Source of the DNA: Acanthochlamys bracteata
Taxonomy: Eukaryota > Streptophyta > Magnoliopsida > Pandanales > Velloziaceae
Direction of reading: 5' to 3'
DNA: 64,000 nucleotides
NCBI GenBank assembly: GCA_019914995.1
Contig: CM034130.1
Location: 9,858,001 to 9,922,000 of the forward strand
Positions 1-64,000 of this stretch are shown in pieces. Within the stretch, counting starts at the first letter, position 1, and every line of letters starts with the position of its first letter. The notes under the pieces are model-generated. The model did not search any database, was not told the origin of the DNA, and was given only the letters and a program-made list of their open reading frames with translations. The position numbers and the translations under genes were made by a program.

Positions 1-60
1 TGGTCAATTTTCTCAAATTGATAATCAGTATTTACTCTTGTGTCTTACTTATTTTTTCAG

Positions 61-3000
61 ATTTCGAGTAGTGCCCGACCACTTGTCAGAAAGAAGGCTG
101 CATTGTGTCTCTTGCGCTTGTACAGAAAGAACCCTGATGTTGTTAATGTGGATGGCTGGTAATTAGCTTGTTAATCTACTGTTGAATTGTTACCAACATG
201 GTTTCTTGTGTGTTTATGTGTTTTCTTTTCTTAATTAGGTCGGATCGCATGGCACAACTATTAGATGAAAGAGACTTGGGAGTTCTGACCTCTGTTATGA
301 GCCTTTTTGTTGCTTTAGTCTCTAATAACACTGACGCATACTGGAATTGTCTTCCTAAATGCATTAAGATCTTGGAAAGATTAGGTCGAAATCATGATGT
401 ACCTCAAGAGTACACATATTACGGAATCCCCTCACCTTGGCTGCAGGTAAATGATTTGCTTCTACATGTTACAGTTTATCGAGTTTTGAAACTGGAATTT
501 ACGTATCTAGTTCTCAGTAAGTCGAATCTCTGCAAATTCCTACTGTTGTAATGCTTGGGTTTGTGCTTTCTTCTTTTGGTTGGATAGATTGCTTCTCTTA
601 AAATACTCTTTTCAGGGCAGTTAAGCACTTTTGATTGCTATCTACAAGGAATATTCAGTCAAGCTTATTAAAATGTAACTTGTACTATCGACCTGTTAGT
701 CGGAGCTGTAAAGAGTTTGCTTTATAGAACACTGGAAGAGCTCAAATTATTAGCATTATTACTTCTGTAATTCATTCTTTCTGTGAGTAGGTAGTTTTGG
801 GTTACTTAATGAGATTTATGGTGGTGTAATATGTTTGTGCCTTGCAACAATTTTTTCATGGCTCATGGTATAATGCTAGGAAAGAAAACTGCATGGTGGC
901 ATGGTATTATGAAAGGTGCTTGCACCCCATTAACTATTCTCCAAAAGTGACTCCCCGAAAGACTTTATAAGTAAATCTTTCTCCACAAAAGCAATTTTCT
1001 TTTTTATGGCTTTTGAAAAAGCTACACGTTTTTTCTGTAAGTGCACATCTCTAAGTTCTGCCCTTTGTATCCACTAAGACCTTTCCCCAAAATGCTTTCC
1101 ACCTTTAAGATTACCTTTCTGGAAACTGTTTAATGCACATCCTTAATAGCTCGAAAGCATGTCCGGAGGATTGATTATCTAAAAGTACTTTTCCAGAATT
1201 TTCTCTTTCTTTGCCAGTAATGGAAGACACTTTTTTCTTTCTATATTTTAAATGTATTTTTCTCATATGAACATACTTAAGGTGATTTTTCTGATATATT
1301 TGCCAATTTGATCTCAATATATGTGAGCTTGCCATTAATTTATGATCTTCGTTGTTTGCTTGGTGAACTACCTTTGAATTTAATAAATGGAATGGCATAG
1401 ACTCAAATGTTCCACTTAAGCTGGAAAACCTAAAACTGAATTATGTACCCTTTTTCTGCACTGGCTTACTGTTTAATATGTCTTTTTCTTCCGTAAACTA
1501 TATAAAGTATGGCTTACTGATTGATCAAATTTAATTGTCTAAGCCGTCCTTATATAGTGCTAGAGTTTCTTCATTTGTATTATCTGTTTGGTGTACAGGT
1601 TAAGACAATGAGAGCTCTTCAATATTTTCCAACTATTGATGATCCGAATACTAGAAGATCATTGTTTGAGGTATATGTTATGTTGTAGGACATGCTTTGA
1701 GTTTCTATGAGTCAGATTAGTAGTACTCACTCATTTTTTCTATTTTAGGTTCTACAACGAATTTTAATGGGCACAGATGTCGTGAAAAATGTGAACAAAA
1801 ACAATGCATCTCATGCTGTTCTCTTTGAAGCCCTCAGTCTGGTGAGAACTATGAGGTTGCCCGTGAAATATTGCTGAAGTTTATGAAATTCGAAATTCTC
1901 TGTTGTTATTCTGTTAGATGTGGATAAGTTTTATTGGCATCTTAAAACTTGAAAGTTTGATTGGTTTAACATAATAGCAGGCATCTCTACTTTCATTAGT
2001 TTAAGGAACTTATTTACATACTCCTTTCCGGTCATGCTCTAGCGTAAAACACAGACATATTTCATTACAGTTCTTGTCCTTCGATATCTTTTAGGGGCAG
2101 GATACCTTTGTAGTCAGTTTGTCGGGGCAAGTGGAAACAGAGGCAAGAGTGGATGCTTTATTCTGTGCTTCGAAGCTGTGCAGGAAATCCTTCCTGGGTG
2201 ATGTTGACTTTGAGCAAGAAGGGTTAATGTTAGAGATTATCTTTTCCTCTATTTCTTTGAAAAGGTGGTATTGCATCTTCAAATAGATGAAGAGTTAGTT
2301 TTGAGTCCCTAAAAACAATTTATTTTGTTTTAGCCATTTAACCAACGGAAAACTTGGTTGGACGTGGTGCTTCTCTGGTCATATCGCTGAGCTCTGTAGT
2401 GTAACCACTTATTGGACTTCCTATTGTTGTGATCTTCCATTAAAGTGTACAATAGCAAGAATAACGACGCTAATGAAGCCTCATCTGCTAGGCGGAATCG
2501 GCACTCTCCCATAAAAGTGTATGACATGGATATAGGAGGTAGAAGTGATTAGAATGGGATGTTGTAGGGCAAAGAGTAGAAAGAGCAGATGGTGAAAGTG
2601 ATAATTTAGTTACAAAAGGTATATTTTTGGTAGTTTGCCTTTATTTCTTTTAGGGCTAAGGTAAACAACTGGGGCATGAAAAGCTGGCTGTTTCTGTTGT
2701 CATTCTTATTAAGTAGTTCTCTGCCTTTTCTACTCAAATTGGCAAATGATCTAAGTACATAAATGCTGAAAGGTTTGTGCACCTCTACCTTGACGTTGAA
2801 ACACAGCCTCCTCCTTGCCATGTCAGGTTATGCACCTTGATGCTGAAAAAGAGATGATGTCACAGTGTGTTACTTTGCTTGGAAAGTTCATTTCTGTTCG
2901 AGAACCGAATATTCGTTATCTCGGCCTGGTTAGTAATATTTTGTGAATGTCTTTAAAATTTCTCCTCTGCATGTGCTTGTGTCCATGCGCGCACGCGTGC

Positions 3001-6000
3001 ATGTGTGTGCGGATCTTTTCAAGAAAGTGTAATCGTAAGACAGGGATCCCCTAGTTATGTCCCAGGACCATTTCAAGTACTAATGCCGTTTATGCTTTGC
3101 ACAGGAGAACATGACCAGGATGTTATTAGTGGCAGATGTACAAGATATCATCAAAAGACATCAAGCTCAGATTATTACTTCTCTAAAAGATCCTGACATC
3201 AGGTTGGTTGTCTTTCTCTTTTCAAATATAAATGTAGTGTGTTTACTTGCATATTTTGTTCATCTTCTGTTGCTCTTCATTCATTCATAGTGTAATAGAT
3301 CTAAATTTTGTAGGCAATTATATCTCTTCTTGAGATATTGCAGAACATTCTCTAGTCCTGCAGTATAAACCATTAACTGACACATTTGATTCATGTTTCT
3401 GAATTTCTCATTAAGAAATGATCTGGCAGCTACTACGTTGGAATGTTAGCACACCACCTAATTGATACCTGACAGTTCTAAAGAAGTATACGTCCTTTTT
3501 TAATCTGCCTCTTCCAGTTGCATTTTCCTCTGTTTTCTCTAGGAAGTTCTGATGAAGCTTGTTGGACAGTTGAACTATTATCAAACAAACTGCATTCTAG
3601 GAATTTCTTTAGCTTAAAGGCTGAGCGACTATCTTTCTGAAGTGATGTAAGATCTTTCGGTTTGCTAGAGGTACACCCTAAATCTTATATGAACAACTGA
3701 GGTGAGCATTGAAGCCGCATGCATTATACACCCTCGTGATCGTGGGTGTTATTTGCATAACTTTTTTAGAAGAAATTACAGTAAACAGTTTAGTTATTTT
3801 TTCTGTGGAGTAGATGACCTTCTAATGTGTTCAATGCATATCATTCCCACAGTATTAGAAGACGAGCTCTTGATTTGCTGTATGGAATGTGTGATGTTTC
3901 TAATGCGAAGGATATTGTCGAAGAGTTACTTCAGGTATAGCAGAGGCATGATAATTTAATGTAATTCTAGTCATGCCTGCAGTATTGTGACATACATATC
4001 ATTCTCGTAACTGTCATTTTATGTCATTATCAGTATCTTAGTGGGGCTGATTTTGCTATGAGAGAAGAGCTGGCACTAAAAGCTGCTATTCTGGCTGAGA
4101 AATTTGCTCCAGATCTTTCTTGGTAAGTGTAACTTTAGCTTGGTTTGATTGATTGGTTAACTTCATCTTTTGGTAACAAGCTTTTCAACTGCTACCAATG
4201 GCCTTTTGAAATGTGTTTATTGGCTTCAATGATATGATCTTTTGATGTAAAGCCGCTCCATTGTAATGTGTATATTGCATATGCATTGCATTCCTGTTCC
4301 TTGCACCAGTTTCATTGCCGTAATATGTATTAAAAAAAAAGAGGAAAAAGCTCCGTTGCATTGCCATGCACCTTCTTGCATGTGCATTACTTCATATAAT
4401 AAGCTGAGAGGTTATAAAATTAGGATAAGCTAAGCACATTGGATTCTTATATGTAGTTTTTGGGCTTGCTTTGGATTGGTGATTGGATAGTCCTATACAG
4501 ACTTATCTTCATCCCACCAGGTGGGGTTGACATTCTTAAGTCCATCAAAGATCCCTAATTCTGGTTTCGTCATTCAACTGGAATTTTTATTTGAACCATA
4601 TAAGTCTTTAAACTTCTAAAATCAGTTCAGTCAAGCGCATGCTTTGATGGCATATAATACTTTCCATTAAATTTCTGCTGATCTAAACAAGTTTTCACAA
4701 AATCAGTGTATTTTCTTAGTGCAGCTATTACTTTTTCACTTCCTTATGCTTGAGTTTAGCCTTTAAATGTTGCTCAGTTGCAAGAATATCTACTTTCTAT
4801 TAAGTTTTTTTTTTAAAATAATTTTTTTAAAAAGTTTTTACTTATTGGTTTTGGGTTATTAAGAAAATTAGATAGGAAAGGATGCATGTGCTTGCAGTTG
4901 ATAGATTACAATTTTAAACTCTTTAATGTTTATATTCTCTGACGTCCTGTAGGTATATAGATGTCATACTCCAGCTGATTGACAAAGCTGGTGATTTTGT
5001 AAGTGATGACATATGGTATCGGGTGGTCCAATTTGTTACAAACAACGAAGATTTACAGGTACCTTCTATTTTGTAACAAGTCTATCATTTTTTTCTTCTT
5101 TTTCTTCTGTCTTTGTCTTTACTGTTTCTTCTGTTTTATTAGCCATATGCAGCAGCAAAAGCAAGAGAGTACCTTGACAAGCCAGCAGTGCATGAAACAA
5201 TGGTCAAGGTGCTATTCTTTATTTTCCTTGTTCCACTCAATAGAGTAGCTTTTATTTTATAGAATGAAACTATTTTAATGTAACTGTCTTTCTAAAGAAT
5301 ACAGTTTGCTTGTGGCTTTGTAGTGTCTCTTAACATTTCCCTTACTGTTCTAGGCTATATTTTCATTGCTACCTGAATCTGAAATCCCTAAAGTCATTTA
5401 AAGCACTCTGACTTTAGCATCCATAGAGTAAGCAATACTTGATGTATCTTCTTATTTTACTGATTTATGGCATAGGTAAGTGCTTATCTTCTTGGGGAGT
5501 ATAGCCACCTTTTGGCGAGAAGACCTGGCTGTAGTCCTAGGGAAATTTTCAATATCATAAGTGAGAAGCTTCCTACAGTGACGTAAGACAAAGCTGCTTT
5601 TAATTCTCTACAATTCAGACAGTTATTAGTCGCTCTTATGCTCTTTAGTGTGGTACCATGGATGATGCAGGACAAATACCGTAGCCATCATTCTTTCGAC
5701 GTATGCGAAGATTATAATGCACACCCAGCCCCCGGATCCAGAACTGCAAGAACAAATTTGGACAATCTTCAAAAAGTGAGATCGACCTTTACTTTCTTTT
5801 GTTTCCATAATTTCTCTATTTATTGTAATCCACTTTATATTTGTTGACATTTTATATTTGTTGATCAGATACGAGAGTTACATTGATGTTGAGATACAAC
5901 AAAGAGCCGTTGAATACTTTGCTTTAAGTAGGAAAGGTGCGGCCTTAGCAGATGTATTAGCTGAAATGCCGAAATTCCCGGAACGTCAGGTATGCTTAGA

Positions 6001-9000
6001 TTGGGTATAACTCTAATGTTTATCAACTGTGTGAAATGTTTCATGCTTGGGAGAGTATTTGAAGGATAAGGGGTGATATTTACTTCAGTAGTGAATAGGT
6101 AAGGTGAAACTTACTGTACTTACCCTGTGAATTATAGTCTGCTTTGTTGAAGAAAGCTGAAGGTGCTGAAGTAGACACAGCAGAACAAAGTGCAATAAAG
6201 TTGCGTAGTCAACAGCAGACATCGAATGCTCTTGTTGTTACTGACCAACGCCCTGCTAATGGCTCCCCACCAGTTGGCCCAAATCTGCCTGTCAAATTGC
6301 CAAGCCAAAATATGGTTAGATATTATTGGTTCAACCGTTTTGATAATATCCATTGAAAGTATAATACCTTGTGCAGTTTGTTTTTGACTGGATTTATCTA
6401 ATAAGCAGGACACCAAGTATGTGGAACAGGGAATCAGCAAGGTTAATGGAACTTTGAGCATACCAGATCCGGAGCCTGCACCATCAGCTGATCTTCTTGG
6501 CGACCTCTTGGGCCCTCTTGCCATTGAAGGCCCGCCCAGTGCGCCTGCACATGTCGAGCAAAACCTGGCATCAGAACTTGACAGTACTGTTAACTCAGCA
6601 GATGCCTTGGCATTAGCTACTTTAGAGGACCAATCCAATTCTGTCCGGGTACTATGAAGAGCATCTCTTTTCTATAATAAGCAATTTTGATGACCATGTT
6701 TCCGATAATTTAGTTTTTAAGTTACAAACTTTTGGGATCCTATCTGCCTTCAGTGTGTCTGTTATGTTCTTGTACTTCTTTGTATCTTCCTTCCTTATGT
6801 TACTGGTTGCTTTCCTATTAGATTTCTGCCATCCAACTGTGCATTGGAGAATCCATGACTGATTTTTTTTTTTTTTGTATATGTATATGCAGCCGATTGG
6901 TAACACAGCAGAGAGATTTTATGCCCTGTGTTTTAAGGACAGTGGTGTGCTGTATGAGGATCCATACATCCAGGTTTGATTATCTGTCCTAAATGATTTT
7001 TTCTAATGCAACAGTGGGAATTGCTGTCGATGTTTCTACTTTATTTGCTTGTACTCCTGTAAAATTTACGGCATCAGCAATTTTGCTATGGGGAGAGGCA
7101 GGCTTGTTCATAGTTGGGAAAGCTGTAATTTGTTAACGATCCATATGTGTTGCTTATGACTAACCCCTTTTTCTATATCATATAGATTGGTATTAAAGCA
7201 GAGTGGCGAGCACATCATGGACGCATTGTCTTATTTCTGGGAAACAAAAGTACCTCACCCCTATCATCTGTCCATGCTCTAATTTTACCTCCAGCACATC
7301 TAAAAATGGAGCTATCGCTGGTGCCCGAAACAATTCCTCCAAGAGCACAGGTTAGAATGGTTTCTTTTGAGAGGTTGCCTAGTATTCTTCATATATTTTA
7401 AATTTTTGAAATTTTGACAGGTGCAGTGTCCCCTTGAAGTTGTAAATCTTCGAGCCAGCAGAGATACTGCAGTTGTTGATTTTTCATATAAGTTTGGAAC
7501 TTCAGCGGTATTGTTGCGAATTCATAATCTAATGAAACTATATCCTTAAACCCTTGGTGCATCTTTTAGGTGAAAATTTTTTATTACCATATCCATTCAG
7601 GTTAATGTCAAACTTCGTCTTCCTGCCGTGTTAAATAAGTTCCTTCAGCCTATATCAGTTGGTGCAGAGGAGTTCTTTCCACAATGGAAGTCATTGTCTG
7701 GACCACCTTTGAAGCTTCAAGAAGTTGTAAGTATCATCCTTATCAAATTTTAGTATCCCTAAATTTGTAACTAGTAAGGACAGATAGCAGAATATAAGCG
7801 TACTCTGCAGTTTTGTCTGATGTAGCTGCTTAATCTGTAGTTTTTATTTTGGACTTACATGCTAGGAAAGGCTATCTATTAGTTATTTTCTGAAGTCAAA
7901 TCTTGGCAGCTGGAGTTAACTACTTACATTCTAACTAATAAGACCTCAGAATGATTAGAAAAGACAAGTGCTTCCCCATTAGGATATGGGCCTCATTTAT
8001 GTAATTATTGCCATTAATTTCTTCCAATTCAATTTATTGTTATCAATGCTGGATCAAGGAGTAGTCACTATTTGTAGTTTGATTAGTACAATTGTTTCTT
8101 AATCTAATATGAGAGCAATGTCAATGGAAATGTTTATTTGGTTAGATCCATTTATAAACTGACTGGTCTGGTTTTGTAGGAGTTCTTGGCCTTTATAGAA
8201 TTTGTTTAGCAGACTGAACATATTGCCTAAATGTTTGCAGGTAAGAGGTGTGAAACCATTAGCACTTCCTGAAATGGCAAACTTGTACACCAGCCTTCAC
8301 TTAGCTGTGATACCAGGACTGGTATGAAGCCCTTCAGTTAGATCTTTATGGAATTTCTTTCATCTGTATAAAATGATGCCTTGTCCCAGGATATGAATCC
8401 AAACAACCTCGTTGCAAGCACTACCTTCTACTCAGAGAGCACTCATGCTATGATTTCCTTGGTTAGAAGCCTCCACTCTGTTTAGAATATTGTGTTTTAA
8501 ATCTGCACTTCAAGCAAAAGAATCGACATAGCCTTTTATTTAGCTTATTTTATTTGACACTTACAACTATGCATGAATCACTATATCAAATGATCAGTGA
8601 GCATGCAAAGTGAGTATCGAGTTAATCTCCTCCAGCTAACTCAATGTCTCCTAAGTGGATTCATGAATTGGGCAATGCTTTAACATTCTCAACGTATTAT
8701 AATCAGATTGTAATATATTGGACTTGTGTTAGTAAAAGGATCATAGTTGCACTAAGTGGGGAATACTTGTAGCTTTTCCTTAGGCTATTCTGATGTTGTG
8801 ATAGTTTCCTTTGAAGTATCTCGCCTTATCAGATTCCTGGCAAGACTAGCTGTGTGAGTTTTTTCTCTTTTTTGCTTAGCAAAAGGTTCCTCCCTCCTGT
8901 ATGTTTTGAGTTGCATTTGTTGTATGATTGTTTTATTTTAAAGCTTTATTTGGAACTTTAAAGTCTAAAGAAGTGGGGATGTCTTTACCATGAAAGTGTA

Positions 9001-9462
9001 GCTAACTTTCAAGCTTGCTTCTCCAGAAGAAAGCCATCCTTTCAAAGTTTAATGATAATTTGGAATGATACTCTATAGTAGCTGCTATTATGTCTTCTGA
9101 AATTTTGTTTCTGAAACTACTCTTGATGGTCCAGATAAGAGTTGAGACTGATCCATCAGACAGAACCCAGCTACGGTTGACAGTTGCATCTGGTGACCCG
9201 ATGCTGACATTTGAGTATGCTTTTCCTTACATTGCGTCTATCTTGGTGGTTCTGAGCTTTTGATAGCTGATTGTATTTTTGTAGGTTGAAGGAGTTAATC
9301 AAGGAACACCTGATCAACATACCAATTGTGAATACGGTACCTGCTCCCTCTCCAGCTCCAGGTCATTCTCCAACTCCGACTGCAGCTCCACAACAGCCTC
9401 AATCACCAGTTATGGCTGCAGCAACAAATGATCCTGCTACCCTGCTTTCTGGACTGCTATGA
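61..9462 (+). CDS. ALPHA-ADR: AP-2 complex subunit alpha (alpha-adaptin), 3' 23 exons
   Basis: Large subunit of the AP-2 clathrin adaptor, which links plasma-membrane cargo and phosphoinositides to clathrin in endocytosis. Exons read by eye: 61-158, 239-446, 1599-1670, 1749-1841, 2827-2928, 3105-3202, 3853-3934, 4034-4122, 4953-5058, 5143-5208, 5476-5582, 5671-5775, 5869-5989, 6138-6314, 6409-6648, 6893-6973, 7186-7350, 7421-7507, 7601-7726, 8241-8321, 8390-8461, 9135-9214, 9285-9462. Together they give 2,634 nt, 877 codons plus stop, without an internal stop. The plant family is about 1,010 residues, so roughly the first 135 lie upstream of the window. The alpha-solenoid trunk (for example [18 protein letters not shown] and [10 protein letters not shown]) runs to about exon 13. 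Exons 14-15 encode a Pro/Ala-rich hinge with DLLGDLLG. Exons 16-23 form the ear/appendage, ending in a Pro-rich stretch and LLSGLL. Identity is very secure; individual splice sites are consistent in frame. Confidence 0.96.
2095..2264 (+). other. Coding-like segment inside alpha-adaptin intron 4
   Basis: Within the 985 bp intron (1842-2826) there is an open frame of about 60 codons in otherwise AT-rich DNA. It is preceded by a pyrimidine-rich stretch ending TTTTAG (to 2094) and followed by a donor-like AG/GTGGT at about 2265. The translation includes [17 protein letters not shown] and looks protein-like, but it does not belong to alpha-adaptin and I do not recognise it. A second short open stretch, ending at a stop near 2551, contains [15 protein letters not shown]. 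It could be a captured exon fragment or chance. Confidence 0.3.
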
Positions 9463-9818
9463 GAGTACAATTGGAGGTGACTCATGGCCAGCTGGCTTTC
9501 TATGTGAAGTTTTCAGCTCTAGTTCCATGACAGAGGATACGTGCAGAGGCTGCTAGGGCTGGTGGATGGGCTTGGAGCTCACATCTTCAGATGTGACCTG
9601 TTTATAATAGGGGTTTTAGGTGAGATATAGGAATTTTTTCGGGCTAATTGGAGCCCCTTTGGAGAGGTTCTCTTGGAGGATACTTTCCCTTTTTCTCTCT
9701 TTTTCTCGGAGGTTTGCTGATTGAGCTATTTATTGGTTGTGGCTTTTAGAACTTGGAACGTCGTCGTAGCAAAGCATTGTAGCAGTTCCTCATTGTAGTC
9801 TATCATGTGTGTATATTC

Positions 9819-9824
9819 AATAAA
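9819..9824 (+). terminator. Polyadenylation signal of the alpha-adaptin gene
   Basis: AATAAA lies 357 bases after the stop codon, in a T-rich 3' UTR; cleavage is expected within about 30 bases. The position fits a normal plant 3' UTR length. Confidence 0.6.
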
Positions 9825-9839
9825 TGCTTGAAGAGTAGT

Positions 9840-10858
9840 TCTGTTTATTCCCTTGGGTAGGAAAACTTATTTTTTTTAGGAATTGAAATGAGCTGTATAA
9901 TATTGACCAACGTTGATTTTATTTACTAAAGGTGTTCTTCAGATCATGTAAATGTTACTCCGATTTGCTAATTTCGTAGGGCTAAGATCGCAGGAACGTA
10001 ACGCTTGTGGAAAGTTCTCGCGTGCCAAAAGGCTTTATATGTAAATATGTGCTAGGTTGTTGTTACCGGCTGGTTTCATTGTAGGTTTTCGGAGCTGTTT
10101 GATATTCTATTTTAATAAAATAATTTTTAATTTATATTTTTATATTATTTTTTATAATTTATGTAAAAATTTATGAAATATAACAATTTCTATAAATTTT
10201 GTATTATTTTATAAAAATAAAAAATAAAATTTATTTATTAAAATAAAATAAAAATATTTTTAATCAGAAAAATGTTTTCGAAATCACTCACAAACGCCAT
10301 CTCACAATCCTGACATTCGAAAGAATACAATCGTGGAGCTGTGGAGTGAGACTGACAACCTGCTTGCTTCCAAACTTGTAGTGATAAGCGATGACAACGG
10401 GCGCCGCCGCCGCTTCTACTGCGAAGCACAGACGGCAGTGGCTGCGATGGGGAACGCCGCCTTGCTCCGATAAAAGAAGACATCTGGAGAAATTGGAACG
10501 AGAGAGAAGGAAGGAGAATGATTGTTTGAAATAACGGAGTAGCTTTGCCGGGGTAGAGAAAAGTAAACCGGGCAGATTAAAACGCGCCTATGATAAACTT
10601 GCAATCTGAAACAAACAGAACTTGTTTTCAAAACAATTGAACAAAATAGAAGGCTTTTTGTTGTTTTCGAACTTTTAGGCCCCAACAGAACCTCTAACGA
10701 TTCAATGTTGAAAATAACTGTCTCGTTAATTTTAAAAAGATATCGCTGCCTAAAACCTTCCCAAATTCAACTTCATTGCCTTCTCTAATTCAGTTCATCT
10801 TCTCCCGCCTCACTTTACTTCTCTCAACTGCCTTCGAAGAATTTCCTTCTCCACAGCG
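9840..10858. other. Intergenic; AT-rich element at about 10090-10280
   Basis: No gene is supported here. About 10090-10280 is a nearly pure A/T stretch beginning with a GCTGTTTGAT-like end, similar to the AT-rich MITE-like copies elsewhere in the window. 10740-10858 is pyrimidine-rich and resembles a 5' UTR leading into the broken ORF at 10859. Confidence 0.4.
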
Positions 10859-11118
10859 ATGAATTCAGACGCCGTCGCCGCACGCGGTGGCGTTTCTCCG
10901 GTCATCCACTCTTCTTATCCGCCGTTGAGAAACCAGTCGCCTACTCCTTATCATGAAAGCTCCCGGTCACCACTCCGCCCACCGTCGACCATGATCACGA
11001 CAGTTCCGACGAAACCTCTCTGTGAATCTCCCGAGATTCCTCCACCGCCGACGACGACTCAGATTTCTCTTCCGCAACGGAATCTGCGAAACGGGTTTTG
11101 CTTCGGAAGCGGAGTATA
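10859..11118 (+). pseudogene. Short Ser/Pro-rich ORF, probably a 5' gene fragment
   Basis: An ATG-started frame of 86 codons follows a CT-rich leader. The first 40 residues are Ser/Pro-rich (PPLRNQSPTPYHESS) and look like the disordered N-terminus of a plant protein. From about 10975 a different frame carries an acidic Ser/Asp-rich reading (DHDHDSSDETS, then DDDSDFSSATESAKR) interrupted by a stop, which suggests a frameshift in a decayed gene. Downstream sequence quickly becomes AT-rich with no further exons visible. Family not recognised; it may instead be a short real gene. Confidence 0.35.
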
Positions 11119-12061
11119 AGAGTGTTGCTGCTTTGAAGTCACAGAAGAAGGCAACGTTATTATGCAGCAAAATTGCATCTCCGTCCGAATATCGTTGAAG
11201 AGATGCAGCACAACGCACAGGAGGAGCTAATCTTAAACACAAATTTTAATTTTGGTGCCTGACTCATGCATTAAAAAATTCAATCTAATAATCTAATATG
11301 TTTTGAAACTTATACATTAAAAAATTGATCTCGAATTGTATGAAAAAATTAATGAAGAAAACAAAAACTTCGATCATATTTTTAAAATAAATAGAAATCA
11401 AAACTCAGCTCTCAATGAAAAGAAAGTGTGAATGAATTGTGGAAGAGAAAGAGTTTGTTGACCTGCAGAGTTTGATTAGGATACGATTATGTAACTACTA
11501 TTATTATTACATTTCATGAACGGTTTGTCATATATCGATGTATGTCAATAATAATAAGTTCAACTATTTTTACCTCCAAACAAAAACCAAAAAAAAATAA
11601 ATAAAGCAAAAGAAAAAAGATGTTGATAGCTATTAGTAATAGAATAATAGTTTACAGCATAATTATATTCTACCAAATTATTTTGAAGTAAATTATAATT
11701 TCTTTGTAGTTATATTATAACATATTCTATTGATTTAAGTTAAATTATAAGGAACGTTTCTTTTCCTTAATTTCAACTCTTAACAACCAACATGGTCTAT
11801 GAATTGATACCATTTTATTTGTCATTCTAAAAAAAAAAAAAAAAAAAGAATCATCAAACACAAGATTGATGAATTCAATAAATAAATAAATAAATAATTA
11901 TAGAAGTAAGCAACTCACGACACCAATTTTTTTCATGAAATATCAATAAAATTTATATAATAATTTAAATACTAAGGAAAGGTCTTATGAAGTCTTCGCT
12001 AGCTTGATTTTTTTTTTTTTTTTTTTTCAGCACAAGCTTATAAATATCAATATAAGTGTTT

Positions 12062-12297
12062 TCGTTTTGAACGTGTTTTAAATACATTAATTTTTTTAAT
12101 TTTAAAATTTGTTATTTCATATATTTTAATTATTATTTTAAATTATTATTTTTATTTTTATTATTTCTATCAAAATTTAATTTTATTCATTTCAAATATT
12201 ATTTTTATTTTTATCTAATTTACTGCTTATCAAAATTTATTTTTATAAAATTTAGTTTTACAAAATTCATTTATATGTATTTTGAAACACGTACATT
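12062..12297. repeat. AT-rich MITE-like element with short terminal inverted repeats
   Basis: The left end reads AACGTGTTTTAAATACAT; the reverse complement of the right end gives TACGTGTTTCAAAATACAT. The interior is almost pure A/T with repeated ATTTTATAAAATTT-type words. About 35716-35890 and 49050-49260 have similar interiors. It is too short to code and probably non-autonomous. Confidence 0.5.
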
Positions 12298-12390
12298 GTG
12301 AAAAAGAAAAATATTTTTCCGGCGGAAAGCTAACAAAAGTACCAAAACTAAAAAATTAGAAGCAGCGGCAGCAGCAGAGGAAGGAGAAGG

Positions 12391-12468
12391 TACGTGACGT
12401 GCGTGGTATCATTTGTTTTAAGTGGGTCCCACTACGATGTAGCACTGCGTCACGGTCAAAATGACCGT
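12391..12468 (+). promoter_or_regulatory. ACGT-core cluster and W-box palindrome
   Basis: 12391-12406 holds two adjacent ACGT cores (TACGTGACGTGCGTGG), the type bound by plant bZIP/ABRE factors. 12452-12468 is a perfect palindrome, ACGGTCA-AAA-TGACCGT, with W-box-type TGAC cores on both strands, followed by another ACGTG. The patch is GC-richer than its surroundings. It lies about 1.6 kb upstream of the TPP TATA box, so its target is uncertain. Confidence 0.35.
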
Positions 12469-14108
12469 ACGTGAGAAAAGCACACTACAGCGTGGCGAGC
12501 AACAACGGAAAGAAAAAGTTCCTCGTTTTGATTTTGTCGCAAGTGAAGGCCACTAGATTCTGATATCATACTGCAGTAATATGGTTATCGGTATAGTTAT
12601 TGGACAATATTATAAAGTAAAAAGTTTTTTTAGATAAATAAAGTAAAACTTGTTTTATGAAGAATAATGAAACGATTGCAAATATATAAATAAAATAATA
12701 AAACAGATTACCCAAATGGTTTTCAGATATATCTGACCTAGTACATTTTAAGTGAGTTTGATGTAAGGAAGAATTTGGTAGAAGCAAAATGCATGTTGTT
12801 TTTTTTTACCCCAAATATATTTAGGAGAATGTTGTTTTGAGCTGGGTAGTGTTGATCTAGATTTTCCAAAATGTATGAACCTTTCATTTTCAGTAGTTAT
12901 GTAGGCAGTTTTATTACATGAAAGGTCATATGAGGTCCATTAATTTTATAATAATGGTATTATGCCTATAAACTATTTCAGCTAGGTACCTTAACTTTTA
13001 CTTGGAAATCCTTAATGAATATGTTTGTTGAGTTGTTTTAACAAACTTAAGATGTGAAGCAGAATGCAGTAAGCAGCCAGTATTGGGTCTCTAAGTAAGG
13101 CCGAGTCCGAGTTAGAGTGAAGTGAGCAAATAGAACACGAGTTAGTTTGATGAATTAGATCCTAATTAGTAGCATAAAGATGTGAGATGATACGTAAATA
13201 AAAATTATACTAGTTAATTTAGAAATTGATTAGCAATTCATATTAGTTTAGATCAAATTAGATTCTACTTTGATGATTTTAATAATTTATTCTTTTTAAT
13301 AATCACATATTGACCGACATGCTGAATAAAAATCTACTTAAATATGTAAGAGATACTAAATTTTAAATATTAAATAATTATTATAATTTAGAAATCCGAT
13401 CCTACGGTAATGATTATATTGGTGAACAAACTTGGACCTAAAATTGCTAAACATTAAGTAAGAGTTTGGGGTTGTCTTCCTTAAGACTTCAAAACGCATT
13501 AGTATAATGAATTGAATTGTGTCCACAGTTTTCTAGTTGCATTCCAAGTTATAATAACATATCACATCACAAGTCAGTAACCTCTTCCTTCTTCTTCTCA
13601 TTGGCTCCAATTTAATGTTCAACTCTATCAAAGTTAAATTTTAATTTGTTAATGGTCTTAATATTTTATTTAAAAGACTTTTTTGGGTCATGAATTTTAA
13701 ATTACTAAGATTAATATTTATTAATAATTTAGTTGGTTTATTTTGTATTGAGATACGTTGTAATCAATGTCAAAGAGCTGGCGTGGAGCCACGGCGACGG
13801 AACTGTTCTATTCAATTTTTTGCTCACGTTTGTTCCTCTTATGCTAAGCTGAGCCCAGCGAACAAATTACTTGACTCTTCTGTTATTTTCTGTCTATTTA
13901 GAATTTCATGGGTCGTTTAATTTTGTAGAGATAGTTGTTTTTTTCATTTTTTTGGTAAGTTGTGTTGTTGTGGATGTTATTGTTGTTCTTGGTTTGGTTT
14001 GGCGCAAGACGGTAGAGAAAGGGAGTGATGGTGTTGGTTCGTGGACCACGGCGCCATTGTCGCCACACGTTTTCTTGATAATTTTCTTCTTCTTCATAGA
14101 GAGAATTC

Positions 14109-14116
14109 TATAAATA
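14109..14116 (+). promoter_or_regulatory. TATA box, probable TPP promoter
   Basis: TATAAATA followed by GGGG and then a CT-rich stretch (14130-14165) typical of a plant transcript start. The coding start is 1.6 kb further on, which implies a leader intron. Confidence 0.55.
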
Positions 14117-14139
14117 GGGGCTCTCCCTTCACTACAAAC

Positions 14140-15714
14140 CTCTCTTCTCTTCTTTCTATTCCCTGGTTTCTTCAAGTACTGTTCTTGATCTTGCTCTCTG
14201 TTGGTGATTGTTTCTGAAAGGTGTGGTTTTCTGGGATTGAAGAGAGCTGCATTGTCGTATTGCAGGTACTATCCAGTATAATGAATTGAATTGAAAGTTC
14301 TCTCCTTTAGTTTCCTCTTTGCGTTTGATTTTTTTCTCTTTGAATATTGAAGAAATGGAAATCATTTGTCTTGTTGAAGAGGTGTTTAATCATTGTTGCT
14401 TTTATTTGTTAGCTTGAGAAATTGGTGGTTTGATCTTTAATCGTTTCAAGTCTTAAGGAAAATGAAAAACGAGAAGAATTAGAAGTTGTCTTTTTTATTT
14501 CCTTTTTTTTTCTTTTTTTCTGTTACAGTCTAGAAGTGCTTTTAAAGGGATTTGGGGTACAAAAAGACAACTGAGTCTCATGTTAACCACAATAATTGTT
14601 TATGCTACTGATTAGGGATAGCTCTGTTTGGAACTGGATGCTATATAGGAATAAATCAGCCTGGTACAAACTAGAATCTAAAAGTTTGATAGAAGTCAAG
14701 GAATTTCTGTTTGGAAGTTTCTTTTCATAAATCTACTTTGAAAAAACCTTGTCCCTTTTTACGGATATTTTTTTTTTCCTTCAATCGCAGTGGCATCTTG
14801 TTCTTCGTTGATTTGAGATTTTCTCCCTGAATCCATAGATCGTCATTCACTTTCTATGTGAATCTTAAAATGTGTATCACTGTTTAGAATGCACAAGGTG
14901 TTGTGCCACAATTATGCAAAAGCAGAGTACAATTTAGGGAGCTGCTTATGAAGATGTCGACAATCATAAGAGCCTAGTGTGACAGCATATAGGAGTAAAA
15001 GAGCTATGTAAGGTTTACGCATAATGCTAACCTTAGTTTCAGAAACCCGCTCTTGGAGATGTCCTGGAGTCGTAAGAGTCCAAAGAAAGAACCTGGCATA
15101 AAAAGGAAAGAAGATTGTTAAATAATTGAAATTAGGATCAAGACTTGATTGGTTCCAACCATTAGAGGCTTCAATGTAGTCCTTTACATAGAGAAACCTC
15201 CCGGCATGGTGATTGTTCCACATTCAAAGTTATCTGTCTAGTATTATTTTCTACTTGTCTTGCTGAAAAGAAATATGAGAAACAGTCATACCCGCTTCAT
15301 TTGGCCTACACTTCAATAAGAATCTTAGTGGTTTCTGATTCAATTTTCATTGTCTGCAGGAGTTTACAATCTCAACTATTGATAGTATGCAGGGCAAGAT
15401 ACTCTTTCTGGTGGGAGAATACTTTTAAATGTCTCATAGAGTTAACATTGGAAAGGTTAACATCTTCAAATTTTAGAACAAAGATTAATTGTGCATTATC
15501 TTGTTTCTTCTTAAGATTATTTGATTTAGTCCCAGGAAACTTGCAATTAATGGACTGGCATGTCTAACCGCAGTGACAAGAAGACATTGAAGAGATGGTT
15601 TTTATTGATAAGACAGTTGGATAAATTCCCAAATAGAAGTTCTGATATTGAGCACCTGCTGTTATCTACTTAGTACTGTTCTATAGTAAAGGAAGATCTC
15701 AACTAAGTGAATGA
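14140..15714 (+). other. TPP 5' leader with probable leader intron
   Basis: A candidate donor CAG/GTACTATCC lies at about 14264/14265 and a candidate acceptor TGTCTGCAG ends at 15359. This would give a leader intron of about 1.1 kb, T-rich as in plant introns. Open frames on either strand in this stretch have no recognisable content. The exact transcript is inferred, not seen. Confidence 0.4.
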
Positions 15715-18130
15715 ATGGATTTGACACCAAAGCCTAGACCTGTCCTACCTGATCCTGTACCTAATAGCAAACCAAGAATACCAATGCCTTCCTCTCTGCT
15801 GCTTCGGTCACTGCAGCCTGCAGGATTTGTTTCTGTTCCTCTTCAGTTATCTACCACATTGCGGAGGAATATTCCTAGTAAACTCGATGATGTTCACATC
15901 AATTGTTGGTTGGATGCAATGATAGCATCATCCCCAGGGAAGAATTTGGACAAGACTGATGCTGCATACATTTCTTGGACGGTGAGTTCATTTCTGACTG
16001 GGGAAATCTCCCCAATGTATAAGGCTAAATGTTAGTTTTCCACCATTCGCTTCCACTTTCCATTTTCTTTGCAGTGGATGAAAGTTTTCTGCTTGTGCAG
16101 CTCAAGTATCCATCAGCTTTGACTTCATTCGAGCAAATTATAGACTACGCTCAAGGCAAGCAAATTGCATTGTTCTTAGACTATGATGGAACTCTTACCC
16201 CTATAGTGGAGGAACCTGACAATGCTTTCATGTCCCACAAGGTAAATATTTGTTAAAATTCAAGTATCATAGTGCTGTTGATGATGATATATCAAATACT
16301 TGCTAATTGAGACTCACACTCGCTATCACTTGTAGATGCGAAATACTGTAAGAAAAGTAGCAAAATATTTCCCTACAGCAATCATAAGTGGACGAAGCCG
16401 TGATCAGGTATGAAATGACTCATGGAATCATCTTGTGCTTTGCTGATGTAAACCATTTGATTTTGGTGTTAAATGTGAAACTAATTTTGGCTGTGTTACT
16501 TTTCAGGTTTTTGAGTTTGTAAAACTAAATGAGCTGTATTATGCCGGTAGCCATGGGATGGACATAATTGCCCCCGTCACGGAATCTGTGACATTCTATG
16601 ATCACCCTAACTGTATAAGGTCTACAGATACAGAGGTCGGTGATCTATTTGCGTATGCTGCCTTGTAGTTACTCTGCTAATTTTTCTAGAAACTGAGAGA
16701 AGAGAGGTACCTTTTTTGTTTTGCTAATCTTCAATACGCATGAGCAAGGTTAGTCTCCAAGCAAAATGGTTGACCTCCAAACGAAATTGTTAGCATCTTT
16801 TACATTGATCAAACTCCTTAGCATTGTAGTCATTACACTGTTGTCCAATTCACCATCAACCAACTATCTTTCTCTGTTATTTTATTTCGCTCTCTTGCAT
16901 GTGTCCTGATCACTTCACGAACAGAGACAAAGGATAACATGCAAATTGCCTACTGCATCCTGCTCTCTTCTGTTAACAGTCATATTACTAATTAGCAAAA
17001 TTTTTAGAGTGCCATAATGAGAGCTAACTTTTCCTATTTGCTTTAATTAAAAAGTTGGGCAATGGTTACTTTGGTAAATGAAAAGCCTGATCTTTCTTTC
17101 TACAACTTAGAGATAAGTTGCCATCATAGAATGCCAAGCCAGCTAATGGAACTGCTGTTGTTCTTATAGGGAAAGGAGGTTAATCTCTTTCAACCTGCTA
17201 GTGAATTCATACCAATGATTGAAGAGGTAACAAATCATTCAATGCCTTACAAATAATTACCTACAGGTGACAAAATAAAGAAGTTACAGCTGATCCTCAT
17301 CTTAATGCAGGTATTCAAATCACTTGTTGAAAGCACTAAAGATTTTCCTGGTGCAAATGTTGAGAACAACAAATTTTGTGTCTCTGTTCATTACCGTCTT
17401 GTAGAAGTTAAGGTAAATAGTAGAACAAGATTTTCCAGAACCTTAATCTTGTTTTGTACTGATTAAAGTCATTTTTGTTTGTTGACATACAGGATTGGCC
17501 GGTGATAGCACAACATGTTCATGACATCTTAAAAGGCTATCCGCATTTGCGGTTAACACATGGCCGGAAGGTTGCTTAATAACATCTTTCATTGATTTGT
17601 GTACTCTCATCAAAGCAAATTGGTTCTAGTGAAAGTTTGTTTCCAATTGTGTAGGTATTGGAGGTCCGACCTGATATAGACTGGAATAAGGGAAACGCAG
17701 TTGAGTACTTATTGGAATCTCTAGGGCTAAATGGTCGGGAAGATGTGCTTCCTATCTACATTGGAGATGATCGTACAGATGAGGATGCATTCAGGGTAAG
17801 TTCTGGTGATTATGAAGAACTCAGATTATTATAACACTTATTAATCTGCAATCAACTTTTCATCAGGTCCTGAGAGAAAGGAACATAGGCTTTGGCATTC
17901 TGGTTTCATCTGTAGTTAAAGAAAGTGAGGCGTTCTATTCTCTAAGAGAACCGGCAGAGGTTGACTTCGACTGACAGAAAACTACCAGTAGCTTTGATTA
18001 TTTTGTTTTCACTTTTATCGGCAGCTTTCTCAACTGCTTAAATCTGCAGGTAATGGAGTTCTTGAAGTCTCTGGTACAATGGAAAAAGTTGACAGCAAGA
18101 AGATTGAATGCGTTTTCTTCCAGCACGTAG
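15715..18130 (+). CDS. TPP: Trehalose-6-phosphate phosphatase
   Basis: HAD-superfamily enzyme that dephosphorylates trehalose-6-phosphate to trehalose, lowering the sugar signal T6P. Ten exons: 15715-15981, 16101-16241, 16336-16407, 16507-16635, 17170-17226, 17311-17412, 17493-17570, 17655-17795, 17867-17959, 18050-18130. They total 1,161 nt, 386 residues, the usual plant length. Catalytic motif I is LDYDGT (Asp116 nucleophile, Asp118). The second phosphatase box is [10 protein letters not shown] (319-328). AGSHGMD and HGRKVLEVRP, also typical of the family, are present. At exon 2 two acceptors are possible; 16101 is chosen because the one at 16075 shifts the frame into a stop, and the result ([16 protein letters not shown]) matches the family's SWM-x-x-PSAL region. 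The N-terminal 85 residues are variable, as in other members. Confidence 0.95.
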
Positions 18131-18549
18131 TTATGAGAGATTGTTCAATCGGTTACCCATATTCATGGACCAAAAGATAGTACTTGATAAAGGAGCAGAA
18201 AAGCTTCGTGGCGCTTATAATCAGCTGCAAAACAACAGTCAGACCGAATGATGGTTTTAAATTTTATTATCTGAAACCAATTTCTTTCAATTTTTACACC
18301 CAATTTTCCTTTCATTTATGCAACAATTATTTGACCTCCCTTCTCTAAGAGCACTTTGTAGAGCTCTTACGAGTTCTGGAAGAGTTGCAAAACAAAGGAA
18401 TTTTTTACTCGTGTAATAGGTTCAACTTCAAATGTTTTGGGTACAACTATCACGAAATCTTAAAAAAGTTTTGCCTCGACCTGTATACAAAATTTGGATC
18501 TGGAACTCTGGTTAGAATTTCTTGGTTCATTTTAGAAACTTTGTCTTCT
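18131..18549. other. TPP 3' UTR and short intergenic spacer
   Basis: This holds the TPP 3' UTR and then a convergent spacer to the minus-strand gene ending at 18550. No other gene is visible. Confidence 0.5.
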
Positions 18550-19062
18550 TCATTGAATCGACATCCATGCGTGGCGCAGAGTCTTTCGTAACGTGTCGAT
18601 CTCCTTCTTCTCGTTCTTCAACCAGCTCTTTGTTCTATGAATAATCGGTAGTCCTTTTTTCGTGAACTTGTAGCTTCGCAAGTATTCCTGCCTATCAATC
18701 CAGCTGCTTCGCCAAGTAGTGATCGCTACTATCTGCTTCTCATCAATTTTTTCTCTGTTTCTGTTAAAACCTTGAAGGTACTCCTTAGTTGATTCATCCC
18801 ATTGGAACGATTGCACTGGTGTTATTTTCTGCTCGAATTTATCCAGCCAACTACCGTCTTCACGGTCATCGTTGAAATTCACATAATCGTCAATCTTCTT
18901 CTCTTCCTTCTCTTCGCCTAGTTCAAATTTGAGCAACTTGTTCGACTGTTCGCGAATACCGCTAATCTTCTGGTAAGTGTTGTATGCATTAAAAGCAATA
19001 CTCATCTTGCTCTTATTCAAGCTGAAAGAAAAAGAAAACAAGAAGATCAACGAAAGCAACAA
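18550..19062 (-). CDS. Unrecognised small protein
   Basis: A single open frame of 170 codons. Two starts are possible: 19062, giving an N-terminus with a hydrophobic run (LLSLIFLFSFSFSL), or Met20 at 19005, in good context (AAGATGA), giving 151 residues. A strong pyrimidine tract ending TTTCAG lies just upstream (about 19022-19040), so the region coding the hydrophobic run may be a leader intron; the shorter protein is then more likely. The protein is charged and Lys/Glu/Trp-rich (WRSSWIDRQEYLRSYKF, HRTKSWLKNEKKEID) with a central acidic patch. A TATA box sits at 19187-19194 on this strand. The frame is long for AT-rich DNA. I do not recognise the family, and no function can be assigned. Confidence 0.55.
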   Translation of the reverse strand: MLLSLIFLFSFSFSLNKSKMSIAFNAYNTYQKISGIREQSNKLLKFELGEEKEEKKIDDYVNFNDDREDGSWLDKFEQKITPVQSFQWDESTKEYLQGFNRNREKIDEKQIVAITTWRSSWIDRQEYLRSYKFTKKGLPIIHRTKSWLKNEKKEIDTLRKTLRHAWMSIQ

Positions 19063-19186
19063 ACACGAACAACAAGAACTCCTCTGTTTTTCTCAAACGA
19101 GAGCAAACGAGAACAACGACAAATTTGCTCGTCGATGTTTACTTTCTCAGTGCTGAATTTATGAAGAAACTATGAGGGTTGATTTG

Positions 19187-19194
19187 TTTTTATA
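19187..19194 (-). promoter_or_regulatory. TATA box of the small minus-strand gene
   Basis: Reads TATAAAAA on the minus strand, about 130-190 bases upstream of the two candidate start codons at 19062 and 19005. Confidence 0.45.
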
Positions 19195-19883
19195 AAGAGT
19201 AGAAGGGGAGGAGTTGGAATTGAAGAACAACTCAAATTCCATTACATTAGTTTATAGAGTTAGAGTTCATAAGGATGATTCTGAATTGCGCGGGAAGAAG
19301 AAAACAAATTTTCAAACTTTATGTCGTTTTACTAATTCCAGTTCATCTCAGCTTCCTCCTCAAACTACTTCAGAAGAAGGCGCCGCCCAAGGGATTCCTG
19401 TATTCTTAGTTTGATTAGTTCGTTATAAGTCTTTCTTTGAGAGATTTGAGTGATTCTTATAATTGTTTTCGTTAGTGATTTGGTTATTTTGTTGTTGTTT
19501 TGAATTGGATTGTTGCTTGTTGTATCCTAGGAGAAGGAACCTAAAACATGATCACTGTTTAAGCTATAAACGTATTGCATTCAAATGTACTATTAGCAAA
19601 GTTTGCAAATAATAAAACATTATGTACGATCCTCTTCATTTTTTACACTTACATTTGCAATGCAGAAGTCTACTCATAACAATTTTTTTAACCAATCATA
19701 GAAATTACAGCATTCTCCAAATTATATTATACAAAACAACGCGTGTAAGGTAGGATTCATACTTCATAGCCACCAAGAAAAAAGACCAAAACGCATAAGA
19801 GGTGAACTACGTAGGCCAAACCAGATATACGAACGACATAATTTGTTTGTTAATAGCTATCACGTTCTAAATAGTTTTCTTCC

Positions 19884-21222
19884 CTAAATGTCAAGCTTTT
19901 GCTGGATTTCCCAGAGTGTCTGAGCAGAGTGACGAAGGCGGCGACCCTCCTCCTCAGTAAGCTGGACATTTGCAACGCAGAGAACACCTCCACGCCCAAG
20001 CTGTGCAGGGAGGCTGAGGAAGACCTCACAATTGTCACCAATACCATGGAAGCCCTTGGCAAGGAGGGAGACTGGGTGGATACGGTGCTGGTTCCGAAGG
20101 ATGGAACGTGCTAAACTAGCTACAGATTAGCCAATGGCCCATGAGGTGTAGCCCTCGAGTCGGATCACCTCATATGCACTCTCAACAACTGCTTTGCGGA
20201 TTGGTTCGAATACCTCTTGCTCAAATACACCTTGGTTCTTCTGCAGTGAGCCGAGAACTGGAACACCCCCCACACTAATGCTTGACCACAATGCAACGGA
20301 GCTGTCACCATGCTCCCCTACCATGTATGCCTACATTTAGTTTAGAACATTAGGATTCCCATACAAGGAATATCTGATGTTTAGTTTATTAAACAAAGAG
20401 GTGATCTTCATTTTCTAATTGAATCTAGTTAAGCAAGTCTCGTGCTATAAAACAATAGCTATCACCAAAATAAAACACAACCTGAATGTCTTGTAATGCA
20501 AAAACAACTCCACAATGCATTTAAATGATCACTATTATGTCATATCACTTGCAAGATCGCAAATTAAAAATCGAAAAGATAAATCTAACTTTCAAGATGT
20601 ACCAGCATCAACAGAATTCACCTGTACATCCTGTGCATTGACCTCAGGTGATCGGCAAGCAAGTACCTGAACCTAGAGGAATCAAGATTAGTGCCTGGTC
20701 CAATAACCCTGTTCGGCGGGAACCCAGAAAGCTTCCAAGCAATATAAGTCAATACATCAACAGGATTGGGAACCACCATAACTATACATTCCGGCGAGTA
20801 CTTCGCCTGTGGCGGCACGATCGCTTTAAACAACGATAAATTCCTCTTCAAAAGATCAGGTCTTGATTCCCCAACAACCTGTCTAGCTCCAGCAGTTATA
20901 ATGCAGAGATCAGAAGCAGAAGTAACCGAGTAATCCGTATCAGCACGGATTCTTGTGTAAGGAAGAAAAACAGCGCGTGTTGTAAATCAAGCATTTCACC
21001 GCGGAGCTTATCAGCGTTGACATGGACGAGGGCAAGCTCGTCGGCGAGATCTTGAGTAAGGATTGTTTGAGCTATCGCCATACCAACGTTGCCAACACCG
21101 ATGACGGATATTTTAGTGCGGCTTTTGGTAGGTGATGGCTGTGCTCCACCGTCGATTGGCAGAAAGATGGTTGAGCGAGCTACTGCATCTCCTAAACCCA
21201 GCTCAGATAAAGAATTAAATTT
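19884..21222 (-). pseudogene. LDH: L-lactate dehydrogenase pseudogene (unprocessed)
   Basis: The remnant clearly derives from plant L-lactate dehydrogenase, which interconverts pyruvate and lactate with NADH under low oxygen. Exon 1 (about 21222-20622) holds the Rossmann motif GVGNVG and [15 protein letters not shown]. Exon 2 (20330-19884) holds GEHGDSS with the catalytic His and ends KLDI. The 291 bp intron (20621-20331) keeps GT and AG ends, so this is a decayed duplicate and not a retrocopy. Disabling changes: no start codon in frame at the 5' end; a one-base loss near 20974; a second one-base loss near 20647; a TAA at 20127-20129 where the family has Tyr. Two Ser-to-Pro changes are also seen, in the SNPVD motif (now PNPVD) and in GSGTNLD (now GPGTNLD). 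Confidence 0.93.
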
Positions 21223-22820
21223 ACTGTATAAGTACCTTATTTTTTAAAATTTTAGTTCTAAAAATTTAATTCAACAAAAAATACGCTCTGAAAAAGTATG
21301 CCGTTAGAAAAGTGCCAAAAAGATCTTACGAGGTCAACTTCTGAAAAAGAATATGAAGAGAAAATATGGTCATTTACTTGAACGAAGTATGGGAAATTGG
21401 GAACAAAGAATAATGTTTTTTAATCAGAAACACAAAGAAATAAGGGCTTGTTTAACTCCAATTGCTTGGGCAACAATTCTATTATAAAAATTGTAGTTTT
21501 ATACAAAAAATTTTAATATTAATTTTTTTATTTATATATTTTTAATCTAGTTTTATTTTCAGTTTTTAACTTATTTTAAAAATAATTAAACTACAAAAAA
21601 ACTTTATTTTTAATCTATATTTCAAAAAATTCTATTTTATATTTTTTATGTACGTAAAACTTATTTATATTGATATTTGAAATACACTCTAAATATTTCT
21701 TTCTATGGTTTTTCTTTTTTAAAGTGGACTCTTTCTCCTTCCTCAAGATTCAAGATTGAAGTGTTGGCTGGATCTTGTAGATGTGAAAGAAAATCTTTAT
21801 TTTCTAATTTTTCTAACACCTGTTTAGTAGCTATTTGAAAGTGCATTTCGTATTATTTTTTATTTTAAAATTTTATAAGTTTTTATAATTTGAAATATAA
21901 TATTTAAAAATAAAAATATATAAAATATAAATAATTTTATGTCGTTTATATGTATAATTATATTTTTCTAAATAAATAAAAAAATTATTTCCAAAAAATT
22001 TTAAATAATTATTTTTAAAATATTAATTTAATTACGCTTAAAATTTCTCCTGAAGCTCTTTTCTGATCAAGAATCAAAGAATTTTTCGATAATTAAAAAA
22101 AAATTTTAGATGGGCCAAACCCTAAATACGGGCGGCATCACACTAGAGCGTGTGTTTGATTTAGCTTTTCAATAATTATTTTTTAATTTTTTTTATTTTA
22201 TATTTTGTAATATATATTTTATAAATATATAAAAAATTTATTTAAAAATTTAAAAAATATAAAAAAATTTTAAAAATAAGATCTTTTTATTAAATATTTT
22301 TATTATTTTTTTTAAAATAAAAAATTAAAACTCATATTTAAAAAAATAAAAATATTTTTTATTTTATAAAAGCTCTATTTTATAAGCATCCCTAAACGCT
22401 CACTAGCCTCACACTATTTGCAAGCTGGTTCTCCTAAGCAATTTTTCTAAAACATTTCCATCATTTCATTAAACTAATTTATAGTAATGGCAGCATGCCG
22501 GTATAGATTAATCGTCGATCCTTAACATCTCCGTCGGTCGTGCGGATGCGGTTGAATTTTACTTATCAAAAAAAATTTTTTAAAATAAAAAATAGTTTAA
22601 TTTTTTTTGAAAATAAATTTTATTTTTTTTATTTCTAAAAAATAAAAATATATAATAAAATTTTTATTATATAAAATTTTTCTACACTATTTAATTTTTT
22701 AAATAATTTATAAAATATATCTTAAAAATATAAAATAAAAAAAATTAAAAAATGACTTTTGGTATGCATTACCACCTGGAGTCTATACTCAATTTTTGAG
22801 TCGCTGGATTTCAGTTTCAA
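21223..22820. repeat. Block of AT-rich MITE-like copies
   Basis: Several A/T-rich units of 200-260 bp sit one after another: about 21445-21690, 21815-22040, 22147-22405 and 22560-22760. The third has readable ends: GAGCGTGTGTTTGATTTAGC on the left and, reverse-complemented, GTGAGCGTTTAGGG on the right. Interiors share words such as TTTTATAAATAT and AAAATTTTTACAT-like runs with copies at 32.4, 47.5-49.0 and 63.6 kb. No coding sequence. Confidence 0.5.
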
Positions 22821-23194
22821 TTTAGGAGCAGTTTGGATTGGCTTTGTTTTAACTTATAAGTTAATCAAGGTTTTAAACAGTAATTTAAGATATTTGAACG
22901 TATAATTTATAAGTAATTTTTGTGATTTATAAATCACCAAAAATAAAAACTACGAATTCTTGAAATATGGCAAACAATTTTAGATGTTGCAAGTCGAAAT
23001 ATTTAAAATCTAAAGAGGTGTTATTTTGCTAAATTTTTAACTCATTTTTGTTCTAATTATTTATTTTATATTATTTAATAGGTTTTTATAATATTTTATA
23101 AAATTTTTTAAAAGTTTTAAAATATCTTATTATTATTTATTTTACTTTTTAAAATAAAAGTAACTAAGTAATAGGTATATTTACGTATAAAGTT

Positions 23195-24039
23195 TTGTAC
23201 TTTTTAGAATTTTTTAAAAGTTAAAAAATTTAAACTCATTTAAACAAATTTTTTATTCTAAAAAAGTTCATTTTAAAATCCCTCCTAAACTTTATTTTCA
23301 AAAATAATTACTACGATATTTGAAAAAATTAAAATTTAGAAAAACACAAATAAATTTATATCATAAAATTATTAAATGTATAATTTCAATTTCTTTAGCA
23401 TATCTTGTACACCATAAACAAACAAACTAATTAAACAATTTGTAGTTCTTTTAGCTTAAACACATACATTTAGCGAATTATATGGTTAGAGATGGCCATT
23501 GTATTACCATTTGGTAACAGAGGATATAATTTTTTATGGTAAAAAATATATGAAATATTTTATTCTGTAGAAATCGTCATAAGTAGTAGTATTTCTATAA
23601 TTTAAATCTTTTATATTTATTATTTTTTACACAATATAATCAATTACAAACAATATTATTTATAATTTACATAAATATTAAATAAATTATATAGTCAATC
23701 AAATAATATTGTATTATTCTAATTTTTCATATTTTTTAAAATACATAAATTTATTTTTATTTTATAATTAAATATTTTTGATCATGTTTGTTCACTTGTT
23801 AAGTTATCCTCAAAGTTCATAAAATTTAAACAAAAATATTCAAAATAAAAATTTCTTTTTCGGTAATGGATACACACATTTGAAATTTTGAAAGCATACA
23901 ATAAAAATATTTTGTCGCTTATATTTATTAATTTTGATCTACAATATTGACTAACAGACATTGAATAATTAAATACGCTCATTTACTGCTACAATTGAAG
24001 GAAAACTTTTAGATAGAGCCAAACATCAGTGAGGTTCAG
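23195..24039. repeat. Left arm of a long inverted repeat
   Basis: This arm matches, on the opposite strand, 28831-29765. Shared landmarks are TAATTAAACAATTTGTAGTTC, a GGCCATTGT..TTACCATTTGGTAACA block (about 23490-23520 versus 29363-29405) and TCACTTGTTAAGT near 23790. Divergence is considerable (many substitutions and small gaps). The arms enclose the MCTP fragment, the hairpin and the CACTA element. I could not fix the exact outer end; similarity fades in A/T sequence around 23150-23200. Confidence 0.7.
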
Positions 24040-24403
24040 CAACAGCTTTAGCGGCTGCTTCAGTAGTACTCTTTTCAGTATTCACTTCACCGTCAGCCAG
24101 TAGCTGTGCAGCTTGCTCTGCCCCAGCTTCCGCTGCCGGTGGCGGAGCTGTTTCAGGCACAGGAGGTCATCTACTTCCGCTGTCGGTGTTGGAGGCACCG
24201 CTTCATCAGTCTTTACTACTGCTTCTGCAGCATTTGCAGGAGCAGGCGGGGTTGCTGGTGCTTCTCCAACAGACTTCTGATCACCTTCCTGCTGCTCTGG
24301 TGGCGGCGAAAGGAGTTGCAGGGCCCGGAGGCGGAACTGGAACATCGACATAATAAATCTTCAAAGCAATCTCTCCACGCATCCAATTGAAAAAATTCTT
24401 CCT
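24026..24403 (-). pseudogene. MCTP/QUIRKY-like gene fragment (C2-domain linker)
   Basis: Reading from an acceptor-like TGTAG at 24404-24406, the frame gives KNFFNWMRGEIALKIYYVD and then PVPPPGP. That is the end of a C2-domain linker of multiple C2 and transmembrane proteins (QUIRKY/FTIP family), which act at ER-plasma membrane contacts and plasmodesmata. A Pro/Ala/Glu-rich linker then continues only by switching frame at least twice (near 24315 and 24165), and the segment ends at a stop at 24026. No neighbouring MCTP exons are present. It is a captured or left-over fragment lying just inside the left inverted arm. Confidence 0.65.
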
Positions 24404-24409
24404 CTACAA

Positions 24410-24592
24410 TGGAAAATAAATCAGCGCTTCTTCTCCCCTAACAACTTCTTCTGTTAGTGGCCAGGAAGGCAGGGCAGTCTTCTTCTCCACTAACAACTTC
24501 TTCTATCTACACGAGCCTACTACTACTTGGCCGTCTTGATTGAGTCTTTCTTAACTGGCTAGGAACAATCTTATTACTTACTATCCCAAAAC
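24410..24592. other. Spacer between the MCTP fragment and the hairpin
   Basis: Contains a short repeated word, CTAACAACTTCTTCT, at about 24438 and 24498. No gene is seen. Confidence 0.3.
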
Positions 24593-25092
24593 AACAATGA
24601 AGAAATTTACACTTACAATCTTATTACTTATTGTTCTTTCTTCTGCAAACCTTACACTTACTCTCTTAGTAGAGAAGAAGACTCATCATGCTCTACAGAT
24701 AAAAACAACTACAACAAAAATCATAAAAAAGTTCTCATTTTGAAAATAATCTCAATATTTTTTATTTTATTTTCAAACGTTGTTGAAGTTTGTATACAGA
24801 TCGTCGGAAAAAATATACATTATTGGAGTTTTTTTGTGACGATAATCTCAATATAAAACTCCAACAACATATATTTTTTTCGACGATCGGTATATAAATT
24901 TCAACAACGCTCAAAAATAAAATAAAAAAGATTGAGATTGTTTTTAAGGCGAGAACTTTTTGTAATTTTTGATATCATTATTTTTCTCCGTAGAGCATGA
25001 TGAGTCTTCTTCTCCACTAACAAAGAAGGGTAGGGTTTGCAGAAGAAAAACAACAAGTAATAAGATTGCAAGTGTAAATTTTTTTATTGTTA
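24593..25092. repeat. 500 bp inverted duplication (hairpin)
   Basis: 24593-24835 and 24850-25092 are imperfect reverse complements. They match through AGACTCATCATGCTCTAC (about 24679-24697 against 24992-25010) and AAATTTACACTT (24603 against 25078). The loop, around 24835-24850, is short. Arms are similar but not identical, with several indels. A transcript through it would fold into a long stem. Confidence 0.8.
24597..24743 (+). pseudogene. Secreted-peptide-like 5' exon, left hairpin arm
   Basis: ATG-started frame of 48 codons: MKKFTLTILLLIVLSSANL is signal-peptide-like, followed by a Lys/Thr-rich tail to a TGA. The right arm carries a better-preserved version on the minus strand (25087 downwards). 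This copy appears frame-damaged beyond the signal-like part, because its tail differs from the other arm. Confidence 0.35.
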
Positions 25093-25130
25093 GTTTTTGA
25101 GTTTGATTTGGAATTAGAGTATATATAAGA
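24950..25130 (-). pseudogene. Secreted-peptide-like 5' exon with TATA box, right hairpin arm
   Basis: On the minus strand, a TATATATA box lies at about 25122-25130 and the frame starts at 25087. The first codon is ATA where the left arm has ATG. It then reads KKFTLAILLLVVFLLQTLP, FFVSGEEDSSCSTEK: a hydrophobic signal-like core, a plausible cleavage site after VSG, and an acidic start of a mature peptide with one Cys. It looks like the first exon and promoter of a small secreted protein gene. The family is not recognised. Confidence 0.4.
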
Positions 25131-25196
25131 GAAAATTACAATGCAGACTCACCAATTGCCACTCTTCAAATAATTCTCTTCTTCTCTTTAACCACT

Positions 25197-27602
25197 CACT
25201 ACTACAGAATTAGTCTTTACCGACCGAAAAAAAGAGTCGGTACTAATTAAAAAACAGTCGGTAATGCACTTTACCGACTGAAAAAGATGTAGTCGGCAAA
25301 CCGTCGGCAAAGTATTTACCGACTGAAGAAATAAAGCAGTCGGCAAATAACTGTTCAATGCCGACTATAATTATGTAGTCGGTAATTTATAAACTTACCT
25401 ACGGAAACTCTTAGTCGGTATATTTTTTTACATTACCGACTGAATGTGTTCAGTCGGCAATTGAACAAGTTTACTGACTAAAATCTTTTAGTCGGTAAAG
25501 CTTTCAATTACCATAGTGGTAGTTGGGAACTCATAACAACTCTCTGACCACAATAACAATAAAAATTATTTAAAAACCAATTTTATTAAAATACTTGAAG
25601 TTTTGGGACTGCTGTTATACCTCACGCCAGTTTTTTTTACACAAACTATAAATTTTTTGAACAAAATAAAATACATAGATAAACATATCCAATAAGAAAT
25701 AGATCGGGAGAACACAAATGTGATAGTTGTAACTTGCTTGCACAAGAAACGATCAAACAACCAGCATGAACTTCCTAGAAAGAACGTGACAAGAAAGAGA
25801 CGGACGAGCCTGTTGGCATCTACATCTGTTGTGTGCATATAATACTTGAACATTCGCGGAATGCGGAGAAGGCAAAGAGTTGCAAAGTGCAGCTTGAATA
25901 ACATTTGTAATCGGACCAGAGCGTGAACAATGACAAATACGGCGCTGTAGAGGAACAAGAAGGAAGGCATTGTGCTACCATAGTGCCAGTCAGGCGAGTA
26001 CAGCACGTACAGATAGAGCAGCATTTCCCAAACCATTGGTGTCTCATCACTCTGCTGCATTCTGAAACACCTATCAGAAGATATCAAAAGAACACGTAAA
26101 CGAATTCTATATATGTAAAAAAAAAAAAAAACAAACTATAGTCGGATAAGTGGTAACACAATGAGACAAGGTGAAAGTAGAGCAAGTCAATCGTGGCATG
26201 TTATTGCAAATCAACCTCATTAATCGGGGAAAAAACGTTATATGCAGGTATGGTAAAACACAAAATTCTAGGAACATTGGAAAGGGTATTATAGAACTCC
26301 GTAATAAATGAGGAATATTTGTAATTTTTCTCACACTAGTCTGTAGCTGTAACTGGTCCCCAGAAGCATGACATCACCGTCTCTTCCATCTTTGCAATCA
26401 GGAACTTCAGATTACAAGAGAAATCAAGACCAAATGTTCCAGTCTCTTAATATGTTTCCAAAGTACAAAAACACTACATAGTAATGATAGTATTGGCATA
26501 AGCAGCAACTTATACAACGACTACTTGTAATGAAAATAAATTTTGAGCAAAACATGGACACATAAAAAACATTTTCAGTCAAAACAAACATACTATATAT
26601 CTTTAAGATAATACCTTTCATATTTTTTCTCTTAATTTGTTTTCCTCTTATTTTGGCTCCTCAATCAGGTCTTGTTCTGCAGCAGCTGTTCGGAGAAGCA
26701 CTTATAGAAAGCCATACTCACCCTCACTACAGGGATCAGTGTGAAACTGGTTGCACCGTTTGGACATCAAAGAAAGAGATCATGATGTTTGAAGCATATT
26801 AGTAAGAGAGTTGGTGACACTTGCCATTTCTTGAGAGGAATTCTTCTAGCCTTTACCTTTTTCCTTTTGGTATTGTTCTTCCAGAAATGAAAGCAATTAA
26901 AAAGCATCACACTCTCTCTTCTTTTTGACATAAGGCCCTATTAATATGTTAATCATAACTAGTCGTCGTTAATTAAGTTAATTATTTTTGGACTATAGTC
27001 ACTATAATTGATCGAATGGAGAGAGAGAACGGCAGCACAACCTAATTGATTGAATTCGGGCTGCAGAATGAAAAAAAAGGATGTTGGCTGCGGCGAGAAT
27101 TGCTTACTTTCTTCGCCAGTCGGAGATTATACCTGCAGGAAAGGGTTGCCGGCGCCGGAGAAGGAAGCTAGGTTTTCGGAAACAGCCCGCGAAATCTCAA
27201 GATCAGTGGACCGGAGCTAGCAGAACGCGAAGCAACAACAGAACACCTGAAAAATTGAGAAAGATTTGGTAAACAACAGTCCGGGAGCTAGAATGAGGCG
27301 GAGCAATAGCAGAGGTGGGAGCTAGATGAGGGAGAGAAAACGACTGAGATTGGTTCACTCGGTTGATCATTAAGGTTGATTACCGACTGAATCAAACTTT
27401 AGTCGGTAAATCTAATAAACATTACCGACTAAATATCAAATAAGTCGGTGATATGTCCAATTTACCGACTAATATGTGTATCAGTCGGTAAACTAATCAG
27501 CTATACCGACTGATAAATTTTCAGTCGGTATATTATATTATTATCGATTCAAATTTGTTAGTCGGTAATTTTCAGTCGGTAATAATTATTTTTATAGTAG
27601 TG
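25197..27602. mobile_element. Non-autonomous CACTA transposon carrying ceramidase gene pieces
   Basis: The ends are CACTACTA (25197) and TAGTAGTG (27602), perfect inverted repeats, flanked on both sides by ACT (25194-25196 and 27603-27605), the 3 bp target duplication expected of CACTA elements. Both ends carry many sub-terminal repeats in the form ACCGACT..AGTCGGTA (25218-25500 and 27380-27585), the usual transposase-binding array. Total length is 2,406 bp. No transposase frame is visible, so it depends on a relative elsewhere. The interior holds fragments of an alkaline ceramidase gene plus unassigned sequence (26600-27370). Confidence 0.9.
25734..26389 (-). pseudogene. ACER: Alkaline ceramidase (ACER-type) fragments inside CACTA
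   Basis: Two pieces of a plant alkaline (phyto)ceramidase, a membrane enzyme that hydrolyses ceramides. An exon-1-like start at 26389 reads MEETVMSCFWGPVTAT and then hits a stop where the family continues. A central block from about 26056 to 25734 reads MQQSDETPMVWEMLLYLY, SPDWHY, and later CIPRM-like and HTTDV stretches to LLCKQ-like FLCKQ, followed by a GT donor. The exons between (the N-terminal catalytic region) and after (the His-containing C-terminus) are missing. It cannot make an active enzyme. Same-strand collinearity indicates capture from one gene, with loss in between. Confidence 0.85.
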
Positions 27603-28830
27603 ACTCCAAGTGGTATCGCCGCCGGAATTAGAATTCTTCTAATTATAACGACAACAGTTCGGTGGCACTTGAAGTTGAAGGCATTCTGAATTCTGCGGGG
27701 ACAGAATACTGATTTACTTGGCTCTTGTTGATCTGCTGGCTGCAGACTCTATGAATCGAAAGATTCAGTCCAAGAAAAGATTGCAACTAGCAACAAATGC
27801 ATCACTCCTGCTAGGAGCTGGTTTAATATCATTACTAGCCAAATGGGCTTAGACGTTATACTCTATGAAATGCTTTTAGTTCTTTTTTTTCCAGCTTTGT
27901 AATTTTTCTTTGTGCTTTTTGGTTTTTAAAATATAACTAGCTATATGATTATGGTTAGTGCACTGGGTGCTTTTGTTTTGAAAATACAACTACAACTATA
28001 TTGAATATGATTACTGCGCTGTCAACTATAATGAAAACCGAAAGGGAAACAAAGAGAAAAAAAAAAAAAAGGGAAGAAATAAATCAAATTTATTTTCAAG
28101 GTTTATTATCCTGCAAGTAGAACTTGACAACGTTTGTACATACGTAGTAGCTTAAAAACTCGGTCCAAAAAGATATTTATATCACAATAAATTAGATGTA
28201 ACTCAATAGTAATTTGATATATCCTTTCTTTTTTACAAAGTATTTCCAAGTATTATGAATATAAGCAAGTAAAAAATTTTATATTTATAATTTTATTATT
28301 TTTTAATATAAAATTTTAAATTTATTTTTCAAAATATAAAATAAGCTCTTTTAAAAAAATTATTTATTTTAATCATTACCAAATTGTTTTCTTAGTCCTT
28401 CATCCATTATTATTGTATGCACACCTTGACATCACTGTATATATTTTACAAACTTTTCTGTAAAAGACCCATCTGTTGAACCGAACAATCTTTCAATTTT
28501 GCTTTCATTTACTATAAATTAGATACTTTCATTCACTTTGTACATTTCATATTTACTTTCATTTACCGTCATCAATGCAATGAAGTAGATATTTCAACTA
28601 CAAATCAACGTGAAGTTGACACAAAAGACGATAAATTTCATAACCAATGGTCATTTTCTCAAGAAATTTTTCACGGTAAAAAAACGTTCATTATTATCTC
28701 CTTAAGTTTTTGGGCGTGCTCAAAAGTAAAAAATTTTCAAGGAAGGAAAATGTAAAGTGAATTAAACATCAGTGCAGACTGACCAATAGTCACTTTTCTA
28801 ATAATTTCTTCAAGAAAAAAACGTTTATTA
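27603..28830. other. Sequence inside the long inverted repeat, right of CACTA
   Basis: 27700-27852 (+) is a 50-codon open tail ending [15 protein letters not shown] with a hydrophobic C-terminus, possibly the last exon of some membrane protein; not recognised. Around 28640-28700 and 28783-28842 are two related copies of an ACCAAT-GTCA..-rich segment. A third relative sits just left of the CACTA element (about 25143-25183). The remainder is AT-rich. Confidence 0.35.
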
Positions 28831-29765
28831 TTATTACCTCGTTGATGATTAGCTCTAACTGAAAATTTTTCTTCAAATTATTATAACAGTAAATGAGTCT
28901 CCTAGTGTTTTAGTCTATAATATGGATCAAAGTTAATAAATATAAGAGACAAAATATTCTTATTGTGGGTTTTTAAGATTTTAAATTATTCTAAAAAATT
29001 TCATCAAGTGTGTATCTACTCCCTAAAAGAGATTTTTATTTTGAAAATTTTTATTTAAATTTTATGTATTTCGAGGATGACTTAACAAGTGATCGAGCAT
29101 GATAAAAATTATTTAGCTGTGAAACAAAAATAGATTTATGTATCTTAAAGAATATGAAAAATTAGAACCATACAACATTTTTTAATTAATTATTTGATTG
29201 ACTCTATAGTTTATTTATATATTTACAAAAAATATAGATAATATCGCTGGTAATTGATTATATTGTGTAAAAAATAATAAATATTATAGATTCAAGTTAT
29301 AGGAATACTACTACTCATGACGATCCCTTCAGAGTAAAATATTTCATATTTTCTTGACCATAAGAAATTGCGCCCTGTTACCAAATGGTAACACAATGGC
29401 CATCCTTAATCGTATATTTCACTAAATGCAAGTGTTTAAGCAAACTAAAATGTAGAACTACAAATTGTTTAATTAGCTTGTTTGTTTATGGTGTACAAGA
29501 TATGGTAAAGAAATTTAAAAATTATATATTTAATAATTTTATGACATAAATTTATTTTGTGCTTTCTAAATTGTAAATTTTTTATAATAGCGTAATAATT
29601 GGTTTTGAAAAAATAAAGGTTTAAAATGAGATGAAAAAGGTAATGAAACACAATATTTATGAGTGATTTTAAAAGGAACTTTTTTAGAATAAAAATATTT
29701 AAATTTTTTAAAAATTAATTTTATTTTTTATTTTAAAAATTTTCTAAAAAGTACACTCATTTTTC
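28831..29765. repeat. Right arm of the long inverted repeat
   Basis: Reverse-complement partner of 23195-24039; see that entry for landmarks. The inner boundary pairs TAGAGCTAATCATCAACGAGG (minus strand, near 28840-28860) with TAGAGCCAAACATCAGTGAGG (24015-24034). No transposase frame lies in either arm. Confidence 0.7.
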
Positions 29766-30903
29766 ACAAAAATTATTTTTTAGTAACTTAATTTTCAATA
29801 ACAGCTTAAAAGAACACGCTTTTTTCGAAAAGAGTGCCAAGCAGAGGTATGAAATATTCTTATGTTTATGCTAAGCAGGTGATCATGCAAGCATAACTAC
29901 AAATCATGATCCTGTTCGTATATATCATGAAGTAAGGAACAGCTCATAGACAAGTGAAAGGAACACATTATATATCCAGTCGTCTAATAAAACATTATAA
30001 GATGCCTGATTAAACGAAGTCACGGGTTCTTAATCAGAACCACTAATTAGTCAATAATTTTCTTCAAATCATGACGAAAACTTCCAGCTACATTTTGATG
30101 TTACGCAATTTGTCTTTTAATTAATCCATTTCTTGCTTTCACATAGAAGCAACGTTTTCTTTATTTCTTTGTGGGTTCCAAATTGCATGATATTTATATA
30201 TAAAAAACTCCACCTTCATGCATGGACTTATTAGTTTTTTCTTATAAATTTTTGTTTTGCTGTAAACTGAATCTGTTAATGGATGGTTCTAGTTCATTGC
30301 CATGTAGTGCTTATTTTCTCATACAGACAAAATTCGCAATTGTGTTTGACATAATATTGCTTTGAAGTCCATGCAATGTAGATATCATACAAAATCAGCT
30401 TTGGTTGAATTTCAAGGCCATTGACAAATTGTTTGAAGGCAAATTTACATCAATCTTCAAAGTTATTTTAAAAAAATGTTGTACATCATACTATAGGAGT
30501 TCACATTATGCATTATGTTTGATTTCAATTGACAAACTCCCACCTTTTACTTACAAATGAAAATTTTTTATGAGCTCTTTCCTATGATTTTATCCAATGA
30601 AAATGAATATGAAATGCTTTATGTGATTTTCAGCACTATATTAAAAGTTCCGAACTAGAGTAACTTCATTAAACTCAACATGAACCTTTGATCTAAAATG
30701 TCAGGTAAAGATGCCAGAAAATCAGCTGATATGATAACGATGTATTCGTTTTCATGCAAGACATTTCATACCTCTGCAGTATTTCTAGGTAGATCTCTCG
30801 TTTAGATCCACCACGTATGTAATTGAGCGTTTCTGTCAACAATGTTATAAAAAGTTTGATCGCAAAATTTGAATTGCAGCAGTCAAGAGAATACTGAAGT
30901 CCC
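29766..30903. other. Intergenic region upstream of HyPRP genes
   Basis: AT-rich with no gene visible. The last few hundred bases presumably hold the promoter of the first HyPRP gene. Confidence 0.45.
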
Positions 30904-30911
30904 TATAAATA
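30904..30911 (+). promoter_or_regulatory. TATA box of HyPRP gene 1
   Basis: TATAAATA followed by a CCCCCTCCCC run, 112 bases before the start codon at 31023. The second HyPRP gene has the same arrangement. Confidence 0.65.
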
Positions 30912-31022
30912 TCCCCCTCCCCTCTTGCATACCTCTTGCAAGTTTTCAGAAGCATTTTTACACTACTCGCTCACTAGCCATAGTAGAGCCACCAGCCAAG
31001 TAGTGCTTTCGATATACAAGCA

Positions 31023-31529
31023 ATGGCCACTGGTGCAACTACCTCAATAGCTTTATTCCTAGTGTTCAATATCTTCTTTTTCAGCTTCGCTAACGCTTGT
31101 AATACTGGTTGCCCTCCTAAACCAAAGCCTCCTAAGCCAAGTCCTACTCCGCCAGGTCCATCAACAGGAGGGGGAGGTCCCCCAGCTCCATCAACCGGAG
31201 GGGGAGGGCCGCCAGGTCCATCAACAGGAGGGGGAGGCCCCCCAGCTCCATCAACCGGAGGGGGAGGCGAGAAGTGCCCCATAGATGCATTGAAGCTTGG
31301 CGTGTGTGCTAACGTGCTTAATGGTCTCCTCAACATTACAATTGGCACACCGCCGAAGCAACCATGCTGTTCTTTACTTGGAAATCTTGTTGATCTTGAA
31401 GCTGCCCTTTGCCTTTGCACTGCCATCAGGGCAAACATTCTTGGAATCAACCTTAACCTCCCTATTGATCTTAGCCTTCTTCTCAACTACTGTGGCAAGA
31501 ACGTACCCAGAGGATTCCAGTGCCCTTGA
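31023..31529 (+). CDS. Hybrid proline-rich protein (8-cysteine motif), gene 1
   Basis: Single-exon gene, 168 residues, of the 14 kDa proline-rich/DC2.15 (HyPRP) family: secreted cell-wall or plasma-membrane-associated proteins related to lipid-transfer proteins. Residues 1-25 form a signal peptide ending near FANA/C. Then comes a Pro/Gly-rich region of KPxPPKP and four copies of a 10-residue PSTGGGGPP-type unit. The C-terminal 8-cysteine domain runs from KCPIDALKLGVCANVL, with PCC, LCLC, NYC and QCP at the end, so all eight cysteines are present. The usual start is kept because it directly precedes the signal peptide. It is paired with a tandem paralogue 2.3 kb downstream. Confidence 0.93.
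   Translation: MATGATTSIALFLVFNIFFFSFANACNTGCPPKPKPPKPSPTPPGPSTGGGGPPAPSTGGGGPPGPSTGGGGPPAPSTGGGGEKCPIDALKLGVCANVLNGLLNITIGTPPKQPCCSLLGNLVDLEAALCLCTAIRANILGINLNLPIDLSLLLNYCGKNVPRGFQCP
31151..31270 (+). repeat. Two 60 bp tandem repeats in HyPRP gene 1
   Basis: 31151-31210 and 31211-31270 are nearly identical 60 bp units, each made of two 30 bp sub-units coding (G/A)PSTGGGGPP. All stay in frame. This is a site where allele length could vary. Confidence 0.85.
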
Positions 31530-33701
31530 AGAAGACCTGACTTGATCTCATATATATTGGTCCTACCTAATAAACCCTTATGTATGTGATGCTAGTTATT
31601 AAGAGTTGCATGCTTGTGTGCTCTTTTACAGTCGTGTAATTTACATTCACCAAGTCTTTGATCCGTCATATGTGTGTCCTTAATAAGTCCTGAAACTTTA
31701 TCTAGGATGGTTGCTAATGTGTTCAATGTACTGTTCCAAGTAAAAGGTACTATAATCATATATAATAAATGCGTTCTTATATGTTTAATTTGCATTGTTC
31801 TTGTTGTTGTAGATTGTGCCTTTTATTTAGAAGCTTTGCTTCCTCACAGAACGCCATGCTCTTACTTTAAGTAAGCTCTATATAACAGAAGAAACTTAAA
31901 ATCTTATTGTACTGACTAATAATACGACAAGCTCGCGACCAACTTTGATTCTAAAGGCAAACAGAGTTGGTTTGGTAAAAAAACCTTTCTACAACCAAAA
32001 AAAAAAGCAGAGGTGGCGCATAAACCCTCAGGGCCCTCCGTCCACGAGGTCTGAGCGTTAGCTAGGTAGTATTTACAACACTATGATTGTACACTGCCTT
32101 GCTCCTCAGAAACTTTTGGATCTTATTTGTTGCTTGTAAAATTTCTTTCCAGAAACACGTTATAGCTTCATAAAGACGATACATTTTCACAGAGATGTTC
32201 CCTTCTCCGCCGTCTCAGGTGGCACTACCGTGATCCGTCTGCAGTCACCAGTAATTGGTTTTGCTCAACTCCAGTATGCCTCTTAAGCGAAGGATCTGGT
32301 CTTCCATCTGGTACCCACCTTCATTCACATGCATTTCACTTGTACCATGCAACAAAATTTTTTTTATCCATGTAGATTTAAGGTGGTGGTCCTGATCAGT
32401 TGCGGCCAGCGTTGTAGTTAATCTGGTCAATGTATTCTAGGTGCTTTTTGGATCAGCTTATCAGAAAAATAATTTTTTATTTTTACTTATATATTTTTTA
32501 ATATATATTTTATAAGTATTTAAATATTTTATTTAAAAATTTAGAAAAAATAAAAAAATTTCACGTAACGAAATTTTTTACATATTTTTATTTTTTTAAT
32601 ATAAAAAAATAAATCTTATTTATTAAAAAAATAAAATTATTTTTTATTTTAGAAAAATTTTATTTTAAAAATACTTCCAAACTACTCCTCCGTGTACAAG
32701 TTTGTTTGCACATATATAGCAGTAGGTACTGAAACAAAAAGTACAAAGATGACAGTTGTACATATATAAGCCTTATTGAGATAAATTATTCAAATGCAAC
32801 ATTTCTCCAACATAACTGATCATCAGAAGCCTTATTCAGTATTGATTTAATCTAAACAAGAATGAACATGATGCATAAAAAATCATATCACAAAAGCTGA
32901 TCAGAAGAATACTCAAGTCAGGCCCCAAAAAAAAAAAATCTTCAAGAGCACTGGAAAGCCTGCAGTGGAATTTGTGTTGAGGTTACTGAGTAGAAGCTGG
33001 AATTTCAAGATTTTGGAATTTTAGGTTTCAATTTGAAACCCAAAACATAATCGTATATGAACTTTAAGAAATGAAAACAAACTTGAATCAAAATTTAGTG
33101 CCACTTATAAATATAACCCTCCACTCTATTGAAACTACTTTTTATTAGTAGGACAAACTATATTGTTTTTTTAATAAAGATAATGTTATAGATTTGATTA
33201 ATTGTTTAAATACAATTCAATGGTGACCCGATAAGTCCATTTGGTCTAACGATCAAACGAACTTTATAATCACACAATTAAGCTAGGATCCTTTTATTAT
33301 TAGTGGAGTACCCCTTTAGTAGCTGCGGCACCGGATTTCGTTTGAATGACTTCAATCTATGTGTAAGTCAATGGGGCATAAACAAACTGCGTTTAGCTTT
33401 GATTCCATAAAACTGCTTATAGCTTATAATTTGTGCTAGCTTGAAGATGCAAAGGTAGCATTCTCTCACACTACTAACTTTGTATAGATGTATTAATTTT
33501 CATAATGGATCTTAAAATCATTGAAGTTATCTTTGAGCTAGCTGTTCATATGCATCAAATATTTTAGACCGAGAATATGCTGTTGATCCTGAAAGCCAAC
33601 ACGTAGTTACTTCTAAAGTCAGTAATATATATACATATTTGCTTCCGGGATTAACTAAACTAGTTAAGCTAAAGTCAACTTATCTTGATGCCAATCTCTA
33701 C
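31530..33701. other. Spacer between the tandem HyPRP genes
   Basis: Contains the 3' UTR of gene 1, then AT-rich sequence with one MITE-like copy at about 32436-32690 (ends GGTGCTTTTTGGATC and TTCCAAACTACTCC). No gene is seen. Confidence 0.5.
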
Positions 33702-33709
33702 TATAAATA
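33702..33709 (+). promoter_or_regulatory. TATA box of HyPRP gene 2
   Basis: TATAAATA followed by CCCCTCC, 91 bases before the coding start; same layout as gene 1. Confidence 0.65.
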
Positions 33710-33799
33710 CCCCTCCATATATAATCTTCTCCATGCAAAAGCACACAACAAATTAAACATTCAGGCATTAATTGCAAGAGCACTGAGTATCTAGTAGCA

Positions 33800-34207
33800 A
33801 TGGCATTCAAGAAGAGCACTAAGTCTACTGCAACCATTGGCCTCTTGCTTGCACTTAACCTGTTGTTCTTCACTCTAGTTTCATCCTGCGATAGCGGATG
33901 CCCTACTCCAGCTAGCCCAAGCCCTCCCACGCCTGCATCGTCAGGCCAATGCCCTATCAACACCCTTCAGCTCGGTGTATGCGCTAACGTTTTGAACAGC
34001 CTCTTATCTGTGACCCTTGGCACATTGCTTCCTCCTGACCCGCGATGCTGCCCGCTGATAACGAACTTGGTTGATCTTGATGCTGCAGTTCTCTGCACTG
34101 CACTCAAGGCCGGTGTTCTTGGTACTCAACTCAATATCCCGCTTTGCCTCCAGCTTCTCCTCAACAACTGCGGCAAGCAGCTCCCACCAGGCTACCAGTG
34201 CTCTTAA
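33800..34207 (+). CDS. Hybrid proline-rich protein (8-cysteine motif), gene 2
   Basis: Single-exon gene, 135 residues, paralogue of the upstream HyPRP. It has a signal peptide (about 1-28, hydrophobic GLLLALNLLFFTLV), a short Pro/Ser linker (PASPSPPTPASS) in place of the Gly-rich repeats, then the cysteine domain QCPINTLQLGVCANVL to YQCS. It is odd in the fifth/sixth cysteine region: where gene 1 and the family have LCLC, this gene reads AAVLC, one residue shorter and lacking one Cys. A new Cys appears later in NIPLCLQLL. The total stays eight but one cysteine is displaced. It is a probable secreted wall protein; whether the fold is altered is unknown. Confidence 0.92.
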   Translation: MAFKKSTKSTATIGLLLALNLLFFTLVSSCDSGCPTPASPSPPTPASSGQCPINTLQLGVCANVLNSLLSVTLGTLLPPDPRCCPLITNLVDLDAAVLCTALKAGVLGTQLNIPLCLQLLLNNCGKQLPPGYQCS

Positions 34208-34420
34208 TTTTCGGAACCTTGTGTGTTCAACTCCCAAGCCTGATGGTCTTCATCAGGCTTGCGTGCATGCTTATGATGTATGTTTAATTCGTCAACCTTT
34301 GTTTGTTTTACCCGTATCTAGCCGGTGCCGTTGTTTTGGCCAGTATCTAGCTAGACCGTGTCTCTGAAGGCCAATTGTTTACAGGTGCCGGCTCTAGTGT
34401 TTGTATTAGTTCCTGTTTGC

Positions 34421-34426
34421 AATAAA
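34421..34426 (+). terminator. Polyadenylation signal of HyPRP gene 2
   Basis: AATAAA in a GCAATAAAATGCATGC context, about 215 bases after the stop codon. Confidence 0.6.
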
Positions 34427-34699
34427 ATGCATGCATTAAATATTGTTCTCTATTCTCTTGCGTACTATCAAATTTTTTTATATTAAGTGTTGGTACTTTA
34501 ATTTTTTTTTCTTGAAAAGATCGATGTAGATGCGCGTCTGTATTCTACTTAACGCGTTCATGTTGGAAATTATGAAATAACAAACCCATGGATTACTGTC
34601 CCACTGTCTAGCTAGCTCCTTGTTGAAACTGCATGTCTTCCCAGGTCTGAAATATTCACCTAGGGTTCTTCGAGTAATGCGAGCATGGTAATGTTGCAG

Positions 34700-34890
34700 T
34701 ATGTGAACTGTGTGGTTTTCGTCTTTGTTTATTGGTGCTCTTTTTCTGGCCAGTGTTTATCTGTCTCGGAAAGTTTTCGGGCATAACACAGTCTGTTCTC
34801 ATCTGTAGCTCAACTCCGTTTGTACTTCAGAATTTGTACTATGCAATAAAAAGCATGCGTTGGAATATCATTGTTCGCTGTTTTATTCTA
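34700..34890 (+). repeat. Second copy of a HyPRP-type 3' UTR
   Basis: GCAATAAAAAGCATGCGTT at about 34843 and the sequence before it (GGCCAGT..TATCT, CTCTAG-like and TTTGTA words) resemble the 3' UTR of gene 2 (34340-34445). No coding sequence precedes it, so it may be all that is left of a third paralogue or a local duplication. Confidence 0.35.
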
Positions 34891-35920
34891 TTTCTGGATT
34901 CTTCTATGTTTTGTATTTCTAATTAATGGAACTTTTGTGTACATGTAACTGAGAGATTATACCTTACAGGGATTTGGATCGATTACTGCAGATACTTTTC
35001 CCTGGTTTGGCAGACCTGAACATGTATGCGCAATAATTCGAAAATCGAGCGAGGAAGAATTTAACTTAATCTAACGTAGACATTAATTGGTATTTAGTCA
35101 ATAGCAAACAATTTAGTAATTAATTGCTGTTGCCTAACGTACCTATATACAATAAGGTTCATGTACGTAGAGTGCAAAAACAGACTGAGCTAAACAGACC
35201 AGTCAGTGGTCCGATAAGTCGGTTAAGTTGCAGCTTACTGTTTGATCAACGGTTAACATTTTAATTATTAATTAAAAGTTAATTTTGAACTATTTTTAAC
35301 AAAAAAATAAATACTGATTGGATCAATTTAACTGTTTTATTTGATTGGGGCGAATCGATCTGATCTTTTCGTACTTGTATCTCTATACGTATGCACAAAA
35401 GTCAATTCTTTATAAATTAAAAACTTGTTGCGGTCAACACTTGCAATATTGTTCTAAACCCTTGTTTTTATAAGAGAATGTATAGCTGTCATTCTTCCAA
35501 ACTATTCATCGATGCAAACTACAATGTTGTTAATGTTTGTAATCTAAGCTAGATTTCCCTAAAATCTAGCGTTAAGTATAAATAAAAAAACTCGTATCTA
35601 CCTATATTCATAAAAATATAAAAACAGAATGTACACGTTGCGGTGCTGAACCTGCTAATGCCACTATCAGCTTACACGTATATACTTGTTTAAGTCATGA
35701 AGTTGATAACAATTTTGAACGTATTTTAAATATATATAATTGAATTTTATAAAACTAAATATTATAAAATAAAAATTTGATAAAAAATAAAATTCGATAG
35801 AAATAGAGTTTAGAATAACAATTAAAATAAATAAATAAAATTTAATATAAATATAAAAATAAAATTCGAAATGATAATTGAAATATGTAAACTCAATATT
35901 ATAAATAATGTAATCAAGGA
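34891..35920. other. Intergenic region
   Basis: AT-rich. About 35716-35890 resembles the interior and one end of the element at 12062-12297. No gene is visible. Confidence 0.45.
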
Positions 35921-36227
35921 CTGAGCAAATCAGTCGGTAAAATATATAATTCAGTCAGCATATACGATTACCGACTGAAAAAATGTGAGTCGGTAAATGA
36001 TCGGTAAACTAATCACCGACCAATATTTTATATCTGTCGGTAGTGTACAAACTGAAAGAATAGTCGATGAATACCGACCGGCATCATAGTCGGTATTTAG
36101 GTATAATAGTCGGTAAACGTATAGAAAATATCGACCATCTAGTATTCCGTCGGTATTGGACGAATTTAGCTACTACATGATTTCGGTTGATAAATTTCAG
36201 TCGGTAATGCTAATTATTGTAATAGTG
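35921..36227. mobile_element. Lone CACTA-type end
   Basis: An array of CAGTCGGTA and ACCGACT motifs of both orientations runs through about 310 bp and finishes at 36227 with GTAATAGTG, the complement of a CACTA end. No matching left end is seen at 35900-35930, so this is a truncated element or a rearranged terminus of the same superfamily as 25197-27602. Confidence 0.65.
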
Positions 36228-36679
36228 ATTTTAGTGTATTTGAAATAATTTTTTTAAAAAATAGTTCTCAGAATTAGATTAATATATTACCATTAAGTTA
36301 AAGCCAAACTCAGTCAACTTATTTACATAAAATGCTAAATATCACTCTTGTTTTCGTTCATGCATTCATATTACAAACCATCTCAATACTTCCGAGTAGT
36401 ATGTGCGCTTCTTTAAACAATGGCTTCCAAGACAATTGTCTCTAGCGCTGCATCAATTTATGAAGAAATTTTAACGAATTAACCTTTCTTCAAGAAACTT
36501 GGACAAATTTGTGCACGCACAGTGATTGACACTATAAAACAGGAATAAAATCATCATCCATATATGCTAATTAACAAACAATCTTGTAGGATTACTAAAC
36601 AAGCCGAGCTGGGGCTTTTCAGCCGGAGTTTCACATACGCATTTCTCTTTGAATTTACACAAGCGCCTCCTACCGAACG

Positions 36680-36949
36680 ATGGTCGGACATCTTTCTCTT
36701 CCTGTTGCAAGAACGTATCAGCATGACTTCTCCGAAGAAGATTCAGATCTTCGTCTAAGCAGGTGCTGTAGAGAAGAAACGACTGCAAGTCTTCGTCTTC
36801 ATCGTGGCCGGAAACACCAACGTGTGCAATTTCTTGCTGACATTAGAAGCTTTATGCGGGAATATGGAGTAGAACAGTGTGGACAATGGTGTGATCTAGA
36901 TCGAGAACAAGCTCAAGGTTTATTGTATCATATTGGAAGTATATTTTGA
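36680..36949 (+). other. Unassigned short ORF
   Basis: 89 codons, Arg/Glu/Gln-rich (SEEDSDLRLSRCCREE, QFLADIRSFMREYG). GC content is a little above the surroundings and the frame runs to a natural stop. No TATA box or partner exons are evident and I do not recognise it. It could be a small gene, an exon remnant, or chance. Confidence 0.2.
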
Positions 36950-38130
36950 TAATCACAAAAATAAAAAATTATTGTATATAAAATGCAAATGATTTAATCT
37001 CAGCTATTGAAATTAGCTTTTGTAGGATTCTGTCAGCAACAGCACAATTTAGTCACCACACAACCAGCTATTATATAAGAAAAGGCTCACTCACGAATGA
37101 AGAAACAGAAATCACCTAGCCTGTTCAGAAGAAACTAACAGGAAACAACAATGATGGTTAATATAAGGAACTGCTACAATAACGTGTCAAAATCTAATCA
37201 GTCCCACTTGCACCGAGACACAACAATGCATTCATAAAATTAAATTTTCAGACAAAGAGAAGAAGAGGCGCGCTTTGCCACCGGCGAGCATTAATTACAA
37301 CCATACACATCAAATCACTTTCAAGGGTGGGTGAATTAAATGCTTAATTCGGTAGAGACCCTGTCATCCAAGTCGGTCACCACTCAAAGTAGCTCAACGA
37401 GCAAATCTTTATCATCTTGAAGATCGGGAAGAAGGAAAGCAACGGAAATTTTAAAACGGCAGCCAACCTGTAAAGAAGAAAAATATAAAAGATGAAAACC
37501 AGAGCTGAAAAACAGCAGAGCAAAAAGGCCAAAAATTTCTCTCTGAGAACCCAAGATATTTCTGCTCCTACTAAAGCCAAGAACTCAAAAAATTTCATTT
37601 TTCATTTCAAGCTTCCATTTGATCATTTTACTTCACTCACTCTGTAAACTGAAAATATGAGATAGATCCAGTGCTTCAACCTATATTTTAAATTTCATCA
37701 AATATGTGTAAGTGCACTTGCACTTGAAAGTAAGTAGCTTGAGAAAGCTTTTGCTGATAGGAAAGTTTGTGTTATAAGTATAAGCTTTGTAATAAAAAAT
37801 ACCCTAAATAACTGCTGTCGGTTCAGCTTGACAAGTAAGCTGACAGAATTGTACTTGTCATAACACTGTGGTAAAATGTTATAGTTTTGCACTTGAGATT
37901 AGTGAAACTCACTTTCGGATTGAGTGGTCATGAACGTAGGCAATTTATTTGCCGAACCACGTTAAATATTTGTATAATAGCATAATCTTACTATGATTGT
38001 CTTCTATTTGAATTTTTTTTAAAAATCAGTCACTACATACTAAATACTCTATTCTAGTTTTTTGCCTGAGTACAGTCAATTAAAACGTAAACTAATTTAT
38101 TAAAAAAAATTTATTTATCTATAACTCAAT
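36950..38130. other. Intergenic region
   Basis: AT-rich, no supported gene. Short minus-strand frames near 37380-37890 show no recognisable content. Confidence 0.4.
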
Positions 38131-38475
38131 TTACCGTTTCCCTTTTAAGTTATATATATTGAACAACAAGCTTCTTGGCTTGCAGCAGCCGACTGACATT
38201 ATTGGCACGGACGCGCGCGGTTGATTGGTGCGTAACTTGCCTTTGTTCCCGTGCAGATGTAGTCGAGCTTTCTTTCGTCTTCTTCCGGTAAAAATCCAAA
38301 TAATGCTGTTTCTGCCCATTCTCGTGGACGGTGTATCAGTATCACTACAGTACCCTTCTTCTTGTTCTTGCTCTTCTTCTTCTGGTAGCAACTTTTGTAC
38401 TTTGCCGTCTGCGAAATCAGCCCATGACAAAACAGGTCTACATCGGGCGGTGCCGCCCGGAGTCATCGTCATCAT
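38131..38475 (-). CDS. Uncertain small protein with acidic patch
   Basis: 114 codons from 38475. The N-terminus is RCRPVLSWADFADGKVQKL, followed by a Glu/Gln run (EEEEQEQEE), YCSDTDTPSTR, and a basic segment GRRRKKAR. The C-terminal third is less protein-like and could be past a splice site. Composition is GC-richer than the neighbourhood. The first Met codons are close together (38475, 38472, 38466). No family recognised; it could be a real short gene or a fragment. Confidence 0.35.
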   Translation of the reverse strand: MMTMTPGGTARCRPVLSWADFADGKVQKLLPEEEEQEQEEGYCSDTDTPSTRMGRNSIIWIFTGRRRKKARLHLHGNKGKLRTNQPRASVPIMSVGCCKPRSLLFNIYNLKGKR

Positions 38476-38820
38476 GAACGCCCTTATCTTTCTCTTCGTG
38501 TTCGATTAATGCTTCCGTGTTTTCGCCGTTGAAGACGTTGCCGGAGAATTAATGGTTGCTGAAAATTTCTTTGCTTTATGGAGACCTTACTCGCTGCCGG
38601 CCATTGGAAACAAACCAAGACGAACTTGTTGAAGCGGGTTTAGGTTCTTGATTGAGAAAACCGAGCCATAGGAATTAAATTAACTGGCAAATTGTACAGC
38701 AATGTAAATTGATAGCAGAATATTTACTATCATATATCCAGAGAGCAAAAACTGTTTTTCTATTTTTGTTTAATGTTCACAGAGACAGATTGAAGTAAGT
38801 AAAACCTTGTAGAGGAAAGT

Positions 38821-38950
38821 TTAAGGAAATAGTTACAAGTGATTATAAAATATTTTTAAAAACTATTTTAATAATTTTAAAACAATTTTGTTTTTTTAAA
38901 TTCAAAAAATTTATATAAAATATTATAAAAATATTGAAATAAAAAATAAA
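38821..38950. repeat. AT-rich repeat piece
   Basis: Almost pure A/T with the TTTATATAAAATATTATAAAAAT wording shared by the MITE-like copies; ends not resolved. Confidence 0.3.
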
Positions 38951-39145
38951 GCCGAAAAAAAGTCCCAAAAAATCACTAATTCCTGAAATAAATCCTTTGC
39001 AATTTCGTTCCTGAAAATACACTTTGTAATGTCCGTCTTGATAATAGTTTTAGCAAGTTTAGGTAATATTTCGTGCAAAGATCTCTGATCCATCTCTCTC
39101 ATCGTGCGTCTATTCCTTGCCGAACGCGCTACCGCCGCCGCAGCC

Positions 39146-42100
39146 ATGGCCACCGCCGTTGTACCAACTACCGCGGCCGCCATCAATCACCCACGCCACC
39201 GTGGCCACCTTCTTTCGCCAATCTCAATTTCCTCTCTCTGCCCCTGCCGAAGAAGTAGCAGAAATACCATCTCACGCTCGCTCTCTCTTCTTCGCAAACC
39301 TCTACCTCCCCTTCGAAGTAATCTCTCCTTCTGTGGGCCTTCGATTACTGGCCGGGGTCGCCGCTTCGCCCCTAACTTCGTTACTGCCGCTACCACTGCG
39401 GAGCCACACGGACAAGAGCAGCAACACCAGCAGGAACTCTTTGTTGAGGCAAGTCTTAATTTGTTTTTGAGCTACATTACATCAACTTAGTAAATCTCGC
39501 CAACATCTCGCTTTTTATTTTATTTTATTTTGGAGATAAAGATAATCGGGCTGTTCAATTGAATCCACAAGAGCCAAAGTGTTGATGACTTTAGTTAGAA
39601 GACTGTTTACATGCAAAACTTTACACTTGGCAACTTCAAATTTATTAGTAGGAAACATTATTCTTAATGTTAATAACATGATTTTCTATTATAAGATAGG
39701 AAGCGTAATCATGAAATATGTTTAGAGGGAATACAAAAGAGGCTCTTGGATTATGAATATGATTTCTCTGACAATGAAGCCACAATGAGTTCAACATAGA
39801 TCGTAATAGGTACTGTGCTTTCAGATAGAGTGATTGCAGAGACGATCATTTTTGTGTCTTTCTAATTTGCACATTTCACCCCATTTATTATAGGATAGAT
39901 GCACAGAAGGTGAAGGGTCTCCTGAGACAGTATTTGAACAGAAACAAGGAGGGCAACTGAGGAAAAGGGTCTTCTTTGGTTTGGGGATTGGTTTGAGTGC
40001 TGGAGGAATAGTTGTCACTGGTGGCTGGGTTTTCACTATGGCCATTGCCGCAGCAGTGTTCACTGGTGCAAGAGAGTATTTTGAGCTGGTAAGGAGCCGT
40101 GGAATTGCAGCTGGAATGACTCCTCCTCCAAGATATGTTTCACGTGTGTGCTCTGTAATTTGTGCTCTCATGCCGATCTCTACGTTGTAAGTTTCCTCTT
40201 GTCTCATTGTTGAAAGGATTTTAGCAATATTTCAATCAGAAGATCGAATGCTGATTATTAGCGTCAAAGTTTAACCATGAGCATGTTATGAAGTTCTTTT
40301 GTTTATTTGAAGTTGAAAATGAGATTTTCTAATTATAGCTAGATGATGCCCTGCCTAAATCTTGTGCCAGGAAAGTCTTATTCTCGATCCAACATCTGTG
40401 TATTTGAACCTTTGAGTAACTTCTGTGTTTTTAGTTAGTAATCATGCCTGTTACAATAATTTCTTGATAGGTGATAAGCAAGGGAAGGTTATTGGTCTCC
40501 TGTGGAACAGGAAGCAATGAGGCCAGCTGTTAGTTATATCTTATTCGACACGTGAAATATTTTGTTCTTCCTAACTGAAATTACATAAAATGGCATCAAC
40601 TTAGTCCACAGGCTTCTGATGCATTCTTCACCTGAAATTTGCTAAAAATCAATAATATTCAGAGCTACGTTTAACCGCTGCTTTGTAGACAATTTAGGAA
40701 TAACATATAGGTGGATAATATTGGGGGCATATTTGGTGGAACCGCTAGTCCTAATTATGTATCATTTTTGTGATTTATGAAAGTTACAAAGTTAAGTTTT
40801 TTCATTTTTTTTAATCTTAGTCTAATCCTTTGATATGCTTGCTAATGTGTTTGACTGACTAGGTACCTTGGTCAAATTGATGTATCCGTTACATCATCTG
40901 CTTTTGTCATAGCAATTGCTCTGATTTTACAGAGAGGGAAACCACGTTTTTCGCAGCTTACAAGTGCTATGTTTGGGCTGTTCTACTGTGGCTATCTTCC
41001 CTGCTTTTGGGTTAAGCTACGTTGCCTGAATGTTCCTGCATTAAATACAAGTATGCTCTCGGTTCCTCCAATCTATTGGCATCAATTTATTGTTAATTAA
41101 ATGTTCACAAAACCTAGAACTGATTGTATCGCGTTGCTTAGTATCCCACTTGTATTGAGTTGGATCAATTTGTTAACAGGATTCGTAGTAGACATCGTTT
41201 TGTAGCTTAATCCAAGTTGTAGATTGAGTATCTTGAGAAAATTTGTGGTTTTAAATGGAATTATAAACATGAATCAAGACATTTCATGTGAATTTCATTT
41301 TTGAAAAATATCAGTTTGGTTAATGATGGCAATTTCAAAGAGCCTTAAGAGCAGGATCTTACACCTATGTAAGCTAGTGTCTTCTAGGCAATAACTAAAA
41401 ATATTCATGCAAACTCCTATCCGTTCTCTTGGTATTGATTAGCTTCATATGTTTGTGATGTTAACTTGTCCGCCTCTAAAAAAAACTTTCGAATTCCATG
41501 CCAGAACATGGTTGATAAAAGTTATTCTGGAATCTGGTGTATATTACTTCTTGCCAAAACTTTTCTCCCAGAGCTTCCCCTTTCTCTGCCAGTGGATGAT
41601 TAGCAATTTCCATGTTATGTAATACCCTCTTGACCATGAAAGTCTCTAAGTTTTAGTAAATTAACTAAAGTCTACAGTTGCAAATTGTTAGCTACCTTAA
41701 CTGTGTAGGTTAGAGCAGTTGATATGATTAGCTTTTGGTGTCGGTATACAGTCTATGAAACAGCCTGTTCAGATATATGTTCATATACTTGCTAGTTGTT
41801 TGGTAGTGCTGTCTCTCAGTTTGCGGACTTGTTCTTGGGGTGTTTTTGCACGATATATTTTGAAATGTAATACTGATTGCAGATCTTTGTTAATTGTCGA
41901 AGAATTAGGAAACATCTGGCCTGTTCTTCTTGGTGGACAAGCTCATTGGACGGTTGGTCTTGTTGCAACCTTTATTTCTATCAGTGCAATAATTGCAGCA
42001 GATACATTTGCATTCCTAGGTGGAAAGGTGCTCCCTTCGCTTTCTATAAGAGCGTAGCTTGTAGGTGTCTCCATTTGCTTATGTGTTGCTTTGTAGTTCC

Positions 42101-44596
42101 TCTTACTTGCACAGTTTTGTTTCTTTAAAGGTTTTGCTTGTAAAAAATTTCTGTGTGCCCTTGTATTTGTGGTATTCATTTTAGTAATTATGTGAATGGA
42201 AAGATTTAAGCTGTCTTTTAGTTATTGCTAATGTTCTTGCATATTCTTGTATAAAGTAGGTAGCTTGTAAGTTATTAATTTTCATTTTTTAAGTTGCAGA
42301 AATACTGAGATGCTTTTTTCATGTTAGTGAAAGTTACCAAAGAGCATATAATTGAGTGATGCATGCAGTCAAACAGCAAACTTACATTGATTTCTTTCTG
42401 AGAACTTTTCTGAAGGAATTTTTGTTACTTGTTAAGCTACTTCTTAGCTTATCCATAGCTTTTCCTTAGTGTCTTTAAATAGAAAGAAGTACCGCTAGCT
42501 GTTCTGTGTCAGTTAAGCATATTCTTAGAAGCTAACATGTTTGCATTTTGCAGGCATTTGGACGTACACCACTTACTAATATTAGTCCAAAAAAGACAAT
42601 GGAAGGGACTTTTGCTGGCTTAAGTGGATGTATTCTTGTAACAGTACTTCTGTCAAAGGTTTTCTGTTGGCCACAATCTCTATTGAGGTAATTTTCATAT
42701 GTACACGGAGAATTTTCCTATATCAATGAATCTAAATTTTAGTTCTTTCTGTTACCTGAGTTTGTTGAAGACTCCTAAATATTCGTACGACATAATTCAA
42801 AGTAGCTGCCTTTTTTTTGTATAATTTTCTAATAGGTCAATAACTAATTGCTCTTCTGTTTCATCCCACTAGCTCATCTTGATCAGCTAGCTTCTAAGAG
42901 AGCACAACTGTGCTGGATGCCTATAGTTGTATCATACATGGAAATTGAGTTACCTCCAGATCCCATGATTCCATGAGCAAAGCATATCTTTGTGAAACAA
43001 AGTTCAGAAATAAAGACATAACTTATTTTTCTTTTGCGGAACCTACAGTTGTAGGAGAGAAAAGTATCATATGCAACTATCACTATGAACATTTTTCATC
43101 AAACTTTAGTTCCATCACCTTGTTTCACCATGAGGATACCAGCTTATGAGCCATTAACACAGATGTCTATGTCAGCTTTCAGTGAAGCAATGCATCTGTA
43201 GAAAATAAATCAAGTAGGAAATATGCATCTGTAGAAAACACCTTGTTTAAGATGTTTTTTTTTTTATTAACCTAGAAAAAATTCTTAATGTTCAGCCTAC
43301 ATCTAATTAGCAATTTGGTGCATCCTTGTTGGTTACTGTTGTGAATGTATCTCGAACTTTCTGCAGTTCACTATTTTGATGTTGTTTGAAGGATATTGGG
43401 AGGATGTTAATCTAAATTGTGGATATGGTGCTTGTCATATAAGTAGGCAATTTCAGAGTTCGAATTTGAGTATATTTTTTTTAAATGGAGGGAAGGTCTA
43501 GTAAGAAAAGGGAAGACAGGATATCTGGCAATTGTTTTTAGAAAGGACTACTAGAAGGTACTCTTTCCTGAATTCCCGAGCCCGAACGAGCAGACTCAGA
43601 TAATGACCTGAGTGAGCGGACTGACTCTAGATTTGATTGTACCTATGCCCCAGTGTCATTCCCCCAGTGGTCCTGCCACCACGCTGCAGAATGGGTGCTC
43701 GTGTGAACCTCGAATTTCTGGCATAACAGTGGTGGAAGGTAACAAAATTTAAGGTCCAAGTAACAATTGAGCCTATACTACTGTCGACCAAAATATGAAT
43801 ATCCGAATGGCCTGGCACACGCATCTTGTAGAGCCTTTTGATGTAGTTTCTTATCTGGGGTTGACTCTTATTTATTTATTTTGTTTGAGGTTTGTTGGTA
43901 TGTTTCTTCTGATTTAGTAGGCTTATGAAATGCTACTATTTTTGCTGCTATTAATGGTCCACAAAGAAAGTTTTTCTGGAAGTAGTAGTCAAAGTTATTT
44001 ATTTATTTATTAGTTATTTATCTAGGTTTAATTTTCTGATGGATTATTGCCTCTTTTATACCAGTGCTGCAGCTTTTGGGTTTCTGAACTTCTCTGGATC
44101 TCTGTTTGGTGATCTCATTGAGTCCATGATCAAACGAGATGCTGGTGTAAAAGATTCTGGATCGCTCATTCCAGGGCATGGTAATGTTTAGTTGTAAACA
44201 TTTTAAAGTTTAATATGTTGTAAAGATATTAGAGGTATGCATCCTTATCATTCAAGCATTAACTCAAGCTGCTGCATAGTATGACTTCTGCGTATTTATT
44301 CTAACCACATTTCATACTGAAGTTTTCTTAGTTTGTCACGAATGTTTAAACTTCTTTTTGATATATGAGTAAAAATCTTAACTTCTACTATCCAACCGTT
44401 AGCCTTATTATAATTGACTTAGAGGAACGAAATTTACTTACATGCAACACCAGTTGATTCGAGGTCTCTCTTTAACTTGCCATCCGTATTATCTTTGTGT
44501 GCAGGAGGTATTCTTGATAGGGTGGACAGCTATGTTTTCACAGGCGCTCTGGCATACTCCTTTGTGAAGATTATTCTTCCAGTTTTTGGGGTTTGA
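39146..44596 (+). CDS. CDS4: Plastidial phosphatidate cytidylyltransferase (CDP-DAG synthase)
   Basis: Converts phosphatidic acid and CTP to CDP-diacylglycerol, the precursor of phosphatidylglycerol, in plastid membranes. Seven exons: 39146-39448, 39894-40186, 40863-41050, 41903-42027, 42554-42687, 44065-44180, 44505-44596; 1,251 nt, 416 residues. The start at 39146 (GCCATGGCC) is preferred to an upstream ATG at 39104 for its context. The first 75-85 residues are Ser/Arg/Pro-rich and resemble a chloroplast transit peptide. Several hydrophobic helices follow ([41 protein letters not shown]). The CdsA signature is complete at residues 368-394: S-x-I-KR-x4-KD-x-G-x2-I-PGHGG-x-LDR-x-D. Intron 1 has a GC donor (GAG/GCAAGT). 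The exon 4 acceptor is chosen to give NTKLGNIWP, matching the family length. Symbol chosen as the CDS4/CDS5 type; which one is not resolved. Confidence 0.94.
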
Positions 44597-44904
44597 GACA
44601 TAGAGAATACAAGCAACATCACCTGATGTGGTATTACAGTAGACTAGGAAGGACGTGAGATCGTTTGAAGCTGCTCCAAATCTTTGAAACCCATACTTGG
44701 TCCATTTCTGCACAAATCGATATTCTTTTGTTTTACAGAGCTGCATGAAGGTCAAGTTCATCCGTTATAAAGAAAGATGTAGAAGTAGTCGCTGCTGCAA
44801 GAAACTTGTATATATGCCAAGTTTTTGGGACGTGATCCTTACTGTAATTATAGGTTTACTTCAAGAATCATGAAATTGAGCGATCCTTCGTTGCAGCCTG
44901 ATGA

Positions 44905-44910
44905 AATAAA
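44905..44910 (+). terminator. Polyadenylation signal of the CDP-DAG synthase gene
   Basis: AATAAA, about 310 bases after the stop codon, before a T-rich spacer. Confidence 0.5.
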
Positions 44911-45176
44911 AGAGTATACAATCTGAGCAAAGGAAGTTCCTTTCTTTCTTGGCTCAAATAAGAAAGGTGCATCAATCACATTATTTTCTCTATTGGTTGA
45001 TTTAATTAATTTTTGAAGGTGGCGTAACTCATTTTCCTTGTTATTAAAAAAAAAAAATAGTAGTCAGTCTCCGTTTCTTTTCTTCCGGCAGTAGAAATAA
45101 CCCAGATTTTTATATGGTGCAAGTTCTTCTCAATTCCTCCTGCCTTGGGGAAGGGTCCAAGTTTTCCAATTCCCGC

Positions 45177-45184
45177 TATAAAAA
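45177..45184 (+). promoter_or_regulatory. TATA box of the DUF4535-type gene
   Basis: TATAAAAA, 90 bases upstream of the start codon at 45267, in a C-rich setting (CCCGC before, CCC after). Confidence 0.55.
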
Positions 45185-45266
45185 CCCTTCAGTTTTCCCC
45201 CCCAAAACAATCCAAAGGTTGAAGTTTGAAAACAGAGAGAGAAGGAAGATTTAGACAATATTTGAG

Positions 45267-45470
45267 ATGGGTTTGATTCGTAGCAGCTTCTCGTTCTTGT
45301 TGGGAACAGGATTTGGGGTCTATATTGCGCAGAACTACGACGTTCCCAACATAAACAAACTCTTCAACACCGGTTTCATTATCGCTAAGCACTACGAGGA
45401 GAGTTACCGGAAGCCGTCCCGAAGCCCGTCTCCCCCCAGATCCGTTGAAGAAGACCGCGTCAACAATTGA
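45267..45470 (+). CDS. Small DUF4535-type membrane protein
   Basis: 67 residues in one exon: MGLIRSSFSFLLGTGFGVYI begins with a Gly-rich hydrophobic segment, followed by AQNYDVPNI and a helix NTGFIIAKHYEESYRKP, then a basic Ser/Pro-rich and acidic tail. Length and the GxYIAQNY pattern match the short plant DUF4535 proteins, whose function is unknown to me; an organelle membrane location is often suggested for such proteins. A TATA box 90 bases upstream supports a real gene. Confidence 0.8.
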   Translation: MGLIRSSFSFLLGTGFGVYIAQNYDVPNINKLFNTGFIIAKHYEESYRKPSRSPSPPRSVEEDRVNN

Positions 45471-47489
45471 TCGATTGATTATTATTAGTTTGCGATTTCG
45501 ATCATTTCTTGATCTTATTAGCTGATAGTTAGAATTGATTGAATGATTAGGGCTATTTTATTGTTTTTGTCATTAGTGGTTGTAGAGTGATGGGAGTTTT
45601 GTTTTAAAGTGATACCCTTTTCTTGATTTCCTTATATGTTGCTGTAAAGAACAAGTTTTTAAATAAAAATTGAAGTGAGATGTTTTTTGTTGTGTCCTGA
45701 TGCGTGCTTTTCTCGAATCTAAGTGTTTTCTTTCCTTATTGTCAGTGTATTTTCTTACTTTGCAGATGTTTATTTATTTATTTATTATTATTTTTGTTGG
45801 TTAAAAAATTTAGCAATAAGGCTTATGGATTTGTTCTTGAGTTGTATTTGTAGGCTTTGTTCTATTAAGTGCGTGTTTCAAATGTCTGTAACTGAGTTAC
45901 GTGAAAGTGAAAAATAAAAAGTGAAGTTTCTTGAAAAATAAGTTGGAAGTGGAGTTTAATTTTTATGTTTTAATTGATTGTTGAAGTGAGTTGGAAGTGA
46001 ATTGAAAAAAAAATATATAGTGGAATTTGAATTCCACTTGTATAGAACTGAAAACTCGAGTTTTCAGTTCTATTTGCAATTGAAACAAAAAAAGTGAATG
46101 GAACTCTAATTCTGGCAGAAGAAAGTGGACTTTCACTCACTTGAAACACGCCCTAACTCTGGCAAGAGTTACTATGTGTTGAGACTTGAGATTGAATGTG
46201 AAGAATGATTTGGCTAGTCATCTGTCCCATATAAACATCAGAATCTCCTATGCATACTTCTATAACTAATCGAGTTATTGATTGGATTTCAGTTTATTTT
46301 GGTCGGAACACTTATCAAGATGAGGTTTGTAATGGAATGGTAGAAGCTATAGGTTTTGCGATATTCCATCGTTTTCCAGGTGATGAGTTATTCTACCTTG
46401 AATTGTTAGTTACAGTTAATATATGATAGTTCAAGGAATCTGATAATCTGCATTTTGTATGATCTGAAATCAGAAGTTTATTTTATTCTTACATATCTGT
46501 GGTTAAATCTGTTTTATGGAATTCCCATTTGACGAGCTTGTGTTATAGAATTTCTCGAGTTAACTAGAGAATGTTTAAGTGAGCTGTGTGCTTTGCTGAT
46601 AAGTAATTATGCCATTGTAATTTCCCCTAGTTCTGCTCACGAGTAGCTCATAATGGATCAATGTTTCAGACCATGGTTGTGATTAAAAGAAATGTTGGTT
46701 GTTTATCTTGTAGCTTAGGCTAGTCGGTCAATGAATGTCTTTGGGGATGTGTTTTCTATTAGACATCACTTTATTGGTCAAAGCAATTATGTGGCAACGA
46801 AACTACAATTCATTTTTTGCAGCGAGTCTCTGTCATTCTGGTTGCTGCCACTTGCTTTTGGAGCTGGAATCCTGAAGAACAGCTGCTGATTGTAAGTTGT
46901 TTGGAGCCTTTACGTCCTCAGTATGTAGAGCTAATAGTAGAAACTTGTTTGAAGTTTTGAGTACTCTGTGATTGTCTTTATTAAATTTGGTTCTATGGTA
47001 CGCTCATGATGCATTTTACCAGCAGAATGTAGTGATTGGTTATGTTGAACTTTCTGGTAGTAATCTGCTGGTATATAGATTATAACATTTTCGTTCATTC
47101 ATTCACTTGAAGATGGAATAATAGATCATCTTTTGCCAAGATTTTCCTTCACCATGCAAGTGATAAGTATATATAAAGATGCATGGACATAAGTAGCGCT
47201 TCGGAGCTCAATGCTTGTGGTACTTTTGGCATTAGGCAATTGTCTTCCTAAGCAAGGTCTTTGGCGACAGTTTATTGAGTTCCTTCTAAAGACCCAGAGA
47301 AATTTCATTATGTACTTAACTGGTTGAAATATTTCTTATTTCTCATCTTTTCCAGAGCAAAGCGAATACAATCGACCAGTCCTGAGCAAAATTTTGCAGA
47401 TATTAGTATTTGCTTATTGTGTGTCCATCACTGTCACTCAAATTATAATGAATATGCAAACTCTTCCTAGTTGGGAAACTCTGGTAAGC
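45471..47489. other. Intergenic region with spaced 3' sequence
   Basis: Begins with the 3' UTR of the small gene. 45878-46160 contains an unusual GAAGTGAG..AAAGTG-rich patch with a short palindrome (TGAAAACTCGAGTTTTCA, 46050-46067). No coding exon is evident. Confidence 0.4.
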
Positions 47490-49260
47490 ATCCTATTGAA
47501 CGTTTGGAATTGCTTTTTCTACGTTCTCAAAAAATACTTTTATTTTATATTTCTTAATAAACTTTCTATAATATTGTATAAAATTTTAAAAATATAAAAA
47601 TTTTACATAATAAAATTTTATTATTTATTATTTAAGGTTATAAAAGTAAAACTTATTATTCGAAATATAACAAAAAATAATTTTTATTTCGAAAAAATTT
47701 TATTTCAAAATTACTTTTAAACTTTCTTCCAGTCATAAACCATAACAAAGGTATCCATTTAGGGATTGTTTGATAGAATTTTTTATTTTATTTTAACTTT
47801 TCTGATTTTTAATATTTTTTTATAATATTTTTATAAAAATTTAAAATTTGAAAAGTAAAAGTGAATTTTATTTCATAAAATTTGTATATATATTATTTTT
47901 TTAATAAAAACAATCAAACTTATTTTTAAAGTAAAAACTTTTAAAACAACTTGTTATCTTAATAATTCTCAAACGACCCTTTAGTCAATACTGATAGACT
48001 CTTTTTTTTTCTTTTTTTGTGCAGGGAGAGCAATGAACTTCTCCTCCACAACTTTCTGGATTACTTGCTTGATGAAATGATTAATTGTCTACGAAGAAGA
48101 GTGGTCCACGGCAATAATCATCTTCTACACAATGAGTAGTTCTGATTTCTAGCCCGTCTAAGAGTGCGTTTGGAATCGCATTACAAACACGGCTTTTTAA
48201 TTTTTTTTATTTTATATTTTTAATATATATTTTATAAATATTTAGAAAATATATTTAAAATTTTAATTTATGTAGAAAAATTTTACGTAATGAGATTTTT
48301 TTATTGTATATTTTAATTATTTTTTTAAGTAAAAAAATAGAGCTCGTTTTTTGAAAAGAACAAAAATATTTCAATTTCAAAAAAATTTTATTTCATAAGT
48401 AATTCTAAACGCACTTAGCATTTTTCAATCTTATTTTTAATTATATATTTTTTAATATATATTTTATAAATATTAAAAGATTTATTTAAAAATTTAGAAA
48501 TTATAAAAATTTTTTACATAATAAGATATTTTATTATTTTTTTAAAAAAACTTTATTTCTCAAAAAAATAAAAGTATTTTGTATTTTAAATTTTATTTTA
48601 TATTTTATACAAAAATAATTATAAATTAGCCAAATATTTTATTCAGCTTTCAGCATTATAAATCACGATACAGTAATAATTTATTCAAACACTTTTCATC
48701 ATAAAGTTATTTTTATAGCAAAAACTTTATAGCCACTTAAAAACTCTATAGTTACTTCAAAAGTACAAAAATTCAGCATATCCAAACGGAGCCTAAGTGC
48801 GTTTGGCATGTTTTAAAAAAATTTTTTTAATTTTAAATTTTTAATACATTTTTATAAATATTCAAAAAAATTAGTTAAATTTTAAAAATATAAAACAATT
48901 TATATAGTAAATTTTTTTATTTTTTATTTTTATTTTTTTAAAATAAATGAAACTTATTTTTTAAAGATAAAAATATTTTTTTATTTAAAAAAATTATTTC
49001 AAAAATATTTTGAAACGTTTTCAAAAATCTCGTTTTTGCTTCCAGCACAATAAACTCCACTTTATTATTTTATATATTTTAATTATCATATAAATTATAT
49101 TTTAATATTAAATTTTCTTTATCCAAATTTAACTATAAATTTTATTTTATAAATGTAACTATAAATTTTATTTTATAAATTTTAATTATAACATTAAAAT
49201 TTGCTTTTATTAATTTTTATTTTCATAAAATTTATCTTTTGTATTATTAATACATATCGA
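47490..49260. repeat. Stacked AT-rich MITE-like copies
   Basis: At least four units. 47759-47983 has ends TTAGGGATTGTTTGATAGAA and, reverse-complemented, AGGGTCGTTTGAGAATTATT. 48159-48417 has ends TAAGAGTGCGTTTGGAAT and TAAGTGCGTTTAGAAT. A third begins at about 48792 (TAAGTGCGTTTGGCA) and runs to about 49015. 49050-49260 resembles 12062-12297. A small non-repeat island (48000-48158) separates the first two. No coding sequence. Confidence 0.6.
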
Positions 49261-50676
49261 CAAAAAGACAGTATTTTTTGGTAAGCATATGTATGGCCAT
49301 TAGTGAGTGATAGTTAACGTGTCAATATAAAAATTTTATTGTTCATAAAGATTATTTACTTTTTGAATTTACATAATTATGCGCCCATAAAAGGTAGTGC
49401 ATGATTTCGCCCATAATTGTTTACTTTTTAATTATTAAAAAGTGAGTTTTATAAATTAAATTTATAAAAACAAATTTTGACAAAATACAAATTAAAATTA
49501 ATTCAAAATAAATTAAAATATAGAAAATAAATTTCGCCAATATAACCATTACCAAATAGATCTCTCTAGACATTCAATTAAAAGAAATTATGAACTCTTG
49601 CAGAAGCTTCACAAGCTGTTCGTAAACCTAAAAGCAAATCACTTTTACAATTTTCACACAAATGGCTAAAGGAGGTGTTAGAGAACATTTATAAAATAGA
49701 TGTGACTAAAATACCCATGAAAAAATAGTAATTGATATATTATGAAAATTTTAATTTTTTTAATATATTATTATTTTTTAAATTTAATAAATTTATTATA
49801 TAAAAATTATATAAATAATTTTTTGTATTAATATTTATAAATTATTAAACAAATTATATTATTGATATCAATCAATAATTAATTTGAATAATATTGATTA
49901 TATAATTATTATTGAAATATTAAATTTGAAAAATATATTTAAATAATTATTAAAAATTTTCTATATTAGTTTATAAATTTAATATTATTACTTATAAATT
50001 AGTACATAATTTTGATATGTATTTAAATTTCTATAAATTATAGATTTTATTTTTATAATTTTGATATCCCGGAGCTTTTAAGCTCTACTTCTATGTGCGA
50101 CTCTTGATGTTGCTGTCAACCTTCGTGTACCAATTGTTCCCTGCAAGACTTTTGTTGATTGGAATTAGCAAGTAAATTTTCAGCACATAGTTGAGTTTTC
50201 CAGCTTTTTTAGGCCAAATATTAGCTGTTTTACAGCTACGCCAGCTTAACAAAGTTCTCAACCAAACTCTCACCGTTCAGTGCCTAGCTAATATTTTGAC
50301 TTTGTTCAGGTCTAACCAAAACAAGCAAACTCAAAGCAAGAAAGAAAAAGCGCACGGTGAGATCAACGAGCTAAGAGAATCACTTCCAAGAGCTGGCTAT
50401 CATTAAAAAAAACCTTTCTTGAATTCTAAAGATGTCTCAGATCAACATTTACGGAAAAAGTTATCAAGCAAAAGTTCCTAAGTTCCTATACTCCATAAAG
50501 AGTGCATTTTTGTCATATGCTTTTTAACCGTTCTTAGTTGTGCCACAGGTTTCCATTCATACATCAGCCAGGAAGAAAGCACATAAAGTTTCATTATGTA
50601 TTTCATAAATTAACCAAGAACATGAATTCATTGAATGAAAAAGTCAGAGTTCTATACACAGTAGCATATATCAACG
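49261..50676. other. AT-rich intergenic region
   Basis: Mostly A/T-rich, with a slightly more mixed stretch at 50090-50420. No gene is supported. Confidence 0.4.
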
Positions 50677-51663
<987 letters not shown>

Positions 51664-51813
51664 TTAAATACATATCAAATTTTAGATCTTCAAGCTTCAT
51701 CTCTGAGGAAAAATGTGAAGAAAAAGATGAAACTTTTGTACCTGTTAGAAACTACACCATTCAAAATGCTCTTCAAGATTATTAACTATGCTAAAAACAC
51801 AACAATAGCAAAC

Positions 51814-52202
51814 CTTCTTCTTGAAATCATTATTCTGAGCCTTAATTGCTTTAACAAGCAGGTAAGGCAAGGTCTCCTGATCTCCTTCTACAGCTGCTTC
51901 AAGGTTGGGCTACCACTGCTCAGGATTCTTGTAGCAGAGAAACAAGTGGCGATCGTAGGCACTCACTGTTCCCACCAATGTCTCGCTGCCGTAATCCGAC
52001 CGTGAAAACCCGAACTCCTCCGCGTCTGCCGCCGGCGTCGCCTCTCCGGTTAACACGGCAGCGTACGATGGCCCGTTCTGCTCCGCCTGGACCTGAGCTG
52101 GGTCTTTCGCCGCAACTTTCGCGTAGGATGGACCAGATTAGGGGGCCGAAGGTGCGGAGGCGCCGGAAGCAACAGCGGCGTAGGAAGGTCCCTGCTCCGG
52201 CA
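51814..52202 (-). pseudogene. Sucrase/ferredoxin-like family, 5' fragment
   Basis: From 52202 the frame starts MPEQGPSYAAVASG, then repeats a GPSYAxV motif and continues EFGFSRSDYGSETLVGTV, SAYDRHLFLCYKNPEQW. This is the N-terminus of plant sucrase/ferredoxin-like (AIM32-related) thioredoxin-fold proteins. A TAA at about 52138 and a TAG directly after NPEQW break it. It ends at KAQNNDFKKK with a GT donor at 51814; the following exons, including the family's conserved C-terminal half, are missing. DHAR exons follow on the same strand instead. A CT-rich leader lies upstream to about 52470. Confidence 0.75.
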
Positions 52203-52594
52203 TAGTTAGTTGTGAATCGAAATGAAATTGAAATTTGGGAGAAGTAAAATTTGAGGGATCGAGAGACTTGAGAGAAGAAGAAGAAAAAATGGAATTGAGT
52301 GGAAGGATTGAAGTTTGAGAGACGAACAGATGAATGGAAGTAGGATGAATGGCAGCAAACGAAGGATGCAGGTGAAAAAAATTGATAGGATCGACGCCGG
52401 AAGAGACGACATCGCTTCCGGGGAAGGAGAGAAATCGCGAGAGCGGAGCGAACGGGTGAAGCAGCAAAGAAACGAGAAAAATGTGAAGAAATAGATTCGG
52501 TTGGGAATATATATTTTGTAATTGTGCTAAGTTATCTTGGACAAAAGGGTCATTCCACGGACCCAGCGAGAAAAGCTCCGCGCGGCTTTGCTTG

Positions 52595-52735
52595 AAAAGC
52601 TTCGGTTCGAAGCTTTTTATTTTTTACTGTTCAAAGCTGCTTACAGCAGCTAAAAGCAGGCGTATCCAAACGCCTGCTTCACTGTTTTGTGCTTCTTTCG
52701 GGCTTAAGAAGCACATCCAAACAGGGCCTCAAGCT
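52595..52735. repeat. Cluster of perfect hairpins, MITE-like
   Basis: Three short inverted repeats in about 85 bp: AAAAGCTTCG-GTT-CGAAGCTTTT (52595-52617), AGCTGC-TTACA-GCAGCT (52635-52651) and GCAGGCG-8 nt-CGCCTGC (52656-52677). The segment then ends in a GGCCCTGTTTGGATG-like edge (minus strand, about 52719-52733), a common border of plant MITEs. It lies just upstream of the LUC7 leader. Confidence 0.55.
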
Positions 52736-52911
52736 AATTAACTCTTTCGCAGCTTTTTTATTCTCCTTCCGTTTTTCTTTCCTCCCTACTGCCGCCCGCT
52801 CCAACCCTGAGCTCTCTGCCGATCTCTCTCTTTCTCTTCTACAATCATCCGAATTTAGATTTCGTTTCTCTTGCTATTGTTGGTGCTGCGGCGGAGGCGG
52901 TGGTGATAGCA

Positions 52912-55900
52912 ATGGACGCGCAGCGGGCACTGCTTGACGAATTGATGGGGACGGCGAGGAATTTGACAGAAGAGGAGAGGAAGGGGTTCAGAGAAGTCAA
53001 GTGGGACGATAGACAAGTCTGCGGGCCTTACATGGTCCGTTTCTGCCCTCACGATCTCTTCGTCAATACCAAGAGCGATCTAGGTATACCCCTATCGAAA
53101 TTGTAATTGATTGGAAAAGTTCGGAATGTTTTGGGAAATTTGTAGGTTTTCGTGTTGGAAAGATGGTTTTTCTGACAAGAACACTGAAAAATCTCAGTTC
53201 GTGCAGCTAATTTTATATTATTTTAACTGATTAGAATGAAAAATTAGGTTTTATGCATAATTTATCTCCAGCATTGGCCAATTTAAACTTAAACTTTGGT
53301 TCTCTTTTGGGATTTAATGGATAATAAGTTCACTGGAAAGTGGAAACAACACTAGAGGGCCATTTTGTATAAATCAAAGAATATTTTGAGTTGTGTAGGC
53401 GTGTTAGCAATGTAGGATTTTGGATACACAAATTAGAGTGACTCCTCTGATGATTGATTTGGAAGGTCAGAAAGAAATTGTTCTTGCTTTAGCATACTTC
53501 TCACACCAGCCTTTGATCCTTGGAAATAGCCGTTTTGCAAAAATGATTGTTTTTGAGCACCTAGGTTGTAAAGGTTATGTGCCTTAGAAAAGTTTCGCAC
53601 TTAGTCTTAGTGAATATTTAGCAAGTTTTGGTTGATTATCTAATGTCTTTTTTTTGGTATGTAGGAGTATGCCCCAAGATACATGATTCCAAGCTCAAAG
53701 AGAAGTAAGTTGCTTTTTCAATTTGTGTAGATCTCTTAGTTTGTAGTTCTTTCTTGTGGACATCATATGGAACCTGTTCAATCTGTTGGTTAGTGCCTTT
53801 TCAAGAGAATTTGTGTTGAAATGGTGATCAGCCTACTTTGAACTGAATAATTGTTGACGACATGGATGCTACAGATACTTAGAAGGAAGGAGACCTCTAT
53901 AGATTTGGTTATAAGCTGGTATTCATGGAAATTTTCTTGGTTCTTGAGATTTAGATGCCAGAAGTGTTGCAATATATGCTGTAGTTTCTTGCTGAGACCT
54001 TTTTTTGGGAACTTATTGCTTTAGTTTCTTTTGCCTGCATGTTATGTATCAGTTTTGGTCTTTCTCCATGTTAGATTGGACTAGAAATGTAAAAGCCTAG
54101 GTTAATTAGCTTTTCCAGATGGTTTTAGTTTATAGTATACTTGCTGTTTGAAACATCAAAAGGAATCTTTGGGAGAGTTGATACTCTTTCTGTTTTATGC
54201 TTATGTTAGATAATTACTGGTTTATTGATACAGTTGAATCAGTGTGACTAACATATGCATTATGGCCCTGTCATGACTTGGTCACCAATTCATTACGCAT
54301 TGTTCGAAGTTATTCCTGAACTTTCAAAAGATCCGTTCTACTTAAATTTAATGATTATGCTTTAATTTCACATTCAGTGGCACCTGTATTTGCCTGTTAA
54401 TTATGCTGACACAGTGATAAAAACTAAGCAGTTTGAAATTTCCATCTTTTATTATTTGCTCAATCTATAGAACTTTAGATATGGCATGTCTCATTTAACT
54501 TGAGAGCCTATTAGATCATTAAGCTCTACAGTCTGAAATGTTACTGTTTGAAATTAAAGGAACGACCCCTATGCTAAAACAACAACATGCAGAACATAAA
54601 CATTCCTAGGACAGGTACTAGAGATAACAGACTCTTAAAGGTAGGTCCCTAATGAGGGTCTCCCTTTTTGCTTGCATGTATTTGTTTCGTTTGGAGATAT
54701 TTGGTAACTGGTTTCAGCCACTTCTATTTCCTGGTGCCTGTTCTGGTATAATTTGGATAATTAGTGACTGGAAAAACGGTGCCAGTTGGGGTAGGTCTTT
54801 TCTGAACCTTTTGTTGCTATGTCCTCAGCTAATTGCTGAGGAACAGAGTGTAATTTCTCACTGGGGAGCTGCTTAGCATGATGCTAACTATATTTGAGGC
54901 ATCTTAGATTTTTCTGATGCTTTTGGGTTGGTTTTTGGTCAAAAAGCCAGATAAGAAACAGCTCACTTTATAGTAAAGGTGTAGCAGTTCATTTCGTAGG
55001 ACTTGTTTTTTAAGTTTTCATCTTGCTTTCTAATGTGCTATATCATCACCTTATCAAAGTATATATCTATGTTTAGCTGTAACTGATTCTAATTAAGGTG
55101 ATGTTTCTGAATTGCAGTTTTGAGCAGTCTCCTAGACATGATTCTTACGTGCCAAAGTTTGAAGCAGAACTTGCTCAATTCTGCGAGAAGCTAGTAGGTT
55201 TCCTTCTTTGTGCTCAGCCCCTTGCAAGTTCAATGAAATAACTTATTTGATTTTATAAACTTCTTATAGGTTTCGAACTTGGATAGGAAGGTCAAAAGGG
55301 GCCATGAAAGGCTTGCTCAAGAGGTGGAGCCACTGCCTGATGCTCCAATATCAGCTGAGAAATCTGAGCAGCTCGTAGTTCTAGAGGAAAAGATTAAGAA
55401 ACTTCTTGAACAAATAGAGTCACTTGGTGAAGCTGGAAAGGTGGATGAGGCTGAGGCACTTATGAGGAAGGTACTATGTGATGCACAATACACATATGCT
55501 GTTATCTTACTGTTTAAATTGGTGAGTAATAATCTGAGAAATGGTGAATATGTTACAAACAGGTGGACATGCTGAATGCTGAGAAAACAGCCTTGACGCA
55601 ACAACCGACTGATAAATTAACTGCACTTACTCAGGAGAAGAAAATGGCACTTTGTGACATCTGTGGATCGTTCCTGATTGCAAACGATGCTGCTGAGAGG
55701 ACGCAATCTCATGTGACTGGAAAACAGCACGTCGGATACAGTATGGTTCGAGATTTTCTCAGTGAGCAAAAGGTTGGCGTGAATTTAGTTAAACTGTTTC
55801 CATTTTGAAGCTTTTCTCATATAGTGAGTTTGTTCTTAATCGTAATATTGTGCAGGCTTCAAAAGAGAAGGCAAGAGAAGAAGAGAGATTAGCAAGAGAG

Positions 55901-56200
55901 AAAGAAGCAGAAGAAAAGAGAAAAAGAAGAGGAAAGGAAAATGAGGGCAAAAGAGATAGGCATGGGGATTGGGACAGGGATCGTGATTGTCACCAAGAGC
56001 GAGACTTTGAGCGAGAAAGATCTCGAGATCGGAGTGGTAAAAGTGGTAAAGATGGAGGACGAGGATCTGACTGGAAGTATGATCATTACAGAAATGGAAG
56101 GGACAGAGACAGAGAGAGGTTTCGAGCTAGAGAAGGTGATACTCGGGATAGGGGTCGAGGGAGGAGCAGATCTCGCTCACCTGTTGCGCGTTATCACTGA
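52912..56200 (+). CDS. LUC7: LUC7-like U1 snRNP-associated splicing factor
   Basis: Nuclear protein of the U1 snRNP that helps select 5' splice sites. Six exons: 52912-53083, 53665-53704, 55118-55193, 55270-55470, 55563-55772, 55856-56200; 1,044 nt, 347 residues, normal for LUC7A-type plant proteins. It begins MDAQRALLDELMG. Zinc finger 1 is CCCH (Cys37, Cys45, Cys60, His64). A coiled coil lies around residues 100-165. Zinc finger 2 is C2H2 (Cys194, Cys197, His213, His219). Residues 235-347 form an Arg/Glu/Asp-rich tail with RD repeats and a terminal RSRSRSP. Intron 2 is long (53705-55117, 1.4 kb). Confidence 0.95.
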
Positions 56201-59200
56201 AGGTCTTCAAGAAGCCCTGTTCAGTGATAATGTCTGTTGATTAGTCAAATTTGTGAAATGGTTGAGGTAGACATTCCTGTAACCTCTTTTAATTATGTAA
56301 CTTGGCCTAAACTTAAATGCCTTCCGTCGTAAACCGCTGCTGCTATTCTTGCAGCTTTTTGATATCTTATCGGTCTTTCTATTACTGGAGAAGCAGAGGT
56401 AGGTACCGTTACTGCTTTACTTCTAGGTTATGGTTGATATGTTAGCTGCATTGATCCTAAAAGTGAACTTTCTCCTCGTTAAGTTGTTTGTGGGCTTTCC
56501 TTTGTTAGATTTTTTGAGAGTTTAAGCCTAACTGGTGCTGTATTGAGATGGCTAAGGTGGTTGCTAATCTGCTTATGGAGGTAATACATAAAACCGTTCA
56601 AATCTTCAGGCTGACATATTAAACAATTACATAAATTAATCTGCTGGGCATGTGTTGTTATTTTTAGAAAGTATGTAGAATTTTCATGGGAGTATTTATT
56701 TGGATGCATTTGTTGCTAAATGCCAAGAGGACGGACAATCTAAAGACCACTGAGTACTGAGGTAATTAACTTCACTTCAGATTACTGTTTTTTCTTTAAT
56801 TTTGCATACCTGCAGAAGTCAAATAGCCATAGTAGTGGGGGAATAAGTAATGGGATGAAACTCAAGCAGCTGAATAGCCTTGTGCTGATGTGTTTTTGAA
56901 GAATTTCTCCAAGAAAGTTTTCCTGAATAATAGAGCTAATGCGTACCATGTTTTAGAATTGTATTACATCCTAGCAGACAGTAGGCTCTGGTATATTCAG
57001 TCTCATTTTGAGAACTATGATTGCTGAATATATCGAGCTTGTTTCCATGTCACTTCTATCTTAGGACTGATTATGTTGTGAAAATTGTGCCTTGTCTGGT
57101 AGCGAATGAACTAGTGAACTAGTTTTTTAAGTGCTAATGAAGCAACCGTTATTGTGGGTTTTTCTGATTTATCAAGATCTTGTCATCATATTTCCTACTT
57201 TGCCAACTTAGAGGTTGACACTGGGTAATGCTCTCGTTAAAAGATTCTGATATTACATAAAGGATTATGATGATAATATCACAGTGTAGGTATGTGTTTT
57301 TCGGACGGAGTGCGCTGGTGGTCAAAGAAAGTTTTCTTCCATTGGATAGAACAGAGTAGCGGATTTATTATTTAATTTGTCGTCTCCGCCATTGTAGATG
57401 ACGAATAAGTCATGATCAATGCTCATGTACCAAATGATGCTACCCGGAACTCTGCAGTAGGCGGTCAGCAAGAAAAAAACAGAGTGTTGCATGAAATAGG
57501 GCAAGCAGTGGGGGAAAAAAAAGGAAAACTAACTTGACTTGATATTAGTGGTTTTACAACTGCATACACATTTATAGGCTGCCGAAGGGGACAGTTCTTA
57601 GAAGCGTGCAGCCAATAACTCTTTCTACGGTTAATTCTTGAAAGCATATTGGACTAATGGCGCCCGCCTGTCTGTTGGTGGGCGCTGTCCACTATACCAA
57701 GCAGTATCCAATAGTTAGCACGCTCTGAAAATATCCATGTTTGGAGGAAGCGGATCTAGATGCGAGGCAGTAGGTGAAGTGAGGAGCTTGTTTGTAGCAG
57801 ACGCCAGAGTAGTTCCTGGATAACACTGATTCAGGTTGCTCTTGGATAACACCTGATGGTTCCTGCACATCCATGGGTTCAACATGAGGGGCTCTGTATT
57901 CTAGTTTGGTCTCGGGCAAGATGCAAAGGATGTCATCCGATCAGTAGGGATGGGACTGATTCCTGATTCTGGGCGGTTGCCAGTGATAGCGGGTCGGCAC
58001 ACTTGGACTGCTCCCAGGGTCTCAGCTCGTATTCGCCATGTGCCTGACGGTGCCATACTGTGAACTCCGCACGTCTGAGTGCACGAGAGAGGCAACTTTT
58101 GCATTTGTGGGGGTCCGGACTAAGCTGAAATGCATGACTGATCCGATGCGGTGGATGATGCCCTGGAGTTGTTGGCCAAGGTGAACTGGTGAAGGCAATA
58201 AATTGAATGTCATGCAGCGGGCAAGAAGGAATTGATTGGTCTTGAAGGCCATGGACGCCAATACACGTTGCTCACTTCACCAAATAGATGAGTATTTATA
58301 AGAGATGGCATAATCTCAATTGAGGTACTTCCATCTCAGGTACTTTCAACTGGAATAACCTACTATCCCTCTATCAACTCGATATAATCTGAATTTTTTG
58401 ATAGAGTGAGTTAAAATTTTATGTTTAGTTGTAATTGAAAAAAAAATCTACAAGTGATTTTTTTCGTCAGAAAAATAAACTCATTGATACACTTAATTAT
58501 TCTATGACGACTGATACAAATGAAACGCACAATTTGATATACAAATTGTTAGACATTGTTAAATATAAATATTAATTTGTGGGAAAATAGTTTTACTTTT
58601 TCTTTGCCTATAGTAATTAGAACAATTGTTAATTCTATGCACAAAAAGCACAACAATAACAAATGATTAATTCAAAGAATGTTTTCAACATCCATCCCTA
58701 ATTCTTATGTAAAACAAAACAAATCAATCTTATATATGAACAATATATGTGCATTTGTCAAAAACATTTGTTGAACTCGTGGTTGGTACGGGGTAGTAAT
58801 ACCAATAAACAATTTAGATGGGCTAAGATAATGTTATAGTTATGATTCATTGACTTTTTATGAAAATGTTTTAATCCTGCAGATCTATATTAATACTGTA
58901 CTAAAAAGTTATTATTTCCTTTAATAGCAAAAATAGAAAATTATTGCCGCACTAGGCTTGCCGTATCCACGTTTTGCCATTTATAGTTTAATTTTTAAAA
59001 AAAATAGAAATAGAGACGAACAGAGATAGAGAGAGATCCGACTACATAGGAAGTACCGAATTCTTAACTCCGACTCCGTTCTTCTCTCGATTCACCGCTT
59101 CGCTTTTTTTCGTTGCTCTCTATTTATTTACTTGATTCTCTTCTCTATTATTTATTTTGATTCTCTCTGACGCAATCGAGAATTTTCTTCTCTTTGTTCC

Positions 59201-59271
59201 TAATCTGATTCAGTCTACTTAGTTCAATCGTTGCTCGTCTTCTTTGTGTGTTTTTGTTTTTGTCTCTCGAT
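56201..59271. other. Intergenic: LUC7 3' end to VAP27 leader
   Basis: No gene is supported. About 57300-58270 is richer in G/C than its surroundings and has several overlapping short frames on the minus strand, none recognised; it may be remnant of a gene or element. 57660-57687 is a GC-rich stem-loop (GCGCCCGCC..GGTGGGCGC). 58980-59270 is CT-rich and is probably the VAP27 promoter and 5' UTR. Confidence 0.4.
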
Positions 59272-62200
59272 ATGAGCTCTGGAGATTTGCTCGAGATCGA
59301 GCCATTAGAGCTGAAATTTCCTTGTAAGTTTCTAATACTTTGCTTTTTGTATTTGTTGCTTCAGTTGCGTTCATTTTATCCGATTTTGTTGCAATTGTAG
59401 ATTTTGATGATTTTTCAAATAATTTTTCGTTGGTTGGGAATAGTTGAGTTGAAGAAGCAGATCTCGTGTTCGCTTCAGCTATCTAACAAGACTGATGAGT
59501 ATGTTGCGTTCAAGGTGATTGATTGACTTATATACATCAGAAAGAAGAAGTGGAAATATTGAATATACTACCAAAAGTCTTACAAAATTTATTTAGTTTA
59601 CAAGTTGTTACATGTTAATAATCAGGTTAAGACGACTAGCCCGAAAAAGTACTGTGTTCGCCCAAACACCGGGGTAGTTCCCCCTCAATCTACCTGTGAT
59701 GTTACCGGTAATATGTTTGAATTTCCAGGTAGTGGATAGCTTATAGTTTCCTGCTGTTCTGAATTTTCCCTGCTTTTCTTGCTTAAAATTTTAGTTACAA
59801 TGCAAGCCCAGCGGGAGGCTCCACCTGACATGCAATGCAAGGATAAATTCCTTGTACAAAGTGTGATGACGAGCATTGGCACTACTGCGAAGCATATCAA
59901 TCAGGAAATGGTACCTTTTTAGCTCTTTGGTTAGAAGTTTCTTCTGAGAGTTTGACAGCTTATTTAGTTGTCATGGAACTTTGCATAGTGGCTGATTGGA
60001 ATGAATTTGCTCATGTAATATAGTTCTCAAAGGAGTCTGGTAATGCGGTTGAAGAGGTCAAGTTGCGTGTTGCTTATGTATCACCACCACAGCCACCATC
60101 ACCAGTGCCCGAGGGTTCTGAGGAAGGTTCATCACCTCGGCCGTCAGTGTCAGACAATGGAAACTTGAATCCCTCAGATCTTGCTGCGGTACGAGTGGTG
60201 TCTAATATGTTATAAGGGATTGAATTTGTGAAAGATTGGCCTTTATGATGTTTGACGCTTTTTCTTTGCTATGCTTGTAGGCATCAAGAGCGTATTCTGA
60301 GCCTCAAGAAAAATCGTCTGAGGTGAGCTCTAACATGCTGTGGTTTTACTCACTCTAGCATAGAGAATTATTTACAAAGCTATCTATATGTGTTTTATGC
60401 ATGGTTAGGCTCACTTAGCATTGCTCCATCTGACTTTTCAGGGATTCCTTCCATTTTGAAACTATTTATATTTTTCCTGTACTGTGATTTTTTTTCTTCC
60501 TTTGCTGTGATGCAATGATTGGTACCTTTCTCATTGCACACTCCATATTTCTATTGTGTAACTGTAGTCTCTGTTCTCTGAATGTGCATCATCTAGGATG
60601 TCTGTTATGCAAAAACATGTAATAGGATTTGTGTACATTAGAGCTCTAACCCATACTGATTCGTTTGCCTCATCTTTTCACATCTGGTGTCTTTAGTCTG
60701 CATTCCCTAAATTGGAAATTATTTGGTAAATTAACTGAACATCTCCTAGTAGAAACTTTATTATTCCACAAATTTGAAAATTACATTGATACTGGTGCAT
60801 CTTAAATGCATGTTTCTATGTTCTGCCTCAGGAGGATTACTGCATTTGGACCTTGGGATGAAATGTTTAGTGAAGACAGATTTTTTGGCAAAAATGATAA
60901 AGGATACCTATGTTGAGTTCTGTTTAACTGTGCTTTAGGTTATCATTTCAGAATTATGCTAGTGGCTCCTAAGTTGTATATATGCTTCTTGTTTTATGTA
61001 AGGAGAAGTCTGTATATCGCGGAGAACAAGTCTCTTTATGTTGAGCCGAGCCAAACTTCTGTTTAGTGTGTGTGTGTGTGTGTGCGCTAAGTCTGTGGTA
61101 GATCTCTGAGAAGTTTTCATAAGAGGGAAGTGTTAAAAAGGAGTATTCAGTAAACCTGGTATCCTATGAAAAGAATTAGTCGAGCTGCTAGTGGCAAACT
61201 AGAAGTTATGTGGTCTTGAAAAGTAGTGCATTTACTATTGGCGATCTTGAAGTGGCGTTATCTAGAATAAGGTATAGTTCTCAATAACTTATTATAAAAC
61301 TTTAATGATACATAGATGTAAGATAGTAAAACTTCAACTGTACTGGTCCACCTCTCAAAAGAAGAAAGAGAAATTTTTATTAATGAGCTGTAAATATTGT
61401 GTACATCTATTTAGACTATGCTTATAGGTCTCTTTATAAGTATGCACTTCCTTTTTACATTCATTCTAATGTTGTGTAGATAGGCATACATTTCTATCGT
61501 TATCTTCTTGTCTTTATGCATAAAAATATAACTATTGTTGCCTTGTCCTTGCTATGTTGTGTCCTTCGACTTCTGGATATTGCCATTTCGGAGTGCCCAT
61601 AATGTGTCATCTCGTCTCATCATTGTGTGCTTCAGACAATTTAGGAGATGCATATGTCTCTGCTTGCCCTTGTGTGACTTTTAAAAATGAAAGTAACTAT
61701 CTTTCTGTTTTGCAATTGGTGAATAGATATGCAGCATATTCTGAAAAGAAATTGTTTCATGTACGTTGCTGACATAGATTTTAATTTAATAGGCAAGCGC
61801 TTTGATTTCAAAGTTAACTGAGGAGAAAAATTCTGCCGTTCAACAGAACAATAAGCTGCGTCAGGAACTGGTACATTTACATTTAATTTCTTATAGCATG
61901 AATCTTCATAATACAGGCGTATTCTGTTGCATATATTATTTTAAATGTTTTGTCGATGCCTGATGCTGTCTTTTCACTTTTGTTTGGAAGAGGCAATTTC
62001 TGTTCCATTCTGATCGACTTTTTCTAGTAGATGTGTTGTTTTTTTTTAGTATGCTTTAGTACTTGTTTTAAGTCGAGATGTTAATTTGATGGCTTTCTCG
62101 TACAATTGCATTGCTTCCATATTGTTTTATTTAGTGATTTAATTGTATCCAACTCTTTGTTTTGGTACTCTTTAGGCATTTGATGCCTGTGTTTGGAAGA

Positions 62201-63245
62201 AGTGTCTTTGCCAGTACCAGCAAATTCCCTCAAGAAGTGCTGGGGGAGCATGTCTTGGGTTCTATATGTAGAGTAGCCATAGTTATTGTCTTTGATGCCC
62301 TCCTGTATTACTATAAATCCTTTGGAAAGAGCTTGCTTTCTGAAAAAATTTCCACTCATCTTTAAAAATGTTTTCTTCTCACCACCCACCAGGTCCCCGC
62401 TCCCCCCTCCTCATCTTATATATTTTAGCTAAGCTTGTTTCTTACCTCATCTAGCATACTTCTGTCCATTTGTGTTTTTTTCTTATTTTCATGATCAGAT
62501 TCTTTCTTGTAGAGCTATTGTTTTATTCAATAGCTCAGCAATAATGCATGGTCACAACCTTGCCGCTGTTCTATAAAGTGTTTTGTTTTTGTTTTGCACT
62601 TTTTTATTTATGTCATGCTGCTGGACACGTGGTTTGGCTCCAAGGGTTACAGCTGTTGTGGCTGTTACAACAGAATTCGCTCATGACATCTATACTTGCT
62701 ATGAGATTTGGGTGGTATAAAGCTGCTAACGAGATCAATTTGCATAGTGATTCTAACTAATTCTTTCAGAAAATTTTATGTATAGGGCATTTAGAAGAAA
62801 TATAGGATCTAAGAATTTTGCCTTGTTGAAATTCCTGTGAAAGATTTTGAAGAAATTGGGTCTAAAAATGGCTTTGGACCTCGATAGAAATCTGTTTGAA
62901 GGCTTTTTAAGGTGCATCCTTGGGGCAGTCACTTGATCTGTTCCTAAAAACGGCTCTGTTTGTTGTCTCAGTTTAGTTCCTGCATCGATGTTCTAATTCC
63001 CCTGCCTGTGCTAGATCATGATGCTTATGTGTAGTTCACCTTTAGGCATCACGCTGCTTTCATTTAAAACTACTTTCTGCAAATGCTACTTTCATTTCTT
63101 GTGTTAATTACGAAAAATAATCCTGCAACACTTCCAGGAGCTCCTAAGGAGGGAAGCTGGCAAGCAACATGGCGGCTTCTCCTTCATGATTGTGGTACTG
63201 GTTGCTATATTTGGAATCATTCTCGGGTATCTAGTGAAGTCTTAA
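59272..63245 (+). CDS. VAP27: VAP27-type vesicle-associated protein
   Basis: Tail-anchored ER protein that tethers ER to plasma membrane and binds FFAT-type partners, actin and clathrin-related factors. Eight exons: 59272-59323, 59444-59514, 59626-59707, 59795-59910, 60024-60188, 60281-60322, 61793-61870, 63138-63245; 714 nt, 237 residues. It begins MSSGDLLEIEPLELKFPFEL. The MSP domain (about 6-130) contains CSLQLSNKTDEYVAFKVKTT and the conserved PKKYCVRPNTG. A Pro/Ser linker follows (PPQPPSPVPEG), then a coiled coil (about 177-207) and a single C-terminal membrane segment (216-235) ending LVKS. Introns 6 and 7 are long (1.5 and 1.3 kb). Confidence 0.96.
61066..61084. repeat. (GT)n microsatellite in VAP27 intron 6
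   Basis: Uninterrupted GT dinucleotides for 19 bases; a likely length-variable marker. Confidence 0.8.
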
Positions 63246-64000
63246 TGGATACTGATTTTGTTGCTGTGTTGAAGAGCTCAGAAGAAACAAAGAAAGAGGG
63301 CATAAATTAAGTTTGTCGGTTAGTCTTTGTAGAACTGGAAAACCAAATAGTGAGAGAGAGATAGAGAGAGAGATTGTCTTGTGTGCTCTTTTTGGCATGT
63401 CTCGATTAATAGGTTTCTTTGTAGGATAGTTCAGTTCAATTAGAAACAACATAACCATATTTATCAATATGCATTTAACTTACAACTGCCTAGTTAGCTA
63501 GCTAGCTCGAAACGTATGTAAAACTCAAAATCGACATGTGCTTATGAGGATAAAAGCAACGAGGGTCAGTAATTTCGGTGGTTTGGGAGTGTTTTAAAAA
63601 AAGTTTCATTATAATTTTTTATTTCATCTTTTATAATAAATTTTTATTATTTTATATGTTTAATTTTTTAAAATATAAAATATTATTTTTTTATTATTAT
63701 CTTTTTAGTTTTAAAAAATAACATTTATTTGTTAATATTTTTTTAATGTATTTTGTACTAGAAATTTTTTTTGTAAAATTACTACCAAATATTCACTTCG
63801 AGTTGCTATCCTCCTAGCCAACAGCGATACTTGTAGTTTGACTTGCCTGGGGAGAAGAAAACACTGTCCGACATCTCCTAATGGGATGTTTGTTTGGTAA
63901 TGCTGATTGAAAATTAAAAAAAAATTTTAAATATATTTTAAAAATATTTAAAAATAGATTTTATTTTTTATTTAAAAAAATAAAAATAATTAATAAAATT
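63246..64000. repeat. VAP27 3' UTR then AT-rich repeats to the window end
   Basis: 63246-63580 is the 3' UTR with a GA-rich run (63350-63372). 63590-63790 is an AT-rich MITE-like copy. From 63881 (GGGATGTTTGTTTGG) a further copy starts and continues beyond the window. Confidence 0.45.

Follow-up and report, generated by a model that had tools for sequence, protein, structure and literature searches.

A probable Pack-CACTA element carrying decayed alkaline ceramidase DNA, with an intact donor gene elsewhere in the genome

The stretch of DNA under study (the window; 64,000 nucleotides, C5:9858001-9922000) was compared with 195.5 Mb of genome sequence distributed over 557 contigs. Positions 25197-27602 of the window are occupied by a complete CACTA (En/Spm-type) element. 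Its terminal inverted repeats are CACTACTA on the left (25197-25204, plus strand) and TAGTAGTG on the right (27595-27602, plus strand), and the inverted ends matched at 80% over 35 nt, one flanking base counted in. Directly outside them stand two copies of ACT (25194-25196 and 27603-27605). The motif ACCGACT occurred 28 times in the 64-kb window, whereas 100 dinucleotide shuffles averaged 2.11 copies and never exceeded 6. Eighteen of these 28 copies fell inside the element, with eight exact copies in the left sub-terminal array (25235-25496) and ten in the right (27382-27580), on both strands. Ends starting with CACTA, a 3-bp duplication and sub-terminal repeats in both orientations place the element in the CACTA superfamily. 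The initial annotation had described a complete element here, with CACTA ends, an ACT duplication and dense sub-terminal arrays, and this description is correct to the base.

Transposon-derived sequence forms both outer parts of the element. The left segment (25197-25724, plus strand) is common to relatives that carry no ceramidase DNA, and in three of these (L011, L012 and L016) the match extends to 25736; the right segment covers 27018-27602 (plus strand). No transposase was found in the element, either in its longest frame, which is ceramidase, or in ten more frames of 56-88 aa searched against Pfam at E 0.1. Elsewhere in the window, a second cluster of ACCGACT-type repeats (35910-36227) terminates in TAATAGTG (36220-36227) and probably marks one terminus of a further CACTA element.

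The element splits a decayed ZIP-transporter-like exon. The left part of this target (25172-25196, plus strand) is recognisable through the PF02535 match of a relative on contig C10, and the right part (27603-27977, plus strand) is frameshifted. A genome search with the right flank led to an array on C10, and 11 of the 16 other matches started at the first base past the element. One unit of the C10 array was shown to encode a ZIP-transporter C-terminus (PF02535, E 1.1e-18). When the two flanks were joined with one ACT and aligned with two of the array units, the alignments (401 and 399 columns, 86.0 and 85.0% identity) ran unbroken through the join, the portion to the left of it being just 24-25 bp. 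A single ACT therefore stands at two paralogous empty sites, and the ACT duplication, on which the initial annotation had staked its reading, is real. The ZIP-transporter C-terminal units (L039 and C10:3.05-3.06 and 3.93-3.94 Mb) are arrayed at a spacing of ~1.07 kb. In the window, a large inverted repeat (23196-23954 and 28910-29755; 853 columns, 76.6% overall and locally up to 95%) surrounds the ZIP-like sequence together with the CACTA element, and its arms also match near the C10 ZIP arrays. A separate fold-back repeat (24588-25096, with arms at 24588-24839 and 24848-25096) lies immediately left of the target sequence, and copies of its right half occur on C10.

Between the two transposon-derived segments, two minus-strand frames matched the Pfam family PF05875 (E 1.4e-18 and 2e-7), the second scoring 31.1 bits, slightly below the curated cut-off of 32.5. 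Both belong to a single contiguous stretch of a ceramidase gene, comprising ~620 bp upstream of the ATG, exon 1, the intron and most of exon 2. In the order of the captured gene, and all on the minus strand, these are the upstream region (26390-27010, promoter and 5′ UTR unmapped), the first 123 nt of exon 1 (26267-26389), an intron remnant (26062-26266) and the 5′ part of exon 2 (25725-26061). The captured stretch is now 1.29 kb long and measured ~1.44 kb before a later deletion, which is seen at 26266/26267 as the absence of 157 bp of the donor (the end of exon 1, the 5′ splice site and the start of the intron). The initial annotation was thus right in recognising ceramidase in one orientation and in placing a start codon in one of its two pieces (ATG at 26389-26387), but the pieces are one capture that includes the intron and upstream DNA. 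As the intron and ~620 bp of upstream sequence were taken along with the exons, the cargo was copied from DNA; a retrocopy is ruled out by the retained intron.

The window copy is broken as a gene. Codon 18 of its exon 1 is a stop (TAG for TGG, 26338-26336), and this stop and the 157-bp loss, which removed the rest of exon 1 and the 5′ splice site, together lead us to reject a working chimeric gene at this site; the initial annotation had raised a chimeric transcript as a possibility. The residues corresponding to ACER3 Ser77, His81, Asp92, His217 and His221 are also incomplete. The exon-1 part carrying the Ser/His81 region is missing from the window copy, and the C-terminal His pair is absent from both the window copy and the related element L009. 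At present the window copy would therefore seem to be without a product.

We found four other places in the genome that match the ceramidase part: element L009, a gene on contig C15 (L010) and genes on C16 and C18. L010 (C15:240402-241873) matches element positions 529-1821 only, at 91.5 and 93.2% identity, and its sequence runs on past the exon-2 border to give a complete ACER gene (255 aa; PF05875, 210 bits). Its dN/dS against the C16 and C18 paralogues was 0.15 and 0.14, respectively. CACTA ends were not seen at this locus, where the 5,472 bases examined contained no CACTACTAC and one CCGACT/AGTCGG. Because the stretch matched by the capture continues there as an intact gene free of CACTA ends, L010 can be regarded as the donor or a sequence closely related to it. 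The C16 and C18 genes were rejected as immediate donors (73-82%, compared with 91.5-93.2% for the C15 gene). The genome search for a full ACER gene proposed in the initial annotation has thus identified an intact donor elsewhere in the same genome for the host ceramidase fragment it had inferred. The same source had held that ceramidase pieces lacking CACTA ends would count against capture. Such sequence does exist at L010, but as a full-length gene, and it therefore supports capture: host coding DNA lies inside the element and its parental locus lies outside any such element.

The element belongs to a wider family. Its left-end pattern, with up to three mismatches, was found at 51 places in the genome compared with none for a reversed control; this and the other copy counts are lower bounds, as the genome searches scored the best candidates only. 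Elements with the same ends, which the initial annotation had suggested looking for, include the sister copy L009 (C15:3350747-3353313), which has both capture junctions in common with the window element, and L011-L019, which show no ceramidase match. Exact 3-bp duplications flank nine of the 11 copies with both ends placed (window element, ACT; L009, ATC; L011, ACA; L012, GAA; L013, TCT; L015, ATT; L018, GGC; L019, ATT; an element on C9, ATT), and inexact ones flank L014 (CCT/CTT) and L017 (GTC/ATT). L016 stands outside this count, as its far end could not be located.

A genome search for Transposase_21 gave at least 153 matches (150 of 275 candidates scored). One lies in the 11,735-bp C9 element (C9:5933210-5944944, ATT/ATT duplication), which has a 478-aa open frame with a Transposase_21 match at E 8.3e-99. 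This element resembles the window element at the ends only (73.2% over 231 columns and 73.7% over 114 columns); its right end is GTACTAGTG, not TAGTAGTG, and its own two ends are imperfectly matched. Ends of this type therefore also enclose a transposase-encoding relative. No Pfam match above the cut-off was obtained for six frames taken from inside L012, L016 and L017. L016 (C6:3004-3010 kb) shares the left end and is longer; parts of its interior also occur in L011 and at C15:6.36 Mb.

These relatives bear on whether the CACTA ends have anything to do with the ceramidase DNA at all. The three intact ACER genes in the genome show that this family duplicates, and a ceramidase stretch that arose through retroposition or a segmental duplication could have come to lie between CACTA ends by chance. 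The retained intron argues against a retrocopy, however, and the elements on C5 and C15 have both junctions in common, ceramidase is absent from relatives with these ends, and the two cargo elements are flanked by different exact duplications (ACT in the window, ATC at L009). We consider the likelihood of a chance arrangement to be close to nil. The absence of a transposase inside the element, and the existence of relatives with the same ends that carry other cargo or none, are instead the marks of a Pack-CACTA element.

The borders of the captured DNA were examined for traces of how it was acquired. At the left junction (25725-25736), 10 of 12 bases are alike, and these include 5 bp of microhomology, AGTTG, identical in the donor and in the ceramidase-free L011, L012 and L016. 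At the right junction (27011-27017), donor sequence ending in TATAATTG is followed by the 7-nt stretch ATCGAAT (ATCGATT in L009) and then by element sequence. AATTG plus these 7 nt is similar to element sequence lying 37-38 bp deeper: AATTGATCGAAT is present at the corresponding inner place in L009, where it lies 37 bp on, and in L011. In the window itself the inner copy lies 38 bp on and differs by one base, so the match is 11/12 within each copy and 12/12 across copies only. In simulations, the probability that a random 7-mer following AATTG would be templated nearby was 0.0013. This and the other simulated chances given below are guides rather than strict tests, since the patch limits were taken as observed. 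The 7 nt can also be read as donor sequence (five of seven bases alike) with two transversions.

A second host gene was captured independently by part of the family. A host locus on C20 (1290893-1291596), lying within a 633-aa open frame, matches the interiors of L012-L015, with 96.0% identity over 749 columns for L012, and a paralogue of this gene occurs on C19 (77%). The frame had no match in a Pfam search. In the 3,001 bases examined at this locus (L042, C20:1289600-1292600), neither CACTACTAC nor CCGACT/AGTCGG was present. The left junction of L012 differs from that of L013, which is shared by L013-L015; as the right border appears to be shared in alignments, L013-L015 may be deletion derivatives. 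The left border of L012, the one copy with a patched left junction, reads element ACCAA, then AGGATAGATACTT, then CTTCCGGTAACT, then donor sequence. AGGATAGATACTT is a 13-bp donor patch with a single occurrence at the donor locus, 147 bp in from the start of the capture (chance 0.00015), and CTTCCGGTAACT is a 12-bp element patch present 83 bp upstream in the element (chance 0.0015).

Although junctions are few, the patches at the borders of both captures suggest template-switch copying in preference to fusion, a reading weakened slightly by the ceramidase patch matching at only 11/12 within each copy. The family may thus copy host genes repeatedly by microhomology-guided template switching, with several jumps between element and donor, and we would put this tentative view at a little under even odds. 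Its main competitor is the fusion of two neighbouring CACTA insertions flanking the ACER segment, whose inner ends are lost while the outer ends move together, as is proposed for Pack-CACTA and other Pack-TYPE elements (PMC8903248, PMC13317346). Fusion likewise yields transposon sequence outside and donor DNA inside, and a cut-out event at the donor could hide behind an intact homologous chromosome. However, the donor gene is unbroken at the exon-2 capture border and the examined sequence on both sides of it shows no element, the two donor loci together hold a single CCGACT/AGTCGG and no CACTACTAC, and the patch-like junction sequence in both captures fits copying better. Fusion is consequently a serious but rather unlikely explanation of these borders.

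The history of the cargo after its capture was followed through comparisons of divergence, as had also been proposed in the initial annotation. Cargo distances among the window element, L009 and the donor were nearly equal (0.0515, 0.0566 and 0.0522), indicating that the two elements separated soon after capture. The transposon ends of the window element and L009 differed by 0.080 and 0.082, above the divergence of their cargo, and the ratio of transitions to transversions between them was 72:11 in the ends and 45:18 in the cargo. Of the 61 cargo changes assigned to the element branches of the window copy and L009, 38 were GC>AT; for the donor branch the figure was five out of 29 (Fisher, p 9e-5), and the contrast had p 0.007 with all 29 donor-branch changes moved to the shared stem. 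When the C16 and C18 genes served as outgroups, 18 donor-branch columns from near the ATG onwards were divided into eight on the donor branch (two GC>AT), four on the stem (two GC>AT) and six ambiguous. The context of the 38 changes was CHG in 15, CHH in 21 and CG in two. This pattern may reflect methylation that affected the captured copies and spared the donor, although the scarcity of CG changes speaks against it and is unlike the usual methylation pattern.

Few changes were available for coding comparisons, which gave dN/dS values of 0.68 (window-donor), 1.08 (L009-donor) and 0.57 (window-L009). Non-synonymous and synonymous changes numbered 6:5 on the window branch, plus the stop, 8:3 on the L009 branch and 10:2 on the donor branch. 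Given this last ratio, short-term counts alone show no constraint on the donor, which becomes visible only against the older paralogues (0.14-0.15). Under the splicing inferred for the donor, L009 has a 227-aa open frame in which ~196 residues are ceramidase and the remainder is element-derived. The frame lacks HAWWH, which aligns with the ACER3 stretch containing His217 and His221; mutating His217/His221 is reported to abolish ACER3 activity (PMC9436119).

The captured ceramidase might have become a functional regulator of the C15 ACER gene, acting through small RNA or a truncated L009 protein. Exact copies of 21-mers from 2.5 kb of the donor locus were found in both elements (396 in the window element, 485 in L009), and the open frame of L009 offers a candidate protein. 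Against this, the window frame is broken, the L009 frame is without the His-containing stretch and has a dN/dS of 1.08 relative to the donor, and no inverted exon copy was present among the 25 longest of 50 inverted-repeat pairs. The donor branch also lacks the C>T excess expected from trans-methylation. The contrast in dN/dS, 0.57-1.08 for the captured copies and donor but 0.14-0.15 for the donor and its paralogues, likewise leans against a regulatory transcript. As the cargo leans to C>T and the donor does not, mutation patterns give no sign of a regulatory role, which is not favoured and which we hold to be improbable.

The CACTA ends, the donor, the shared junctions, the ceramidase-free relatives and the Transposase_21-encoding relative therefore identify the window element as a Pack-CACTA element, a known kind. 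We assign a probability of roughly 0.87 to the reading that an element without a transposase of its own had its interior replaced, by copying, with ACER DNA from C15 and that this DNA then decayed. The ends, the 3-bp duplication, the empty sites, the donor, the ceramidase-free relatives, the sister copy, the transposase-encoding relative and the decay of the cargo are all directly visible in the genome. Around them, the course of events would have been as follows. A contiguous piece of the donor may have been copied while an older element underwent repair or replication, through template switches at short homologies into the donor and back. The product would then have been moved by transposase supplied in trans and have multiplied soon after the capture, and its copies may afterwards have been silenced and methylated as transposons.

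Several described systems resemble this one. Pack-CACTA elements, as presented in PMC8903248, likewise have CACTA ends, a 3-bp duplication, no transposase and host coding DNA with a donor elsewhere; in contrast to that account, the borders here look more like template switching than neighbour fusion, and two unrelated captures occur within one family. Tgm-Express1 of soybean is also a CACTA element with intron-containing host gene fragments, but it is described as holding five of them, lying in the intron of an expressed gene and giving chimeric transcripts (PMC1947982), whereas the element here has one donor and a decayed ZIP-like target. Animal Pack-TIRs share breakpoint microhomology, explained by gap filling or template switching, yet 56.9% are reported within 15 kb of their parent (PMC8277862), unlike the two cargo copies here, one lying 3.1 Mb from the donor and the other on another contig. 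Transposase-encoding En/Spm (CACTA) elements are represented in the same genome by a relative with end sequence and sub-terminal repeats in common, and differ from the window element in that no transposase is detectable in the latter. Among the papers listed in a literature search on ceramidase and CACTA, no title or abstract opening pointed to such a capture.

The type of event is already known; its framing here is unusually complete and provides a modest new lead on the mechanism of capture. Comparing the mutation patterns of captured copies and their donors offers a sequence-only way to ask whether captured genes draw their donors into silencing, of which the small numbers in the present pattern give no sign. 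The way in which plant DNA transposons acquire genes is debated, and one genome here offers test material in the form of two donors, ceramidase-free relatives, junctions both common to several copies and peculiar to one, empty sites and a relative that encodes a transposase. Junctions of this kind can separate template-switch copying from the fusion of neighbouring elements.
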